A stretch of 64,000 nucleotides of DNA, taken from positions 186,001 through 250,000 of the forward strand of contig NZ_JAADZV010000008.1 in the NCBI RefSeq assembly GCF_010645075.1, read 5' to 3'. The translations under genes and the position numbers were made by a program. The notes beneath the pieces were generated by a model. The model saw nothing but the letters and a program-made list of their open reading frames with translations, did no database searches and was not told the DNA's origin. Each line of letters opens with the position of its first letter. Positions within the stretch are counted from its first letter, which is position 1. The DNA is from Flavobacterium limi. GTDB taxonomy: Bacteria; Bacteroidota; Bacteroidia; Flavobacteriales; Flavobacteriaceae. Below, in pieces: positions 1-64,000 of the stretch.

Positions 1-1
1 C

Positions 2-2254
2 AATTGGAGAAAGTTAGATTTACCACACGACTGGAGTATTGAAGGAAAATCAGAAAAAAATAATCCAAGTGAGGGAGACGGAGGTTTTTATCCAATGGGA
101 AAAGCATGGTACAGAAAAATATTTTCAGTTCCTGCTGAATGGTTTGGTAATAAAGTTTCTATTTATTTTGAAGGTGTTTATATGAATGCTGAAGTTTTTA
201 TCAATGGAAAATCAATAGGAACACAGCCTTATGGTTATACTTCTTTCGAATACGATCTTTCGCCTTATTTAAAGTTTGGAGAAAAAAATACAATTGCCGT
301 CAGGGTTGATAATTCCCAACAAAAAAACTGCAGATGGTACAGCGGTTCCGGAATATATCGCAATGTATGGCTGAATGTGAAATCTCTTGTTCATGTAAAA
401 ACCTGGGGTGTTGCAGCGACTACTTTAGAAGTCAAAAACAATAAAGCAAAAATTCAGGTAAAAACGACTTTGAAAAACGATACAGCAGTTTTACAAAATT
501 TTGTAGTCTCAACTTCAATCCTGCATGGTAAAGACAAAACAGCTTCTCCTTCTGAAAGCAAAATTACTTTAGAGTCAGGTGAAGAAAAAGAAATTACGCA
601 GATCTTTACTGTAGAAAACCCAAAATTATGGTCACTTGAAACGCCGAATCTTTATAGTGTAAAATCAGTGGTCATAGCGGCTTCAAAAGCCGTAGACGCA
701 GCAACAACAGATTTCGGAATCAGAACCATTGATTTTAGTGCTGAAAACGGATTTGCATTAAACGGAAAAAAAATAAAGCTAAACGGAGGCTGCGTGCATC
801 ATGACAATGGAGCGTTGGGAGCAGCAGCTTATGACCGTGCCGAAGAAAGAAAAGTAGAATTAATGAAAAAGGCCGGATTCAATGCCTTAAGAACTTCCCA
901 TAATCCGCCTTCGGAAGCCTTTCTCGACGCCTGTGACCGATTAGGAATGCTCGTAATTGATGAAGCTTTTGATGGTTGGAGAGAGAAAAAAAATACCTAT
1001 GATTATGCCAGCATTTTTGATAAATGGTGGAAACATGATCTAGAATCCATGGTATTGAGAGACCGAAATCATCCTTCGATAATTATGTGGAGTATCGGAA
1101 ATGAAATTATTGAAAGAACCAAACCTGAGGCGGTTGAAACTGCAAAGTTGTTGTCAAAAGCGATTAAAGATATTGACCCAGCCCGTCCGGTTACTTCTGC
1201 GATGACTACCTGGAATCAGGGTTGGGATATTTTTGATCCTCTAATGGCTGCTCATGATGTGGCAGGGTATAATTATCAGCTGCATCATGCCGAATCCGAT
1301 CATGAAAGAGTACCATCCCGAATCATTGTACAAACCGAATCGTATCCAAAAGATGCTTTTGCCAATTGGGATCTGGTTCAAAAGCACAATTATATATTAG
1401 GAGATTTTGTCTGGACAGCAATGGATTATATTGGCGAGTCGGGTATCGGGCGCTACGTTTATCCGGGTGAGCCCGAAGGAGAACACTGGACTGGGAATTT
1501 ACACCCTTGGCACGGCGCTTATTGTGGAGATGTGGATTTAATGGGCTGGAGAAAACCCATTTCGCACTATAGAAGCATGCTCTACAATGATACTGAAAAA
1601 ATATACATGGCTGTTAAAGAACCAAATCCTGAAAGCGGTCCCATAAAACTAACTTCATGGGCAGTCTGGCCAACCTGGGAAAGTTGGACCTGGCCTAATC
1701 ACGAAGGAAAAAATATTGAAGTTGAAGTATATTCGAAATATCCAAAAGTAAGATTGTATTTAAACGGAAAAAATATTGGCGAAAAAGAAACAATCCAAGC
1801 ACAGGAGTTTAAAGCAACCTTTGTAATTCCGTATCTGGCTGGTGAATTAAAAGCAGTCGGTCTGGAAAATGGCAAACAAAAAGAATCGGTTGTATTAAAA
1901 ACAGCTGGTCAGGCTTCAAAAATTAAAGTATCGGCAGATCGAAAAGTCATAAAAGCAGATGGTCAGGATTTAGTGTATGTAAGCATTGAAATCACAGATG
2001 AAAAAGGTGTTTTAAATCCAAACGCAGACAATCAGCTTACTTTTAATGTGACTGGTGCAGGAACCATTGTCGGAGTTGATAATGCCAATTTAAAAGATAC
2101 TGATTTGTATGTCAGCAACACCCGAAAAGCATGGAATGGTCGTGCTTTGGTCATTATCAAAAGCAAAAATGAATCCGGTGCTATCAATCTCGAAGTGACT
2201 TCTCCGGGATTACAGAAAGCAGTAGTTAAGATACAATCGGCTAAAGAAAAGTAA
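2..2254 (+). CDS. GH2 family glycoside hydrolase (beta-galactosidase type), 5' partial
   Basis: The reading frame is open to the left window edge. Before the first in-frame Met (position 95) it encodes NWRKLDLPHDWSIEG, the usual start of a GH2 sugar-binding domain, so the true start and any signal peptide lie outside the window. Order: jelly-roll domain, Ig-like domain, TIM barrel, then C-terminal Ig/Big-like domains (from about residue 560). Counting from the Met at 95, the acid/base Glu of SIGNE is residue 337 and the candidate nucleophile of VQTESYP is residue 415. GH2 enzymes act by retention on beta-galactosides, beta-glucuronides or related sugars; the exact substrate cannot be read here. 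The DUF2264 gene follows after 34 bases on the same strand, suggesting co-transcription. The family call is firm; the specificity is open. Confidence 0.9.
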   Translation, partial: NWRKLDLPHDWSIEGKSEKNNPSEGDGGFYPMGKAWYRKIFSVPAEWFGNKVSIYFEGVYMNAEVFINGKSIGTQPYGYTSFEYDLSPYLKFGEKNTIAVRVDNSQQKNCRWYSGSGIYRNVWLNVKSLVHVKTWGVAATTLEVKNNKAKIQVKTTLKNDTAVLQNFVVSTSILHGKDKTASPSESKITLESGEEKEITQIFTVENPKLWSLETPNLYSVKSVVIAASKAVDAATTDFGIRTIDFSAENGFALNGKKIKLNGGCVHHDNGALGAAAYDRAEERKVELMKKAGFNALRTSHNPPSEAFLDACDRLGMLVIDEAFDGWREKKNTYDYASIFDKWWKHDLESMVLRDRNHPSIIMWSIGNEIIERTKPEAVETAKLLSKAIKDIDPARPVTSAMTTWNQGWDIFDPLMAAHDVAGYNYQLHHAESDHERVPSRIIVQTESYPKDAFANWDLVQKHNYILGDFVWTAMDYIGESGIGRYVYPGEPEGEHWTGNLHPWHGAYCGDVDLMGWRKPISHYRSMLYNDTEKIYMAVKEPNPESGPIKLTSWAVWPTWESWTWPNHEGKNIEVEVYSKYPKVRLYLNGKNIGEKETIQAQEFKATFVIPYLAGELKAVGLENGKQKESVVLKTAGQASKIKVSADRKVIKADGQDLVYVSIEITDEKGVLNPNADNQLTFNVTGAGTIVGVDNANLKDTDLYVSNTRKAWNGRALVIIKSKNESGAINLEVTSPGLQKAVVKIQSAKEK

Positions 2255-2288
2255 AAGTTAAGAACTAAGAATTACAAAAATATTGGAA

Positions 2289-4295
2289 ATGAATAAATTA
2301 AGAATGTTGTTTTTAGCAACTTTTTATAGTACAGCTTTGTTTGCACAGCATAAAGAAAATGCTGCAAATGTTTTTGAGATAAAAAATCCCGATTACAAAA
2401 TCAGTCCATACACGGGAATGACCAAACAACATTGGCGTGATGCTGCACTCTATTTACTGGAAGGAGCATTTAGTTATATTCACACTCTGGATGATCCGAT
2501 GAAGTTCCCTAAACAGGAAGGAAAAAGTTATCCGGGAAACGAAAGCCAGGTTCCTACAGAAAAATTGGAAGGGCTATGCAGGACGCTGTTTATAGCTTCG
2601 CCTTTGCTGAAAGAGAATCCGTCTTTAGTTATCAATAACATAAAAGTTGCCGATTATTATCGATATCAAATAACAAAATTAATCGATCCGGCCAGTAAAT
2701 CTTACATTAAGCCGCGTGCTAAAAATGGTGGTCCAAGTCAAAATTTAGTTGAATTTGGTGCCTTGGCACTTTCGCTGATTACCAATTCTGATGTTTTATG
2801 GAAACCGTTGCCACAAACTCAAAAAGACGAACTGGCTAAAACGATGCTTAGTTATGGTGATGGACCAACAGTGGATTCGAACTGGAAGTTTTTCAACATT
2901 TTTATACTGAGTTTTTTTAAAGAGCAGGGATATGATGTTAATGAAAAATTATTGGTCGAATATTTAGAAAAATCCTTAAAACATTATCGTGGCAATGGAT
3001 GGTATAATGACAGTCCTGCTTATGACTATTACAGTATGTGGGCTTTTCAGATGTATGGAAATATCTGGTCAGAATTTTTCGGAAAGAAATACTATCCGGA
3101 AATTGCTTCTAAGTTTGGATCAAATTTTAGTGATTTAAAAGCGAATTATCCTTATTTGTTTAGCAAAGATGGCGAAATGATTATGTGGGGAAGAAGCATC
3201 AGTTACAGAACCGGAGCTGTAGTTCCTTTTCCGCTGACGGGATTTCAAAATGATTCCAATACCAATTACGGATGGATGCGCAGAATTTCATCCGGAGTAA
3301 TAAAACAATTTTTCACACATCCGGATTTTATGAAAGACAATGTGCCTACGCTTGGTTTTTATGGCGAATTCGAGCCGGCTGTTCAAAATTACAGCTGTCG
3401 CGGAAGCGTGTACTGGATGGGTAAAATCTTTTTGGGTTTATTAGTTCCGGACAATAATTCATTTTGGACAGCCAAAGAAAACAATGGCGATTGGGATACG
3501 ACATTCAAAAAAGATGAAGTTTACAATAAATTTCAGGGAGATTCACAAATTTTGATAACAGATTATCCGAATATCGGAGCTTCAGAAGTAAGAGCTTGGT
3601 GTCATGAAAAGGTAAAAGATGACTGGCAAAAATTCAGATCTACAGAAAACTATAACAGATTGTCTTATAACAGCGCTTTTCCTTGGCAAGCCGATGGAGA
3701 AAAGGGCGAAGTAGCAATGAATTATGTAATCAAAAACAAAAATAATCAATGGGAAGCTTTTAGGTTATTTACTTTCAAGAAGTTTGAAAACGGTATTTAT
3801 TACCGAAATGTAATTTTGGAAACTGATGAAAATATAAAGTTCAGTTTAACAGATATTCCTTTGCCTAACGGAATTTTAAGAGTTGATAAAAATAACAGCG
3901 ACAAACCTGTTTCGATGCGTATGGGACATTATGCTTTACCAAAATTGGACAAAGAAATAGTTACAACTAAAAAAAATGTGGCAGGACATGAAGTAACTAT
4001 AATCGATAACGGAAAATACCAATTGGCTATGATTCCGCTTTTAGGATGGGATAAAACCGAAGTTGTTAATGCAAAAGGAGTACATCCTGAAAGTAATGAA
4101 AGCTCGGTTATAAATGTTTCAAGTGATTCCAACTCAAATAAATCAGCGGTTTATGCGACCCTGATGCTTTGGAAGAAATCAGGCGAAAATTGGAAAGACA
4201 AAGAATTAGTTCCCATAAAAACGATTGACCAGACTGGCAATAGTGTTACAATTCAATTTAATAATGGAACCAAAAAGATAATCGAGTTTAATTAA
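2289..4295 (+). CDS. DUF2264 domain-containing exported protein
   Basis: About 668 residues with an N-terminal signal peptide (MNKLRMLFLATFYSTALFAQ). I chose the ATG at 2289 over a TTG two codons upstream, because the signal peptide begins there. The segments WRDAALYLLEGAFSYIHTL and KLEGLCRTLFIASPLL are typical of DUF2264, a family predicted to form a helical toroid and often found in polysaccharide utilisation loci of Bacteroidota. The activity of the family is, to my knowledge, not firmly assigned; a periplasmic glycoside hydrolase or lyase role is an inference from fold and context. It lies 34 bases after the GH2 gene and converges on the GH106 gene with only 38 bases between the stops. 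No clear hairpin terminator is visible there. Confidence 0.8.
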   Translation: MNKLRMLFLATFYSTALFAQHKENAANVFEIKNPDYKISPYTGMTKQHWRDAALYLLEGAFSYIHTLDDPMKFPKQEGKSYPGNESQVPTEKLEGLCRTLFIASPLLKENPSLVINNIKVADYYRYQITKLIDPASKSYIKPRAKNGGPSQNLVEFGALALSLITNSDVLWKPLPQTQKDELAKTMLSYGDGPTVDSNWKFFNIFILSFFKEQGYDVNEKLLVEYLEKSLKHYRGNGWYNDSPAYDYYSMWAFQMYGNIWSEFFGKKYYPEIASKFGSNFSDLKANYPYLFSKDGEMIMWGRSISYRTGAVVPFPLTGFQNDSNTNYGWMRRISSGVIKQFFTHPDFMKDNVPTLGFYGEFEPAVQNYSCRGSVYWMGKIFLGLLVPDNNSFWTAKENNGDWDTTFKKDEVYNKFQGDSQILITDYPNIGASEVRAWCHEKVKDDWQKFRSTENYNRLSYNSAFPWQADGEKGEVAMNYVIKNKNNQWEAFRLFTFKKFENGIYYRNVILETDENIKFSLTDIPLPNGILRVDKNNSDKPVSMRMGHYALPKLDKEIVTTKKNVAGHEVTIIDNGKYQLAMIPLLGWDKTEVVNAKGVHPESNESSVINVSSDSNSNKSAVYATLMLWKKSGENWKDKELVPIKTIDQTGNSVTIQFNNGTKKIIEFN

Positions 4296-4333
4296 GTGTA
4301 ATCACTTTATGTATTGAATTTATTAATTCATTA

Positions 4334-7300
4334 TTAAGGCTTTTCAATAAGCAATTTCACATTTGTTAACCCCGAAGGTTCCAGTTGATCAGCAGGAGAT
4401 ACAATTTCAGGATAAGAATAGGTAACCCTTTCTTTTTCCGGAAGCTGTGAATCGTAAATCATTCTGTTCACCAAAGAATTTGCAACATAAATCTCTAAAT
4501 TGTTTTCACCATTTTTAAGAAATGGCGTAATATCTAGCTGCCAGGGTGAACACCATACAAGGCCGGCATCTGAACCATTTACTTTTACCCTTGCAGCAAA
4601 ATTTGGATTACCAAGATCAATAGTGATTTTTTTTGCTTTTGGATTTATCCGTACATTTTTTTTATAAATGGCAGTTCCCGAATAATATTTGATTTTCGGA
4701 TTATCAAATTGTGTCCAGTCCTGAAGTTTCTGAAAAACAGTTTTACCGGTACCGCCCGTTTTTTCATCAAAGTAAACTTCCCAAGAGCCTTCGATGATTG
4801 TTGTTTCACCAGTTAATTTTGTATCTAATTGAGGCAGTTTTTCCGGCGTATCGCTTAATATAATGAAATAAGACTCATGGGGTGCAAAAGATAATTGCAG
4901 GGCTGGTTCATTATTATTGTTTTTTACAATTGGAAGCGCATAACGTTTTCCTGAAACGGGGTTCCAAAGCTGCGCATATTTGCCTTTTGCACCAAATGTA
5001 AAAAGGTTGTTTTCGACACCGTTCTTATGATTAGCAATAAAGTAAATTTCAGCATCTTCCAGCTGTCTGTGGGCAAAATATAATTTGGCAGTTTTGCAAT
5101 CGGATTTTTCTAAAGCGATATCAGGTTTTATCTGAGCTGATTGAAGTGTATGTTCCAGAGTGCCTCCCCAATACACCTTACCTTTGCCAACGTAGTTAAA
5201 TCCTTTCGTATCCGGGTTTTTCCCCCATAACTTATCAGTAATTTTTTGGTATTCCATTTCTTTACCGATATCTTTTGCTGATCCTGATCTTACTGGTTTT
5301 GAACCATAAACAACACCTCCGTTTTCAACAATTGATGCTATTTTGCGCAAAGCATCAAGAGTTATATCTCCATTTTCAGGCAATACCATTATTTTATATG
5401 AAACTCCATCAGGAAGTACAATTTTTCCTTTCACGCCATCCATTCTGGTAAGCAGGGCATCAGTAGAAAAAGCATCAAAATCAAAACCTCCCGGAATATC
5501 AGGAAGTCGATAAGTAAGAATTTTTACAGGAGCATTTTCTCCCAAATAAACACAAATATCAGCAACAGGCTTTCCTAATCGCATGAGGTAAGCACTTCTT
5601 GCCTGAAAATCCCAAAAAGAACGGCTGTAGTCCCACCAGGTGTTATTTCGGTTTATTGCATATTGACGGCCTCCTCCGGTACTTCCCGGCATTTTGTCCA
5701 GCCATGGCTGATATGCCGAAGCACAAATTACAAACTCATTTATTCCAAAAGCATAAGCATAATCTGCCAGTGATTTTAAATTTGCCAGGGAAGTGGAATA
5801 TTTTGCATCGGTATAAGCTTCGGCTGAAGCAATTTGTTTGCCGTATAGATGTGCCGCAGAAGAACTTTCTTTAATATCATAGTTTCCATCCGGATGTATG
5901 ACCCAAAATTCACCCTGTGGTTTTTCAACCTTGCTTTTGGCCTGAATAGGGTCTCCAACAATACAGAGAGCATTTCCGATGGCTTGTGCGGTAAAAATCA
6001 AATTCCGCTTTTTGGCTAAATTATTAAATGTTCCATAATAATTATCAGAAATCATATCCGCAATAGTACGTCTTACATCAAATAAAAAACCATCTGATTC
6101 CTTAATCCCATCCACAACATATCCCATCATCGAAGGAAGATTAACTGTGGGGTCATATCCTCTTCTGTTTTTGAATTCAGTTATGAAATTTTCTGTCCAG
6201 TTTTGGGTTCCTGCTTCATGACTGTCCATAGCAATGCCTGATAAATGACCAATATTAGACCTCTGAAGGGAATCAGCTATTACGGCTACATAATGGTTCC
6301 AGTGTATTGTAGCTGCTTCTGCCGAAAGTTTGTCACACTCCCTGCCAATGAGGTTTTCGCGGCCGTGTTTGGTAGACGCACCGGTAGGTTCGTAGGCAAA
6401 ACGCATTATTACCCAGTTTCCTTTTGGGATGTCCCAATTGAGAACCCCATCTTTATCCATTTTATCCGTTATATTCAGGATTTTTGCTGAACGAATTGTT
6501 TCTTCACCCTTATATTGAGGAGTCTTGTCGGCTTCTATGTATTCTGAAAAAAGACCCGCTTTTTCTTCGTAGTGATCTAATTTCGCAGCAGAATTCAGAA
6601 CAATTGAATTCAGAAGAAGTTCCTGGTTTTTTTCTGATTCTTCCCACCAATCGTGCAAATAAAGTCTGTAAAAGCGTGCTTTTACAGCATCAAATGAAAT
6701 TGTTTTTTGTCTCCAGCTCTCATGTGCCTTGTAAATAGGCTTCAGGTCGCAAACCTTTTGGTAGTGTATACCATCCTGGGAAACTTCCAATTGTCCGAAA
6801 TCAGGAAGAATTCGATAACCTGTGCCGGTAAACGTTTGAGATGGTGGCGCAGGGACATTTGTAGCACTGGATGTAGCTTTTCCTCTCGGCTGCATTTTGT
6901 AGGTTATGCTTCGGGCTTCAAAATCTTTAGAAAATTGCAGATTAATATAAACCCCTGAATCATTTCTCGGAATTTTAACCGGCGCAACAGAAGCAGGATC
7001 AAAAAGTTTTTTAATATCTATATTGTCATTACCTGATGTAATCTTTACATCTTCAGTGTAAGAAGTTTTTCCGGCTCCTTTTTGTGCTGGAAAAGCCAGA
7101 ACAGCGACATCTTTATAAAAATTATATTTGTTTTGAGGTTCAGGCAGTTTTCCGTAAAATCGTGTGCCTCCCTTTACAAAATTTTCTACAGCTGTCAGGC
7201 GTTTCATGCTGGTTTCATTAGTAATCCATGGTCCCCCTGCAACATACCCATTAGACAAATGCAATTCGAATGTTAAACCCAGCCGTTTTGTTTCTGCTGC

Positions 7301-7609
7301 GGCAAATTTCAGCATTTCCCACCATGATTTAGAAAATGCTTTCGAGGCATTTAACGCTTTGCCGTGACTCTGGTCATAATAGACAACACCGCCAACACCC
7401 GCTTTTTTGAATGTATTTAAATCTGCGGTAATTCCTTCTCTGGTGGTTTCAGTTTCACCATGAAACCACCAGACTTTTGTACGTGTACTGTCCTGAGGGT
7501 TCTGAAAACCATACAGTGCGTGACTTAATGAGGATTTTTTTTGTCCAAAAATGGTGAAAATGGATATTATAAAAAAGCTGAAGCAGAATAAGCGGGTTTT
7601 ATAAAACAT
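4334..7609 (-). CDS. GH106-type alpha-L-rhamnosidase, exported
   Basis: 1091 residues starting with a hydrophobic signal peptide (about residues 1-22, ending FGQ). Family features: the N-terminal FQNPQDSTRTKVWWFHGE stretch with the TREGITADLNTFKKAGVGG segment of a TIM barrel, ESDGFLFDVRRTIADM in the middle, and a C-terminal jelly-roll ending in KVNGSDAGLVWCSPWQLDI. GH106 enzymes remove alpha-L-rhamnose from pectic rhamnogalacturonans or related glycans by inversion, normally in the periplasm. The length fits the family (about 1000-1100). It stands alone on the minus strand, convergent with the GH2-DUF2264 pair, and the 141 bases upstream separate it from the response regulator gene. I could not pick out the catalytic residues with certainty. 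The linkage removed is unknown. Confidence 0.88.
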   Translation of the reverse strand: MFYKTRLFCFSFFIISIFTIFGQKKSSLSHALYGFQNPQDSTRTKVWWFHGETETTREGITADLNTFKKAGVGGVVYYDQSHGKALNASKAFSKSWWEMLKFAAAETKRLGLTFELHLSNGYVAGGPWITNETSMKRLTAVENFVKGGTRFYGKLPEPQNKYNFYKDVAVLAFPAQKGAGKTSYTEDVKITSGNDNIDIKKLFDPASVAPVKIPRNDSGVYINLQFSKDFEARSITYKMQPRGKATSSATNVPAPPSQTFTGTGYRILPDFGQLEVSQDGIHYQKVCDLKPIYKAHESWRQKTISFDAVKARFYRLYLHDWWEESEKNQELLLNSIVLNSAAKLDHYEEKAGLFSEYIEADKTPQYKGEETIRSAKILNITDKMDKDGVLNWDIPKGNWVIMRFAYEPTGASTKHGRENLIGRECDKLSAEAATIHWNHYVAVIADSLQRSNIGHLSGIAMDSHEAGTQNWTENFITEFKNRRGYDPTVNLPSMMGYVVDGIKESDGFLFDVRRTIADMISDNYYGTFNNLAKKRNLIFTAQAIGNALCIVGDPIQAKSKVEKPQGEFWVIHPDGNYDIKESSSAAHLYGKQIASAEAYTDAKYSTSLANLKSLADYAYAFGINEFVICASAYQPWLDKMPGSTGGGRQYAINRNNTWWDYSRSFWDFQARSAYLMRLGKPVADICVYLGENAPVKILTYRLPDIPGGFDFDAFSTDALLTRMDGVKGKIVLPDGVSYKIMVLPENGDITLDALRKIASIVENGGVVYGSKPVRSGSAKDIGKEMEYQKITDKLWGKNPDTKGFNYVGKGKVYWGGTLEHTLQSAQIKPDIALEKSDCKTAKLYFAHRQLEDAEIYFIANHKNGVENNLFTFGAKGKYAQLWNPVSGKRYALPIVKNNNNEPALQLSFAPHESYFIILSDTPEKLPQLDTKLTGETTIIEGSWEVYFDEKTGGTGKTVFQKLQDWTQFDNPKIKYYSGTAIYKKNVRINPKAKKITIDLGNPNFAARVKVNGSDAGLVWCSPWQLDITPFLKNGENNLEIYVANSLVNRMIYDSQLPEKERVTYSYPEIVSPADQLEPSGLTNVKLLIEKP

Positions 7610-7750
7610 ATATGTAATTATAAATTAAGTCCAATCATGCTATATTATAAATTTAATATGAGTTAACTATCCTGCTATTTCTGGCTTAAAGTTTTTAATT
7701 CCCTGTATCTATTTAGTAAAATCAGAGTTTTTTTATAACTTCTATCAGTT

Positions 7751-8191
7751 TTATTCTTCCGGATTTTTAGAGAAATGCTTCGTCATAATTTCCTGCAGTA
7801 TGACCGTATTTAGCGTTTTTTGCCTGTAATCTGCTATTTCTTTTATGGTATCCGCTTTAGCCTTGTCTGCCGGATTGAAAGAACTGGTAAGCATTATGAT
7901 ATTAATTTTTTTCTTCTGTTCATCCGGTATCAGATTTTTGTAGGCATTAATAAATTCCCAGCCATCCATAACCGGCATATTAATATCCAAAAAAATCAAC
8001 TCCGGTTGTGGGTTTAAATTTTCCTCAGATTTAAATTTTCCTTTATTGCATAAGTAGTCAATCGCTTCTTTTCCGTTTAATGCTATTTGGATATGTGTTG
8101 TTATATTTGCTTTCTGGATGATTTTTTTATTAATAAAATTTGTAGCAAAGTCATCATCTATCAATAATACGCAGTTTAATTTCTTCTCCAT
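7751..8191 (-). CDS. Single-domain response regulator (receiver only)
   Basis: 146 residues making one CheY-like receiver domain. The acidic pocket is IDDDFA near the N-terminus, the phospho-acceptor Asp is in FLDINMPVMDGW, the Thr switch is in IIMLTSS, and the conserved Lys is in YRQKTLN. There is no DNA-binding or enzymatic output domain, so it should work by protein contact or as a phosphorelay intermediate. It starts 37 bases downstream of the large sensor kinase stop and is almost certainly co-transcribed with it, making that kinase its likely phosphodonor. The spacing DYLCNKGKF between helix and acceptor strand resembles Rcp1-type regulators that partner PAS/phytochrome kinases. The cellular target is unknown. 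Confidence 0.9.
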   Translation of the reverse strand: MEKKLNCVLLIDDDFATNFINKKIIQKANITTHIQIALNGKEAIDYLCNKGKFKSEENLNPQPELIFLDINMPVMDGWEFINAYKNLIPDEQKKKINIIMLTSSFNPADKAKADTIKEIADYRQKTLNTVILQEIMTKHFSKNPEE

Positions 8192-8228
8192 CTTGTAAAA
8201 AACTAATTGTTCTAAAATCCGTTATATT

Positions 8229-11200
8229 TTAGTTAAAAGGCAGTGTCCATTTAAAAGTGCTTCCTACATTGTATTTTGATTCGACCCAAATCCTTCCATT
8301 ATGATGCTCAATGATTTTTTTGCAATGAGACAGCCCAATACCTGTTCCCTGATATTCATTACGATTATGCAATCGTTTAAAAATTACAAAAACCTTTTCA
8401 AGGTCTTCTTTTTTGATTCCGATTCCATTATCCTCAACTGAAAACACCCATTTTTTTTCTTCCATTACAGCAGTTATTTTCACTACTGGATTACTTTCTT
8501 TTTTTCTGAATTTAATGGCATTACTGATCATATTTTGAAATAATTGCCTCATTTCGGTAGCATTAGCCTCAATTGTTGGCAGGTTCTCATATTCTATTAT
8601 GGCATTGCATTCATCTATGCTGCTTTTCATATCCAAAATTACTTCTGATACAATAATATTGCAATCTATTATACTTTTTTTTCTTTCTTTTCCAATTCTG
8701 GAATAATCTAAAAGTCCTTTCACTAATAACTGCATACGGGAAGTTGAACTGCGAATAAAGGTCAAATAATGCTGCTGGTCTTCATCCAGTTTTCCTGCTA
8801 ATTCCTCTTCCAGTAATTCCGAACAATGACTTACAGTTATTAAAGGCTCTTGTAAGTCATGGGATGCGATATAAGCAAATTGCTCTAACTCTGTATTTTG
8901 AAATTCGAGTTTCCTGTTTTTGGAGATCATTTCATCCTGCATCTGTCTTCGCTCGTTGATGTTTCTCATAGTCCCTTCTATGTTTATTGGGTTTCCTTCT
9001 TTGTCATAAAGAATATGGGCATTTATGGAGAAATATAAAGGATTACCTGACGGATCATATAGCTGTACATCAAAATCTGAAATATGTCCTTCTGTATGTA
9101 ATTTGGTTAATAATAGCTCTTTGTTTTTTTTGTTGAAATAATAATCAAAAACCGGAGTACCCATTATTTCTGAACGAGGAAGCTGGAAAATCTTTTCAAA
9201 TGAGGGACTCACATCCAGCAGGATACCGTCAATAGTCGTTTTCATGTATACATCCTGTATATTTTCGTAGATAGAACGAAATTTTTCCTCGCTGACTTTT
9301 AGGATTTCTTTTGCTTCAATCCTATCTGATATATCACGGATAGAGCCAACAATATATTCCGGTTCATTGTTTTCGTCATAAATAATCCTGGCGTTGACTG
9401 AAACAGTATATAATTTAGAACTAACGACTATTTGTACATGATAATTCTTAATTTCTCCTGCATTTTTTAATTCTTTCAGTATGTATTCCCTGTCTTCAGG
9501 GTTATAATAAAAATCAGCAAAGTCTTTACCTATAACTTCTTCCTGTTTAATATTGAAATAAGAACATGACGGGCTAATATCAATTATTTTTTGATCTTTT
9601 AATGATGCTTTAAAGAATACATCCCTGACACTTTCAAAAATAGTCCTGTATTTTTTTTCACTTTCCTTGATTTTTTCATTGGCTAATGCTATTTCCAGCT
9701 CGGTTTTTTTCCTTTCATTGATGTTACGCATAGTTCCTTCAACGTAGGAAGGTTCACCATTATCGTTATAACGTAACTTCGCATTTACTGAAAAAAATAG
9801 TATTTCTCCCTTAGCGTTTGCAAATCGTTCTTCAAAATCACTGACTTCTTTTTCCAGAATAAGGGTTTGATGTAACTTGTCAACATCCGTACGGTCATAA
9901 TAGAAATCCCTAAAGTTTTTTCCGATTAGGGATTCCCTGTCTAAATCGAAATATTTTTCTACTGATGGGCTGACTTCAATAATGATTCCGTTTAAATCTT
10001 TTTTGAAATAGATATCTTCAAAACTTTCATAAATAGACCGGAATTTTTCTTCACTTAACTTAAGGTTTTCTTCAGCGAGTCTTCGCTCTGTTATATCTCT
10101 TATGGCACCAACTGCAAATTCCGGTTCACCATTTTCATCATAAATGATTGTGGCATTGATTGATACATAAAATATTTTGCCTTTTATTAGTATTTCATTG
10201 TTAAAATCAATAATTTTTCGATGCGTTGCTACTTCATTAAACATCAATAACATTTGGGTCTTGTTATTATATATGCTGGACATTCTTTGACCAATCAATT
10301 CTTCTCTGGTTACCCCATTGAAATACCTGCAAGAAGGGCTTACATCTAATATGGTTTTTGTTTTCAAATCTGTTTTAAAAAAGACATCATGAATGCTGTC
10401 AAAAATCAATCGATAGTTTTCTTCACTTATTTTCAAATTTTCTTCAGCAACCCTTCTTTCTGTAATGTTTCTTAAAGCACCTACTAGATATTGGGGTTTG
10501 CCTTCGCTGTCCCAAATCAATTTAGCGTTGATGGACACATAATAGTGTTGGTTTTTTATAATGATTTCATTGTTATAATCTCTGATTTCATGTTTTACAG
10601 CTATTATCTCTGACATTTGTTTTAATTGTTCAATATCTGGATAAATATTGTAGATCGATTGCCCGATAAGTTCTTCTCTTGTGATATTAAAATAGCTGCA
10701 AGATGGACTCACATCTAATATAGTATCCGTTTTTAGATCCGTTTTAAAAAAAACATCCTGTACATTTTCAAATAAGATCCGGAAGTCCTGCTCGCTTTTT
10801 TCAATTTTCTGATGCTGTTCCCTAATTAATAACTGGTTCTGTTTCCACTCATCTAAACTACGCACAGAACCTTCAAAATGTGATACATTTTCTTTTTCGT
10901 TAGAGATTAATTTTGCAGTCATGGCAAAGGAACTGGTCTGGCCATTTTTCTTCATCAATTCAATTTCATAATCTTTTACCTCTCCTTTTTCAATTAGTTC
11001 CTGCATGAGTTTTTTACGGTCATTTTGGTTTACATATAAATCACCCATATTTATAGAGAGCATTTCTTGTCGCGTATAACCTAAATAATTAAAGATTGAC
11101 GGACTGACTTCATATAGATTGCCTTCCATAGTAGACATAAAATAGACATCCATAATGTTTTCGAAAAAGGACCGGAATTTTTCTTCACTTATTTTTAAAT

Positions 11201-12938
11201 TTTCTTCTGCAACATGATTTTCAAATGATTTGGACAAAATATTAATTACGGCACCCAATAGATGATTTTCTTCCGGAAAACAGCTGTCTACATGCTCTTT
11301 TTCCATGCAGCTTCCAATTTCTAAAATGCCATATTCTTCCTTATTCAATGTTATTTTTTTACGGATATACCAAATTGTTTCTTTGTCTTTGGCAATGTAT
11401 TCCTGCCCTTGTACAATGATTCTACAATTCGTCGTTTCAGATAATTGACATGCATCCGGAATTATTTTTACGCACTCGGCAATCATATCAGGCATTGAAA
11501 GGGAATTGTTGCTGGTGATTTCAAAAATGTTCTGCAAGCATGTTATTTCTTTTATACGTTGGTTTAGAATACTATTGTTTTTTTCTAATTCTATCTCGTT
11601 TAATTTTTGTCTGGTTGTATTTATAGAAATTGTACTTATTCCAATAATGATATTATTCTTGTCCATTATTGGAGAGATAAAGCTATTCCAGTAATTTCCT
11701 AAATGATTTGCTTCCTGATCTTCTTCAGTATGAATATTTCCGTTTAAAACATATTGGTAAATTTCCCTTGCATGTTGTTGTTCCTCGGGATTACTGACAA
11801 ATTCAAATAAATTACCGCCCATTTCAATCTCACAGCCATACAGTTCTCTCATGTTGTTTTGATGAGTTGAATTGAAATTTATGTAATTAAAATGAGTATC
11901 TAAGGTAAATATGCTGATGCCATTCGGACTTTGTATGGTAGCTTCCAGAATGTTTTTTTCGATGTTTAGCTTATGTTCACTTTCACTTAATTTATCTGCT
12001 TTATTGCGTTTTTCTTCCAGAATACCATGCAGGAATATGATAGAAACCAAATTTACAAAAAGAAAAAGCTGCAACATGAAGTAGCTGTAAATCCATTGAT
12101 TATTAACGGTTTGTAATGAATATCGGGAAGTGTAATATAAAGAAATAATCGTTACTAATAAAGCGATGAAGGTTATGATTTTTAAATTGAATCGATATGC
12201 TCCCCAAATGAGGAAAAAAAATATAACAGATTCATTATTACCTTCTGTAGTAAAAACGAAGACAGACGTAGCTACTGTAAGCAAGGCCAAAATTACAGCT
12301 TCAGCTATTTTACTGAATTTCCAGTTTGTATTTTGTTTTTTTGTGTATAACCACGAAAGAACAAATGGAGTAAAAAGTATAGCTCCCAAAACATTAGATA
12401 TAAGAAGATTACTCCAGATCATTGTGAAATTATTCATGTTTATGTAAGGAGTAAAAGAAAGTAATATAACACCAAAAGAAACACTGATAAAACTTCCAAT
12501 CAGACAGGAGAAAGAGAAATACAATACATTAACAGCCTTTTCAAAAGGATATTTGCTTTTAGTCCAAAGTTGTGTTAAATAGGATACTATAATAGCATTT
12601 AATCCAATAATAAAAGGCCTGAATATGCAAAAAGACAGAGGTTTTAGTAGCTGCTCAAAGTTTTCAGCATTTCGAAAGTAAGGTTCAAATAACCATAATG
12701 AGTATGTAAAACTTCCTAATAGCACTCCAAATATGGCATTTCTTCCAAAAATAATAATGGCAGCAATGCCAAAACCAACTGCAGGAAAGAAGGGAGCTAT
12801 GTTTGTATCAGGAATAAATGCAAATCCGGATGCCTTGGCAATAATGACATATAAAATTGCCGTGACAATTGTGATTTTTATTTTCGAATTTAAAAAAGGT
12901 ACTTTGTAATATCCTCCTTCATTTACTGGTATTTCCAT
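8229..12938 (-). CDS. MASE1 / GAF / seven-PAS sensor histidine kinase
   Basis: 1569 residues. The N-terminal ~300 residues are a polytopic membrane sensor of the MASE1 type (GFAFIPDTNIAPFFPAVGFG, several hydrophobic helices). Then come one PAS (about 320-445), a GAF-like segment (about 455-590), and six consecutive similar PAS/PAC units (about 600-1340). Each of the six begins near SEEKFRSI(Y/F)E, contains a VSPS motif and ends in a linker such as RNITERR. The kinase core has phospho-accepting His about 1360 in ASHDLQEP, the N box QNMISNAIKF, and ATP-lid motifs DNGIGI and GTGIGL. It has no receiver domain; the separate receiver gene 37 bases downstream probably takes the phosphate. The signal sensed cannot be inferred. 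A direct repeat with 21-base period lies about 95-125 bases upstream. Confidence 0.92.
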   Translation of the reverse strand: MEIPVNEGGYYKVPFLNSKIKITIVTAILYVIIAKASGFAFIPDTNIAPFFPAVGFGIAAIIIFGRNAIFGVLLGSFTYSLWLFEPYFRNAENFEQLLKPLSFCIFRPFIIGLNAIIVSYLTQLWTKSKYPFEKAVNVLYFSFSCLIGSFISVSFGVILLSFTPYINMNNFTMIWSNLLISNVLGAILFTPFVLSWLYTKKQNTNWKFSKIAEAVILALLTVATSVFVFTTEGNNESVIFFFLIWGAYRFNLKIITFIALLVTIISLYYTSRYSLQTVNNQWIYSYFMLQLFLFVNLVSIIFLHGILEEKRNKADKLSESEHKLNIEKNILEATIQSPNGISIFTLDTHFNYINFNSTHQNNMRELYGCEIEMGGNLFEFVSNPEEQQHAREIYQYVLNGNIHTEEDQEANHLGNYWNSFISPIMDKNNIIIGISTISINTTRQKLNEIELEKNNSILNQRIKEITCLQNIFEITSNNSLSMPDMIAECVKIIPDACQLSETTNCRIIVQGQEYIAKDKETIWYIRKKITLNKEEYGILEIGSCMEKEHVDSCFPEENHLLGAVINILSKSFENHVAEENLKISEEKFRSFFENIMDVYFMSTMEGNLYEVSPSIFNYLGYTRQEMLSINMGDLYVNQNDRKKLMQELIEKGEVKDYEIELMKKNGQTSSFAMTAKLISNEKENVSHFEGSVRSLDEWKQNQLLIREQHQKIEKSEQDFRILFENVQDVFFKTDLKTDTILDVSPSCSYFNITREELIGQSIYNIYPDIEQLKQMSEIIAVKHEIRDYNNEIIIKNQHYYVSINAKLIWDSEGKPQYLVGALRNITERRVAEENLKISEENYRLIFDSIHDVFFKTDLKTKTILDVSPSCRYFNGVTREELIGQRMSSIYNNKTQMLLMFNEVATHRKIIDFNNEILIKGKIFYVSINATIIYDENGEPEFAVGAIRDITERRLAEENLKLSEEKFRSIYESFEDIYFKKDLNGIIIEVSPSVEKYFDLDRESLIGKNFRDFYYDRTDVDKLHQTLILEKEVSDFEERFANAKGEILFFSVNAKLRYNDNGEPSYVEGTMRNINERKKTELEIALANEKIKESEKKYRTIFESVRDVFFKASLKDQKIIDISPSCSYFNIKQEEVIGKDFADFYYNPEDREYILKELKNAGEIKNYHVQIVVSSKLYTVSVNARIIYDENNEPEYIVGSIRDISDRIEAKEILKVSEEKFRSIYENIQDVYMKTTIDGILLDVSPSFEKIFQLPRSEIMGTPVFDYYFNKKNKELLLTKLHTEGHISDFDVQLYDPSGNPLYFSINAHILYDKEGNPINIEGTMRNINERRQMQDEMISKNRKLEFQNTELEQFAYIASHDLQEPLITVSHCSELLEEELAGKLDEDQQHYLTFIRSSTSRMQLLVKGLLDYSRIGKERKKSIIDCNIIVSEVILDMKSSIDECNAIIEYENLPTIEANATEMRQLFQNMISNAIKFRKKESNPVVKITAVMEEKKWVFSVEDNGIGIKKEDLEKVFVIFKRLHNRNEYQGTGIGLSHCKKIIEHHNGRIWVESKYNVGSTFKWTLPFN

Positions 12939-13668
12939 CTTTGCTTTTTTTGGTAATCCGATTTGAAACGATATGCTTTAATTCATTTTATTTAGTGAAT
13001 TTATTATCACCAAAATAAAAATGATCTGTTGCATTTTTGACGGTTAAATACGCATTTTTAACGATGCAAAATAAGTGTCTAATATTTATAATCCAATTTT
13101 AGAATATTATTTATAATAATACTACTTAACAATTTGATATACTCTAACATTTTTAATTGTAATAATAAACGGTCAACCGTAATTTTAAAATTCCGGAACA
13201 AAGACTTATTTAGTTTTATGGTTTTTAGATGTGTTAAATATAATTTTCAAGTATTTCAGAATGTTCCTTATTGTTAAGTTAAGGATATTATTTAAAAGTT
13301 TTTAATCTGGAAACGACAACTCTTTATTTAGTAAGATTAATTTATTCACAACTCATAATAAACATAATCTTCTCTTTATGTTTTACTAATATGACTTTTG
13401 AGATTCTAAAAAAAATTGAACAATAAATTGAATTTTTGCAGAGTCAACTGAAAAATAATTAAAGATGATAAAGCTTAAAGTTTGCAATTTTAATCTAATT
13501 CACGCTTATATCTTTATTATCAAAAGTTATATAATTAACACGATTTTAAATTACTTAAATTGAAATTTTACAAATTAAGAGATAAATCCTATAAGCTTTA
13601 ATAATAAATTGAGTGTAGTTTAATACTTACTATACCAATTAACATTTATTAATTTTATATCTGGGCTC
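12939..13668. other. Divergent intergenic region between sensor kinase and SDR lipoprotein genes
   Basis: 730 bases, very AT-rich, between two divergent genes. I see no convincing small ORF, RNA gene or terminator. The notable element is a direct repeat, GCATTTTTGACG (13031-13042) and GCATTTTTAACG (13052-13063), at an exact 21-base period and followed by an ATGCAA that can pair with the preceding TTGCAT. It must carry the promoters of both flanking genes, but no clean TTG / TAnnTTTG pair was found. Confidence 0.6.
13031..13063. promoter_or_regulatory. 21-base-phased direct repeat upstream of sensor kinase
   Basis: Two 12-mers that differ at one position, GCATTTTTGACG and GCATTTTTAACG, start 21 bases apart, i.e. 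two helical turns. That geometry is typical of sites bound by response-regulator dimers on one face of DNA. The site lies 93-125 bases upstream of the kinase start. The binding protein is unknown, and the receiver protein encoded with the kinase has no DNA-binding domain. Confidence 0.35.
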
Positions 13669-14709
13669 ATGTCAACTAAACTTATTTTCAGGATTTTAAA
13701 ATCATTCTTTCTCATATTTTTCCTTTCATTATTAATAACAGGCTGTACAACATGGAAAATCGGAGCTTCAGGACAAAAGAAAATTTCTGGTAAAACATAT
13801 GTTATTATTGGCGCGTCAAGCGGAATGGGGCGTGGTGTAGCAGAACAGCTCGGAAAATATAAAGCAAACGTTGTTCTTGCCGCACGCAGAACCGATCTTT
13901 TAGAAGAAGTTGCTGCTATAATACGAAAATCAGGAGGTAATGCAGTTGTCGTTACGACGGATATCAGCAAACAGGAAGATCTACAAAGAGTGAGAAATGC
14001 AGCATTAAAAGAATTTTCTAAAATTGATGTATGGATTAATATGGCAGGTGTTACTGTAATGGGACGCTTTTGGGAGGTTCCTATGGAAGATCAGATGCGC
14101 GTAATAGATGTCAACTTAAAGGGATTTTTCTATGGAAGCAGAACAGCTGTAGAACAGTTTATCATACAGCGGAAAGGTATTTTGATTAATGTCGCATCTG
14201 CTATGAGTGAAATTCCGTTAGCGTATCAAACCAGTTATTCGGCCACCAAATCCGGAATCAGAAGTTTGGATCTCGCTCTGTCTCAGGAACTGCGTCTTAA
14301 TGGTTATGATAAAATAAAAGTGGTGACCATTGAACCCTGGGCAGTTGATACTCCAATATGGCGTCATGCCGCTAACTACACTGGTGTTGAACCGAAAATG
14401 GCAATGATGGATGAGCCTGATAAGGTAGTAAATGCAGTTTTAAGAAAATCATTAAGACCTAAAAAAATAGTCCCGGTAGGAGCAAAGGCCCAGGCAGCAT
14501 CTTTCAGTGCTAATGTATTTCCAAGGTTTTCGGAATGGTTTGGGGGGAATATGTCTCATAAATACCAAATTGAAACAGGACCTGAAGTTCCGGATACTCA
14601 GGGTTCACTATACGAACCAATTCCAGAAGGCAGGGGCATTGATGATGGTGCGAATGAAAGGATGAAGGAACATAAAATGAAGGAAAAAAAGCAAGGTAAA
14701 ATTAAGTGA
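13669..14709 (+). CDS. Short-chain dehydrogenase/reductase with lipoprotein signal
   Basis: 346 residues. The catalytic half is a classical SDR Rossmann domain: cofactor loop GASSGMG, NMAG (the usual NNAG position), a Ser in NVASAMS and the active pair in YSATK. These residues are intact, so an NAD(P)-dependent oxidoreductase is expected; the substrate is unknown. Unusually, the first 26 residues form a type II signal peptide (basic start, hydrophobic stretch, lipobox LITGC), which would make it a lipoprotein. About 70 residues follow the SDR core and end in a lysine-rich tail. The ATG at 13669 is required to include the signal. It is monocistronic and convergent with the GntR gene. SDR identity is firm; the membrane location is predicted from sequence only. 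Confidence 0.87.
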   Translation: MSTKLIFRILKSFFLIFFLSLLITGCTTWKIGASGQKKISGKTYVIIGASSGMGRGVAEQLGKYKANVVLAARRTDLLEEVAAIIRKSGGNAVVVTTDISKQEDLQRVRNAALKEFSKIDVWINMAGVTVMGRFWEVPMEDQMRVIDVNLKGFFYGSRTAVEQFIIQRKGILINVASAMSEIPLAYQTSYSATKSGIRSLDLALSQELRLNGYDKIKVVTIEPWAVDTPIWRHAANYTGVEPKMAMMDEPDKVVNAVLRKSLRPKKIVPVGAKAQAASFSANVFPRFSEWFGGNMSHKYQIETGPEVPDTQGSLYEPIPEGRGIDDGANERMKEHKMKEKKQGKIK

Positions 14710-14766
14710 CTCTATTGAGTATTTATTATTTTTTTAATGCTTCAAATTTGATCTAAGATTTCAGTT

Positions 14767-15822
14767 TTACAACGAATTACGTTCAATGTATAGAAATGGA
14801 TTTTTAAATTTGTCTTTTCCTTTAGATAGAATGGCTTCTGCAGCTTTTTGTCCCATTGTTATAAAATCACTACTTAATACGGTAATATCTAACAAAACTT
14901 TTAGCGGAGTATCATTGTAAGATATAATTCCGATATCATCTCCTATTTTAAGTTTTTTTTCTTTGATTTGCTGTACCAGATTCACCAAATCATTGTCTTC
15001 AATAATAATATAGGCATCTTTTGATACAAATTCCAAACCGACAGGGATTTCTTCCATAATTCGGGATTCAAACTGATGCTCGGAGCAAAATTCTAAAAAT
15101 CCTTCCAGAAGCCCAATAGGATAAGGAAAAACAGCTTTGGTAGGATACACCAAAATTATTTTTTCATATTTTTTTAATTTTTCTACACCCTCATTAAGAG
15201 CGTTAATGACATCTAATTTAAAATCCTGATAAACTACCGGAAAACTTCCCGAGATCTCTGAATGGGAATTATCCAATATTACTAATTTATCTTTCGGGAT
15301 AGAATTAATAGCTTTAATTGTTATTGGTGTATAATTGATGTGGCTTTGTTTAACATCCCTGAAGTGAGGCATGATGACAAAGTAATTGTAATTATTTATA
15401 TTTTTCTTTATGGCATTAATAAAAAGCTGTTCATCGCAATAGTACAGATACATATCTACCTGACCATTTTCTCCCAGGGCACTTACAAATGAATTATAAA
15501 TTTCCATTTTATAGGTGCATGGCTTATTTATAAGAAAAAAAACATTAATATTAGAATCAGGATCTTTTGATTCTACAAAATTGCCAAGTCCTGTAACCGA
15601 ATAAATCAAGCTGCGATCCCGTAATTCTTTAAATGCTTTTTCTGCTGTATCACGCGAAACAGAGTTTTTGTTACTTATAGTTCTTATTGAGGGAAGGCGT
15701 TCACCAATTACAAATTTTCCTTCCAGAATATCATCAGCGATGCTATTCGCAATCTGGATATATTTAGGTATACTTGAATTTATTTGCAAATCAATTGCGG
15801 CATTCTCTCTTTCTGCTTTCAT
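14767..15822 (-). CDS. GntR-family regulator with LacI-type sugar-sensing domain (AraR-like)
   Basis: 351 residues. Residues about 12-80 are a GntR winged helix (IADDILEGKFVIGERLPSIR, SVSRDTAEKAFKEL, GLGNFVES). The remainder resembles a periplasmic-binding/LacI effector domain with IGIISYNDTPLKVLL and a C-terminal ITMGQKAAEAIL helix. This architecture is that of AraR-type repressors, which release DNA on binding a sugar. The ligand is unknown. Nearby sugar genes are the PfkB kinase (16883), the 730-residue protein and the guanylyltransferase. A 16-base palindrome in front of the kinase gene is one candidate operator. It converges with the upstream SDR gene. The regulator class is confident, the regulon is not. 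Confidence 0.85.
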   Translation of the reverse strand: MKAERENAAIDLQINSSIPKYIQIANSIADDILEGKFVIGERLPSIRTISNKNSVSRDTAEKAFKELRDRSLIYSVTGLGNFVESKDPDSNINVFFLINKPCTYKMEIYNSFVSALGENGQVDMYLYYCDEQLFINAIKKNINNYNYFVIMPHFRDVKQSHINYTPITIKAINSIPKDKLVILDNSHSEISGSFPVVYQDFKLDVINALNEGVEKLKKYEKIILVYPTKAVFPYPIGLLEGFLEFCSEHQFESRIMEEIPVGLEFVSKDAYIIIEDNDLVNLVQQIKEKKLKIGDDIGIISYNDTPLKVLLDITVLSSDFITMGQKAAEAILSKGKDKFKNPFLYIERNSL

Positions 15823-16062
15823 TTTTTACTAATCTATTTGCCGAATATAATCATTTTTTAAATATTAGTGTAAAAAATACAATTATAATTTTTTTATACC
15901 ATTCAAATCCATAAAAATATAGTCAGACATAACTAATATGAAAAATCCATTGAAAAAATTTACACATGATTATTAAAACCATTTTGAGAATGGAGTTTGC
16001 GAAGATTTAATATTGTTTTTATAGTAAAATAGGGCGTTCAAAGAATTATTGATTTTTTAAAC

Positions 16063-16097
16063 TGACAATTTTTCACTTATCTTGTGAAAAATTGTCA
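16063..16097. promoter_or_regulatory. Perfect 14-bp inverted repeat upstream of hsp20
   Basis: Arms TGACAATTTTTCAC (16063-16076) and GTGAAAAATTGTCA (16084-16097) are exact reverse complements around a 7-base loop. Neither strand has a T-run after the hairpin, so it is not a standard terminator. It lies 94 bases before the Hsp20 start and is not the CIRCE sequence. An operator or a leader hairpin are the likely roles. Confidence 0.5.
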
Positions 16098-16134
16098 TAA
16101 TAATCCGCTGGCATATTTTTTGTTTTTTTGAAAA

Positions 16135-16149
16135 TGCACAGTTTGTGCA
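16135..16149. promoter_or_regulatory. Small palindrome TGCACA-gtt-TGTGCA upstream of hsp20
   Basis: A 6-base perfect inverted repeat with a 3-base spacer, 42 bases before the Hsp20 start. It shares the 8-mer TTGTGCAA with the palindrome at 21335-21349 in front of the small membrane/PRC-barrel genes. A shared stress regulator is possible; this is only a sequence resemblance. Confidence 0.3.
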
Positions 16150-16190
16150 AGTTCTAAAATTTATTGTATAACAATTAAAAAATTACTGTT

Positions 16191-16643
16191 ATGAATCTTA
16201 TTAAAAGAAATGGAAACCGTTTACCGGCTTTCCCGAGTTTGTTTTTTGATGATGTTTTTGGCCGCGATCTTTTCAATTGGGAAAACAACAATTTTTCAAC
16301 AACAAGCACTACGCTCCCATCAGTGAACATTAAGGAAACTGCAGACAATTACGAGGTAGAAGTTGCAGCGCCGGGCATGAACAAAGAAGACTTTAAAATT
16401 ACCCTGGACAACAGTCAACTGGTTATTTCTTCAGTTAAAGAAAATGAGTCCGGCACCCACGAAGAAAATTATACACGCAGGGAGTTTAGCTACCAATCTT
16501 TTCAGCGTAGTTTCACATTGCCTAAAAACGTAGTCGATGAGGATAAGATAAGTGCCCGCTATGAAAACGGAATTTTATTATTATCAATTCCAAAAATGGA
16601 ACAGGTCAGACAAAAGGCTCCAAGGCTGATCGATATTTTATAA
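16191..16643 (+). CDS. Hsp20 / alpha-crystallin small heat-shock protein
   Basis: 150 residues. The N-terminal arm (ending near DLFNWEN) precedes an alpha-crystallin domain at about residues 40-140. Key family segments are VNIKETADNYEVEVAAPGM, FQRSFTLPKNVVDED and YENGILLLSIPK, followed by a short C-terminal extension. Such proteins are ATP-independent cytosolic holdases that bind unfolding proteins and form oligomers. The length is typical. The gene is single, with a strong terminator 17 bases after its stop, and its upstream region carries two inverted repeats that may control stress induction. Confidence 0.96.
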   Translation: MNLIKRNGNRLPAFPSLFFDDVFGRDLFNWENNNFSTTSTTLPSVNIKETADNYEVEVAAPGMNKEDFKITLDNSQLVISSVKENESGTHEENYTRREFSYQSFQRSFTLPKNVVDEDKISARYENGILLLSIPKMEQVRQKAPRLIDIL

Positions 16644-16659
16644 TTTGTTAATCTTAATC

Positions 16660-16688
16660 AGAAAGCCGCTGCTATACAGCGGCTTTCT
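16660..16688 (+). terminator. Rho-independent terminator after hsp20
   Basis: A perfect 12-bp stem (AGAAAGCCGCTG / CAGCGGCTTTCT) with a 5-base loop CTATA begins 17 bases after the Hsp20 stop. It is GC-rich in an otherwise AT-rich region, and the 3' arm ends in a T-rich stretch. Confidence 0.85.
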
Positions 16689-16764
16689 TCATTAATAATG
16701 ATTTTAAAAATTATTATTTCAACCGCATATTCCAGATCCTAAATTACAATTGATACAGGATAAG

Positions 16765-16795
16765 TTGTAAAAGATTGCAATCTTTATTACTTTTA
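16765..16795 (+). promoter_or_regulatory. Candidate promoter with 16-bp palindromic operator upstream of PfkB kinase
   Basis: A TTG (16765-16767) and TACTTTTA (16788-16795, one base off TAnnTTTG) are separated by 20 bases. The spacer contains the perfect palindrome AAAGATTGCAATCTTT (16770-16785). A palindrome between promoter elements is the usual place for a repressor site. The same core GATTGCAATC sits in the promoter spacer of the gene at 45526. Confidence 0.45.
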
Positions 16796-16882
16796 TTATA
16801 CATGACAAAATGGTTCACTTTTTTTTAGGAGTTTAAAACAAGAGAAAGTGTATTTTGACAGATTAATTAAAATAATTTTAGA

Positions 16883-17776
16883 ATGAATAACGGAAAAAAA
16901 CTTAAAGCGGTGGCATACGGAGAGGTCCTGTGGGATATTTTTGGAAATGAGAAAAAGATTGGTGGTGCTCCATTAAATGTGGCTTTACGTATGAAAACAT
17001 TCGGTTGTGAAGTGGCCATGATTAGCTGCGTAGGAAAAGATAAAGACGGAAGGGCAATTTTAGATCAGGTGAAAAGGTTAGGTCTTGATACCAATTGTAT
17101 TATGGAAACCGAAGATTTTGCTACTGGAGTGGTAAATGTAACTTTAAACAAAAGTGGTTCTGCTGACTACGAAATAACCTACCCAGCCGCCTGGGACAAA
17201 ATTATACTCAATGATGTGGCCAAAAAATTAGTAGCTGATGCAGATGTTTTAATTTATGGCAGTCTGGTTTGCAGAGACAAAATATCCAGAGAATCTTTGG
17301 AAGAATTGTTACACACGAAAGTCTATAAAGTTTTTGACGTGAATTTGCGAAAACCTCATTATTCATATGGAATCCTTGAAAAATTAATGTATTCAGCTGA
17401 TTTTGTTAAGTTTAATGATGAAGAATTGTTCGAAATTACAGCAGCTATGGGATCATCATTTACGACCCTGGAAGAAAATATGAATTTCATAACGGAAAAA
17501 ACTACAATAACTGCAATGTGCGTTACGAGAGGGAAGCATGGTGCATTATTAATGTGGGAAGGACAGCTGTACGAAAATTCAGGCTATCCAGTTCAGGTTG
17601 CTGATACAGTAGGAGCGGGAGATTCATTTTTGGCTGCTTTAATTACGTCGTTGCTTTCTGGTAAAGATCCGCAGCATGCTGTTGATTTTGCCTGCGCAGT
17701 AGGTGCATTAGTGGCTGAAGCTCCTGGTGCCAACCCTGAAATTTCATATTCCAGAATCGAAAATTTAATGATGTAA
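16883..17776 (+). CDS. PfkB-family carbohydrate kinase (fructokinase-like)
   Basis: 297 residues, the usual length of the family. Diagnostic segments are EVLWDIFGNEKKIGGAPLN with the substrate-binding GG, and the C-terminal anion-hole/catalytic motif DTVGAGDSF (catalytic Asp in GAGD). The family phosphorylates sugars or nucleosides with ATP in the cytosol. The strongest resemblance by eye is to fructokinases, which feed fructose 6-phosphate. It stands in front of a convergent gene of unknown function and near the guanylyltransferase, but on the other strand, so a common pathway is only suggested. A palindrome lies inside its candidate promoter. Ribokinase-type specificity cannot be excluded. 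Confidence 0.88.
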   Translation: MNNGKKLKAVAYGEVLWDIFGNEKKIGGAPLNVALRMKTFGCEVAMISCVGKDKDGRAILDQVKRLGLDTNCIMETEDFATGVVNVTLNKSGSADYEITYPAAWDKIILNDVAKKLVADADVLIYGSLVCRDKISRESLEELLHTKVYKVFDVNLRKPHYSYGILEKLMYSADFVKFNDEELFEITAAMGSSFTTLEENMNFITEKTTITAMCVTRGKHGALLMWEGQLYENSGYPVQVADTVGAGDSFLAALITSLLSGKDPQHAVDFACAVGALVAEAPGANPEISYSRIENLMM

Positions 17777-17840
17777 GCAAAATTATTTTGTCACTGAATC
17801 TAATAGGCTTGTTTTAATATGTAAATAATTAAAGGGTATT

Positions 17841-20033
17841 TTACCAGTTTATACGAACCATAGAGCCACCTGGAAAATCGAATTGTAAATCCTTATTTGG
17901 GTTTATCAGCTTATAAGAACCATTATTTTTGACCTCAACTTTAAGAGCAAGCACTTTAGCCTTTGAAAGTCTTGGAAAAAATAATTGTGCATTAAACTGA
18001 GGATCACCGCCTACTTGAAAAGACACTGTTTTCTTTCCAAATCGGAATTTCAAAGCCGGATAATTGATAAAAGCGAACGTATTGAGTTCTTTCAGCATAA
18101 AATATTGTCTCGGAATAACACCAAACGGCATTCCGGCTCCATATACTTCCTGACCTACACCGCCTGATTTTTCCCACCCGTCATGTATATCTTCAAGCGG
18201 AACCCATAATTCCTTTTGGATTTCACCTGTTTTTACATCCTCATTTATCATTTCGGCAGGTAGCAGAGGAGGGTAGTAGTAGGCAATTCTTCCAACAGCA
18301 TATTTTATAAACTCGGGTATAAGAATTTTGAGTGACGGCAATATATCAAGACCTTCTGTTACTTCCATATAATGATGAAGCGCTGCAAATACTTCAAATT
18401 CTTCATAGGCGGCAGTATAAGGTGCATCGTTTAGCGGAAATACAGAAAAGAAGGTTGGAAAATTCTTTCCGTACCCATATCCGCATTCCCAAAGCTGTAC
18501 ATTTTTAAAGATTCCGGCCAGACAACTATAGCTAAGATCAAGATATTTCTGATCATTGGTTTCTCTGTATAATTCGGCAAGCGCACCGGCAGTAAAAGCC
18601 GTATTATTAGCCTGATAAAAAATATCAAAACCAAGATTTTCTAAGCTTTTAAGGGCCTTTATGGCTTCAGTTAAAAATCGCTTTTCCCCTGTAAATTTAT
18701 AAGCCATAATCATGATATGAGCATATGATCCAGGTACATCTTTTTCACCGCCCTTACCCGGTGATGTCTCGGCTTTGATTACCTCCAGTGTTGTCATTTT
18801 GTAGAAAACAGGCCATTCGTAATTAAAATGGTGAGCTACCTTTATCACATAATCTACAGAGTCTAAAAAAAGTTTTTCTGCAACTTTATCTCCTCTGTGT
18901 GCCAAACGTGAAAGGTTCAGCATAGGGTGGTGCAGGTACCAGGAATCCATCACCATTTCCTGTTTTTGCTCTTCTGATTTATCCAGATTGTCTACACGAT
19001 CGGGATGCCATCTGACTACAGTTTTAATCCTTTCATCATAAAAATCAGCAAGACCTTTGTTCAGAGTATCAAAGAGAGGATGTTTGGTACCAGACCATTC
19101 TAAATATTCATGAAGAGGAAGCAAAACGGCAAGCTGTACCATAATTTCTGCGGGCGTTTCATAATCACCGGCATAAGCTGTCAGAAAGGATGTACTTTTT
19201 ACCATTGTCCAGCAGGCTTTATTCATATTAAGATCGTCAAGCACATTTTCTGCTATTGCCTGCCAGTCCTGATAAGTGGGAGTTGGCCTTGGTATATTTT
19301 TATATACTTCGGACAAACTATCAAGAAATCTTGATGTAACGGCCTCATCTTGTTCAATAATGTCTTCATATAATATAACATAGGCATCAGAAATTGTATA
19401 TTCAATTCCCGCTGGTATTGGTTTGGTTTTATTTATTGGAAACTGAAATCCTATTTCCGGCCATTCACCCCCAACAGATTCTCTGACAGTTGTTTCTGAA
19501 GCCTCACAGTATGCAGACATTGCTGTGAGATTCTGAAAATAAAAAACCGAGCCATTTTTAGGTTTTGTCATGCTGAAAAATAAATTGCCGGATCTTGTCC
19601 CTACTTGTTTGGCATGTATAACTCCCGAAGTATTTTCAACTCTTCCGTCAAAAGTAAGCGGCACGATATCGCGAGGCCAGTAAGGTATCAGGAAGGAAAA
19701 GAGACACTTAAAAGTAGTAGTGTATCTAAATAAAGCCGGATTGCTATTGGGAAAAGATACTGTGATGGTGTAGCTGGCTAATCGTGTTGAGGCCTTAATC
19801 ACGATGTTTTCTGGGTTTCTTTCTACAGAAGTTTTTTCAAAATCACTGTTCATACCGAAGGCAAGCCTAAAAGTTATTCGTCCGGCATCAGGCCATTCTG
19901 TTGTGAGCCAGATAGAGTCTCCGGTATTATGAATTTGTAATTTGTAACGGGATAATGTTGTTTCAAACAAAACTGTACCATTGACAATATCAGCCTGTAC
20001 AGTTGCAGTCCAGGGTGTAACAGGATTTATCAT
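17841..20033 (-). CDS. Conserved-looking protein of unknown function, possibly a helical-toroid carbohydrate enzyme
   Basis: 730 residues with no signal peptide, so probably cytosolic. I do not recognise a named family. The first ~240 residues read as beta-rich (for example WTATVQADIVNGTVLFETTL). Residues about 260-600 are helical, with repeating aromatic pairs such as DSWYLHHPMLNLSRLAHRG, MIMAYKFTGEKRFLTEA and YEEFEVFAALHHYMEVTEG. A short beta-rich tail ends in DFPGGSMVRINW. That layout resembles beta-sandwich plus (alpha/alpha)6-barrel enzymes acting on carbohydrates, but no catalytic residues can be assigned. It converges with the PfkB kinase gene and lies 177 bases downstream of the mannose-1-phosphate guanylyltransferase on the same strand. 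A role in intracellular sugar or glycoside turnover is an inference. Confidence 0.6.
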   Translation of the reverse strand: MINPVTPWTATVQADIVNGTVLFETTLSRYKLQIHNTGDSIWLTTEWPDAGRITFRLAFGMNSDFEKTSVERNPENIVIKASTRLASYTITVSFPNSNPALFRYTTTFKCLFSFLIPYWPRDIVPLTFDGRVENTSGVIHAKQVGTRSGNLFFSMTKPKNGSVFYFQNLTAMSAYCEASETTVRESVGGEWPEIGFQFPINKTKPIPAGIEYTISDAYVILYEDIIEQDEAVTSRFLDSLSEVYKNIPRPTPTYQDWQAIAENVLDDLNMNKACWTMVKSTSFLTAYAGDYETPAEIMVQLAVLLPLHEYLEWSGTKHPLFDTLNKGLADFYDERIKTVVRWHPDRVDNLDKSEEQKQEMVMDSWYLHHPMLNLSRLAHRGDKVAEKLFLDSVDYVIKVAHHFNYEWPVFYKMTTLEVIKAETSPGKGGEKDVPGSYAHIMIMAYKFTGEKRFLTEAIKALKSLENLGFDIFYQANNTAFTAGALAELYRETNDQKYLDLSYSCLAGIFKNVQLWECGYGYGKNFPTFFSVFPLNDAPYTAAYEEFEVFAALHHYMEVTEGLDILPSLKILIPEFIKYAVGRIAYYYPPLLPAEMINEDVKTGEIQKELWVPLEDIHDGWEKSGGVGQEVYGAGMPFGVIPRQYFMLKELNTFAFINYPALKFRFGKKTVSFQVGGDPQFNAQLFFPRLSKAKVLALKVEVKNNGSYKLINPNKDLQFDFPGGSMVRINW

Positions 20034-20210
20034 AATAGAATAATAATTTATTGTTGATTCTTTTTATAAAACTATCCTTGAGTTTTTTTTTGATTTTATT
20101 TTCTAACTTATTGCATTAAAATTACCAGATTGTTTTCTGAGTCTTACAACTGAATTCAGTTTACCAATTAGTAAAAGAGTAATGTTTTAAACTGCCAGAA
20201 ACTATTTTGC

Positions 20211-21218
20211 TTAGTTTAACAGCATTGAATTTTGTCTTTCTAATGCACTATAAATATCCTTTACATCTTGTGAGTTCTCTTTTTGTAAAATCAAATTTGC
20301 CGTATCCGTATAGACGAAAATAGTATTCTTTAGTCCCAGGAATGTAGTGTGTTTTTCGCAGCCAATAACCATATTGCCATATTCATCAACAGGATGATCT
20401 CCAGACAGCAAATACTCATAAACAGCTTCGAATGATCCCAAATCTGACCATGAAAAAGAGGCTGGTACTACCTTTATTTTTTTGCTGTGTTCCATAACGG
20501 CATAATCAATACTAATGGATGGAATTTCCATTGATAAATCAAAATTAAGGAAACCGTTATGGTTTGCTTCCCAGGCAGCTTTGGATTTTTCATAAACCTC
20601 AGGCTGAAAATTTTTAAGTTCATCTAAAAGGACACCTGCTTTAAAGCAAAACATTCCACTGTTCCATAAAAAATTCCCCCTTGCCATAAATTCTTTTGCA
20701 GTAGTTTCATTTGGCTTTTCGCGAAAGGAAACTACCTTATCACCCTGAGCTTCTATATATCCATAACCTGTTTCCGGTTTGGTTGGTATGATTCCAAAAG
20801 TTACAATAAAGCCGTCTTTTGCTTTCGATACAGCATTTTCGATTGCAATATTATAATCGATCATTCCGTTTATGATATGATCTGAAGGTGTAATAATCAA
20901 AATATCATCAGGTTTTGCTGCAAATGCTGCAAATGCAATCGCTGCGGCCGTATTTCTGGGTGTAGCTTCTACAATATTGAGATATTTAGTATTGGTTTTA
21001 TTCATTACCTTTTCGCTCAAATGATGATTGTCAACATTCCCCACAACCATGACCTGATCTGCTAAATGGCTGTTACGGTTAACAGTCATCTCAAAAAGAG
21101 ATTTTCCATCAAATATTTCTAAATATTGTTTTGGACGGCTTTTGCGTGACAAAGGCCATAGTCGGCTCCCCACGCCGCCTGTTAAGATTACATGTACTAA
21201 TGAATTCGGTGTTTCCAT
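20211..21218 (-). CDS. manC: Mannose-1-phosphate guanylyltransferase
   Basis: 335 residues. The nucleotide-binding signature ILTGGVGSRLWPLSRKSRPKQ lies at the N-terminus; further family motifs are EATPRNTAAAIA, ITPSDHII, GYGYIE, FREKP, NFLWNSGMFCF and the C-terminal SWSDLGSFEAVYEYL. The enzyme makes GDP-mannose from mannose 1-phosphate and GTP in the cytosol for surface glycan synthesis. It lacks the C-terminal cupin isomerase domain of bifunctional type II enzymes, so phosphomannose isomerase activity must come from elsewhere. The gene precedes the 730-residue unknown gene by 177 bases and diverges from the small membrane protein gene. No other capsule gene is adjacent, which is somewhat unusual. 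Confidence 0.93.
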   Translation of the reverse strand: METPNSLVHVILTGGVGSRLWPLSRKSRPKQYLEIFDGKSLFEMTVNRNSHLADQVMVVGNVDNHHLSEKVMNKTNTKYLNIVEATPRNTAAAIAFAAFAAKPDDILIITPSDHIINGMIDYNIAIENAVSKAKDGFIVTFGIIPTKPETGYGYIEAQGDKVVSFREKPNETTAKEFMARGNFLWNSGMFCFKAGVLLDELKNFQPEVYEKSKAAWEANHNGFLNFDLSMEIPSISIDYAVMEHSKKIKVVPASFSWSDLGSFEAVYEYLLSGDHPVDEYGNMVIGCEKHTTFLGLKNTIFVYTDTANLILQKENSQDVKDIYSALERQNSMLLN

Positions 21219-21334
21219 TGTTTCTAAATAAAAGTATTTAAGAATTATAATATAACATTATCTGTTAGCCAAATTTAGAATTTCATTACAGTGCCTATTT
21301 ACACAATTAGTAAAAATGCTTATATAATTTTGTT

Positions 21335-21349
21335 TTGCACCTTGTGCAA
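21335..21349. promoter_or_regulatory. Palindrome TTGCAC-ctt-GTGCAA upstream of the small membrane/PRC genes
   Basis: A perfect 6-base inverted repeat with 3-base spacer in the 283-base divergent region between manC and the 56-residue gene. It shares TTGTGCAA with the palindrome before hsp20. It is a possible operator for stress-type genes; the evidence is sequence only. Confidence 0.3.
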
Positions 21350-21501
21350 TTGACTTAAATAATAATTAAGGTACGGGATATATTGTTTTTGCTATACTGG
21401 GAATTGTGTAAATTTTGAAGGAAATTTAATACTTCTTACTTCTATGTCATTTGTACATTTATTGTAAGTAAGTAAATGTTTATTTTAAAAAAAAAATAGT
21501 T

Positions 21502-21672
21502 ATGGCAGAAATTAAAATAGAGAAAAAAAAGCCTGTATGGCCATGGATTGTAGCAATCCTGTTAATTTTTGGACTTGTTTATTATGTGTTTTTAAGAGAT
21601 GATGAATCGCAAATTGATAATAGCAATAATGTAGAAATTGAAAATACAACAAGTACAGACACAGTGAACTGA
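21502..21672 (+). CDS. 56-residue single-span membrane protein
   Basis: A short ORF that reads MAEIKIEKKKPVWPWIVAIL at the start, followed by LIFGLVYYVFLRDD and an acidic, Asn/Thr-rich tail. The arrangement is a lysine-rich cytosolic start, one hydrophobic helix (about residues 12-31), and an acidic tail that would face outward. The A-rich stretch before the ATG suits translation initiation in Bacteroidota. The gene ends 51 bases before the PRC-barrel gene on the same strand, so the two are probably one transcript. No family is recognised; a stress-related membrane function is only suggested by its partner. Confidence 0.6.
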   Translation: MAEIKIEKKKPVWPWIVAILLIFGLVYYVFLRDDESQIDNSNNVEIENTTSTDTVN

Positions 21673-21723
21673 AAACTCTTCCTGTAATAAAACTTTGAGG
21701 AAGAAATAATTTTTTAATATTAA

Positions 21724-22239
21724 ATGAATATGGAAAAAGATAGAAATTTATACAGGCTGGACGAACTTTCTGATTATAAGATTGCTTCGGACTATTCTGA
21801 TATCCGAGGGTGGAAAATAGTAGATGCCAACAACCGTACTATAGGTAAAATTGATAATCTTTGGGTCAATAAAGATATGCAGCGTGTTGTTTATCTGGAT
21901 GTAAATGTTGACAAAGCATTAATAGAAGATAGTAAAAATGAGGTACACGATGCCATAGCTAATGACAATGGGAGGGAGTTTGTTTATAAGGATGGAGACA
22001 GTCACATTATAATACCAATTGGATCAGTTAGTATAAATAAGGACACGAAAATTGTAATGGCCAATAGTATAGACTACAATACATTTAGAAGAACAAGCAG
22101 GTATAACCAACATCATAATTTTGACAGAAACTATGAAAGGAGTGTACTAAGATCCTATTATCCTGATGATACTTCACGTTTTGAGTCTGATAGCGATGAT
22201 GATACTTTTTACAGACGCAGAGAGTTTGACAGTTACTAA
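21724..22239 (+). CDS. PRC-barrel domain protein
   Basis: 171 residues. Residues about 10-120 form a PRC-barrel-like beta domain: YRLDELSDYKIASDYSDIRG, then DANNRTIGKIDNLWVNKD and YLDVNVDK, later HIIIPIGSVSINKDTK. The last 50 residues are rich in Tyr, Arg, Asp and Ser and look disordered. PRC-barrel proteins bind RNA, pigment complexes or other partners; stand-alone ones in environmental bacteria are often stress-induced and of unclear role. It follows the 56-residue membrane protein gene and ends at a bidirectional hairpin terminator. Domain assignment is by pattern recognition. Confidence 0.78.
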   Translation: MNMEKDRNLYRLDELSDYKIASDYSDIRGWKIVDANNRTIGKIDNLWVNKDMQRVVYLDVNVDKALIEDSKNEVHDAIANDNGREFVYKDGDSHIIIPIGSVSINKDTKIVMANSIDYNTFRRTSRYNQHHNFDRNYERSVLRSYYPDDTSRFESDSDDDTFYRRREFDSY

Positions 22240-22263
22240 TTCTGATATATAATATAAATAGAA

Positions 22264-22301
22264 AACCCTGAAAAGAAATTGTAATCATTTTTTTCAGGGT
22301 T
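22264..22301. terminator. Bidirectional terminator between PRC-barrel and poly-Asp genes
   Basis: An 11-bp stem, AACCCTGAAAA (22264-22274) with TTTTCAGGGTT (22291-22301), closes a 16-base loop. It is followed by an A/T-rich run on each side. It sits between two convergent stops and can serve both. Confidence 0.7.
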
Positions 22302-22328
22302 ATTTTTATAATCCTTGATTATTTTCAA

Positions 22329-22685
22329 TTAATAGTCTTCCTCATCTTCATCGGCTTTTTCTTCATCTAAAGTTCTTCTGTTGGCATCATCATCATCATC
22401 ATCATCATCATCACTTTTAAGATCTTCATCTAAATCTTGTGCAATTGGTGCATTTTTTTGAAAGAATGGATCAGAGGTATCATTTTCTTTTTTATTAGCT
22501 GATATATCATCGCTATCTTCATATTCTGGCATATGCTTGTGTCGATGTGACTCATCCTGATGCTGGTTAATTGCAGGATCTTTTTTTTCCATAATTTCTG
22601 AATTGATCGAATCGCTGGCAGAATGATCCGCTGCGTGATAACTAAGATCTTCCTGATCGTAGTTATCATAGTTTTCTCTTGACAT
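22329..22685 (-). CDS. Small acidic, probably disordered protein with poly-Asp tract
   Basis: 118 residues, dominated by Asp, Glu, Asn, Ser and His. The centre reads KNAPIAQDLDEDLKSDDD and continues as nine consecutive Asp residues, all encoded by GAT (22386-22412), then ANRRTLDEEKADEDEEDY. No fold or catalytic motif is visible. It is probably cytosolic and intrinsically disordered. It lies 26 bases downstream of the YdaT-like gene and, with the SDR gene before that, looks like the end of a three-gene stress-type operon. The uniform GAT run is prone to slippage in steps of whole codons. Confidence 0.6.
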   Translation of the reverse strand: MSRENYDNYDQEDLSYHAADHSASDSINSEIMEKKDPAINQHQDESHRHKHMPEYEDSDDISANKKENDTSDPFFQKNAPIAQDLDEDLKSDDDDDDDDDANRRTLDEEKADEDEEDY

Positions 22686-22711
22686 AATATTTAATTTTAG
22701 TGTTTTAATAA

Positions 22712-23050
22712 TTAAAGTTTAGAAAGTTTGGAAGGATCTGTTGCTTCTTCGATAGTTTTTCCTTCGCTGTTTTTTTTATTTTTATTACTCTTATTTTCCT
22801 TTGGGTCGTAATCTTTTAAACTTTTCTTTACAGATTGTTGTTTATCGTCTTTCATGATTATAATTTTTTGATTATTCTTCTCACTATGATTTTTTAAGAG
22901 CTCCCGTGCCTGTTTAAGTCCGGTTGCAATCGCAATTCCTTCTTCAGCGCCCTCCAGAAGCAGAGCGTTAGCTATTTCTACAGCTTTTTCTTTAATTTCT
23001 TCAGGCTGATTTTTATAAGATGGAGGATAATCTCCGTTATACCAAGGCAT
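22712..23050 (-). CDS. YdaT-like small protein
   Basis: 112 residues. The first 50 (MPWYNGDYPPSYKNQPEEIK, then a helix with EIANALLLEGAEEGIAIATG) closely recall the N-terminal part of Bacillus YdaT-type proteins, which start MPW..NDYP and continue KAIDIANAM..EG.EEGRAI. The DUF2188-like C-terminal part of those proteins is missing; instead there is a Lys/Asn/Glu-rich tail. The function of the family is unknown to me; related genes are general-stress genes in Firmicutes. It is 54 bases downstream of the YghA-like SDR and 26 bases upstream of the poly-Asp gene, all minus strand. The similarity is from memory and should be checked. Confidence 0.6.
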   Translation of the reverse strand: MPWYNGDYPPSYKNQPEEIKEKAVEIANALLLEGAEEGIAIATGLKQARELLKNHSEKNNQKIIIMKDDKQQSVKKSLKDYDPKENKSNKNKKNSEGKTIEEATDPSKLSKL

Positions 23051-23104
23051 AATTGTAAGTTTTAAATTAGTTGTAAAATTTTCAGCTTAAAAATTTTCTC
23101 TCTT

Positions 23105-24109
23105 TTAAGGATTACCTTCTCCGCCACTTGAACCGTAAATCTGACCTGTTGCATAACTGGCATCTTCTGCTGCGAGCTGTACGTAAATGGATGCCAGCTC
23201 CACGGGCTGACCTGGTCTGCCCAAAGGAGTCTGAGAGCCAAATTGTTTTAGCTTTTCCATTGTAGCTCCACCGCTCACCTGGAGTGGTGTCCAGACTGGT
23301 CCGGGTGCAACGCCATTTACTCTTATTCCTTTTGGAGCCAGCTGTTTTGCAAGAGATTTTATATAATTGGTAGTAGCTGCTTTTGTCTGTGCATAATCGT
23401 ATAAATCTTCTGTAGGGGCATACGCCTGAACAGAACTGGTTCCAATGATAGACGAACCGGGTTTGAGATGCGGAAGCGCTGCCTTTATAATCCAGAATGG
23501 AGCATAGATATTGGTTTTCATAGTGGCATCAAAATCTTCGGTCGAAATATCCAGAATCGATTCATGCGTCTGCTGTCTGGCTGCATTATTGATTACAATA
23601 TCCAAACCTCCTAATGCTTTAACTGCCTGATCAACCAATGTTTTGCAAAAGTTTTCGTCTCGCAGGTCGCCTGGAATCGCAATTGCTTTTCTGCCTTCTG
23701 CTTTGATAAGCTGAATCACTTCCTTGGCATCTTCCTCTTCGGTAGGGTAATAGTTAATAGCCACATCTGCACCTTCTCTTGCATAAGCAATGGCGGCAGC
23801 CCTTCCCATACCTGAATCTCCTCCCGTTATTAATGCTTTACGGCCTTTAAGCCTGCCGGAGCCTTTATAACTTTTTTCACCGTGATCAGGACGAGGATCC
23901 ATTTTACTTACTAAACCTGGCCAGGGCTGCTTTTGTTCTTTAAAAGGAGGACGCGGATATTTGGTTTTAGGATCTTCCGGAAGTGATGCATAAAGTCTCT
24001 CATCGATGACAGATTCAGAACCTAACACAGGCGTAAAAGCTGTAGTAAGACAAATAGCCCCCATTCCTGTAATTGCAGATCGTCGCGATATATTATTTTT
24101 ATTATCCAT
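23105..24109 (-). CDS. YghA-like SDR oxidoreductase with Tat-type signal
   Basis: 334 residues. After an N-terminal segment with a twin-arginine-like start (NISRRSAITGMGAICL) comes the family-specific pre-sequence PFKEQKQPWPGL...MDPRPDHGEKSY, then a classical SDR domain: GGDSGMGRAAAIAYAREGAD, NNAA, catalytic Ser in TSSVQAY and YAQTK, APGPVW, and the C-terminal GGEGNP. It resembles E. coli YghA and Bacillus YhdF, NADP-dependent alcohol/aldehyde oxidoreductases linked to stress. The proteins I recall from those species lack the signal. The family call is strong; export is a prediction. It heads a probable operon with the YdaT-like and poly-Asp genes. Confidence 0.87.
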   Translation of the reverse strand: MDNKNNISRRSAITGMGAICLTTAFTPVLGSESVIDERLYASLPEDPKTKYPRPPFKEQKQPWPGLVSKMDPRPDHGEKSYKGSGRLKGRKALITGGDSGMGRAAAIAYAREGADVAINYYPTEEEDAKEVIQLIKAEGRKAIAIPGDLRDENFCKTLVDQAVKALGGLDIVINNAARQQTHESILDISTEDFDATMKTNIYAPFWIIKAALPHLKPGSSIIGTSSVQAYAPTEDLYDYAQTKAATTNYIKSLAKQLAPKGIRVNGVAPGPVWTPLQVSGGATMEKLKQFGSQTPLGRPGQPVELASIYVQLAAEDASYATGQIYGSSGGEGNP

Positions 24110-24369
24110 AGTAATAATCTTTAGTTGTTCTTTATTAAGAATTTTTAATGATTATTAAAATTGATAAAAGAGATTGGAATAGTTTTATATAATTACTGTA
24201 TGTCTTTATATAATTTGTCTAATTTTAAATGTAATTATTTGTTATTGAGTATTTTGTGTTTTCTGATAATTTGTTTCAGCAGCATTCATTTACCTGCATA
24301 TGTTAAATACACATGAAAGAATGAGAAGATCTCAAATGAAGTAAATAAAAATACTTTCTCTTAATGCTA

Positions 24370-25323
24370 TTAATTGTTTAGTTCAGTTCCTGACGCAATA
24401 AGCCTGAAAAGCGGCTCATATTTTTTAATCTGAAGCCTTAGATCTTCGTTTGCTTCAGCTGGGCCGATACTTCCCTGCAGGCAGTATAGTTTTGTATGTT
24501 GGACAAACATAAACTGTAACATTCTTATTTTCATCTTCTTTTTGTTATATTCTATTGATTCTTCGGCTTCTATCATTACAGAAGGTATGCCATCTATTGT
24601 TACATATTCAGTGCGAATAAGTTTAGTTTGAGGAGACAAAAGTGCAGGAATTGATTTTTCGCTAAGTTTAAAATCCTTAAGATCTGCCGGAAGATCATAT
24701 GCGACAATTAATATTTTTTCATTGCCGTTTCCGTGATAACTGGTAAACTGCTGAATCGTTTCGGGCATTGAGGCTTCCTGAGCAAGCCAGCTTTTAGGTA
24801 TTGGGATTTTTAGAAAAGCATTCTCTGCTTTAGGATGATTTTCAGTGCTAAAAAAAACGACATGTCCATCTGTAATCTCCTGATGTGGTTTGTCGTGATA
24901 TTTGAAGGATAAAATACCTTTTGACAGCGATTCATTATTGATGTTTTCATTTGACCTCTCTTTTACCATCAAAAGGAATTCATGCGCATATTCCTCTTTT
25001 TGAATGGGATTGGAAAGCTGATGATTTGAAAGAGAATCAATATGATTATGTAATGAATCAAATTGGGTATCATTAAGTTCTTCACTTAAAAATTGTTTAA
25101 GGTTTTTTTCAGCCCGTCCGAATTCGGTATATAAGTTTTTTTCAGCGGCGCCAACCACAGGTTTAAGCCGGGGAAATTCCTCAGAAACTTTTTCAAGAGC
25201 CGCATTCTGTCCTTTTAAAAAAGCATAAGTTTCGACAGCAAATGAAACTTTAGGATCATAAATTGTCTGCGAAAAGGAAAGGACAGGAAAAATTATATAA
25301 AAAAAGAAAACAATTCGTATCAT
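24370..25323 (-). CDS. Exported protein of unknown function
   Basis: 317 residues with a clear signal peptide (MIRIVFFFYIIFPVLSFSQ). The mature part begins with a charged helical region (about 20-120, heptad-like, for example EKNLYTEFGRAEKNLKQFL), followed by a beta-rich domain with HGNGNEKILIVAYDLP, RTEYVTIDGIPSVMIEAEES and RMLQFMFVQHTKLYCLQG. I do not recognise a family. The C-terminal half resembles small lipid- or protein-binding beta folds only in a general way. It is periplasmic or surface-associated by prediction and monocistronic. It diverges from the SusC gene with 428 bases between, so it is not obviously part of that locus. Confidence 0.7.
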   Translation of the reverse strand: MIRIVFFFYIIFPVLSFSQTIYDPKVSFAVETYAFLKGQNAALEKVSEEFPRLKPVVGAAEKNLYTEFGRAEKNLKQFLSEELNDTQFDSLHNHIDSLSNHQLSNPIQKEEYAHEFLLMVKERSNENINNESLSKGILSFKYHDKPHQEITDGHVVFFSTENHPKAENAFLKIPIPKSWLAQEASMPETIQQFTSYHGNGNEKILIVAYDLPADLKDFKLSEKSIPALLSPQTKLIRTEYVTIDGIPSVMIEAEESIEYNKKKMKIRMLQFMFVQHTKLYCLQGSIGPAEANEDLRLQIKKYEPLFRLIASGTELNN

Positions 25324-25592
25324 GTTTTTAAGACAATTTAGGGATTATCGAATTTGTTAAATAACCAATTTTGAATATTTACATTATTTTATAAAAGAGT
25401 TATATAATTTCCATTTTTTAATCCGGCAACATTTTTTTCAAGGAGACCAATGAACCTTTAATCCATATTGAAATAGTTTTTAATTATTAGTTAGAAATGT
25501 AATTGTACTGTTTTAATGCCAAATATGCTGATCCGATGGATAGCGATAGTTGTATTTTTCTTTCATGTTAAATGTAATAAAAAAGTTACGAA

Positions 25593-25610
25593 TACGATTA
25601 AGCAATCGTA
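25593..25610. promoter_or_regulatory. 7-4-7 inverted repeat upstream of susC
   Basis: TACGATT-AAGC-AATCGTA is a perfect inverted repeat about 120 bases upstream of the candidate -7 element of the SusC gene. It is a plausible operator for one of the locus regulators (LacI at 30533 or the hybrid sensor at 40486), but no second copy was found to support a choice. Confidence 0.35.
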
Positions 25611-25711
25611 AAACCAGTATTTATAAGGCTTTAACAATCTGTTGTTTTGATGAAATTCAGGATTTTTCTGCCTTGCAGTACATCTCAGGATAGTCTGGAA
25701 TTTCAGTACGT

Positions 25712-25719
25712 TAATTTTG
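25712..25719 (+). promoter_or_regulatory. Candidate -7 element of susC promoter
   Basis: TAATTTTG matches the Bacteroidota -7 consensus TAnnTTTG and lies 33 bases before the ATG. There is no TTG at the expected spacing, as is common for promoters that need an activator. Confidence 0.35.
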
Positions 25720-25751
25720 AGTTATTATTAACTAACCGAAATTAACTACTT

Positions 25752-28700
25752 ATGAAAAAACGTGTTCGATATTATGCTATCCGACTTTTACTGTTGATCA
25801 TCTGCTTCTCACCAACACTTTCCTCGGCTCAGGGGAAATTGATTGACGGAACTATTGTGGATAAGGATGGACTGCCCATTGCCGGAGTAAATGTTCTTGT
25901 AAAAGGTTCCCAACGAAGCGCACAATCCGATTATACCGGAAAGTTTTCCATTGAAGCAAATCTGGGTGAGACCCTTGTAATTTCCTTTATCGGAATGGTG
26001 ACACAGCAAATTATGGTAACACAGGCAGCATCCATTAATATTATTTTAAAAGATAATCCAAATGAGCTTCAGGAGGTTGTTCTTGTAGGTTACGGTTCTC
26101 AGAAAAAGGGAGATCTTACAGGAGCTGTTTCAAGAGCCAATCTGGAACCTTTCAGAGAGGCTCCAAATGTGAGTATTGCACAAACCCTTCAGGGAACAGT
26201 AGCAGGTTTAAATGTAGGACAGGTAAACAGTGCCGGGCAGAATCCGAGTATTTCAGTCAGAGGTCAGACTTCATTAGGAGGAAACAGTAATGTACTGGTA
26301 ATAGTTGACGGCGTGAATTTTCCCGGAGGCATCAACAACATAAATCCTGACGATGTTGCGACTATTGATGTGCTGAAAGATGCCAGTTCTGCAGCAGTAT
26401 ATGGTGCTCAGGGTGCTAATGGGGTAATTTTGATTACGACCAAAAAGGGCGGAAAAAACAAAGCACCGCAAATCAGTTTCTCTACTTCGTATACAACACA
26501 GACACCAACAAGTAATATCAGGCCTCTGGGAAGACAAGCCTATCTTGATAAAGTAAAAAACCTGTATTGGGACAAAGCTTATCTGGCTCCAGAATATACA
26601 CAGCCGGATCCCACTTTCAATTTAGCAGATTATTTATACACAACCGAAGTAGATTCAAACGGAAATATAATTGAAGGCGACTATGACTGGTGGGCAAACG
26701 GTACTAAAACGGGAGATATCAAAGATTATAAGGTAAGTATTGCAGGAGGAGGAAACAAAGTAAATTACTTATTGTCTGCTTCCTACACAGATCAGGCTGG
26801 TTATATAGTGAATGACCTTTTTAAAAGAACAACTGTAAGAGCAAATGTAGGTGTAGATGTAACCGATTGGTGGAATGTCTCTATGCAATCTTTTGCTACT
26901 TTCAGCGATTACAGCGGAGAAGAACCTACTTTAGCAAATATCATCCGAATGCCAAGTCTCTTTAGCCCTTATGATGATGAAGGGAATATTGTTTCAAATC
27001 CAACAGGAAATAATACTCTGGGCAATCCTTTTAAAACATTTGCCATTGACGATTATGATAAAAGCACGTATCTCTTTGCTAATTTTTCATCAGACATAAA
27101 AATACCTTTTGTTAAAGGATTGAGTTATAAGATCAATTTTGGAAATAATTACACGACAACCGGGCATTATAATTCCAATATCTATGGTGCCGGAGAAACT
27201 GGTTCAGCTTATAAAAATAATTCTACCAGATACGATTATACTTTTGACAACATTGTTACCTATAAAAAAACAATTGCAGACGATCATGACCTTGATGTAA
27301 CATTACTGTATGGTGTAACACACAGGGAAAGTGAATCCACTTCAGCAACGGGTACTGGTTTTACCAATTTGAATCTGAGCTACAACAGTCTTGAACTGGC
27401 TGCTATTCAAAAAACCACTTCGGACGGGTGGGATGAAGCTTTGAATTACCAGATGGGAAGGGTAAATTACAAGTTTAGAAACAAATATATTGTAACGGGA
27501 ACTATCAGAAGAGATGGATTTTCAGGCTTTGCAGAAAATAATAAATGGGGAGTCTTTCCGTCTGTTTCTCTGGGTTGGGTTATTAGTGAAGAAGGCTTTT
27601 TCAAAAATATTAATGCAGTGAATTCCCTGAAACTTCGTGGAGGTTACGGAACTATTGGAAATTTGACCACAAGATATTTTTCGCTTTCTACAATGAGCCT
27701 TTATGATGCCTATGTTTTTGGCGATGGAGGATCAACTTCTTTAGGACAGACATTAAACAGTCTGCAACAACCTGATTTGAAATGGGAAAAGACCGGAGGG
27801 ATCAATTTAGGAGTAGATTTTTCATTATTTAAAAACAGAATTACCGGAAGCGTAGAATATTATAATACCAAAACTACAGACCAGTTATTCCCTCAGCCTA
27901 TTCCGGCAATTTCAGGTGTAAATTCCATTAATGTAAACCTTGGAAACATAAGAAACAAAGGACTGGAATTCACCTTAACCTCGAAAAACATTGATACAAA
28001 AGATTTTAAATGGAGTACCACTGTAAATTATTCGCATAATTCCAACAAAATTCTATCCTTAAACGGTTTAGACGAAGATGGTGATGGAAAAGAAGATGAT
28101 ATTACAGCAAGTGATTTATTCATTGGACATTCAATAGGAAGCATATATGGTTATGAAGTTGGCGATATTTACCAGATTGGAGATGTGATTCCCACAGGAT
28201 ATTCGTTAGGAAACAGAAGAATTATTGATCAGGATGGTGATGGTACGATTACACAGGCTGACCGAAAAATATTAGGCAAAACCGATCCTGATTTCAGGGC
28301 AGGTCTTTTAAACACATTTACCTACAAAGATTTTTCGCTGAACATCTTTTTTAATACCGTCCAGGGAGGCAAAAATAGTTATTTAAGCGCAAATGAGCCA
28401 ACGTACGGCGGAAGACGCGATGAGAATGCGCAGGTATTTAATTTCCTTAACAATACCGATTTCTGGTCGCCAATAAATCCGGATGGGGTAAATCCAAGTT
28501 ATATTAACGCTCCGGCAGTATCCGCAAATAAACTGTATGCAAGGAATTTTGTACGTCTGCAGGATATTTCTTTTTCGTATAATTTGCCAAAAGAAATTCT
28601 TAAAAACTTAGGAGTAAGCTCCCTACAATTGTATTTAAGTGGTAAAAACCTTGCGACATGGACAAAATGGAGAGGCTGGGATCCTGAAACCGGTAACGGA

Positions 28701-28763
28701 CTTGCAGATAACGGGCGTCCTGTTCTTAAGGGCTATTCACTTGGGTTGAACGTAACTTTTTAA
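25752..28763 (+). CDS. SusC-like TonB-dependent outer-membrane glycan transporter
   Basis: 1003 residues with a signal peptide ending at SSAQ. Domains: carboxypeptidase-regulatory-like beta domain (about 28-105, GTIVDKDGLPIAGVNVLVKG), TonB-box region LQEVVLVGYGSQKKGDL, plug (DVLKDASSAAVYGAQGANGV and ILITTKKG) and a 22-strand barrel ending in LGLNVTF with a terminal Phe. These proteins import oligosaccharides across the outer membrane using TonB energy, with the SusD lipoprotein as lid. The SusD gene starts 10 bases later. Enzymes encoded on the facing operon imply a galactose- and rhamnose-containing pectic or arabinogalactan side chain as cargo, which is inference. The length is normal. Confidence 0.97.
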   Translation: MKKRVRYYAIRLLLLIICFSPTLSSAQGKLIDGTIVDKDGLPIAGVNVLVKGSQRSAQSDYTGKFSIEANLGETLVISFIGMVTQQIMVTQAASINIILKDNPNELQEVVLVGYGSQKKGDLTGAVSRANLEPFREAPNVSIAQTLQGTVAGLNVGQVNSAGQNPSISVRGQTSLGGNSNVLVIVDGVNFPGGINNINPDDVATIDVLKDASSAAVYGAQGANGVILITTKKGGKNKAPQISFSTSYTTQTPTSNIRPLGRQAYLDKVKNLYWDKAYLAPEYTQPDPTFNLADYLYTTEVDSNGNIIEGDYDWWANGTKTGDIKDYKVSIAGGGNKVNYLLSASYTDQAGYIVNDLFKRTTVRANVGVDVTDWWNVSMQSFATFSDYSGEEPTLANIIRMPSLFSPYDDEGNIVSNPTGNNTLGNPFKTFAIDDYDKSTYLFANFSSDIKIPFVKGLSYKINFGNNYTTTGHYNSNIYGAGETGSAYKNNSTRYDYTFDNIVTYKKTIADDHDLDVTLLYGVTHRESESTSATGTGFTNLNLSYNSLELAAIQKTTSDGWDEALNYQMGRVNYKFRNKYIVTGTIRRDGFSGFAENNKWGVFPSVSLGWVISEEGFFKNINAVNSLKLRGGYGTIGNLTTRYFSLSTMSLYDAYVFGDGGSTSLGQTLNSLQQPDLKWEKTGGINLGVDFSLFKNRITGSVEYYNTKTTDQLFPQPIPAISGVNSINVNLGNIRNKGLEFTLTSKNIDTKDFKWSTTVNYSHNSNKILSLNGLDEDGDGKEDDITASDLFIGHSIGSIYGYEVGDIYQIGDVIPTGYSLGNRRIIDQDGDGTITQADRKILGKTDPDFRAGLLNTFTYKDFSLNIFFNTVQGGKNSYLSANEPTYGGRRDENAQVFNFLNNTDFWSPINPDGVNPSYINAPAVSANKLYARNFVRLQDISFSYNLPKEILKNLGVSSLQLYLSGKNLATWTKWRGWDPETGNGLADNGRPVLKGYSLGLNVTF

Positions 28764-28773
28764 AATTATTATT

Positions 28774-30444
28774 ATGAAAATCAAACATATTTTTCCTTTT
28801 TTTCTGGCAATTTGCCTGCTTTCCTGTAGTGACGAATATTTGAAAGAAACTCCGGTAGATTTTTTTGCTGCTGACAATGCTTTTAATAACTATGATGACT
28901 TCAATCGTACGATCAGCGGACTTTACAGCAGGGTACGAAGTGAGTTCTACAGTAAGGACGCCAATTTTCCTTTTGACTATACCTACGGAACAGACCTGGT
29001 TTATGACGGACAGCCCGATGCCAGACGCTGGACACCTTACACCTCAGTAATGCAGCCATCCGGAGGAAATAAGGTTCCGGAAACGCATTGGACAGACCTT
29101 TACAAAATTGTTTCAGAAGCTAATCTGGCAATTTCAAGGCTTCAAAAAATAGAACTTACCAATGAGCAGGAAATTAAGATTGAAGCCCAAGCGAGATTTT
29201 TCAGGGCATTGGCCTACAGAACACTGGCTTATCTTTACGGAGGGGTGCCTTTAAGCTTAACAGAAATTACATCTTCAAAATTTGATTTTGTCAGAGCTAC
29301 TAAAAAAGAAGTTTTGGATCAGTGTATTATCGATTTAAAATTTGCAGCAGAAAATTTAAAAGGCATTACAGAAGTAAAAGATGGGGAGTTGCACAAACTG
29401 GCCGCATCGCATTTATTATCAGAAGTTTATCTCGCCAATGACATGCCGGCACTTGCCGTAACTGAAGCAAGCAAAGTTATTGACGATCCCAATACCGATT
29501 TAATGCAGAATCGTTTCGGAACTTTTTCATCAGAAGCCGGTAAAGACGTATATTGGGATTTGTTCAGAAGAAATAATCAAAACAGGGCTTCAGGGAACAG
29601 GGAAGGGTTATGGGTTATTCAGTTCGAAACCGATGTTTTGGGAGGTGGAACCATTTCGTCAGATAAAATAGGATCATTTATGATGGAGCGCCACCATGCA
29701 CCCAATATAGGGGCATTGACTGTAGGAGGAAAGAAACCTTTTCTGTATCCTGTAAGTGATTATACAGGAGGAAGAGGAATTGGCTGGGCCATTTCAACCA
29801 AATATTTCAGCAATACGATCTGGCAGAGTGATTTTAACAATGACATGAGGAATGCCAATCATAACTTCGTCAGGGTTTTTACTTATAATGACCCGGCACA
29901 GGCTGCTTTTTTTGGTAAAACCATTTCGACAGAAGCACCACCTGCAGGCGTTACAGTTCCTGGGAGAAATTTTTATGCTTATCAGTCTAAGGTTACTACA
30001 CCGGGCGATCATCCAACAGGAATTTATGCCGATTTAGCCAAAAAAACACTAAAAGGTACAGCTGGTGCAACTTATACAGATCAATATATGTTCAGACTCG
30101 CGGAAACGTATTTGCTGAGAGCTGAAGCCTATTTAAAAGATGGTAAGCCAGATAAAGCCGCTGAAGATATTAATGTTGTCAGAAAGAGGGCAAATGCTTC
30201 ACAAATAGATCCTTCAGCAGTAACCATAGATTATATTCTGGATGAAAGGATGAGAGAATTAGGGATGGAGGAAAAACGCAGGCTAACGCTTCAAAGGTTA
30301 GGTCTTTTATATGACAGGGTAACAAGATTTAATCCGTATTACACCGGAATAGAAACTTTCCATAACTTATGGCCGATACCTTTTGTGGAAATTGAACGAA
30401 ATACCGGTGCTGTTTTAGAGCAGAATACAGGATACGTTAATTAA
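28774..30444 (+). CDS. SusD-like glycan-binding outer-membrane lipoprotein
   Basis: 556 residues. Signal peptide II with lipobox LLSC (Cys about 18). The RagB/SusD helical TPR-like fold is indicated by the N-terminal LKETPVDFFAADNAF, EANLAISRLQ, AQARFFRALAYRTLAYLYGG, and the C-terminal RLAETYLLRAEAYLKDG, VRKRANA and LDERMRELGMEEKRR. It captures the glycan at the cell surface and closes the SusC pore. It is 10 bases after susC and ends in a strong hairpin terminator, so the pair forms its own transcript. The binding residues cannot be assigned from sequence alone. Confidence 0.97.
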   Translation: MKIKHIFPFFLAICLLSCSDEYLKETPVDFFAADNAFNNYDDFNRTISGLYSRVRSEFYSKDANFPFDYTYGTDLVYDGQPDARRWTPYTSVMQPSGGNKVPETHWTDLYKIVSEANLAISRLQKIELTNEQEIKIEAQARFFRALAYRTLAYLYGGVPLSLTEITSSKFDFVRATKKEVLDQCIIDLKFAAENLKGITEVKDGELHKLAASHLLSEVYLANDMPALAVTEASKVIDDPNTDLMQNRFGTFSSEAGKDVYWDLFRRNNQNRASGNREGLWVIQFETDVLGGGTISSDKIGSFMMERHHAPNIGALTVGGKKPFLYPVSDYTGGRGIGWAISTKYFSNTIWQSDFNNDMRNANHNFVRVFTYNDPAQAAFFGKTISTEAPPAGVTVPGRNFYAYQSKVTTPGDHPTGIYADLAKKTLKGTAGATYTDQYMFRLAETYLLRAEAYLKDGKPDKAAEDINVVRKRANASQIDPSAVTIDYILDERMRELGMEEKRRLTLQRLGLLYDRVTRFNPYYTGIETFHNLWPIPFVEIERNTGAVLEQNTGYVN

Positions 30445-30454
30445 CATAGATACT

Positions 30455-30490
30455 AAAAAAAGCAGGCAGTCTGTAACTGTCTGCTTTTTT
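30455..30490. terminator. Bidirectional terminator between susD and lacI-type gene
   Basis: Stem AGCAGGCAGT (30461-30470) with ACTGTCTGCT (30476-30485), one G-T pair, flanked by six A before and five or more T after. It serves susD on the plus strand and can also stop the minus-strand operon. Confidence 0.8.
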
Positions 30491-30532
30491 ATTTTATATT
30501 TTGGATTAAACTTACAAACTGATAAAGTTTAT

Positions 30533-31579
30533 CTAATACTTGTATGTTGTTTCTAAAGTAGTGGAATTTCTAAGCTGAATTGTAGTGTCGAATAATATTG
30601 TTTCCGGCATCTGAATGCTATTTTGTGGTGAATTCAGTTTTTCGACCATTTTTTTTAAAGCCAATGCACCGATTTCTGTTGCAGGCTGGCGTACAGTAGA
30701 TAAAGACGGATTCATAGAGGAAGCATTGTCAGTATTGCAAAACCCAATGACAGCGATTTGTTTAGGGACTTCAATCTTCATCGCTGCCAAGACCCCAAGA
30801 GTGCGGATAGTAATCGTATCAGTTGCTCCTAAAATAGCATCCGGCATCATATTTAAATGGTCTAATTCAGTCAAAGTCTGGGTGATTTTGGCATCCATCG
30901 CATCAGGATTTGCCAGGTCACAGGTTAGTATATAATTTTCATTAAACGGCACATCAAATTTCTGATAGGCACTTTTGTATCCTTTCAGTCTGGGATGTCT
31001 GTCTGTAAATTTATCTCCAGTTATAAATAATATATTATTTCTGCCAATACTGAAAAGGTGTTTGGTTGCTTCAAAAGTGCCTTTGATTTCCTGAACACCA
31101 ATTTTAGTCACATTCAAATCTGATTGTATTCTGTCAAATAATATTACAGGGCATGTATTTTCATTGATATCCCTGATTCTGTCAATATTCGAAATCTCGC
31201 TTACCGGAGCCATTATAATGCCGTCAACACCACGGGAAACCAAAGCTTCCAGACAGTCTTTTTCGTTCTCAATATTTTCATGGCTCTGCATGATAATGAT
31301 ATCGTGAAAAGTATCTGCCAGAGCCTCATAAATTCCCTCTAATATTTGTGTAACGAACAAATTATTAATAGAACACACAATAACACCAATAGTATTTGAG
31401 TGCCCAAGTTTTAGTTTTTTGGCTATTGGATTAGGCTTAAAATTGTTTGCCCTTGCATAATCTATAATCCTTTTTTTGGTTTCTGAACTTATCTCGTAAC
31501 TGTCATTAAGTGCTTTAGAAACAGTTGCAGCAGTCACTCCAAACACTTTTGCTATATCTTTTTGTGTAATACAACCCAT
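30533..31579 (-). CDS. LacI-family transcriptional regulator
   Basis: 348 residues. The N-terminal helix-turn-helix reads ITQKDIAKVFGVTAATVSKALN with the hinge helix NPIAKKLKLGHSN, followed by a periplasmic-binding-type effector domain (IGVIVCSINNLFV, DGIIMAPVSE, VILFDRIQSD, AVIGFCNTDNASSMNPSLSTV). It is the last gene of the minus-strand operon, 52 bases after the esterase/deacetylase gene. That makes it a likely local regulator responding to a released mono- or disaccharide. Many LacI members in this phylum activate or repress sugar uptake operons. The ligand is unknown. The hybrid two-component system upstream of the operon gives the locus a second, different regulator. Confidence 0.93.
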   Translation of the reverse strand: MGCITQKDIAKVFGVTAATVSKALNDSYEISSETKKRIIDYARANNFKPNPIAKKLKLGHSNTIGVIVCSINNLFVTQILEGIYEALADTFHDIIIMQSHENIENEKDCLEALVSRGVDGIIMAPVSEISNIDRIRDINENTCPVILFDRIQSDLNVTKIGVQEIKGTFEATKHLFSIGRNNILFITGDKFTDRHPRLKGYKSAYQKFDVPFNENYILTCDLANPDAMDAKITQTLTELDHLNMMPDAILGATDTITIRTLGVLAAMKIEVPKQIAVIGFCNTDNASSMNPSLSTVRQPATEIGALALKKMVEKLNSPQNSIQMPETILFDTTIQLRNSTTLETTYKY

Positions 31580-31631
31580 ATTCTAAAAATTTAAAGATTA
31601 TAAACTGTAAAATTTATTATTAACACTAAAT

Positions 31632-33086
31632 TTAATTGCCTTCTGTTATTACTTTCTCTAAATTCCTCATTGCAATTACTTTGTATTTATTTTCTTTTAT
31701 AAACTGAAATAATTCCTTCATGGATGCTATGGTTGTCGAATAATCCGGATGAATCACATCAGGAGTACCATGAAATGTTAAAACAATAATGTCTCCTGCA
31801 TGGAGATTTTTAAGTGCCATTGTTACCCGCTCCATATGTTTATCAGAAGATATTACAGTGTAACTGGGTATAGCAAGTATCGAATCTATTTGGGGATTGT
31901 ATGTTTTGCTTGAGCCTGCTCTGGCATATTTATAGCCTCTTTGCTTTAAAATTCGCTGAGAAATACTGTCATAGCGATTTCCCGGATAAGCAAATGAAAT
32001 TGGTTTCGGGATTTTAAATTCGGCACATTTTTCTTCGACATAATTAACTTCCTTCTCAATATCTTCGGGACTTAATTTGGTAACATTTTTATGATGACCG
32101 GTATGATTTCCAATTTCAAAACCCTTTTTATAAAGTTCCTGAATCTGGTTCCAGGTCATGTATTCCTTTTTCTCATCCGGATTTCGAGCAGGAAATTCGC
32201 ATACAAAAAAAGTCGCATCATACCCATATTCAGACAATAAAGGAGCCACATTATTGTAATGGGTGATTTCTGCATCATCAAAAGTTAGAATTACAATAGG
32301 TTTTCTTTTTGAGGTTTTTTTCGAAGAATTTTGAAATAATTTTTTCATCGCAACAGCATAACGCCTGCCCAATTCCTGAGCCGAAGGTGTATCAAAATGT
32401 AATTGATCTCCTTTATCTGTCAACCCTTCTGAAGGAACTACAGCTGTATTCGTGACTTGATCAGGAAGTGAATTTATTATTTTGTTGATGTAATCTTCTT
32501 TGTTAAAACGTCCAATTTCTCCGGCAACAAATGGCAGGTCAGGGACATTTAAATCTTTTCTGAGATTAGCAACAAGTTCTTTTAAATTTTCTAAATAGAT
32601 TTTCGATTTTTCAGCATCATTGTCTGATTCCCCCTGATGCCACAGAATTCCTTTTAGAGTTCCTTTTTGCATCGCAATTTTGGCACGCGCCACAGCCTCA
32701 TCGTAGGGAAAATTATTAAAATACTTTGCTCCGTATTTCCAGACTTTGATAGGGGGGCCTCCCCATGCACAAGGGATCAAACCTATTGTTACATTTTTTT
32801 GATCTTCAAGCATTTTTTTTGAAAAACTTATTCCGGGACCTACACCGGCATAATCTCTGTCAAAATGCATCGGATCTTTGGCTGGTATCCAATTATTGGT
32901 TTTGTCAAGCATTAGGATATTCTCCGGAATAACTTCGTCTTTTGTTTCTACTTTTCCACGTCCCGACATATTGGATTGCCCAATGAGTAAATAAAGATCA
33001 TACGGTTTTGAATTGGCAGTCTGACTGTAAGTATTAAGAATGACACCAAAAAAAATGAACAAGCATAATCTTAGTATATTTTTCAT
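31632..33086 (-). CDS. Two-domain esterase: SGNH/sialate-O-acetylesterase-like plus NodB polysaccharide deacetylase
   Basis: 484 residues with signal peptide ending at TYSQ. Residues about 28-250 are an SGNH-type acetylesterase: Ser38 in IGQSNMSG, WHQGESDN (about 149-156) and a C-terminal DQLH (Asp227/His230). Residues about 262-480 are a NodB (CE4-like) domain: TFDDA (Asp270/271), the metal-binding NHTGHH (His328/His332) and FAYPGNRY. Both active sites look complete, so the protein should remove O-acetyl groups and possibly a second acyl or N-acetyl group from the glycan. The gene is 9 bases after GH78, so translation is probably coupled. The fusion in one chain is unusual; the order of action is unknown. 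Confidence 0.85.
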   Translation of the reverse strand: MKNILRLCLFIFFGVILNTYSQTANSKPYDLYLLIGQSNMSGRGKVETKDEVIPENILMLDKTNNWIPAKDPMHFDRDYAGVGPGISFSKKMLEDQKNVTIGLIPCAWGGPPIKVWKYGAKYFNNFPYDEAVARAKIAMQKGTLKGILWHQGESDNDAEKSKIYLENLKELVANLRKDLNVPDLPFVAGEIGRFNKEDYINKIINSLPDQVTNTAVVPSEGLTDKGDQLHFDTPSAQELGRRYAVAMKKLFQNSSKKTSKRKPIVILTFDDAEITHYNNVAPLLSEYGYDATFFVCEFPARNPDEKKEYMTWNQIQELYKKGFEIGNHTGHHKNVTKLSPEDIEKEVNYVEEKCAEFKIPKPISFAYPGNRYDSISQRILKQRGYKYARAGSSKTYNPQIDSILAIPSYTVISSDKHMERVTMALKNLHAGDIIVLTFHGTPDVIHPDYSTTIASMKELFQFIKENKYKVIAMRNLEKVITEGN

Positions 33087-33095
33087 GATTATTTT

Positions 33096-35948
33096 CTATT
33101 TTAAATTCATCTTAAACTCATATTCACCAGAACCTAAACCAATCACTGTTTTATTGTCTTTTTGCGAAATGGATTGGATTCCATCTCCTTCTTTAGGAAT
33201 ATTTTTCATTGTATTCTGCACAATAAACTGAGCCATAGTATTAGCAGGAACACTAATATTATATTCTACCTGATTGCCTTTGATCTTCCAGTGGCTTTTT
33301 ATCATTCCGTTGACTGAAGCATATTCTCCCTTAACCTCGGTAATTTGTTTTTGTCCCTGAGGAAATGTTTTGCGTAAATCTAGCTGTGGTTCAATAATAA
33401 TATTTCTAAATCCTGCATCTTCTGTTTTAATTCCTGCCATATAAGCATACATCCATTCTACTATTACTCCATAAGCATAATGGTTAAAGGAATTCATGCT
33501 GGCATCGCCAAAACCATCTTTAATCGTATACGAATTCCATCGCTCCCAAATAGTGGTTGCGCCCTGATCTACACTGTACAGCCACGAAGGATTATTTCGT
33601 TGCAATAAAAGATTGTAAGCCATATCACTCTGTCCAATTTCGCTCAGGGTCTGATTTAAAATCGCTGTTCCTAAAAAACCGGTTGCCAGTTTGTAATTGT
33701 TAGCTTCCAGCAATTTCACTAAATGACTTGTAGCAATTTCTGTTTCTTCCTTTGAATTGAATAAATGCAGTTTTAATGCATATAAATAGGCTGTTTGGGT
33801 ATTTTCGCTTAAAGTTCCTTTTGCAATTACATATCGTTTATTGAATTCTGCTTTAATATTTTGGTATAGCGTATCATATTTATCAGCATCAGATGTTTTT
33901 TGTAATGCCTTCGCTATTTTAGCCATTAACAAAGCATCATAAGCATAATAACACACACTGATAAAACGTTTATTAGTTTCTTTGTAGGCTAACCAGTCAC
34001 CATATTTTGTTCCTCCGCCAACGTATTTAAATTCTGCTTCTGATTTGGTGGAAAGAAAATTCATATAACGGGTCATCGCCTGATAATTCTCTTCCAGAAC
34101 AGATTGATTTCCACTCATAGTATACACGATCCATGGCACAATTACACCGGCATTTGCCCAGCCGGATTCCGCTTTGCCCACAGCTCCCCACGTTTGAGGA
34201 GCAATGCTTGGAAAAGCACCGTCTTCGTCTTGTCCGTCACGCACATCTCCCATCCATTTTTGGTAGAAAGAAACTAAATTCGTTTGATTGTACATTGCAG
34301 TATTAGCAAAAACCTGAGTGTCTCCCGTCCAGCCCATTCGCTCATTTCGCTGAGGGCAATCTAAAGGAACGCTTATAAAATTACCTCGTTGTCCCCAAAG
34401 CGTATTCTGGAAAAGCTGGTTTACATCAGGATGATTGGTGACAATAGCCGATTGTTCTTTGTCAACAGAGCTGATCACTTCTGCGTAAATATTTTTAATT
34501 TCGACATCTGCATCGGCAGTCATTTCAGCATACCGAAATCCGAACCAGGTCATCGATGGAGTATAACTTTCTGCCATTGTACTTCCTATAATGTAATTGA
34601 CGGAAGCCCGCGCTTTACGTAAATTTTTAAGATACAAAGTCCCTTTTGGGCCATCATTTCCACGTTTCTTACTTCCCGAATCATTTAGCATTTCGGCATA
34701 ACGGATTTTGATTTTGGTACCTGCTTGTCCCTTTAATGTCAAAGGTGTCCAGCCTACCAGATTTTGTCTGAAATCAAGAACGGCTGTTTCTCCTTTTTTT
34801 AATGTAAAGGAGGTGACTTTTTTTAATTGTTTTGTTGGGATAACGGATCCAAAATCACTTTCATTTTTCTGTATGTCCTTATAAATAGTAATATACTGTG
34901 GAATAGTTTTTAAATCTTTACGAACGCGGACAGGCAAACCGATGTAGGCAGTAGTTTGTGCTGAAACAGTATTGTTCTCAAGTACTGAATGCCAGTTGGC
35001 TGTATTGAAATTAGGTTTTGTCCAGTCATTAGTATAACGGGCATCATAATCTTCTCCAGCATAAATATCAGCCATGCGAATGGCTCCGTTAACGGAAGAT
35101 TTCCAATTTTTAGTATTGGTTACAATAATCTTTTGGGAACCACCAACATATTCCACAATCAGTTTAGCTTTGTAACTTAGAGCAGGATTTTTATAACGAT
35201 CATGAGCAATTACACCGCTGGACCAGCCACTGCTCACATAAGCGCCAACTGTGTTTTGTCCTTTTTTTAAATAAGGAGTAACATCATAAGTAAGATAAAA
35301 AACGGTATTGCGCACATCAGTCCAACCCGGTTTTAATTCATCATAAACCGTTTCTCCATTCCCGGCTTGATGTCCGACTCTTTTTCCATTTAAAAACAAA
35401 TCGTGAATACCTATACTAGTCGTATATATTTTGGCTGATTTTACAGGTTTTTCAAGCTCAAACTCCGAACGAAACATCATCGCTTTATCCGTTTGTTTTT
35501 CTTTTTCAAAAGTGTCGTCTGCATTATCATACATAATCCAGGCTGCACCGCTCCATCCTGAATTTAGTAATCCAGTTTCAAAAAAGGCTTTTTCTGCAGA
35601 TTTAATTTTTTCAGAATTATTGATTACAATTTCAACTTTCCATGTATAGGTTGTCGAAGATTGTAAATCATTGCCTGTGTATTTAATATTATTAGTCTCT
35701 GATGATTTTACAATTCCGGAATCCCAGATCACTTTAGCACCTTCATAAACAAAAATCTCATAAGAGGTTTGTAGAACAGCACGTTTTGAAGAACGTATTT
35801 CCCAACTGAATAAGGGCATTTTGTCCAACGCCACAGGATTGTGCATAAAATTTACCCGAAGATTGCTAATTTCAGTAGATTTTGCAAAACCCTGTATTGA
35901 AAAACACATTAAAAAGGTGAATACAAAAAAACGGAGTATCTTCTTCAT
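33096..35948 (-). CDS. GH78 alpha-L-rhamnosidase, exported
   Basis: 950 residues with signal peptide (about 1-23, QGFAKS). N-terminal Ig-like and jelly-roll domains (SWEIRSSKRAVLQTSYEIFV; DLFLNGKRVGHQAGNGE) precede an (alpha/alpha)6 barrel carrying the family segments VPLDCPQRNERMGWTGDTQV, GDVRDGQDEDGAFPSIAP, DQGATTIWERWNSY and SMNSFNHYAYGVIVEWMY. A C-terminal beta domain follows. GH78 enzymes hydrolyse terminal alpha-L-rhamnose with inversion; Glu and Asp residues in the GDTQV/WERW regions are the expected catalytic set. It lies 10 bases after GH27 and 9 bases before the esterase gene in the same operon. With the GH106 enzyme at 4334, the window holds two different rhamnosidase families. Confidence 0.95.
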   Translation of the reverse strand: MKKILRFFVFTFLMCFSIQGFAKSTEISNLRVNFMHNPVALDKMPLFSWEIRSSKRAVLQTSYEIFVYEGAKVIWDSGIVKSSETNNIKYTGNDLQSSTTYTWKVEIVINNSEKIKSAEKAFFETGLLNSGWSGAAWIMYDNADDTFEKEKQTDKAMMFRSEFELEKPVKSAKIYTTSIGIHDLFLNGKRVGHQAGNGETVYDELKPGWTDVRNTVFYLTYDVTPYLKKGQNTVGAYVSSGWSSGVIAHDRYKNPALSYKAKLIVEYVGGSQKIIVTNTKNWKSSVNGAIRMADIYAGEDYDARYTNDWTKPNFNTANWHSVLENNTVSAQTTAYIGLPVRVRKDLKTIPQYITIYKDIQKNESDFGSVIPTKQLKKVTSFTLKKGETAVLDFRQNLVGWTPLTLKGQAGTKIKIRYAEMLNDSGSKKRGNDGPKGTLYLKNLRKARASVNYIIGSTMAESYTPSMTWFGFRYAEMTADADVEIKNIYAEVISSVDKEQSAIVTNHPDVNQLFQNTLWGQRGNFISVPLDCPQRNERMGWTGDTQVFANTAMYNQTNLVSFYQKWMGDVRDGQDEDGAFPSIAPQTWGAVGKAESGWANAGVIVPWIVYTMSGNQSVLEENYQAMTRYMNFLSTKSEAEFKYVGGGTKYGDWLAYKETNKRFISVCYYAYDALLMAKIAKALQKTSDADKYDTLYQNIKAEFNKRYVIAKGTLSENTQTAYLYALKLHLFNSKEETEIATSHLVKLLEANNYKLATGFLGTAILNQTLSEIGQSDMAYNLLLQRNNPSWLYSVDQGATTIWERWNSYTIKDGFGDASMNSFNHYAYGVIVEWMYAYMAGIKTEDAGFRNIIIEPQLDLRKTFPQGQKQITEVKGEYASVNGMIKSHWKIKGNQVEYNISVPANTMAQFIVQNTMKNIPKEGDGIQSISQKDNKTVIGLGSGEYEFKMNLK

Positions 35949-35958
35949 TTTCCAATAA

Positions 35959-37125
35959 TTATTTTAGCGTTTTAAAAACCACAACACCATGCTTAGGAAT
36001 ATGGAACGTTTTTGATTTCCCAAATTCACCTAAATTCTGATGCAGCCATAAATCTCTAATTAGAGTATCTTTTTTAATTCCTATAGTTTCCGGTTTTAAA
36101 GTGAATCTAATCTCTTTGTCAGTAGGATTATACAATACAATAGCTAATCCGTCGTGATTTTTACCCAATTTTTTCTCCCAGATTTCTAAACCACTTTCTT
36201 TAATTACTTTTAAACGTCGTCCCTGATAAAATCCTTTATCCTGATTCAAAGCAATAATTTCTTTATTGGTAAGGATTTCTATTGTTTCTGCAGACATTTT
36301 ACGCAAATCATTTCCGGCGAGTAGGGGAGAATTCATCAGGCACCAGATCGTAAAGTGGGTTTTGTCTTCATCATAACTCATTCCACGACCTACCTGAAGC
36401 ATATCCAAATCATTATAATGTCCCGGTGAACTGTATTTATAAGTATCGGCAGCTAAATCAATAATTTTTTTAATAGAACCAAAATTTTCTCTGATATCTC
36501 CTGAAATCCGCCAGGAGTCAGCTATTTTCTCTACCCATTTTCCCGGATATTCCCAACGACAAACGTTGATACGGGCATCTGGTTTTACTTTATGAATGCC
36601 GTTTATGATTTTAGTATATTCTGTTTCTTCATTTAGTTCAAGCCATTTTCCTCCGCACCAGTCAATTTTTATAAAATCAAAATTCCAGTCTGCAAAAAAA
36701 GTGGCAGCATCATTTTCTAAGTGATTGTACATCCCAACTCCAAATCCATGAGGGTCTTTGTCATATTTAGAACCGCAGGTGTTTTTTCCAGCATCCGAAT
36801 AAATTCCGGGCGTTAAACCTTTGTTTCTTATGTAATCAGATAACAACCGCATGCCTGAAGGAAATTTTACAGGATGACAATAGAGTTTTGCAGTAATTGA
36901 ATCTCTTCCTCCAAAAAAACCATCGTCTATATTGATAAATTGGTATCCCGCATCAATCATTCCGGTTGCTACCATAGCATCTGCCTGAGCCTTAATAATA
37001 TTCTCATCAATATTAATATGAAAATGATTCCAGCTGCTCCAGCCCATAATAGGAGGCTTTTCATACTGACCGGACATAAAATTAACGACGAATAAAATAA
37101 CAGTTATGATCTTGTATTTTTTCAT
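35959..37125 (-). CDS. GH27 alpha-galactosidase, exported
   Basis: 388 residues with a signal peptide (about 1-19). The GH27 barrel starts with PIMGWSSWNHFHINI and includes YQFINIDDGFF, CGSKYDKDPHG, the nucleophile Asp155 in FIKIDWCGG, the acid/base Asp210 in SWRISGDI, SPGHYNDLDMLQVGRG and TIWCLMNSPLLAGNDLR. A short C-terminal beta domain follows. The enzyme releases alpha-linked galactose (or, in some members, other sugars such as beta-L-arabinopyranose) with retention. The gene is 105 bases after GH2 and 10 bases before GH78 in the same operon. The family is certain; alpha-galactosidase is the most likely but not the only specificity. Confidence 0.94.
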   Translation of the reverse strand: MKKYKIITVILFVVNFMSGQYEKPPIMGWSSWNHFHINIDENIIKAQADAMVATGMIDAGYQFINIDDGFFGGRDSITAKLYCHPVKFPSGMRLLSDYIRNKGLTPGIYSDAGKNTCGSKYDKDPHGFGVGMYNHLENDAATFFADWNFDFIKIDWCGGKWLELNEETEYTKIINGIHKVKPDARINVCRWEYPGKWVEKIADSWRISGDIRENFGSIKKIIDLAADTYKYSSPGHYNDLDMLQVGRGMSYDEDKTHFTIWCLMNSPLLAGNDLRKMSAETIEILTNKEIIALNQDKGFYQGRRLKVIKESGLEIWEKKLGKNHDGLAIVLYNPTDKEIRFTLKPETIGIKKDTLIRDLWLHQNLGEFGKSKTFHIPKHGVVVFKTLK

Positions 37126-37230
37126 GTTTTAAATGAGTAAAAAAACTATCAGGTAAGTATGAGTTACCTGATAGCAAACCAATTAAACCAAACAAACTTT
37201 ATTTTTGAATATTTTTTTAAGTCCTAAACT

Positions 37231-40221
37231 TTATTTTTCAAGAGGCTCATAAAATTCTGCTTCTACGATTGGCAATTCACCGTTCTTTTTATCTCCTGAT
37301 TTTAATCCGGCCTGATCGACCTTTCCTGTAATTTCAACCAGATTGATTTCGTTGCTGTCCTTAGTGGCGCCGGCCAGTTCAATTCGTACTTTTTTGCCTT
37401 TTGTTGGCTTGCATTCCAGCGTTACATATCCTAAACTGGTTGGCGTTGTACCGTTAAATACTTCTTTATTGTCTACAAAAATTCTAACAGGATATTTTTT
37501 GCTTCTCCATCCTGCAAATTTGATTACTGCCTGACTGATCACGGCTTCACGTTCTAATTCAAATTCAATTACCGGACTTCCGTCTTTACTGTTTGACCAT
37601 TCTGTTAACTCATTGTCGTCATAACTTTTAGCAGCATCAGCCTGGTTCGAAGCCGTTTTAGCATCAATTATGGCAATTGGTTTTCTGGTCTTTTTAAACG
37701 AAGGTGTACTTGGTGATGGGCCTTTTTTAGTATAAGAAGGCAGTTTATGATCCGGCATAACTGTGGTGAGTTTTGCATTATCTAGAGCAATGGTTTTAAT
37801 GACCAGATTAGCCGTTTTTAGATTTTCAGAAGAAGCTTTTATTTTAATTTCTCCTTGTTTTTCACCTGCTCTCACCATAATTCGATTAACCCCGCATTCA
37901 ACAGGAAGGTTTTTCGAACCGATGTAATTATCCGGTCCCTGGGCAATTCCACCAATAAAAGTGCCCTGCCCCTGAACATCAAAATTGATCATATTGAGAG
38001 CAGTCGGACAGCGGTTTCCTTTTTCATCTACGACTTCAACTTCTACAATTGCGACATCGCTGCCATCAGCTAATGTTCCTCCCGGTCTTTGAATGGCAGT
38101 TAGTTTTACTGCAGCAGGTTTACCAGCGGTATTAATTTCCGTTTCGCAGATTTTTTTGCCTGTTTTGTCATACCCAACAGCGCGAATAGTTCCCGGTTCA
38201 AATTTTACATTTTCAAAACTGAATAAAAACTGATTAGACTGAATGCCTTTTCCTAAGCTTTTATCATTAAGAAACAATTCTACCGTATCAGCAGAGGATA
38301 CCACAGAAACTTTTTTAGTAACTGCACTGTCGTAATTCCAGTGGCCGATAATATGAGCTGAAGGATTCTCAATATCTACCCATCCGTCCCACATTACTTT
38401 ATGGGCATAAAAACCATCTTTGGGAAGTCTCATCGGATCGACTTCACCGCTTCTTCGGTAATTTTCGGCTCCTCTAAAGTGCGTATTACTGTCTGAAAAA
38501 ATAATATTTACGCCTCCCGAGCTAACTCTTGTTCCGGTTCCCGGGCGCTCACGATAATAGTCATACCAACGTGCTACATTTTCTATGGCATGAGCGTCCT
38601 GATTGTGATTATAGGCGCTTGCATCTGCTACTTTTGTTCCGTTAACATTCGTATGGGTTGTGCCACCAGTTCCTTCTTTATGGAAAGGCGGGGTAAATTC
38701 ATCCCAATATTTGCGAAGCCCTTCATCACGGCTGTATTCTGTAGCCCAGAAAGGAAGTCTTGCACTTTTGTTGATGTAGAGCATTTCTCCGCCATATTCA
38801 GCAGTTTTGCTGTCCAGCATTTCACGGCTGCCTATCGCACGGCCTCCATTAGGGTCGTATTTATCTCTAATGGCTTTCATCTCTGCCATATGTTCTTCAG
38901 AAATACTTTCATTTCCACATTCGTAGAACAAAATACTCGGATTATTTCGGTTGTAAATAATGGCATCACGCATTAACTCGGTACGCTGTTCCCATCTTCT
39001 GCCGGTAACATCTTTTTCAGAATCCCCAGCAGGCATTGCCTGAATCAAACCAACCCTGTCGCATGATTCTACATCCTGTTTCCATGGTGTAATGTGCATC
39101 CAGCGTACCAGATTACCGTTGCTTTCGATCATCTGGCTGTTGCTGTAATCGCTCATCCAAGCCGGAACGGACATTCCCAATGAAGGCCATTCGTTACTAG
39201 TTCGCTGTGCATAACCGTGCATCATAATGACACGATCGTTTAGCCAGATCATACCTTTTTCGAACTTGGTTTTTCGAAATCCGGTGCGAATAGTGGTTTG
39301 ATCTACAACTTTATTGTTTACAACCAATTCGCTTTTGACATTGTATAAATAACCATATCCCCAGCTCCAGAAATTCAGGTCATTCAAAACTTTGGAGGCT
39401 TTTAAATCTTTTGTTTCATTAGGTTTTATTGAAGCAGTTTGTCCTAAAAAAGTAGCAACCACTTTTTCGTTCATATCTGTAACACTGATTTTTAATTGTG
39501 CATTAACTGCTGCTGTATGTTCATTTTTAACTTGTGACGACACATTGATTACTGCTTTCTTTTTTGCAATATCAATGTCAGATGCATAAACGTAAGTTCC
39601 AGTTGTACCTAAGCCTGAAAATAAGGGAAGGGTCTGGTATACATTTGATTTTATATGCAGATAAACATTCTTCGGAATTCCGCCATAATTGGCATTGAAG
39701 TTTTTGTCGTTCCACTGAAATCCGGAGTCTGTTGCTTTCTCCTTATATTTCCAGTCATTATCAGTTTTAACTGCAATTACATTTTCCTGAGGGAAAGGCT
39801 TTATTAAGGAAGTAATATCAAAACCAAAAGCCATAGCACCATTTTCATGTCTGCCAACAAAGTTTCCGTTTACATAAATTTCGCCCATCTGTCTTACACC
39901 TTCAAATTCGATAAAGACTTTTTGATCTTTGAATTTTGCCGGAAGCTGAAATGTTTTACGATACCACGCAATACCTGTAGGTAATCTTGTAATATCTACT
40001 TTGAATGCTTCTGATTGATTCCATGCATAAGGAAGATTTACTTTCGTCCAGTTTGTATCATTGTATGTTGCATTTTTTGCCTGATCATCATCACCTGCAA
40101 AAAGCCTCCAGTCATAGTTGAAATTATATTTAATTCCGTCGGAATTTTGTTTTTGAGCAAATGTAAAGTTTACAAACAGGAGCAATAAAGTGACAACAGG
40201 ATAAAAAAACTTTCTATTCAT
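37231..40221 (-). CDS. GH2 family glycoside hydrolase with C-terminal discoidin-like module, exported
   Basis: 996 residues with signal peptide (about 1-22, FTFAQ). Domain order: jelly-roll (VNLPYAWNQSEAFKV, IYVNGNFVGRHENG), Ig-like, TIM barrel, two Ig/Big-like domains, and near residues 850-970 an F5/8-type (discoidin, CBM32-like) module (DDNELTEWSNSKDGSP, VRIELAG). The acid/base Glu438 lies in FYECGNES and the nucleophile Glu495 in FWATEYSRD. It cleaves beta-galactosides or related sugars. It is the first gene of the operon that runs to the LacI gene, with a candidate -7 element 63 bases upstream. GH2 assignment is certain; the substrate is not. Confidence 0.93.
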   Translation of the reverse strand: MNRKFFYPVVTLLLLFVNFTFAQKQNSDGIKYNFNYDWRLFAGDDDQAKNATYNDTNWTKVNLPYAWNQSEAFKVDITRLPTGIAWYRKTFQLPAKFKDQKVFIEFEGVRQMGEIYVNGNFVGRHENGAMAFGFDITSLIKPFPQENVIAVKTDNDWKYKEKATDSGFQWNDKNFNANYGGIPKNVYLHIKSNVYQTLPLFSGLGTTGTYVYASDIDIAKKKAVINVSSQVKNEHTAAVNAQLKISVTDMNEKVVATFLGQTASIKPNETKDLKASKVLNDLNFWSWGYGYLYNVKSELVVNNKVVDQTTIRTGFRKTKFEKGMIWLNDRVIMMHGYAQRTSNEWPSLGMSVPAWMSDYSNSQMIESNGNLVRWMHITPWKQDVESCDRVGLIQAMPAGDSEKDVTGRRWEQRTELMRDAIIYNRNNPSILFYECGNESISEEHMAEMKAIRDKYDPNGGRAIGSREMLDSKTAEYGGEMLYINKSARLPFWATEYSRDEGLRKYWDEFTPPFHKEGTGGTTHTNVNGTKVADASAYNHNQDAHAIENVARWYDYYRERPGTGTRVSSGGVNIIFSDSNTHFRGAENYRRSGEVDPMRLPKDGFYAHKVMWDGWVDIENPSAHIIGHWNYDSAVTKKVSVVSSADTVELFLNDKSLGKGIQSNQFLFSFENVKFEPGTIRAVGYDKTGKKICETEINTAGKPAAVKLTAIQRPGGTLADGSDVAIVEVEVVDEKGNRCPTALNMINFDVQGQGTFIGGIAQGPDNYIGSKNLPVECGVNRIMVRAGEKQGEIKIKASSENLKTANLVIKTIALDNAKLTTVMPDHKLPSYTKKGPSPSTPSFKKTRKPIAIIDAKTASNQADAAKSYDDNELTEWSNSKDGSPVIEFELEREAVISQAVIKFAGWRSKKYPVRIFVDNKEVFNGTTPTSLGYVTLECKPTKGKKVRIELAGATKDSNEINLVEITGKVDQAGLKSGDKKNGELPIVEAEFYEPLEK

Positions 40222-40250
40222 TTTAGTTCTTAATAAATTAGTAATCTTTC

Positions 40251-40281
40251 AAAGCTTCTGCTAAAACCCGTGAGAAGCTTT
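40251..40281. repeat. 9-bp inverted repeat at the leader of the GH2 operon
   Basis: AAAGCTTCT (40251-40259) and AGAAGCTTT (40273-40281) are perfect complements around 13 bases. On the minus strand it would lie at the very start of the leader, just downstream of the candidate -7 element. It has no T-run, so it is more likely a leader hairpin or operator than a terminator. Confidence 0.4.
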
Positions 40282-40283
40282 AA

Positions 40284-40291
40284 CAAATTTA
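40284..40291 (-). promoter_or_regulatory. Candidate -7 element of the GH2-GH27-GH78 operon
   Basis: On the minus strand TAAATTTG matches TAnnTTTG and lies 63 bases before the GH2 start. The nearest TTG is 25 bases away, too far for a standard -33, consistent with an activator-dependent promoter. Two TGCCA copies 20 bases apart (40324-40328 and 40344-40348) lie upstream and could be activator half-sites. Confidence 0.4.
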
Positions 40292-40485
40292 GTTTTATAC
40301 GCTGTTTTTCTGCTATCAAAGATTGCCAATTCATATCATATTCTGCCATGTCAGGTTATGATAAGAAACTGTATTTCATTATTTATCTATTTGATATTTA
40401 ATATTATATAGGAGTTATTAGTATTGTTGTAGTTTATAAACTGTAAAAATGTAAAATGTAAGATGCAGTGCCTTACTGATAATTA

Positions 40486-43400
40486 CTATTTACCATATTG
40501 TGATGGGCTGCAGCCAAAATGTTTCGAAAACGTTCTTGAAAAATTAGACGCTTCTGAAAAACCTACTTTATAAGCAATCTGTGAAATACTGAGATCTGAA
40601 TTTTTCAGAAGATTTTCAGCATGATCCATTCTCACTTTTGTAATAAACTCATGAACCGTACAGCCGCTGACCGCTTTTATTTTTCTGTATAATTGTCTTT
40701 GGCTGATTTTTAATTCATTTGCCAGTGTTTCAGCAGTAAAATCGGTTTCTTCGATATGGGAACTGATCAGGTCAACTGTTTTAGAAATAAAAATCTTATC
40801 CAGATTCGGTGATTCCACCTGTAGCTGACTGATACTGTTGATGTGGGCTAATTTATTTTGCAGAATGAGCCTGTTGTCCAGCACGCTTTTAATCTGAGCT
40901 TTTAAAACTTCAACACTGAAAGGTTTCATTACATAAGCTTCGGCACCTAGTTCATAACCCTCAATCTGATTTTCATCAGATCCTTTTGCAGTTAATAAAA
41001 TGATTGGAATGTGACAGGTATTTTCGTTCATTTTAAGTTCTTTGCACAATTCAGTCCCTTCCATTTCAGGCATCATAACGTCGGAAATAATAAGATCAGG
41101 AATTGTCTGTATGGCTGTTTCAAGACCTTTTTTTCCGTTGTATTCCTGAATTATGATATATTCATTTGATAATTCATTATTTAAATAAGCCTGAACATCG
41201 GGATTATCCTCAACCACAAGTACAGTAGGTTTATAAGTTTCATCCTGTAACGCTAAATCCTCAGGTGATTTGTCTTCTAATGTTTCAACTGATATTTCTT
41301 TATTATGGATAACAGGCGTTTCTGATGAAGCGTTAAAAGGCAATGAAATAGTCACAGTTGTTCCTTTATCTACAATACTTTCAATTGTAATTGTTCCGTT
41401 TAAAAATTCAACAAGACTTTTGGTTAATGATAAACCAATTCCGGAAGAATAACCGTGAAAAGGATTAGGCCCTGAATTATTAAAAGGTTCAAATATTTTT
41501 TCTAGTTCTTTTGATTCAATCCCTATACCATTATCCTGAACAGTGATTTCTAATTCAGTTCCTGTGTTATTCAAATGTGCTGAAAGTAAAACAGTACCTC
41601 CGTCAGGTGTATATTTTAAAGCATTAGATATTATATTGATTAAAATCTGATCTGTTTTTTCAAAATCTAAATAGCAATTTAGAGGCGTTTTTTCTGTCTC
41701 AAGTTTAAAATTGATACTGCGTTTATCTGCAATATATTTGAACGTATTATAGCATTCTTCGATGAATACATTAAAATTCTGTGTGCTGGTATTTAATTTT
41801 AATCTTCCAATTTCTGATTTCCTGAAATCTAAAATCTGCTGGATTAATCGGGTCAGATAATTTAAATTTCTATTGATGATTGAAAAATAAAGTGTCTTCT
41901 CGTTTATTGATAAATCTTTGTTTTCCAACTGTTTTATCGGATCTGCAATCAGTGTTAGCGGCGTTTTTAAATCATGTGAAATATTGGTAAAAAACTCTAA
42001 TTTTTCACGATTTAATTCTTCCTGTTTCTCTGTATTCAGTTTTGCTAATTTGATTTCGTTTTTAAGACGGTCCCTGTACAAAATCTCTTTAAAAATCCAA
42101 TAAACAGAACCTATTATTAGTAGTAAAAACAGCCCTTTAGCCAATAAGGTATCATACCATGGCGCACTAATATTTACTTCTAAAGTCTGGATTGGGGATT
42201 TAGTATCATTCAGTGAAATTATTCTGGCTTTAAAAACATAGCTGCCCGGCGGTATTTTGTTGTAAATTACTTTGCCTGAACTGGTTTTGATCCATTTATC
42301 GTCATAACCTTCGAACATATATTCGAAGATTTCTTTATTGGTTCTGTTGTAATTCAGCGAGGCAAATTCTATCGTAAAACTTCGGTTATCGTAATCGAGT
42401 TGGATTTCTTTGGTTTGCGAAAGGTCTTCTGACAGTACTTTTTGTCCGTTAATGAGCTTCATCGGACTCACTTTTTCATTGGCTAAATACAAAGATTTAA
42501 AAACAAGTTTGTTATTCGCTTCTACGGTTTTAATTTCATTTGGATTAAAAGCTACATATCCGTTTTTATCCCCGAAATATATTTTCTGACCTGAAGCATC
42601 CTTATAAAAAGCCCTTTCTGAAAATGTCCACAAGCCAAACCGGTCTTCTTTTTGATAATTTAAAATTTTATTCGAAGCAATATCAATCATCGAAATTCCC
42701 TGTTTATGGGAGATCCAAAGATTCCCCTTATTGTCATCGGTTATAGAGGATATGTAAGTGTTTGGCGTTTCCGAAAAAAGCTGTATTTTTTCAATCCGCA
42801 TAGGATGGGTCGAAGGAGAGATCTTATTCAGACCTTCACTGGAACCGGCCCAGACATTTCCACGTTTATCCTTATGCAATGCAAATATGATATTATCTGA
42901 AGAATTGTATTTGGGATTTTTCTCAAATGAATTTAGTCGAATAGCATTTTTTACGATGCCTTTCCTGTCTATTGTAACACGAACAATGCCATTACCTTCA
43001 GTGGCCAGCCAAAGTTCATGATCATTAACATATAAAATATCCATTACACTGTGTTGATTAATCTCTTTTGACAGATTAAAATACTGAATGCTGTCATCGG
43101 CTAAATTAATTCTTGCTATTCCGTTATAAAGACCAGTCCACAAGTAATCAGAACCATTAGATTCTAAAGTAAAAATCGACCATGTTTCTAATTTTGGAGC
43201 CAATACTTTGTTTATTACAGCAGTACATCGGTTTGTTTTTGGATCATAACATTCAAGTCCGGTGATTCCTCCAATCCAGATTCGGCCTTTGTTGTCTCTA
43301 AGTAAACTGCGTACATTCTTAATACTGCTGCCGGACTTATAAAATGGATTGTTAGCATCTAACTCATTGTTTTTGTAAATCAGAATACCTTCATCAGTCC

Positions 43401-44148
43401 CCAGCCAGACTTTGTCCTCATATTTTGTTACCGCTCTTACCGTTGCCAATTTGGTATTGTCACTTCCTTTTCTAAAACTGTAATGCAGTTCAAAAGGATT
43501 GCGGTTTGGGTTTGCTTTATAAATATCTCCGCCTCTGGTTCCAAGCCAGATAATATTCTGATCGTCAATAAAAAAATCAGTTATATAATCATCCAGTAAC
43601 TGTCCGGGGTGGTTGATATTGGCTGTATACTGATGTTCTTTTCCTGAGATCAGATCATGTGAAGTAAAGAGGTGAGAGGACAAAAAGTATCTTTTTCCGT
43701 CTATAATTTTATTTTTATTTAATGCATTGGAAGTACTGCCAAGATTCCTGATTACAGATTTTGGAACATGAACCGAGTCTATAATTTTAAAAGAATTTAG
43801 CTTGTAATTGAATTTTACATATTTTTTGTCAAAAGTTAAAAACCAAAGACCTGTTTTTTTATCCGAAAAGATATTGCGGATACGGTTATTAGGAAGCGAT
43901 GTCTTATCATTTGGATTGTGATAATAAAAGTCAAATGTTTTGCCATCGTATCTGTAAGCTCCATTCCAGCTTCCGATCCAGATGTAACCCACAGAATCTT
44001 TAGCAATTCCATGTATTTGCGTCACAGGGTTTACTTCTCTTCCTGTAATTTTTTCAAAAAAAAGATTTTGCGCATTTAGATTTTTCAAGCACATCAAATA
44101 GCTAAGAATAAAAAAAATATAAATGTTTCTATGCCTCACTTTTTTCAT
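40486..44148 (-). CDS. Hybrid two-component system sensor/regulator (HTCS)
   Basis: 1220 residues. Signal peptide, then about 650 residues of beta-propeller repeats (WIGSWNGAYRYDG, IWLGTRGGDIYKAN, IWIGGITGLECYD) and a Y_Y_Y domain (YMFEGYDDKWI). One membrane helix (LLAKGLFLLLIIGSVYWIF), histidine kinase core with His725 in NISHDLKTP and ATP motifs DNGIGI / SSGIGLSL, receiver domain with Asp1023 in ISDVMMPE, and an AraC DNA-binding domain at the C-terminus (LANELKISQRQLYRKIKAVS; KVGFSEASNFSRTFSKHFG). In Bacteroidota these proteins bind an oligosaccharide in the periplasm and activate the adjacent utilisation locus. It is placed just upstream of the GH2 operon on the same strand, its probable target together with susCD. 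All signalling residues look intact. Confidence 0.96.
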   Translation of the reverse strand: MKKVRHRNIYIFFILSYLMCLKNLNAQNLFFEKITGREVNPVTQIHGIAKDSVGYIWIGSWNGAYRYDGKTFDFYYHNPNDKTSLPNNRIRNIFSDKKTGLWFLTFDKKYVKFNYKLNSFKIIDSVHVPKSVIRNLGSTSNALNKNKIIDGKRYFLSSHLFTSHDLISGKEHQYTANINHPGQLLDDYITDFFIDDQNIIWLGTRGGDIYKANPNRNPFELHYSFRKGSDNTKLATVRAVTKYEDKVWLGTDEGILIYKNNELDANNPFYKSGSSIKNVRSLLRDNKGRIWIGGITGLECYDPKTNRCTAVINKVLAPKLETWSIFTLESNGSDYLWTGLYNGIARINLADDSIQYFNLSKEINQHSVMDILYVNDHELWLATEGNGIVRVTIDRKGIVKNAIRLNSFEKNPKYNSSDNIIFALHKDKRGNVWAGSSEGLNKISPSTHPMRIEKIQLFSETPNTYISSITDDNKGNLWISHKQGISMIDIASNKILNYQKEDRFGLWTFSERAFYKDASGQKIYFGDKNGYVAFNPNEIKTVEANNKLVFKSLYLANEKVSPMKLINGQKVLSEDLSQTKEIQLDYDNRSFTIEFASLNYNRTNKEIFEYMFEGYDDKWIKTSSGKVIYNKIPPGSYVFKARIISLNDTKSPIQTLEVNISAPWYDTLLAKGLFLLLIIGSVYWIFKEILYRDRLKNEIKLAKLNTEKQEELNREKLEFFTNISHDLKTPLTLIADPIKQLENKDLSINEKTLYFSIINRNLNYLTRLIQQILDFRKSEIGRLKLNTSTQNFNVFIEECYNTFKYIADKRSINFKLETEKTPLNCYLDFEKTDQILINIISNALKYTPDGGTVLLSAHLNNTGTELEITVQDNGIGIESKELEKIFEPFNNSGPNPFHGYSSGIGLSLTKSLVEFLNGTITIESIVDKGTTVTISLPFNASSETPVIHNKEISVETLEDKSPEDLALQDETYKPTVLVVEDNPDVQAYLNNELSNEYIIIQEYNGKKGLETAIQTIPDLIISDVMMPEMEGTELCKELKMNENTCHIPIILLTAKGSDENQIEGYELGAEAYVMKPFSVEVLKAQIKSVLDNRLILQNKLAHINSISQLQVESPNLDKIFISKTVDLISSHIEETDFTAETLANELKISQRQLYRKIKAVSGCTVHEFITKVRMDHAENLLKNSDLSISQIAYKVGFSEASNFSRTFSKHFGCSPSQYGK

Positions 44149-44650
44149 AATAATTGTTTGAATTGTATTTTGTTTAGTAATGTAAATACATTTCTAATTT
44201 GTACCAAGTAAATTTAAAATATAATTATTTGATTGAGATCAAAATTTGAAATTAGAAATTTTCATGAATCAGTATGGTTAAATAAATGTATTAATATTAA
44301 ACTTCTTTTCTTAAGTATATAAAAATTGTTTATAATTATTGTTTTTAAAATAATTATAAGTTAAAGCTATTAAATTTGGCTTTCATATCTTAAATTTAAG
44401 AGCGTTTTTTAAAATATGTATGTTCTAAGTCGTTTTCTGAATTTATTTCTCTTAATAACTCTTCAATTTGTTTTTCTTCTTTTTTAAGAAAATTAAAAGG
44501 ATAAAAATAACTTTATAAATAAAATTTTAATTATAAACGCTAAATAAAGTACATCAAAATTTATTGATGAGAGATTCCGAAAAAATCACTTTCAAAAGTT
44601 TTAGCAATAGATATTTTTCAACTGACAGCTATTGCATAATTTTGTAACAT
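44149..44650. other. Divergent intergenic region between HTCS and DUF1826 genes
   Basis: 502 AT-rich bases without a convincing ORF. Elements seen: inverted repeat AATGTA-aa-TACATT (44179-44192) near the HTCS start, and a possible TAATTTTG / imperfect palindrome next to the DUF1826 start (44632-44647). No terminator or RNA gene is apparent. Confidence 0.55.
44632..44647 (+). promoter_or_regulatory. Imperfect palindrome overlapping a -7-like element before the DUF1826 gene
   Basis: TTGCATAATTTTGTAA pairs at 6 of 8 symmetric positions and contains TAATTTTG (44637-44644). It ends 3 bases before the ATG. A Fur/Zur-type repressor site or a promoter giving a near-leaderless mRNA are both possible; the evidence is weak. 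Confidence 0.25.
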
Positions 44651-45379
44651 ATGAAGAAATTATCTTGTTACTATCATCTTATGAATAATACATTTTCTGG
44701 CTGCAGCCAAATTGCCACAGTATCCACTTTCTCCGAACTTGTGAATACCAATTTAACCGGAGAAATAAATGCGCTGTGCTGGTACAGAAATTTAGATGGG
44801 GATTTTAATGAGATTGTAACTCAGCTCTGTCTAAAAGAAGATATAACAGAAGTTTATCCTGAAGATTTAATAGCACTCCAACTCTCAGAAAAAGGTAATA
44901 TTGCTCGGGAAACAATCTTAAAAGATTTACAGTTGTTAACAGATTTTGGCGCTTCGCCCTCACTTAATTTACTGAAGTGTTATGAGCGTGACGATGAATT
45001 TGATTTCATATCTACTGATGTGTATTCGTTTCATGTTGATCGTTCACCTGTTGCAACTGATACTTTTTTATGTACTTATCATGGAGTAGCAAGTGATATT
45101 ATTTCTAATTCCGAAGCAGTGCAGAAAATTTTAATTCCGGAAATCCGGACAAAACTAAAAAACCTGCACAATGGACCAGAGGAAGAGTTCGAAAACTTTT
45201 TAACGGAAAATTACTTTGATTTGCATTATCAGGTAAATGAAGATGCAGAACCTGTTAATTTAGGGCTAATGCATCTTTGGCGTCTGGCTGTAGATCATCC
45301 AAAACAACAAGTGCAGCCTTGTATTCACAGAGCACCTATAGAAAATGAAGGTGAATATCGGTTGTTGTTGATTTGTTAA
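44651..45379 (+). CDS. DUF1826 family protein
   Basis: 242 residues with no signal peptide. The C-terminal half carries the pattern I associate with DUF1826: a His/Asp pair in FHVDRSP, CTYHGVASD, a central LWRLAVDHPKQ segment and the terminal IHRAPIENEGEYRLLLIC. The spaced His residues (FHVD, HRAP) could bind a metal as in cupin-like folds, but that is inference. From memory, members in other bacteria occur beside COG0523 metallochaperone genes under Zur control; no such gene is visible here. It stands alone between the HTCS gene and an exported DUF2695 protein. Family assignment is by recalled pattern and moderately sure. Confidence 0.65.
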   Translation: MKKLSCYYHLMNNTFSGCSQIATVSTFSELVNTNLTGEINALCWYRNLDGDFNEIVTQLCLKEDITEVYPEDLIALQLSEKGNIARETILKDLQLLTDFGASPSLNLLKCYERDDEFDFISTDVYSFHVDRSPVATDTFLCTYHGVASDIISNSEAVQKILIPEIRTKLKNLHNGPEEEFENFLTENYFDLHYQVNEDAEPVNLGLMHLWRLAVDHPKQQVQPCIHRAPIENEGEYRLLLIC

Positions 45380-45475
45380 ATGAAGATTGTTCAAATTTAT
45401 ATGTATTGTAGTTAAATAATAATCAATTTTTTAAGATGCAAAATTTTTATTCATTAGAAGTAATCAGATATTTTT

Positions 45476-45507
45476 TTGATGATTGCAATCTTTTTTGATT
45501 ATTTTTG
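45476..45507 (+). promoter_or_regulatory. Promoter with palindromic spacer before the DUF2695 gene
   Basis: TTG (45476-45478) and TATTTTTG (45500-45507) are separated by 21 bases, a good fit to the Bacteroidota consensus. The spacer contains the palindrome GATTGCAATC (45481-45490), also present in the PfkB-gene promoter region at 16773-16782. The ATG follows 18 bases after the -7 element. Confidence 0.55.
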
Positions 45508-45525
45508 AGAAAGAACATAACGCTA

Positions 45526-46848
45526 ATGAAAAATCTATTATTTTTCTTACTTTTTACCAGCTCATTGTGTTTTTCACAAAATCATCTCAATCCTGCCGAT
45601 TTTCAAAGAGGGAGTAAAATTTTGAATGAGTATTATAAAAACCTTTTACCGCTTATACACACTGGTTTTAAAAATTCAATTGTTCAGTATACAAAAATTC
45701 CTTCCTTTTCGACTGAAACGGCTTTTTCGTGCCAGGCCGTAAATAACCAAAAAATTATTATCGCAAATACACTTACAAACAGTTTTTGGTATACTGATGA
45801 TAAAAAGAATGTTCAATTAATAAGTAATTCTAAAATCATTGATGACGAATTGTTTGAGCTTATAAAATCTCTTTTTAATATAGTTTCCAGTCAAATCCGA
45901 CCACCTGAAAAACAAGTCTTTGGAACTGACGGCGAAACATTTTATTTTGAGATATTTTCTAAGGATGGTAAATCAAATACAGGTAAGATTTGGTCTCCGG
46001 ACAAAAATTCAGCCATGAAAAAACTCACAAATATTAGTGACGATTTATATCTGTTAGGAGCAGGAGCCAATATTAATAGCTATATAATTAAGAATAAAAT
46101 AAAGACATTAATTATCGAGTTAAAAAAAATAAGCCGAACGTTGCCACAATTAAAGAAAATGACTGTATTAACAGAAAATCAAGTAACTGAACTTTGTATT
46201 TTTATAGAAAATCAAATTGAAAAGAATGGATGTGACCATTCGTTGAAAAATACTTTTGAATGGGCTGAAAGAAATGAAATTAATAAGGCTGACTTAATCG
46301 ATGTTTTAGAATGTAATGGTGGATTTTGTGATTGTGAAGTAATAATGAATTTACCAGAAAATTGTAGTTTAGAAATAGAATCAGGAAATAATGAACCAGA
46401 CTACAAAAATCCGTTCAAAACACCTCTGAATTTTCAACAAACAGAACATAAAGTTTATACGAAAGCATTATTTTCCAGTTCGGAGTACAATAATAATAAT
46501 AGCTATACTAAAAATGGAGAATTATTAATTCCGGCACCTTTCGGATTTAAACCCAAAAAGAGGGTTCGGAAAAGTGTACATTTTTTTAACGGAACTGAAT
46601 CTGAGTTGCCATCTGAAATTGGAATTGTAAAAGAGATAATACCTACTAACGGAAAAGAATTTGCGAAAAAAATTCGAGATTTTAAACTAGAGTCTTTATC
46701 AAAATTTTCGGAAAGAGATGCAGAATATTATTTATCGAGAATTGAAAAAATTGAAATTGGAAAACCAATGGGTACATATTTTATGGAAATAACAGGAATT
46801 GGCGGAACGAAAATTGATTTAAAAATACATAAGGTAATATTTAGGTAA
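45526..46848 (+). CDS. Exported protein with DUF2695-like Cys-rich module
   Basis: 440 residues from the ATG at 45526. I reject the upstream TTG at 45505, because MKNLLFFLLFTSSLCFSQ is a clean signal peptide. Residues about 220-285 contain CDHSLKNTFEWAERNEIN and then GGFCDCEVIMNLPENC, which match the conserved features of DUF2695 (CDH..., GG(Y/F)CDCEV..N). In other bacteria, as I recall, this is a small stand-alone cytosolic protein. The flanking regions (about 20-215 and 290-440) are unfamiliar; the last 140 residues include a basic KPKKRVRKSVHFFNGTE stretch and end without a T9SS domain. Function unknown. A periplasmic cysteine-cluster domain in a larger chain is odd. Confidence 0.62.
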   Translation: MKNLLFFLLFTSSLCFSQNHLNPADFQRGSKILNEYYKNLLPLIHTGFKNSIVQYTKIPSFSTETAFSCQAVNNQKIIIANTLTNSFWYTDDKKNVQLISNSKIIDDELFELIKSLFNIVSSQIRPPEKQVFGTDGETFYFEIFSKDGKSNTGKIWSPDKNSAMKKLTNISDDLYLLGAGANINSYIIKNKIKTLIIELKKISRTLPQLKKMTVLTENQVTELCIFIENQIEKNGCDHSLKNTFEWAERNEINKADLIDVLECNGGFCDCEVIMNLPENCSLEIESGNNEPDYKNPFKTPLNFQQTEHKVYTKALFSSSEYNNNNSYTKNGELLIPAPFGFKPKKRVRKSVHFFNGTESELPSEIGIVKEIIPTNGKEFAKKIRDFKLESLSKFSERDAEYYLSRIEKIEIGKPMGTYFMEITGIGGTKIDLKIHKVIFR

Positions 46849-46920
46849 TGAAAAACTATAACTAACAGCAACTGAAATAGTAGGAACACTAAACGAAGAG
46901 GCCTAGGAATCCGGCATAAA

Positions 46921-47418
46921 TTAGGGCTTCTCGCTCAAAATTTGTTCGATCGAATGATAAATATCGAGTATAGTTTCTCTATTAGTATTTTCATTGTGAT
47001 ATAATAAGGAAGAATATATTTTTGCAGAACCTGCAACATTTTCACTAACAATTATATTATCAATTTTGGTTACAGTATCTGTTAATTTACTCTCAGTGTA
47101 CCATATATTAAATTTTCTAAATCTTACTTCAGCTCTCTCATCATCATCGTGACAAATATAAAGAATTGTATTTCTGGCGTTCTCAAAGAAAATTGATAAA
47201 ATCTCACAAATTGTAGCTGATACATTACGATCGAGAGGTTCTTTAATCTCTGTAGTTTTTTCGATAATTACTTGATAAATATTATCAATTTCAATATTAG
47301 AAACTGCAGAGAATGTATAATTTAAAATAAAAGCAATCTTATATTCTATACCGTTATCTGTGGTAAAAACATAAGATTGCGTTATTTCGTCAAATTGATA
47401 ATTATATGGGTTTGGCAA
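46921..47418 (-). CDS. DUF6169-like small protein
   Basis: 165 residues with no signal peptide. It starts with NPYNYQFDEITQSYVFTTDNG (a beta hairpin), and later has ICEILSIFFENARNTILYICHDDDERAEVRFRKFN, which is the segment I associate with DUF6169, a small family seen in Bacteroidota. Function unknown. Its start overlaps the 3' end of the preceding 49-residue gene by 17 bases, so the two are almost certainly co-transcribed and probably translationally coupled. The compact two-gene layout resembles toxin-antitoxin or small regulatory pairs, but I see no toxin motif and do not claim one. Family call is tentative. Confidence 0.6.
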   Translation of the reverse strand: MPNPYNYQFDEITQSYVFTTDNGIEYKIAFILNYTFSAVSNIEIDNIYQVIIEKTTEIKEPLDRNVSATICEILSIFFENARNTILYICHDDDERAEVRFRKFNIWYTESKLTDTVTKIDNIIVSENVAGSAKIYSSLLYHNENTNRETILDIYHSIEQILSEKP

Positions 47419-47551
47419 ACTTAATCCCTTTTTGAGTCAAAGTTTCAATAGAAGTTTTGCCTTTCAAAAAGGAACGAACAGCAGACTTATCGGCAACCAT
47501 TTTGGTTACTGAAGAAATCACAGCTTCTTTATTTATTACGATCTTTTTCAT
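47402..47551 (-). CDS. 49-residue partner of the DUF6169-like gene
   Basis: Begins MKKIVINKEAVISSVTKMVA and ends GIKFAKPI. I start at the Met at 47551 rather than one 13 codons upstream, because the extra residues look like translated leader and similar small proteins, as I recall them, start MKKI. It is basic, probably helical, and has a Thr/Ser-rich middle (KGKTSIETLTQKG). It overlaps the downstream DUF6169-like start by 17 bases. No function can be given; conservation of the pair would be needed to prove it is a real gene. Confidence 0.5.
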   Translation of the reverse strand: MKKIVINKEAVISSVTKMVADKSAVRSFLKGKTSIETLTQKGIKFAKPI

Positions 47552-47695
47552 TACAGGTCTTATTACAATTCTACAAAGATAAAAATACAATTTAATTAAA
47601 GATAAAAAAAGAACTAAATTGCTTCTCCTGTAAGATACTACACCGAATTGAGCAATTGGCTTATGCCATGTCTTTTTTAGTTTGGGGGCAAATTT

Positions 47696-49204
47696 TTAAT
47701 TCAGTTTAACTGTTTTTATTTTTTCTTTCCAGCCCAGGTATCCATTCGCCGGCAAGTCATTATTAAGGTCGGCTAAAACCTGTTCAGTTTGGTTTTTAAC
47801 AAGATTCGAAAGTTGCTCGATACTGCTGTAAATATTACTTTTTAGCCCCGATAAATAAGCGGCACCTAAAGCAGAAACATCCGGATTTCGCTGCTTGTTC
47901 AGCGGAATTCCCAATAAATCAGCTAAATAATGAATGACAAATTGGTTTTGAGTCAAACCTCCGTTTACCGAAATAGATTTTAATGGCGCTTTCATATCTT
48001 TTGCCATAGCCTCAACCACATCTTTTATCTGGTAGGGAATACTTTCCAAAGCCGCTCTGACAATATGATTCTTAGTGGTTCCGAAAGTCATTCCTTCAAT
48101 GGATGCTTTTCGGCTCATTTGCCAGTGTGGCGCGCCTAATCCGCTAAAAGCCGGAATCAGATAAACGCCTGCATTGTCAGCAATAGCTGTTGCCATAGTG
48201 GCTGTTTCTGCCACATTGGAGAATAATTGTAATTCGTTTTTCAGCCATTCTATAGTAGAACCACAGGAAACGATAGCCCCTTCAAGAGCATAATCTACCC
48301 GGTCTTTCGTACTCCAGCAAATGGTTGTCAGCATCCCGGAATTGGATAAAACAGCTTCATTTCCAATATTCATCATAATCGAACTTCCAGTTCCCAGTGT
48401 GACTTTGGCAGTGCCTTTTTCAAAACAGCCTTCTCCAAAAGTAGCTGCATGGGAGTCACCAATCAAAGCTGTGATCGGAATTGTAATGGTCGTAGTATCG
48501 TTCAGAATCTGTTTTAGATCAAACTTTCCAAAATCATGTGAAGAAGGGCAGGCGTGAGGCAGGTTTAATTTGCTCAATCCCCATTTTTCAAGAATTTCTG
48601 TATCCCATTTTAGGGTATGAATATTGAAAAGCAAGGTTCTGGAAGCGTTTGTATAATCGGTTTTGAAATGAGTTCCATTAGTAAGCTTGTATAAAAGCCA
48701 GCAATCTACGGTACCAAAATACACTTCTCCATTTTCGACTTTCTTTTTTAATTCGACATCATTTTGTACCAGCCAAAGTAATTTAGTTCCCGAAAAATAA
48801 GGGTCTAGAAGTAAACCGGTTTTTTGTTTGATAAAATCATTTTGCCCTTTTTTAATTAAATCGGAACAGATATTAATCGAACGTTTGCAAGCCCAGACTA
48901 CTGCAGGGGCCAATGCTTTTCCGTCTTTGTCCCAAAGTACAAATGTTTCTCTTTGGTTACTGATTCCGCATGAAACAATATCGGCGAGCTGCAATCCCAG
49001 ATTGATAAAATTATTCAGGCAAAGACGAACAGAATCCAGCACATTTTGATAAATATCTTCCGGATTTTGTTCTACAAAACCATTGTCAAAATAATTCGTT
49101 TTGAGATCTACACTGCCTTTGGCAACAGCAAGTCCTGATTCGTCAAAAAGGATAGTTTTAGTACTGCTGGTACCCTGGTCAATAGCAAGAATATATTTTT
49201 TCAT
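47696..49204 (-). CDS. FGGY-family carbohydrate kinase (glycerol-kinase-like; possible apulose kinase)
   Basis: 502 residues. The N-terminal ATPase motif is YILAIDQGTSSTKTILFDE. Further family features are SCGISNQRETFVLWDK, DSHAATFGEGCF, TLGTGSSIMMNIG and the C-terminal signature GGLTQNQFVIHYLADLLGIP followed by DVSALGAAYLSG. FGGY kinases phosphorylate ketoses, pentuloses or glycerol with ATP. The sequence looks close to glycerol kinase in places, but the operon (isomerase, two transketolase halves, ribose-type importer) argues for a ketopentose such as D-apulose or D-xylulose. It is the last gene of the operon, 51 bases after the permease. The specificity is an inference from context. Confidence 0.88.
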   Translation of the reverse strand: MKKYILAIDQGTSSTKTILFDESGLAVAKGSVDLKTNYFDNGFVEQNPEDIYQNVLDSVRLCLNNFINLGLQLADIVSCGISNQRETFVLWDKDGKALAPAVVWACKRSINICSDLIKKGQNDFIKQKTGLLLDPYFSGTKLLWLVQNDVELKKKVENGEVYFGTVDCWLLYKLTNGTHFKTDYTNASRTLLFNIHTLKWDTEILEKWGLSKLNLPHACPSSHDFGKFDLKQILNDTTTITIPITALIGDSHAATFGEGCFEKGTAKVTLGTGSSIMMNIGNEAVLSNSGMLTTICWSTKDRVDYALEGAIVSCGSTIEWLKNELQLFSNVAETATMATAIADNAGVYLIPAFSGLGAPHWQMSRKASIEGMTFGTTKNHIVRAALESIPYQIKDVVEAMAKDMKAPLKSISVNGGLTQNQFVIHYLADLLGIPLNKQRNPDVSALGAAYLSGLKSNIYSSIEQLSNLVKNQTEQVLADLNNDLPANGYLGWKEKIKTVKLN

Positions 49205-49255
49205 TTATTTTTTACAGTAAAAAAAGTTTTTTAGTAAATTAAGTATAGACAGGAA

Positions 49256-50230
49256 TTATTTGTTTTTTTGATTCATCTTATCAATAATTACTGCTAATAA
49301 AATAACGAATCCTTTTACGACCTGCTGCCAAAAAGGCGAGACATCCAGTAAAACCAATCCGTTATTCAGTACCCCGATAATTACGGCTCCGATTACAGTT
49401 CCGGTTACTGTACCAATACCGCCGGAGAGTGAAGTTCCGCCAATAACTACTGCTGCGATTGAGTCCAATTCGTAACTTGTACCGGCATTTGGCTGTGCTG
49501 AGTTTAGCCTTGAAGTTACTAAAACACCACCTACGGCAGCCATCATTCCGGCAATTCCATAAACTGCCAGTTTAATTTTATTGATATTGATTCCTGATAA
49601 AAATGCTGCCTTTTCATTTCCCCCGATAGCATAAATATATCTTCCGAAAGTTGTCTTTTTAGTTAAGAAAACCACAATCAGTACCATGAATATGGAAATC
49701 CATACCGGTACCGGAATTCCTAACATCCATCCTGAACCGATAAATTCGAATGCGGTCCCCAGATTAGAAATAGGAATTCCTTCTGTATAAAGCATTGTTA
49801 ATCCACGGGCAATGGTTAACATCGCCAGCGTCGCTACAAAAGGAGGGATGGAGAATTTCGTAATTACCCAGCCGTTGAAGAGCCCTAAGACTAGGCCAAT
49901 CAGTACAGATACTAAAATGGCGCCTAAAACGGTAAAGCCAACAAATAAATCCATTGACTCAAATGCAAGCCCGTTTTTTAATAATCCGGCACAGACGGCT
50001 GCGGTGAAACCTAATACAGAACCTACCGAAAGATCAATTCCAGCCATGAGAACAACTAAGGTCATTCCGACAGAAATACAAACGTTAACAGAGATTTGTC
50101 TTAATACATTCCAGAGATTGGCACTGGTCATGAATTTGTCAGACAACAAGCTGATAAATAGACATAAAAGAAAGAGTGCAATTAAAGATTGCGATTTTTT
50201 AATAAGAGGGTGGTTTAAGGAGATAGTCAT
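49256..50230 (-). CDS. RbsC-type sugar ABC transporter permease
   Basis: 324 residues, about 9-10 hydrophobic segments, with the family motifs NLWNVLRQISVNVCISVGMT, GIDLSVGSVLGFTAAV, SIPPFVATLAMLTIARGL, YAIGGNEKAAFLSGI and SIAAVVIGGTSLSGGIGTVTG. It forms the inner-membrane channel of a ribose/xylose/autoinducer-2-type importer together with the RbsA-like ATPase (14 bases upstream in the operon) and the binding lipoprotein. Such importers are uncommon for sugar uptake in Bacteroidota, which mostly use SusCD plus major-facilitator permeases. The length is typical. The cargo is probably a pentose, by context. Confidence 0.94.
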   Translation of the reverse strand: MTISLNHPLIKKSQSLIALFLLCLFISLLSDKFMTSANLWNVLRQISVNVCISVGMTLVVLMAGIDLSVGSVLGFTAAVCAGLLKNGLAFESMDLFVGFTVLGAILVSVLIGLVLGLFNGWVITKFSIPPFVATLAMLTIARGLTMLYTEGIPISNLGTAFEFIGSGWMLGIPVPVWISIFMVLIVVFLTKKTTFGRYIYAIGGNEKAAFLSGININKIKLAVYGIAGMMAAVGGVLVTSRLNSAQPNAGTSYELDSIAAVVIGGTSLSGGIGTVTGTVIGAVIIGVLNNGLVLLDVSPFWQQVVKGFVILLAVIIDKMNQKNK

Positions 50231-50244
50231 AGTTATAGTGAGGA

Positions 50245-51735
50245 TTATTCCGGTAAAGCCGATTTTAATAATTTATCTTCATTCGCTTCAGAGGCTAAAT
50301 AGGAAGCTTTAATTTTTCCTTCAGCCATTACTAAAATCCGATCCGAAAGGGCTAGTATTTCGGGGATTTCAGAAGAAACTAATATGATACTCATGTGGTT
50401 AGCAGCGAGTTCTTTTATCAGGTTGTAAATTTCATTTTTAGCATTGATGTCAATTCCGCGTGTAGGCTCATCCATCATTAAGATTTGCGGATTGGTCGCG
50501 AGCCATTTTGCCAGAACTACTTTTTGTTGATTTCCACCACTTAAATTTTGGCACAACTGCATTTCAGATGGTGTTTTGATGCGCAACTTTTCAATATAAT
50601 CTTTTGAAGCAGTTTTGTCTTTCGATGGTTTCAAAAGCCCAAAAGTGGGCAGGTTTGTCAAACTGATATTGGATGAAATATCCATTCCTAAAACCAGTCC
50701 TTCTGTTTTGCGGTCTTCGGTTACAAAAGCCAATCCGTTTTCAATAGCATCTTTTGGTTTTTTATGAAAGGTGTTTTTTTGATCAATTTCTAAATTATAA
50801 ACGCTATTCGATGGATGCATACCGAATAAGGTTTCCAAAAGTTCAGTTCTGCCGGCCCCCATCAAACCAAATATGCCCAGAATTTCTCCTTTTTTCAATT
50901 CGAAAGAAATGTTATGAAGGAGTTTTCTTTTTTTGTCGTTTGGATTAACAAGGTGAAGGTTATCTACCTTTAAAATGGTATTTTGAAATTCAGTATTGGT
51001 GTTTTTTTTCTCAATCAAAACATCACGTCCTACCATTTTTCGAATTAATTCCTGCTCCGTAGTGTTTTTCATTTCTCCCTCATCTATGCTGTTTCCGTCT
51101 CTTAATACAGTATAGTTTTCGGCAATTTTGAATAATTCATCCATTTTATGAGAAATGTAAACAATGGTTTTGCCTTCTTTTTTAAGCTCATAAATAATAC
51201 GGTGCAGGTTGTCTATTTCTTTGTCGCTTAGGGCAGAAGTAGGTTCGTCCATTAAAATAACATCGGCATTACATAACAATGCTTTTGCAATTTCGATCAA
51301 TTGCTGTTCACCAACTTTTAGATGCTGTACCAGGGTTTTTGTCGAAACGTTCAATTGGATTTTTTCAAAAAGACGTTTTGCTTCCGTTTCCATTTTTGCA
51401 GCATCCAACAGTCCCAGTGAAGTTTTTAGTTCTCTTCCCAGAAATAAATTTTCGGTGACACTAAGTTCCGGAATCAGGTTCAATTCCTGATGGATAATGG
51501 CAATCCCGGCATTTTGTGCCTCTTTTATATTCGAAAAAGAAACTGTTTCTCCGTTTAACTGAATTTCACCATCGTATTGGGTATAAACGCCTGTCAGGAT
51601 TTTTAGCAGGGTAGATTTTCCCGCTCCGTTTTCTCCCAATATGGCGTTGACTTTTCCAGGATAAAATTTAAAATTTACCTGATTAAGTGCTTTTACCCCC
51701 GGGAATTCTTTTGATATGTTTATTGCTTGTAACAA
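50245..51735 (-). CDS. RbsA-type sugar ABC transporter ATPase (two nucleotide-binding domains)
   Basis: 496 residues with two ATPase halves. The first has Walker A GENGAGKST, signature LKVGEQQLIEIAKAL and Walker B VILMDEPTSAL. The second has the degenerate Walker A GLMGAGRTE, signature LSGGNQQKVVLAKWL and ILMMDEPTRGID. This duplicated arrangement with a weakened second P-loop is the rule in the CUT2/ribose family. The protein energises import through the neighbouring permease. It is separated from the DUF2291 gene by one base, so translation is likely coupled. Confidence 0.95.
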   Translation of the reverse strand: MLQAINISKEFPGVKALNQVNFKFYPGKVNAILGENGAGKSTLLKILTGVYTQYDGEIQLNGETVSFSNIKEAQNAGIAIIHQELNLIPELSVTENLFLGRELKTSLGLLDAAKMETEAKRLFEKIQLNVSTKTLVQHLKVGEQQLIEIAKALLCNADVILMDEPTSALSDKEIDNLHRIIYELKKEGKTIVYISHKMDELFKIAENYTVLRDGNSIDEGEMKNTTEQELIRKMVGRDVLIEKKNTNTEFQNTILKVDNLHLVNPNDKKRKLLHNISFELKKGEILGIFGLMGAGRTELLETLFGMHPSNSVYNLEIDQKNTFHKKPKDAIENGLAFVTEDRKTEGLVLGMDISSNISLTNLPTFGLLKPSKDKTASKDYIEKLRIKTPSEMQLCQNLSGGNQQKVVLAKWLATNPQILMMDEPTRGIDINAKNEIYNLIKELAANHMSIILVSSEIPEILALSDRILVMAEGKIKASYLASEANEDKLLKSALPE

Positions 51736-51736
51736 T

Positions 51737-52348
51737 TTACTGAAGTTTAATTTGTGACGGAATAATTAAAAGGTCAGTAAACAAAGTCTGTTTTTTGTTT
51801 AATTTGATCGCACCTGAAAATGAAATGCTGTCACCAATTTTTACATTTTTGGTTTGTTTTGGGATTTCATTTCGAACGATCTCATTTAAGCTCTCAGATA
51901 CTTTGTTAAATTGGGCATTGGTTTTAAAATCGGTTAGTTTAACTAAACCGGAAGCGTCTCTCAGATCATTTCCAAAAATATATTTGGTGTCAATGAAAAC
52001 AACACCATTCTTTTCGTCAGCAATGGTGTAAATGCCATCTTTGATGTCGATGATTTTTCCGGTGCTTTTGATCATAAAATAAGCTGAATTTCCGATACCT
52101 AATCTGTTTCCATGTTTTGTAAAGGCAGCTTCCTGATTTGTTTTTATGGAAGTAATCAGGTCAGTTAAGGCAATTGTTTTTTTACTTTTTAAAATTCCTT
52201 TGTAATAAATCGAATCGGCGAAAGCTTTAAAGTCAAAAGATTCCTTTTGTGTTTTTTTTATATCACTCAGTTTTTTAAAATACACCGAATTGTACCCTAA
52301 AATGGCTATTATAAGGAAGGCTAAAATATAAATATACTTTTTTTTCAT
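51737..52348 (-). CDS. DUF2291 family membrane-anchored protein of the ABC importer operon
   Basis: 203 residues with one N-terminal membrane helix (YIYILAFLIIAILGYNSVYF) and a periplasmic beta-rich part. The segment FGNDLRDASGLVKLTDFKTNAQFNKVSESLNE fits the DUF2291 pattern (N.RDASGL...F.N...F..IS..LN). Members are repeatedly encoded inside ribose-type ABC transporter operons and are described as predicted periplasmic lipoproteins; here there is a membrane helix but no lipobox. A role in transporter assembly or substrate delivery is inferred from location alone. It sits one base before rbsA and two bases after the binding protein gene. Confidence 0.8.
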   Translation of the reverse strand: MKKKYIYILAFLIIAILGYNSVYFKKLSDIKKTQKESFDFKAFADSIYYKGILKSKKTIALTDLITSIKTNQEAAFTKHGNRLGIGNSAYFMIKSTGKIIDIKDGIYTIADEKNGVVFIDTKYIFGNDLRDASGLVKLTDFKTNAQFNKVSESLNEIVRNEIPKQTKNVKIGDSISFSGAIKLNKKQTLFTDLLIIPSQIKLQ

Positions 52349-52350
52349 CT

Positions 52351-53271
52351 TTAATAGTCTTTTATGTTTGCTGCATTGATCAGTTCAACTTCTACCGGAA
52401 CCCTTTGAGGGAATGTCTTTCTTCCTTTAAAATACTCATCTGCATATTGGGCTGCTGTCTGAGCCATTACTTTAGGAAACTGCATTCCTGTAGCCACAAT
52501 TTTCTTTTCTCTGATTTTTTCTACTACATCACCGGCACCATCAAACCCAAAAATTTTGACTTTATATTCTTTACCAGCTGCTTGCAGGGCCTGAAAAGCG
52601 CCCATTGCCATAGCATCGTTCCCACAAAATACGGCATCAATATCAGGGTTTGCCTGCATAATTGTTTCTAAAACTTCCATAGCCTTAGTTCTGTCAAAAT
52701 TGCCGCTTTGCTGTGCCACCATTTTCAGATTAGGAAAGTTATCTACAACAGAGTGGAATCCTCCTGATCTTGCCCAGGTGTTATTGTCGCCTACAAGTCC
52801 TAAGATTTCTACATACTTTCCTTTTTCTTTTAATTCTTTTACAAATTCGATTCCGATAGCAACACAACCTGAGTAGTTATCAGAAAGAATCTGACTTGTA
52901 GCTGCGTCATCCGCATTTACTTCTCTGTCCATGCAAAAAACAGGAATTCCAGCCGTTTTAGCTTTTAGGATACTCGAAATGGAACCGTCAGAATCTGTAG
53001 GGTTTAAAAGAATGGCATCATAACCCGAAGAAATAAGGTTTTCAAAATTATCCGATTCGATAGCAGGATTGTTCTGCGAATCAAATATTTTGGCTTCGTA
53101 ACCCAATTTTCGTGCATTTTCAGCCGCTGATTCCGCCAGCATCACGAACCACGGGTTATTTAATGTGGAAACCACAACTGCAATTTTAGGTTTGTCGGCC
53201 TTTTCTTTTGAAGAGCAGCCTAAAACCAAAACCAGTATAATCAGCACTAAGGAAAGGTGTTTTATCTTCAT
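52351..53271 (-). CDS. RbsB-type sugar-binding lipoprotein
   Basis: 306 residues. Signal peptide II with lipobox LVLGC (Cys about 19), then a type I periplasmic-binding fold: IAVVVSTLNNPWFVMLAESA, IFDSQNNPAIESDNF, AILLNPTDSDG, PVFCMDREVN, LVGDNNTWARSGGF, FCGNDAMAMGAFQAL and GFDGAGDV. The Asn, Asp and Arg residues typical of ribose-binding proteins (NNPWF, DRE, RSGG, ND.A, D.A) are in place, so a furanose or pyranose pentose ligand is plausible. It overlaps the upstream transketolase-C gene by 4 bases (ATGA), indicating translational coupling. The lipid anchor replaces the soluble form of Gram-negative enterics. Confidence 0.94.
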   Translation of the reverse strand: MKIKHLSLVLIILVLVLGCSSKEKADKPKIAVVVSTLNNPWFVMLAESAAENARKLGYEAKIFDSQNNPAIESDNFENLISSGYDAILLNPTDSDGSISSILKAKTAGIPVFCMDREVNADDAATSQILSDNYSGCVAIGIEFVKELKEKGKYVEILGLVGDNNTWARSGGFHSVVDNFPNLKMVAQQSGNFDRTKAMEVLETIMQANPDIDAVFCGNDAMAMGAFQALQAAGKEYKVKIFGFDGAGDVVEKIREKKIVATGMQFPKVMAQTAAQYADEYFKGRKTFPQRVPVEVELINAANIKDY

Positions 53272-54224
53272 AAGTTTAACAGGTTTATAGCAGTATTTCT
53301 TAGTCCTTCAGCAGATATGCCGTAATGATTGAAAATTTCGGTTTGCGAGCCTGATACAGTATGATCATCCGGCAATCCTATAATTTTGAATTTGTTGGAG
53401 CATCCGTTTTGGAATAATAATGAAGCTACGGCTTCGCCTAATCCGCCATTGATGGAATGCTCTTCAACTGTAATTATTGGTTTTTTATTTTCGGCTGCAG
53501 CCAATAATAATTCGGTATCCAAAGGTTTAATAGTATGAAGACTGATTATTTTACAGCTAATATTATATTCTTTTTTCAGAAGTTGAGCCGCTTCAACACA
53601 AGGAAGTACTGCTTCACCAGTGGCAATAAACGTTAAATCGCTTCCTTCCTGAATAATACGTCCTTTTCCAATTTTAAAATCTGCAGCATTTGAATTTAGG
53701 TTCGCAGGCATAGCTTTTTTGCCAAAACGCAAATATATTGGGCTTTGCATTTCAGCTGCTTGTTTGATGGCTTCCGCAGTTTCATAATTGTCAGCAGGTG
53801 CTACAATGGTAATGTTATTAATGGCTCTCAACACTGCATAATCATGTAAGCTATGGTGCGTGGTTCCTAAAGCCCCGTAACTAACTCCGGCACTGATCCC
53901 AATTAATTTTACCGCATTATCAGAATAAGCGACATCATTCTTAATTTGTTCCAAAGCCCGTGCCGTAAGAAAACAGGCAGGGGAGACGGCAAATGCTTTT
54001 TTACCCATGCTCGCTAATCCTGTGGCAACACCTACCAGATTTTGTTCGGCAATACCCACTTCAACAATTTGTTCAGGATATTTTTGTCCAAACGGCACTA
54101 GCTTTCCTGAGCCACGAGAATCACTTGTGACAACCGTAATATCTCTGTCTGTTGCTGCTAATGACTGAAGAACTTCAGAAAAGACTTCGAGATTAGCGGC
54201 GTCAGTTGTTTTTATTTCTTCCAT
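53268..54224 (-). CDS. Transketolase C-terminal subunit (pyrimidine and C domains)
   Basis: 318 residues from the ATG at 54224. A longer frame begins 93 bases upstream but would run inside the N-subunit gene and encodes an arginine-rich, implausible leader; MEEIKTTDAANLEVFSEVLQ is a normal start. Family motifs: VTSDSRGSGKL, VGIAEQNLVGVATGLASMG, HHSLHDYAVLRAI, TIVAPADN, YLRFGKKAMP, and the C-domain LHTIKPLD and VEEHSINGGLGEAV. It pairs with the N-terminal subunit to make one thiamine-diphosphate enzyme that moves a two-carbon ketol unit. The start codon overlaps the N-subunit stop by one base. Split transketolases inside sugar operons often serve dedicated pathways, for example apulose 4-phosphate cleavage. 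Confidence 0.92.
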   Translation of the reverse strand: MEEIKTTDAANLEVFSEVLQSLAATDRDITVVTSDSRGSGKLVPFGQKYPEQIVEVGIAEQNLVGVATGLASMGKKAFAVSPACFLTARALEQIKNDVAYSDNAVKLIGISAGVSYGALGTTHHSLHDYAVLRAINNITIVAPADNYETAEAIKQAAEMQSPIYLRFGKKAMPANLNSNAADFKIGKGRIIQEGSDLTFIATGEAVLPCVEAAQLLKKEYNISCKIISLHTIKPLDTELLLAAAENKKPIITVEEHSINGGLGEAVASLLFQNGCSNKFKIIGLPDDHTVSGSQTEIFNHYGISAEGLRNTAINLLNL

Positions 54225-55063
54225 TATTTTAAAACAGTTTCGAGTTCTTGTAATTCTTTGTCTAACTCTGCAATAGCCAGATCGTATTGTTCTTTTGAAG
54301 GAACGCCATGATGCCATTTTAATACGTTTTCCATATAGCTGACTCCTTTTCCTTTAGTCGTATGTGCGATGATAAAAGTAGGTTTTCCGCTTTCTAGTGG
54401 TAAGCTGTTAAGCGTTTGCGAAAGTTCTTCTAAATTATGACCATCAACATGAGCTACTGCCCAGCCAAAAGCTTCCAGTTTTTTGTCAATCGGCTCTAAG
54501 CCCATAACGTCAGCATTTGGAGCTGTAATTTGAAGTTTATTATAATCTAAAATAGCACAGAGGTTGTCTAATTTGTAATGAGAGGCAAACATCATGGCTT
54601 CCCAGTTTGAGCCTTCAGCCATTTCACCGTCACCTAAAATAGTAAACACTTTTACCGATGAATTATCTCTTTTTGCTGCCAAAGCCGCTCCTGCGCAAAT
54701 CGGGAGACCGTGTCCTAATCCGCCGGTATTTTGTTCAATTCCGGGAATAGATTTAGTTGGATGTCCTATGTAAGGGGAATTGTACTTGCAAAGTGATAAT
54801 AAATCTTCTTCAGGAAAAAAACCTTTGTCAGCTAAAACTACATACAAAGCTTCAACAGAGTGGCCTTTGCTCTGAATAAACATATCTCTGGTTTTAGAAC
54901 TGAAATTCTCCGGAGAAACGTTCATAACATTATTGTATAATACATTCAGGATATCTACAATTGAGAGACTTCCTCCTGTATGACCAGCCTTTGCGTTGTA
55001 GATGTATTTGAGTATTTTTTTTCTACTCTCTATTGATTTTCGTTTTAATTCTGCAATGTGCAT
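54224..55063 (-). CDS. Transketolase N-terminal subunit (thiamine diphosphate-binding)
   Basis: 279 residues. Conserved elements are KAGHTGGSLSIVDIL (27-39), SKGHSVEALYVVL, GGLGHGLPICAGAALA, and the thiamine diphosphate/Mg motif starting at GDGE (144-147) and ending at Asn about 175 (DYNKLQ). HTTKGKGVSYMEN and KWHHGVP lie near the C-terminus. All cofactor residues appear present. It is 52 bases after the isomerase gene and shares one base with the C-subunit gene. With that subunit it equals a full transketolase. The presence of a dedicated copy beside an isomerase and an FGGY kinase points to catabolism of an uncommon pentose. Confidence 0.93.
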   Translation of the reverse strand: MHIAELKRKSIESRKKILKYIYNAKAGHTGGSLSIVDILNVLYNNVMNVSPENFSSKTRDMFIQSKGHSVEALYVVLADKGFFPEEDLLSLCKYNSPYIGHPTKSIPGIEQNTGGLGHGLPICAGAALAAKRDNSSVKVFTILGDGEMAEGSNWEAMMFASHYKLDNLCAILDYNKLQITAPNADVMGLEPIDKKLEAFGWAVAHVDGHNLEELSQTLNSLPLESGKPTFIIAHTTKGKGVSYMENVLKWHHGVPSKEQYDLAIAELDKELQELETVLK

Positions 55064-55115
55064 CTTAATTCATTTAGTGTTTGTAAACTTTGCAACCTAG
55101 TGTGATTACTTCAGA

Positions 55116-56519
55116 TTAGTGTCTGTAAACTTCCCAACCCATATAATTACCTAAAGCTTCTTCTAAGATTGCGGCTGTTTTTGAGGCATTCATAACTACG
55201 TGGTGCTCAAATCCGTTTTTACAGATGTATTGCATTAGTCCTTGCAGGTCAGGTATTTGTGCTACAGCTCTGTTTCCGAAAGTATTTAGGGCATCATCCG
55301 TAAGTTCACCTTCACCAATATATACTTTAATGATTCCTTTTGGGTCATCAGTGCTGATTCTTCCGTAAGTAAGCGGCATTGCCGGTGTTCTTCCGTCTAA
55401 GGCACCATATGTGTTTTCAACTCCCACGGTAGTTCCTAAGATAGGAGCATTGCTTAACTGAATGTCTGGTAAAAATGATTTAGCCCAGTTGCCACAGTGG
55501 AATAAAACACATTTTTCAGGATCATCGGCATAGTTGTTATTCCAGTCTACCAATGCACTTGGAGAGCCTGAAGCCAATTGCATGGCATACATACTCAATG
55601 TTCCGGTTACATCGACCTCACAGGCACTCGGAAGCATATTTTCGCTCATGATACTCATGCTTGTACATACATTACAGCCATAATTTTGCTGTAGTGAAGT
55701 CCAGCATTGAATAGCAGTAGCATCTAAGGCATGTTCTTCCATGAAATCTTTCAAAACCACATCTAATTTTGCGATTTGAATCATGGCTTCATTAGGCGCT
55801 TTGCTGTTAGGAACGTAAGCATTTATAGATTCCAGATGTTTTTTAACCGAGTCGTCATCAGCAGTTAATTTATTTGCTTTTCCTAAGATTTCAGATAAAT
55901 CAGCTGTCGTTACGGTAATACCATGTCTTTGTAATATCTTCTCGGAGTAACGAACCGTATTAAATGCTCCCGGTCTTGCTCCAATGGCACCGATACGAAC
56001 GTTGCGCATTCCTTTTACAACCCGGCAAACGGCTGTGAAATCTAATAGGTCTTTATGAAAAACAGGATCAGACGGACTCATGACGTGCTGACTTGTAAGT
56101 GTGTATTTTATACCGTACTGGTATAAATTATTACAGACAGAAATTTTTCCACACCAGGAATCACGTCTGTTGACTACATTCATTTTGGTTAATTCATCAG
56201 GATAGGCCTGTATCAAAACAGGGACATTTAAATTAGCCAGTTTTAAGGTATCAGCCACTCCTTTTTCATCCCCGAAATTAGGGAGCAAAACAAGTACTCC
56301 CATAATTTCGTCCTGATGTTTTTTGAATAAGTCGGCACATTTTTGTGCTTCTTTATAGGTTTCTACTCCGCCAAGTTTGGTATCAGTACTGTCTAATAAA
56401 ATAGGCTTTATATTTAATTGGGCAAAAACTTCGATAATTTCAAATCTGGCTTTTTCGACTAAACTATCTGGAAAAAAATCTCTGTTTCCAATTATTACTC
56501 CTAATGTTGATGTTGTCAT
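55116..56519 (-). CDS. L-fucose/L-arabinose isomerase-fold sugar isomerase
   Basis: 467 residues, close in length to the family. The active-site layout of L-fucose isomerase is visible: Glu301 in ACEVDVTG, Asp325 exactly 24 residues later in LVDWNNN, and His341 in LFHCGNW. In E. coli FucI the metal-binding Glu and Asp are also 24 apart (337 and 361). Other landmarks are VLVLLPNFGDEKG, RIGAIGARPGAFNTVRYSEK, and a Cys-rich patch QCWTSLQQNYGCNVCTS. The enzyme should convert an aldose to a ketose with a divalent metal. The operon suggests a pentose, possibly D-apiose; fucose itself is unlikely because no aldolase is present. An A-rich leader separates it by 49 bases from the DeoR gene. Confidence 0.88.
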   Translation of the reverse strand: MTTSTLGVIIGNRDFFPDSLVEKARFEIIEVFAQLNIKPILLDSTDTKLGGVETYKEAQKCADLFKKHQDEIMGVLVLLPNFGDEKGVADTLKLANLNVPVLIQAYPDELTKMNVVNRRDSWCGKISVCNNLYQYGIKYTLTSQHVMSPSDPVFHKDLLDFTAVCRVVKGMRNVRIGAIGARPGAFNTVRYSEKILQRHGITVTTADLSEILGKANKLTADDDSVKKHLESINAYVPNSKAPNEAMIQIAKLDVVLKDFMEEHALDATAIQCWTSLQQNYGCNVCTSMSIMSENMLPSACEVDVTGTLSMYAMQLASGSPSALVDWNNNYADDPEKCVLFHCGNWAKSFLPDIQLSNAPILGTTVGVENTYGALDGRTPAMPLTYGRISTDDPKGIIKVYIGEGELTDDALNTFGNRAVAQIPDLQGLMQYICKNGFEHHVVMNASKTAAILEEALGNYMGWEVYRH

Positions 56520-56568
56520 TCTGTTTCTTTTTGTTTTTTATTTCTTTTTTTTGTTTTTTTTCTTCCTT

Positions 56569-57330
56569 TTAAGCTACTATTACTTCAATTTCATTTTCCC
56601 TGAAAACTTCTTTATGTTTTTCTTCGATCCCGTTATCTGTAATAATATAATCAATTAAGGATAAGGCCCCTAAACTGGCCAAAGCGCTTTTTCCAATTTT
56701 TGTACTGTCTGCTACCAGATAAGTGACTTCTGCAGCTTCAATCATAGCTTTTTTGACTACCAGATCACTAATGCTGGGATAGGTGAGTCCTGACTTTAAA
56801 GAGATTCCGGCTGTAGCTAAAAATAATTTTTGAACGTTCAGGCCTTTGAAAAAGTCAGCTGCTTTCTGCCCTGTTAATGATAATGTAGGAGGTTTAAATT
56901 CACCGCCTGTCATTATCACTTCAATATCCGGATCGGTTCCTAATAATAATGCGATATTTAATGCATTGGTAATCACTGTTAATTGTTTATGGCCTTTTAG
57001 TTTTTTAGCAATTTCAGTTGTTGTTGAACCTGAATCAAGGATAATTGTATCTCCATTTTCTATAAATTCTAAGCATTTCTGGGCAATAGCCGATTTTTGC
57101 TCTAAATTTTCCTGGCGTTGTAAGGAGAAGCTTCGTACCTGATCTTCTACGTTTTTTATGCTTGCGCCCCCGTGTTCCTTGAGTATAAGACCTTCCCCTT
57201 CCAGCTTTTCAAGGTCTTGGCGTATAGTTACCTCGGTAACTTTAAATAAACGGGCTAAATCGTTAACTTTTGCAAAACCATCCTCTTTTAAAAGGTCTAA
57301 TATTTTTTCTCTTCTTTGATTTGGTAACAT
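56569..57330 (-). CDS. DeoR-family transcriptional regulator
   Basis: 253 residues. N-terminal winged helix: QRREKILDLLKEDGFAKVND, then KVTEVTIRQDLEKLEGEGLI and the basic wing KEHGGAS. The DeoR C-terminal sensor domain shows the family motifs ENGDTIILDSGSTTTEIAKKL, VITNALNIALLL, IEVIMTGGEFKP, SLTGQKAADFF, LADSTKIGKSALASLG (here VADSTKIG) and IITDNG. Such repressors respond to phosphorylated sugar intermediates. It is the first gene of the operon, 49 bases before the isomerase gene, and the promoter in front of it carries a duplicated 12-mer that is a candidate operator. It probably represses its own operon until the kinase product accumulates. Confidence 0.94.
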   Translation of the reverse strand: MLPNQRREKILDLLKEDGFAKVNDLARLFKVTEVTIRQDLEKLEGEGLILKEHGGASIKNVEDQVRSFSLQRQENLEQKSAIAQKCLEFIENGDTIILDSGSTTTEIAKKLKGHKQLTVITNALNIALLLGTDPDIEVIMTGGEFKPPTLSLTGQKAADFFKGLNVQKLFLATAGISLKSGLTYPSISDLVVKKAMIEAAEVTYLVADSTKIGKSALASLGALSLIDYIITDNGIEEKHKEVFRENEIEVIVA

Positions 57331-57354
57331 TTAATATTTTATTTGTAGGTGAAA

Positions 57355-57407
57355 AACAAATATAAACAAAAACAAATAAATATAAATTATTCAATAACAA
57401 ATATAAA
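57355..57407 (-). promoter_or_regulatory. Duplicated 12-mer, candidate DeoR operator
   Basis: AACAAATATAAA occurs at 57355-57366 and again at 57396-57407, 41 bases apart (about four helical turns); the minus strand reads TTTATATTTGTT. One copy overlaps the -7 element, the other is in the leader. Between them is the related AACAAATAAATA (57371-57382). Direct repeats of this type are known for DeoR proteins. Confidence 0.45.
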
Positions 57408-57427
57408 ACAAAGTAAAAGAAAAACAA
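57398..57427 (-). promoter_or_regulatory. Promoter of the sugar catabolic operon
   Basis: On the minus strand a TTG (complement of 57425-57427), 19 bases of spacer and TATATTTG (complement of 57398-57405) match the Bacteroidota -33/-7 consensus. It would give a leader of about 60 bases before the DeoR start. Confidence 0.55.
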
Positions 57428-57664
57428 AAGAAAGTAAAAGAAAATAAAACAAAGTATTGCTATTTTTTAAAATGGAAAGATTTAAAATTTTTTAAGAATA
57501 AATATTAAATATGAAACTTAATAATTTACAATCTTTTTTTAGTTATTTTTGATATAAGTATAAAGTGAAATGATCATCTCATGTGTCAATATTTAGGTGG
57601 TTTGCGAAGGTTTGTAGTGATGATATGTAGTTAGCAGAATTGTAGAATTAAAATCTCAGAGTAA

Positions 57665-58078
57665 ATGGAGCATAATAAAGACCAAAAAGATGTTTTATTT
57701 CTTAAATCAGGCGAGGGAAGAACTTATAGTTGTGGAACCATGACGGCTATATTTAAAGCTGATGAAAATGAAACTGGAAATAAATACAGTATTTCTGAAT
57801 GGTGGCTTGAACCAAACTCAAAAGGTCCTGGTGCACATCAGCACGAAGACAATGACGAAGTATTTTATGGCATTGAAGGAAAAACTTCGATATTGGTTGG
57901 TGAAAAATGGATTGATATTGAGAAAGGTACTTTTTTGAGGATCCCTTCAAAAACCATTCATGATTTTGAAAACAGAACTGATCATAAATCGGGAGTTTTA
58001 AACTTTTTTATTCCTGGCGGATTCGAAAGAGACATGCCCTCTATCGTTGATTGGTTCAAAGAAAATCCATCAAAATAG
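57665..58078 (+). CDS. Cupin-domain protein
   Basis: 137 residues, one conserved-barrel cupin domain. Metal-binding motif 1 reads PGAHQHEDNDEVFYGIEGK (His, His, Glu) and motif 2 is around RIPSKTIHDFEN (His). It has no signal peptide, so it is cytosolic. Small cupins of this kind include sugar-binding, isomerase and quercetinase-like proteins; I cannot choose. The ISEWWLEPNSKGPG segment before motif 1 is typical. The gene is monocistronic and divergent from the DeoR operon. A role in sugar metabolism is suggested only by neighbours. Confidence 0.85.
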   Translation: MEHNKDQKDVLFLKSGEGRTYSCGTMTAIFKADENETGNKYSISEWWLEPNSKGPGAHQHEDNDEVFYGIEGKTSILVGEKWIDIEKGTFLRIPSKTIHDFENRTDHKSGVLNFFIPGGFERDMPSIVDWFKENPSK

Positions 58079-58482
58079 AAACTATTTTTAATATATGTTT
58101 TTTTTTGCCGTCTTTAGGCTTAAGGGACATTGAGGTTAAATCTGTAGTAACATTTAACTGAAAAGATTCTCAGTTTCAATTTCTGAAACACAAGAGGATC
58201 AGTCTGTAAAAACACCAAACACAATATTTAAAACTCTTAAATTATTAATCTCTTCATTTTAAGAAAATGCAAGAACAAATAATTTCATACACAAGACAGT
58301 TTGTCGATAATTTACTTAGTAAATTGAAATGGTTGTGAAGGTTTAATTTACTCCCGCTTAATCGATCTTCTATTGTTTTTTTCTGTTTATATATAATACA
58401 TTGATTTATAATTAATTATAGATATTGCTTTTAGACCCCTGTTTAATAGCAATATGTCTACTTTATTTGAAATTTGTTTTTT

Positions 58483-58490
58483 TAGCTTTG
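58483..58490 (+). promoter_or_regulatory. Candidate -7 element of the pectinase gene
   Basis: TAGCTTTG fits TAnnTTTG and lies 82 bases before the ATG. There is no TTG at the right distance, so an activator may be needed. The leader would include the palindrome at 58516-58533. Confidence 0.35.
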
Positions 58491-58515
58491 GTTTAACAAG
58501 AAAAATACTTGTGGT

Positions 58516-58533
58516 ATTCTCAAGTATGAGAAT
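58516..58533. promoter_or_regulatory. 7-4-7 palindrome in the pectinase leader
   Basis: ATTCTCA-AGTA-TGAGAAT is a perfect inverted repeat. An overlapping one (ATACTTG...CAAGTAT, 9-base spacer) means two alternative hairpins are possible in the mRNA. It could be an operator or a leader RNA structure; it is not a terminator, as no T-run follows. Confidence 0.4.
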
Positions 58534-58572
58534 GCGGTAACTTTTTAACTAATCTTAACCAAACCAAAAAGT

Positions 58573-61500
58573 ATGAAAAAAAACATTTTACTAGTAATTT
58601 TTTTAGCTTTCTTAACGATTCAGCTGAAAGCACAAAGCTACGATATTGTAGTAGCCAAAGATGGATCTGGAAATTATTCCAGTGTGCAGGCTGCAGTGAA
58701 CGCAGCTCCTTCTAATAGTTCAGCCAGAACTAAAATTTATATTAAAAATGGCACTTATTATGAAGTAATTACCGTTCCTTCAAATAAAACCAATCTGACA
58801 TTAATAGGGCAAAGTTCAACAGGAACTATTTTGACCTACAATAATTATGCATCCAAAATTAATCCGGCTACTGGCACTGCTTACGGAACTTCAAATTCAG
58901 CCAGTACTTTCATCAATGGAGCAGGCTTTTATGCCTTGAATCTTACCTTTGCCAATTCTTCAGGCCCTGTCGGACAAGCTGTTGCAGTTCGCTCTACTGC
59001 GGATAAAGCTGTTTTCAAGAACTGCCGTTTTTTAGGAAATCAGGATACTTATTATCCTCACAGTGGTAGATCCTATCACGAAAACTGTTATTTTGAAGGG
59101 ACTACAGACTTTATTTTTGGAGGAGCTATTGCTTATTTTCAAAACTGCCAGCTTTACACAAAAGGAGGGAGTTCTATAACTGCAGCTAATACAGCATCGC
59201 ATCTGGCTTACGGTTTTGTATTCAATAACTGCCAGATTACAGGTTCAGGAAGCAATATTACTGATCTTGGCCGCCCATGGGGTGGATATGCATCTGTTAC
59301 TTTTATGAATACAAGTATGACTAATGCAATTAAGGCAGCTGGCTGGAATGACTGGGGTAACGCTGCCAATCAGGCCACCGCACGTTTTGCGGAATACAAT
59401 AATTCCGGAGCCGGAAATGTTCCTGCATCCAGAGTTTCCTGGTCAAAAAAATTAACCGCTGCTCAGGCCACATCTTATACAAAATTAAATGTTTTAAAAG
59501 CAAATAGTGCCAATCCTCAGGTTACTGACAACTGGAATCCGGATACTATTATTAACTCTGTTACAACTGGAGGAACTGCTTTCCAAACTATTCAGGCCGA
59601 AAATTATACCAGCCAATCGGGCACTCAGACAGAAACAAGTTCTGAAGGAACTGATAATGTTGGGTATATAAATAGTGGTGACTGGATTAAGTTTGAAAAT
59701 ATAGATTTTGGTTCAGGTGCAGGCAGTTTTCTGGCAAGAGCTTCAACAGCAGGAACAGGAGGCACCATTTCTATAAGATTAGGAGGGACGTCAGGTACAG
59801 TAATTGGAACGTGTACTGTAACACCAACTGGCGGATGGCAGGCCTATTCAAACTTTACATGCCCTGTAAGCCAGATTTCTGGAATACATGATGTATATCT
59901 TGTTTTTGAAGGCGGAAGCGGGTATCTGTATAATCTTAATTATATAAGCTTTTCTGCTCCTCAGGCAGCAGCTGTATTAATAAAACATGGAGCAGGAGGA
60001 TCCAGTCAAACCGTAGCAATAAATACTGCTATTACAGGATTTTATTATAATTGGGAAAATGCTGCCACAGTAACTGTGTCAGGATTGCCATCCGGAATCA
60101 CAGCAACGATCAATAATTCCGCTAAAAGCATAACTTTTAGCGGTAGCCCAACTGTCAGTGGTACTTTTAATTATACAATTAATACAGTAGGTGGCAATCC
60201 AAATGCAACAAAATCAGCAACTTTTACAGTAACTGCATCGACTCAAAAGATTGCTGCTGCTCAGGCGGTTACTTCGCCGGCATTTCCGGGTGCTGAGGGT
60301 TTTGGACGTTACACCAGTGGTGGTCGCGGTGGAAGAGTAATCTACGTTACCAACCTGAATGATTCAGGTGCCGGAAGTTTAAGGGAAGCAGTTGCAGCAA
60401 CAGGAGCCAGGACAGTAATGTTCAAAGTATCGGGAATAATTGCCCTTAATTCAGATTTAAGAATTAATAATGGAGATATTACCATTGCAGGTCAGACAGC
60501 ACCGGGGGATGGAATCTGTCTGAAAAATTATTCGGTAAATATTGATGCAGATAACGTAATCATCCGATATATTCGTTTTCGAATGGGGGATCAGGCACAA
60601 CATGAAGGTGACGCTATAGGCGGACGGAACCATAAGAATATTATCATTGATCACTGCTCTATGAGCTGGAGTACTGACGAATGTGCTTCATTTTATGATA
60701 ATGAGAACTTTACTATGCAGTGGTGCATGATGTCTGAAAGTTTACGTGTTTCAGTCCACGATAAGGGAACTCACGGTTATGGGGGAATCTGGGGAGGAAA
60801 AAAAGCCTCATTTCATCATAATATGCTGGCACATCATGATAGTCGAAATGCCCGTTTTTGTGGAAGCAGATATTCAGCACTCCCTAATCTTGAAATGGTT
60901 GATTTTAGAAATAATGTTCTTTATAACTGGGGAGGCAACAGTGCTTATGCTGCCGAAGGAGGATCATACAATCTTACCAATAATTATTACAAAGCAGGTC
61001 CGGCAACAGGCTCAGGCGTAAACGACAGAATTATTTCTCCAAGTCCGGATAATGGAACGAACTCACAACCCGCAGGTGTCTGGGGAAGCTTTTATGTAAA
61101 TGGAAATTATACAACTGCAAATTCAACAACTTCTGGTAATAACTGGAATGGGGTGGATCCTAATCCGTCCTCAAAAAACAAAGCTGAGCTGCGTGTAAAT
61201 ACGGAATATAATTTTGGTGAAATGACTACGCATTCTGCAGCAAATGCCTACAACAGGGTATTAGCATACGTAGGGGCAAGTCTTAAAAGGGATATTGTGG
61301 ACAGCAGAATAGTATCAGAAGCTACTAATGGAACTTTTACTTATAACGGATCAAATGGAAGTACTAAGGGTTTGATAGATACGCAATCTGATGTTGGCGG
61401 ATGGCCAGCTTACAATTCAGCAACAGCACCTACAGATACAGATAAGGATGGAATGCCGGATAACTGGGAAACTGCCAATGGTTTGAATAGTAATAATATT

Positions 61501-62346
61501 TCAGACGGAACCGCTTACACACTGAGCACTGTATATACTAATTTAGAAGTTTATATTAATGGATTAGTAGCAGCTATTACTACAAATCAAAATCAAAATG
61601 GAACTGCTAACTATACAGATCCTAATCCTGGTACAACTACTACAGAAATTTCTATTAATGAAAATGAAACGGGTTTCTGTTTTGTAGAAGGCACAATAGA
61701 CAGCAATAACGCCGGATTTCAGGGAGCTGGTTTTGCCAATGCAAATAATGCTGTTGGTGCAGGAATTGAGTGGTCTGTGAATACTTCCTCTGGAAATTAT
61801 ATACTTCGATGGAGATATTCTAATGGTGGTACTACTCCAAGAGGAGCTAAGATAATTGTGGATGGTGTTAATATGACTACCGCGGCTTTTAATACCACAA
61901 CTAATTGGACTACCTGGGCAGAAAATTCAAGCTCTTTAGTTACAGTAGCACTTTCTGCAGGTAATCACATTATCAGGTTAGAAGCAACTACATCATCAGG
62001 TTTGGCTAATATTGATAAAATAGAGGTGGAAGGAATTAATCCTGTGGCAGTTAGTTGCAGTAGTACATCGAAAAAAGCTTCTATTGAAACAATCGATGCT
62101 GATGAAGTGAAGACTGAAGTAAAAATATATCCTGTACCCTTCAAAAATGAATTTTATATCCATCTTGGTACTATTGGAAAGGCGAAACAGATTTTAATAT
62201 TCAATATGCTTGGACAGCAAATCTATACAATAAACGAAATCACTGACCCAATTGTAAAAGTGAATATCAATGCACCTGCAGGTACATATGCAGTTAAAAT
62301 AATGACTGATAATGGTGTTGTAAATAAAACCATTGTCAAAGAATAA
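58573..62346 (+). CDS. Multimodular pectinase: CE8 pectin methylesterase, CBM6, PL1 pectate lyase, CBM35, T9SS domain
   Basis: 1257 residues with signal peptide ending LKAQ. CE8 methylesterase (about 24-325) has the complete motif set: QAVA (135-138), QDT with Asp158, GTTDFIFG with Asp179, LGRPW with Arg234. Next are a CBM6-like module (about 335-460; [24 protein letters not shown]), an Ig-like linker, a PL1-type pectate lyase (about 570-870; [41 protein letters not shown]), a CBM35-like module (about 1025-1165), and a T9SS type A sorting domain ([11 protein letters not shown] to the end). It would be exported through the type IX system, strip methyl esters from homogalacturonan and cleave the product. 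Monocistronic, ending in a strong terminator. Confidence 0.95.
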
Positions 62347-62375
62347 GTTATATAGACTAAGTACTTTTTAATGTT

Positions 62376-62412
62376 AAACCCTACCAGGAATTTCAAATTT
62401 CTGATAGGGTTT
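62376..62412. terminator. Bidirectional terminator after the pectinase gene
   Basis: A long near-perfect stem joins AAACCCTACCAGGAATTT (62376-62393) with AAATTTCTGATAGGGTTT (62395-62412), two imperfect pairs, followed by TTATTATTA. It lies between convergent genes and can stop both. Confidence 0.75.
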
Positions 62413-62424
62413 TATTATTATGGA

Positions 62425-64000
62425 TTAAAATGAAAGATCTGTAGTGTATTGAGCGTTTATAGTAAAACCATTTACGCTCAGAAATTCTTTTTTGTTTTCA
62501 AAATCAGGAATACTTTCAGGATAAGGCTGCAGATCGATAAGATAAGATGCATTTTTTTGCATCGGACGGAAATAAAACACCATTTCCTTTGGTTTGCCTG
62601 TAACGAATTTCCGCAGGCCAATCTGCCATGGAATGCCTTTGTAAAATTCATCAGTAACAAGTTCTCCATCCATAAACCCCATTGCTGTGTCGCCTGTATA
62701 TTTTACTGTGAGGTAGGCATCATTTACATATTTTGGCAAAGAATTAGGGAGATTCAAAGCCCATTTTCTCTCACTTATCTGCTTACTTTCAACGCTTAGC
62801 ATAGTTTGAGGAAGCGAAATTTTATAAGAAGAAAAAGTTTCTGCATGATCCAGTTTTTTTAAACTTCCAAAAGCTGTTTTGGGAATTATTGCAGTTTTAG
62901 GATAGATTTGTATATCAAAATTATGATTTCTGTCACTAAGTAACTGAATGTTTTTGTCGTTTTCTAAGACCACAGCATCAGAAAAAATAAAATGTCTTTT
63001 TCCGTTAATTTTTATCCTGTATATTTTTAACGCCATTTCTTTGCTTATAACAAGTATACGTATCACTTTTCCTGCAGCCTTTACTTTGAATTCATTTACA
63101 GCCTCATTACAGGAAACGATAGTGCTTTTCGAATTTTTATCAGTCGTGATTCCCTGAAGATTTTCGATTGTGGTATTGGAAGGGAATGAAAACTCGCTTT
63201 TGATACCTGATGGGCTAAAGAAAATATAGTAAGGCTCAGTTAGTTCGTCATCTTTTGCCAGAAGTTGCGCTGTTGCATAATTCAGCTGAAAACCATTAAG
63301 ATCAAGGTTGTAAGGAAAAATAACGTTTTCACCACTGTCAAGATCAAACGAACGCGTTTCGGGGATCATAATAGTATTTTGCCCGGTTTTTATTTTTAAG
63401 CGTATATTTTTCTGCGCAACCATGGTGGTGTCATCCTGAAAATTATTTAGAAAAACAAATCCTGAATTGCCTTTTTTACGCACAGCATATCTCAGGGAAG
63501 ATATGTTCTCTGGTTTAAGATTTGCAGCGTCCTGCGGTAGAACCGTTGTCATCGGGGCGAGCAGTTCCCCATAATCCTGCACGAAAAAATGCAGAAGTTT
63601 TAAGCGATGAAACCCCTCTCTTATTTGTCCGTATTCACCAATAGGAGCCTGAAAGTCATAAGAAATTTTAGGAAGTCCGTAGGCTTCATCACTCATGTAA
63701 GAAGATTTTCCTTTTGGAGTTGATCCTCCATGATACATATAGTAACCTATTCCGTTCGCTCCGCTTCCAAGGCAACGGTTAATCAGCGCATCAAAACTTT
63801 TATGCACCGCTATCGGACGACGCGTATAAACACTCATAATTCCTGAACCTAATTCTGCTGAAAATGCCGGATAATCGGTTGGGATATAACGTACGGGACT
63901 ATAATCCGGAAAACGGTGCATATCCTTGTACAGAAAAAACGGTGAGTAGTCTCTTTTGGGTGTCCAGAAAGGATAAGCGTAGGCAGCTGTCACAGGGATG
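62425..64000 (-). CDS. GH35-type beta-galactosidase, 5' partial
   Basis: The frame is open to the right window edge (it reads IPV before the GTG at 63993), so the start, signal peptide and the first part of the TIM barrel are missing. About 525 residues remain. Landmarks are DYPAFSAELGSG, whose Glu is the expected nucleophile, then RCLGSGANGIGYYMYHGGSTPKG, both typical of GH35, followed by beta-rich C-terminal domains (SGFVFLNNFQDD; LTVKYTGDTAMGFMDGELV). The family removes terminal beta-galactose, for example from pectic galactan. It converges with the pectinase gene. The family call is likely but incomplete because the acid/base region is outside. Confidence 0.8.
   Translation of the reverse strand, partial: IPVTAAYAYPFWTPKRDYSPFFLYKDMHRFPDYSPVRYIPTDYPAFSAELGSGIMSVYTRRPIAVHKSFDALINRCLGSGANGIGYYMYHGGSTPKGKSSYMSDEAYGLPKISYDFQAPIGEYGQIREGFHRLKLLHFFVQDYGELLAPMTTVLPQDAANLKPENISSLRYAVRKKGNSGFVFLNNFQDDTTMVAQKNIRLKIKTGQNTIMIPETRSFDLDSGENVIFPYNLDLNGFQLNYATAQLLAKDDELTEPYYIFFSPSGIKSEFSFPSNTTIENLQGITTDKNSKSTIVSCNEAVNEFKVKAAGKVIRILVISKEMALKIYRIKINGKRHFIFSDAVVLENDKNIQLLSDRNHNFDIQIYPKTAIIPKTAFGSLKKLDHAETFSSYKISLPQTMLSVESKQISERKWALNLPNSLPKYVNDAYLTVKYTGDTAMGFMDGELVTDEFYKGIPWQIGLRKFVTGKPKEMVFYFRPMQKNASYLIDLQPYPESIPDFENKKEFLSVNGFTINAQYTTDLSF

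Follow-up and report, generated by a model that had tools for sequence, protein, structure and literature searches.

D-apiose is a rare branched sugar of plant pectin. The original account of its transketolase pathway, with the genes aplK, aptA, aptB and apsI, is said to be that of Carter et al. 2018. The pathway is entered in MetaCyc as PWY-8089, and we used as reference the E. coli SE15 cluster ECSF_RS02670-02715, named in PMC13001218. Escherichia strains with the AplK/AptAB cluster grow on D-apiose, as does P. carotovorum, which carries apsI, while K-12 does not; in place of the apsI isomerase, which it lacks, Escherichia has two oxidoreductases (PMC13001218). Another described system with related parts is the Thermotoga maritima ribose operon, which is induced on ribose, includes a ribokinase and encodes enzymes predicted to act on D-arabinose (PMC3750489).

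Here we describe a block of nine minus-strand genes (47696-57330) within a 64,000-nucleotide stretch of Flavobacterium limi DNA (the window), which, with a probability of roughly 0.8, imports and catabolizes D-apiose by the transketolase route. Its kinase, both transketolase halves, binding protein, ATPase and permease are homologous to those of the SE15/Pectobacterium cluster (34-46% identity) and DUF2291 is shared by annotation and Pfam, whereas that cluster has a sugar-binding (SorC-type) regulator where the window has DeoR, two SDR oxidoreductases (in Escherichia) where the window has an isomerase, and a different gene order and binding pocket. Clusters of Rahnella (CP042359), Sodalis (NZ_CP006570) and Klebsiella (CP110761, plasmid), known here from their genes alone, hold the full set of isomerase, both transketolase halves, importer and DUF2291, but with importer genes first and a different regulator mid-cluster. 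All window components except the regulator, DUF2291 included, have counterparts in these Enterobacterales apiose-type clusters. The T. maritima operon has the same binding-protein pocket and, by description, a transketolase and two sugar enzymes (PMC3750489); unlike the window, it carries a LacI regulator and a ribokinase and is assigned to ribose and D-arabinose, and a literature search on TM0952 and apulose gave no match. The operons of Monoglobus and Listeria share with the window the isomerase family, the split transketolase and a GlpK-like kinase with the substitutions Q246S/F270S, although their isomerases are just 27% identical to that of the window, an apiosidase-family gene lies inside the operon and, in Listeria, a PTS transporter replaces the ABC importer.

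Gene content and conservation of the operon

At the positions given below, each of the nine ORFs is open, and neighboring genes are separated by -4 to +52 bases, in agreement with the tight minus-strand packing described in an earlier note on this DNA, and Pfam and NCBIfam profiles matched the gene families which that note had named. The placement of the genes was likewise correct, except for the start of the second transketolase half, which moves from 54317 to 54224.

Searching bacterial genomes for the isomerase yielded 307 relatives, the best 80 of which were kept, all from Bacteroidota, and conservation was counted over those 67 loci that span at least 19 kb. Both transketolase halves are present in all 67. 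Of the importer parts and DUF2291, each occurs in 62-66 loci; the kinase gene was found in 62 and that of DeoR in 56, and some of the absences fall where the fetched stretch ends. Because eight genes recur in exactly the window order in 61 of the 67, the block does not reflect chance, and it is a stable pathway unit. Carriers include Flavobacterium, Maribacter, Arenibacter, Emticicia, Runella, Mucilaginibacter, Spirosoma and other environmental Bacteroidota.

The DeoR-family regulator (253 aa, 56569-57330, minus strand, as are all features below) matched PF00455 and PF08220, and its nearest NCBIfam model is AgaR, at 213 bits under a cut-off of 260. Upstream of DeoR, Flavobacterium loci carry T-rich direct repeats of the TTTTCTTTT/CTTTCGTTT kind (about 57392-57456 in the window), which we take to resemble the operators of AgaR-type DeoR proteins and which form a candidate operator. 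The split transketolase consists of an AptA-type N-terminal half (279 aa, 54224-55063; PF00456, Transketolase_N) and an AptB-type C-terminal half (about 318 aa, 53268-54224; PF02779, Transket_pyr, and PF02780, Transketolase_C), encoded as a pair and 46% and 41% identical to SE15 AptA and AptB. The ATG at 54317 first listed for the C-terminal half is too early: the alignment places the homologous start at 54224, an ATG that overlaps the stop of the N-terminal half by one base.

The ribose-type ABC importer comprises a solute-binding lipoprotein (52351-53271; PF13407, Peripla_BP_4), a predicted periplasmic DUF2291 lipoprotein (51737-52348; PF10054, 152 bits), an ATPase (50245-51735; ABC_tran in two stretches) and a permease (49256-50230; PF02653, BPD_transp_2). 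By BLAST, the binding protein, ATPase and permease are 34%, 41% and 43% identical to their SE15 counterparts, while the DUF2291 proteins of the window and SE15 gave no BLAST match despite their common family. The closest solved relatives of the binding protein are T. maritima 2fn8 (340 bits) and R. etli 5ibq/4ry0 (216 bits). At the compared positions its pocket is identical to that of 2fn8, a ribose-binding protein, and it shares 10 of 14 compared positions with the proteins of the Enterobacterales isomerase clusters; at the other four, S, W, N and F, residues also found in the T. maritima protein, replace P, F, D and W. The R. etli protein, with a pocket similar to the Enterobacterales ones, was reportedly solved with both ribose and apiose, and the pocket comparison does not distinguish between these two sugars.

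Assignment of the isomerase and kinase

The isomerase (467 aa, 55116-56519) was earlier assigned the L-fucose/L-arabinose isomerase fold, and both its match to PF02952 (L-fucose isomerase C-domain) and its AlphaFold model agree. The model, built on 53 Bacteroidota sequences (mean pLDDT 73.4, pTM 0.80, with poor active-site loops), is best matched by L-arabinose isomerases (TM up to 0.71), followed by D-arabinose and L-fucose isomerases. The Glu-24-Asp metal pair, previously read as intact, corresponds to the predicted ligands E301 (codon 55617-55619) and D325 (codon 55545-55547), which together with H341 and H439/H440 are invariant in 29 isomerase homologues, down to 26-27% identity in Listeria and Monoglobus. 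The sole NCBIfam match of this protein was to the sulfoquinovose isomerase SftI (NF048012), at 95 bits against a cut-off of 700, and we rejected this candidate; the nine genes include no further gene of sulfosugar type.

The earlier note had left open which fold the apiose isomerase has. Whether queried with AplK or the window isomerase, plasmid tblastn searches led to the Rahnella, Sodalis and Klebsiella clusters, where the isomerase gene is located between the AptB and kinase genes. Their isomerases are 54-56% identical to that of the window, the highest value among the compared genes, and their kinases show 70-72% identity to E. coli AplK. An isomerase of this similarity beside an AplK-type kinase therefore places the window enzyme in the family used by Enterobacterales apiose-type clusters. 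From its cluster position, the Enterobacterales enzyme would be the published ApsI, and the window protein is accordingly labelled here as a predicted, ApsI-type D-apiose isomerase.

The predicted AplK-type apulose kinase (502 aa, 47696-49204) matched FGGY_N and FGGY_C, as foreseen, and belongs to the glycerol-kinase branch of FGGY. Its identity to SE15 AplK is 37%, a value that other GlpK-like kinases could also reach. Comparison with solved glycerol kinases revealed that it keeps the equivalents of the GlpK pocket residues R83, E84, W103, Y135 and D245 and has serine at Q246 and F270 (E. coli GlpK numbering). Both substitutions are common to SE15 AplK and 71 of 72 compared operon kinases, including those of Monoglobus and Listeria. 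In GlpK, F270 packs against the glycerol backbone, and apulose contains a glycerol-like tertiary carbinol; the loss of F270 may thus suit a larger substrate, such as apulose. Assignment as glycerol kinase was rejected on the basis of the two substitutions and a score of 535.8 bits against the TIGR01311 equivalog cut-off of 590.35. The kinase does exceed the looser subfamily model NF000756, and because a profile search of the F. limi genome found no other GlpK above cut-off, we retain glycerol kinase as a caution.

Apiosidase-family genes and competing substrates

In Monoglobus pectinilyticus, a DUF5060/PF13204 protein is encoded after the isomerase, transketolase and kinase genes, and in Listeria a PF13204 protein (313 bits), whose best solved relative, 8t9w, is named an apiosidase, is encoded after the isomerase, transketolase, kinase and PTS genes. 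Among the best 80 of 307 loci, relatives of the Monoglobus-type protein lie inside the operon in five, belonging to Emticicia, Arcicella and Ilyomonas, and six others have relatives of the Listeria-type protein at a distance of no more than about 7 kb; within the window, no apiosidase is found beside the operon. We then compared 251 genomes of the family Flavobacteriaceae, most from different genera, of which 12 carry the isomerase. PF13204 occurs above cut-off in 11 of these 12 vs 27 of the 239 others (Fisher p=2.6e-9, which, like the p-values that follow, overstates independence because the genomes are related). GH28, our control for a pectin lifestyle, is also enriched in operon carriers (11/12 vs 47/239). 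The excess of PF13204 is still seen when GH28-positive genomes are compared with one another (10/11 carriers vs 17/47 others, p=0.0012; for strong matches 9/11 vs 8/47, p=9e-5), and a pectin lifestyle was rejected as the whole cause of the association.

The F. limi genome encodes one PF13204 protein, of the GH140 apiosidase family, which matches 3kzs/5msy (BT1012) at 437 bits. Its gene is grouped with those for GH28, GH78 and a BT_1020-like protein, at a place separate from the operon that looks like an RG-II locus. This protein is a putative source of free apiose in F. limi, with the proviso that membership of PF13204 is no proof of apiosidase activity.

At 46 of the best 80 of 307 loci, the operon includes or lies close to genes for secreted PF07632 (Sde182 nucleoside-hydrolase-like) proteins, often in several copies. 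Of the 12 isomerase-positive genomes, 8 have a copy at most 20 kb from the isomerase, where 0.4 would be expected, and the copy of F. ajazii carries DUF5060, the domain also present in the apiosidase-type Monoglobus protein. Four invariant aspartates (D34, D41, D42 and D247) correspond, as mapped by motif, to the nucleoside-hydrolase metal site, and the model of the protein resembles 2yhg and, to a lesser degree, nucleoside hydrolases. The single F. limi copy, which adjoins a rhamnogalacturonan lyase on another contig than the operon, shows 64% identity to the in-operon copy of F. ajazii. Nucleoside hydrolases cleave beta-ribofuranosides, and plant apiose occurs as beta-apiofuranosides. The simplest hypothesis for the operon-linked proteins is a second, non-GH140 class of beta-D-apiofuranosidases, in which the nucleoside-hydrolase calcium-aspartate site would act on a plant furanoside, a tentative idea whose odds we place on the unfavorable side. 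A literature search on the PF07632 domain gave mostly papers on effectors of plant pathogens, and among the 15 titles listed none hints at an apiosidase; if the idea is true, this family without known function could gain a role as apiosidases.

Other sugars were weighed against the same evidence. Catabolism of D-arabinose, in which the isomerase would form D-ribulose, the kinase D-ribulose 5-phosphate and the transketolase would serve as an extra pentose-phosphate enzyme, draws on the D-arabinose isomerase 3a9r among the fold matches and on the enzymes of the T. maritima operon predicted to use this sugar (PMC3750489). That assignment is itself a prediction, from a genome that also has a PF13204 match, and D-arabinose would leave unexplained both the apiosidase-family genes in or beside homologous operons and the fact that all long loci have a split transketolase of their own; we consider it improbable. 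Uptake and use of D-ribose, in which pentose enzymes would be accessory to a ribose importer, would fit a binding protein whose closest solved relative is the T. maritima ribose-binding protein, identical in its compared pocket residues, and the induction of the T. maritima operon on ribose (PMC3750489). However, the ribokinase that T. maritima carries in its operon (PMC3750489) is absent from this one, the best genome match reaching 100 bits against the TIGR02152 cut-off of 299.65, and a ribokinase route requires no aldose isomerase of the window's type, which makes D-ribose very improbable.

We assign an equally small chance to another small branched or short sugar, such as hamamelose or an erythrose or threose derivative, or to a mixed apiose and ribose importer serving a broader pathway. 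A GlpK-like pocket altered at Q246 and F270 could accept several small ketoses, and the binding pocket is a hybrid, but the apiosidase association and the homology to growth-tested apiose clusters favor apiose.

Proposed pathway and significance

D-apiose as the substrate is thus supported by gene content, conservation, homology to growth-supporting clusters, active-site residues and the apiosidase association. The transketolase route of apiose use, proposed in the earlier note from the combination of genes, gains support from the Enterobacterales homology, the apiosidase-family genes inside related operons, the co-occurrence across genomes and the organism's own RG-II-type locus. From these lines we infer the substrate, each of the reactions in F. 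limi and the regulation as follows. Secreted apiosidases, encoded at the separate RG-II-type locus, would free apiose, which the ribose-type ABC importer would carry across the inner membrane. The isomerase would convert D-apiose to apulose and the FGGY kinase apulose to apulose 4-phosphate. Transfer of a two-carbon ketol unit to glyceraldehyde 3-phosphate by the split transketolase would then yield xylulose 5-phosphate, with dihydroxyacetone phosphate as the remainder. The repeats upstream of the DeoR gene are probably the site from which this protein represses the operon.

The pathway itself is already known, and the F. limi operon adds a further case in a group where it appears widespread. 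This suggests that, in many environmental Bacteroidota, apiose is taken up by an ABC importer and degraded along the transketolase route, and that those Thermotoga ribose-operon enzymes predicted to act on D-arabinose merit re-examination with apiose. The isomerase would offer a marker for the capacity to use apiose, and in Bacteroidota that carry it the operon would supply the last step in the use of RG-II and apiogalacturonan.

Carbohydrate-active proteins of F. limi

The window also encodes a 1257-aa protein that combines pectinesterase and CBM6 in one polypeptide (window 58573-62346), whose long C-terminal stretch had no Pfam match at the threshold applied, and a SASA-type acetylesterase fused to a polysaccharide deacetylase domain (window 31632-33086). 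Elsewhere in the genome, a separate RG-II-type locus (L092:2504-13093, on contig C21 of the F. limi genome, G000) carries GH78, a BT_1020-like beta-propeller protein, GH28, and a GH140-family apiosidase. Searching this whole genome with the GlpK equivalog model TIGR01311 revealed no glycerol kinase above the cut-off, the closest GlpK-like protein being the apiose-operon kinase.

PF07632 proteins around predicted apiose operons

Among the best 80 of 307 isomerase-relative loci, secreted nucleoside-hydrolase-like proteins (PF07632) occur inside or close to the apiose operon at the F. ajazii locus (L001:17505-18794) and 45 others. Copy number reaches four per locus, and F. limi has its own copy (L093:6825-8120). 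The secreted PF07632 proteins at apiose operons are candidate apiofuranosidases.

Klebsiella and Thermotoga

The Klebsiella record L085 (CP110761, pINF102.2) is linear and 11.6 kb long, nearly all of it an apiose-type cluster including the isomerase; instead of a true plasmid, this record may be a piece left by the assembly. An AplK homologue from Klebsiella carries the annotation 'Uncharacterised pentose kinase TM0952'. Since the Thermotoga maritima ribose operon combines a transketolase with enzymes predicted for D-arabinose (PMC3750489), and its genome, a control in our apiosidase-family (PF13204) search, contains a PF13204 match, our analysis suggests a so far unrecognised apiose pathway in this organism.
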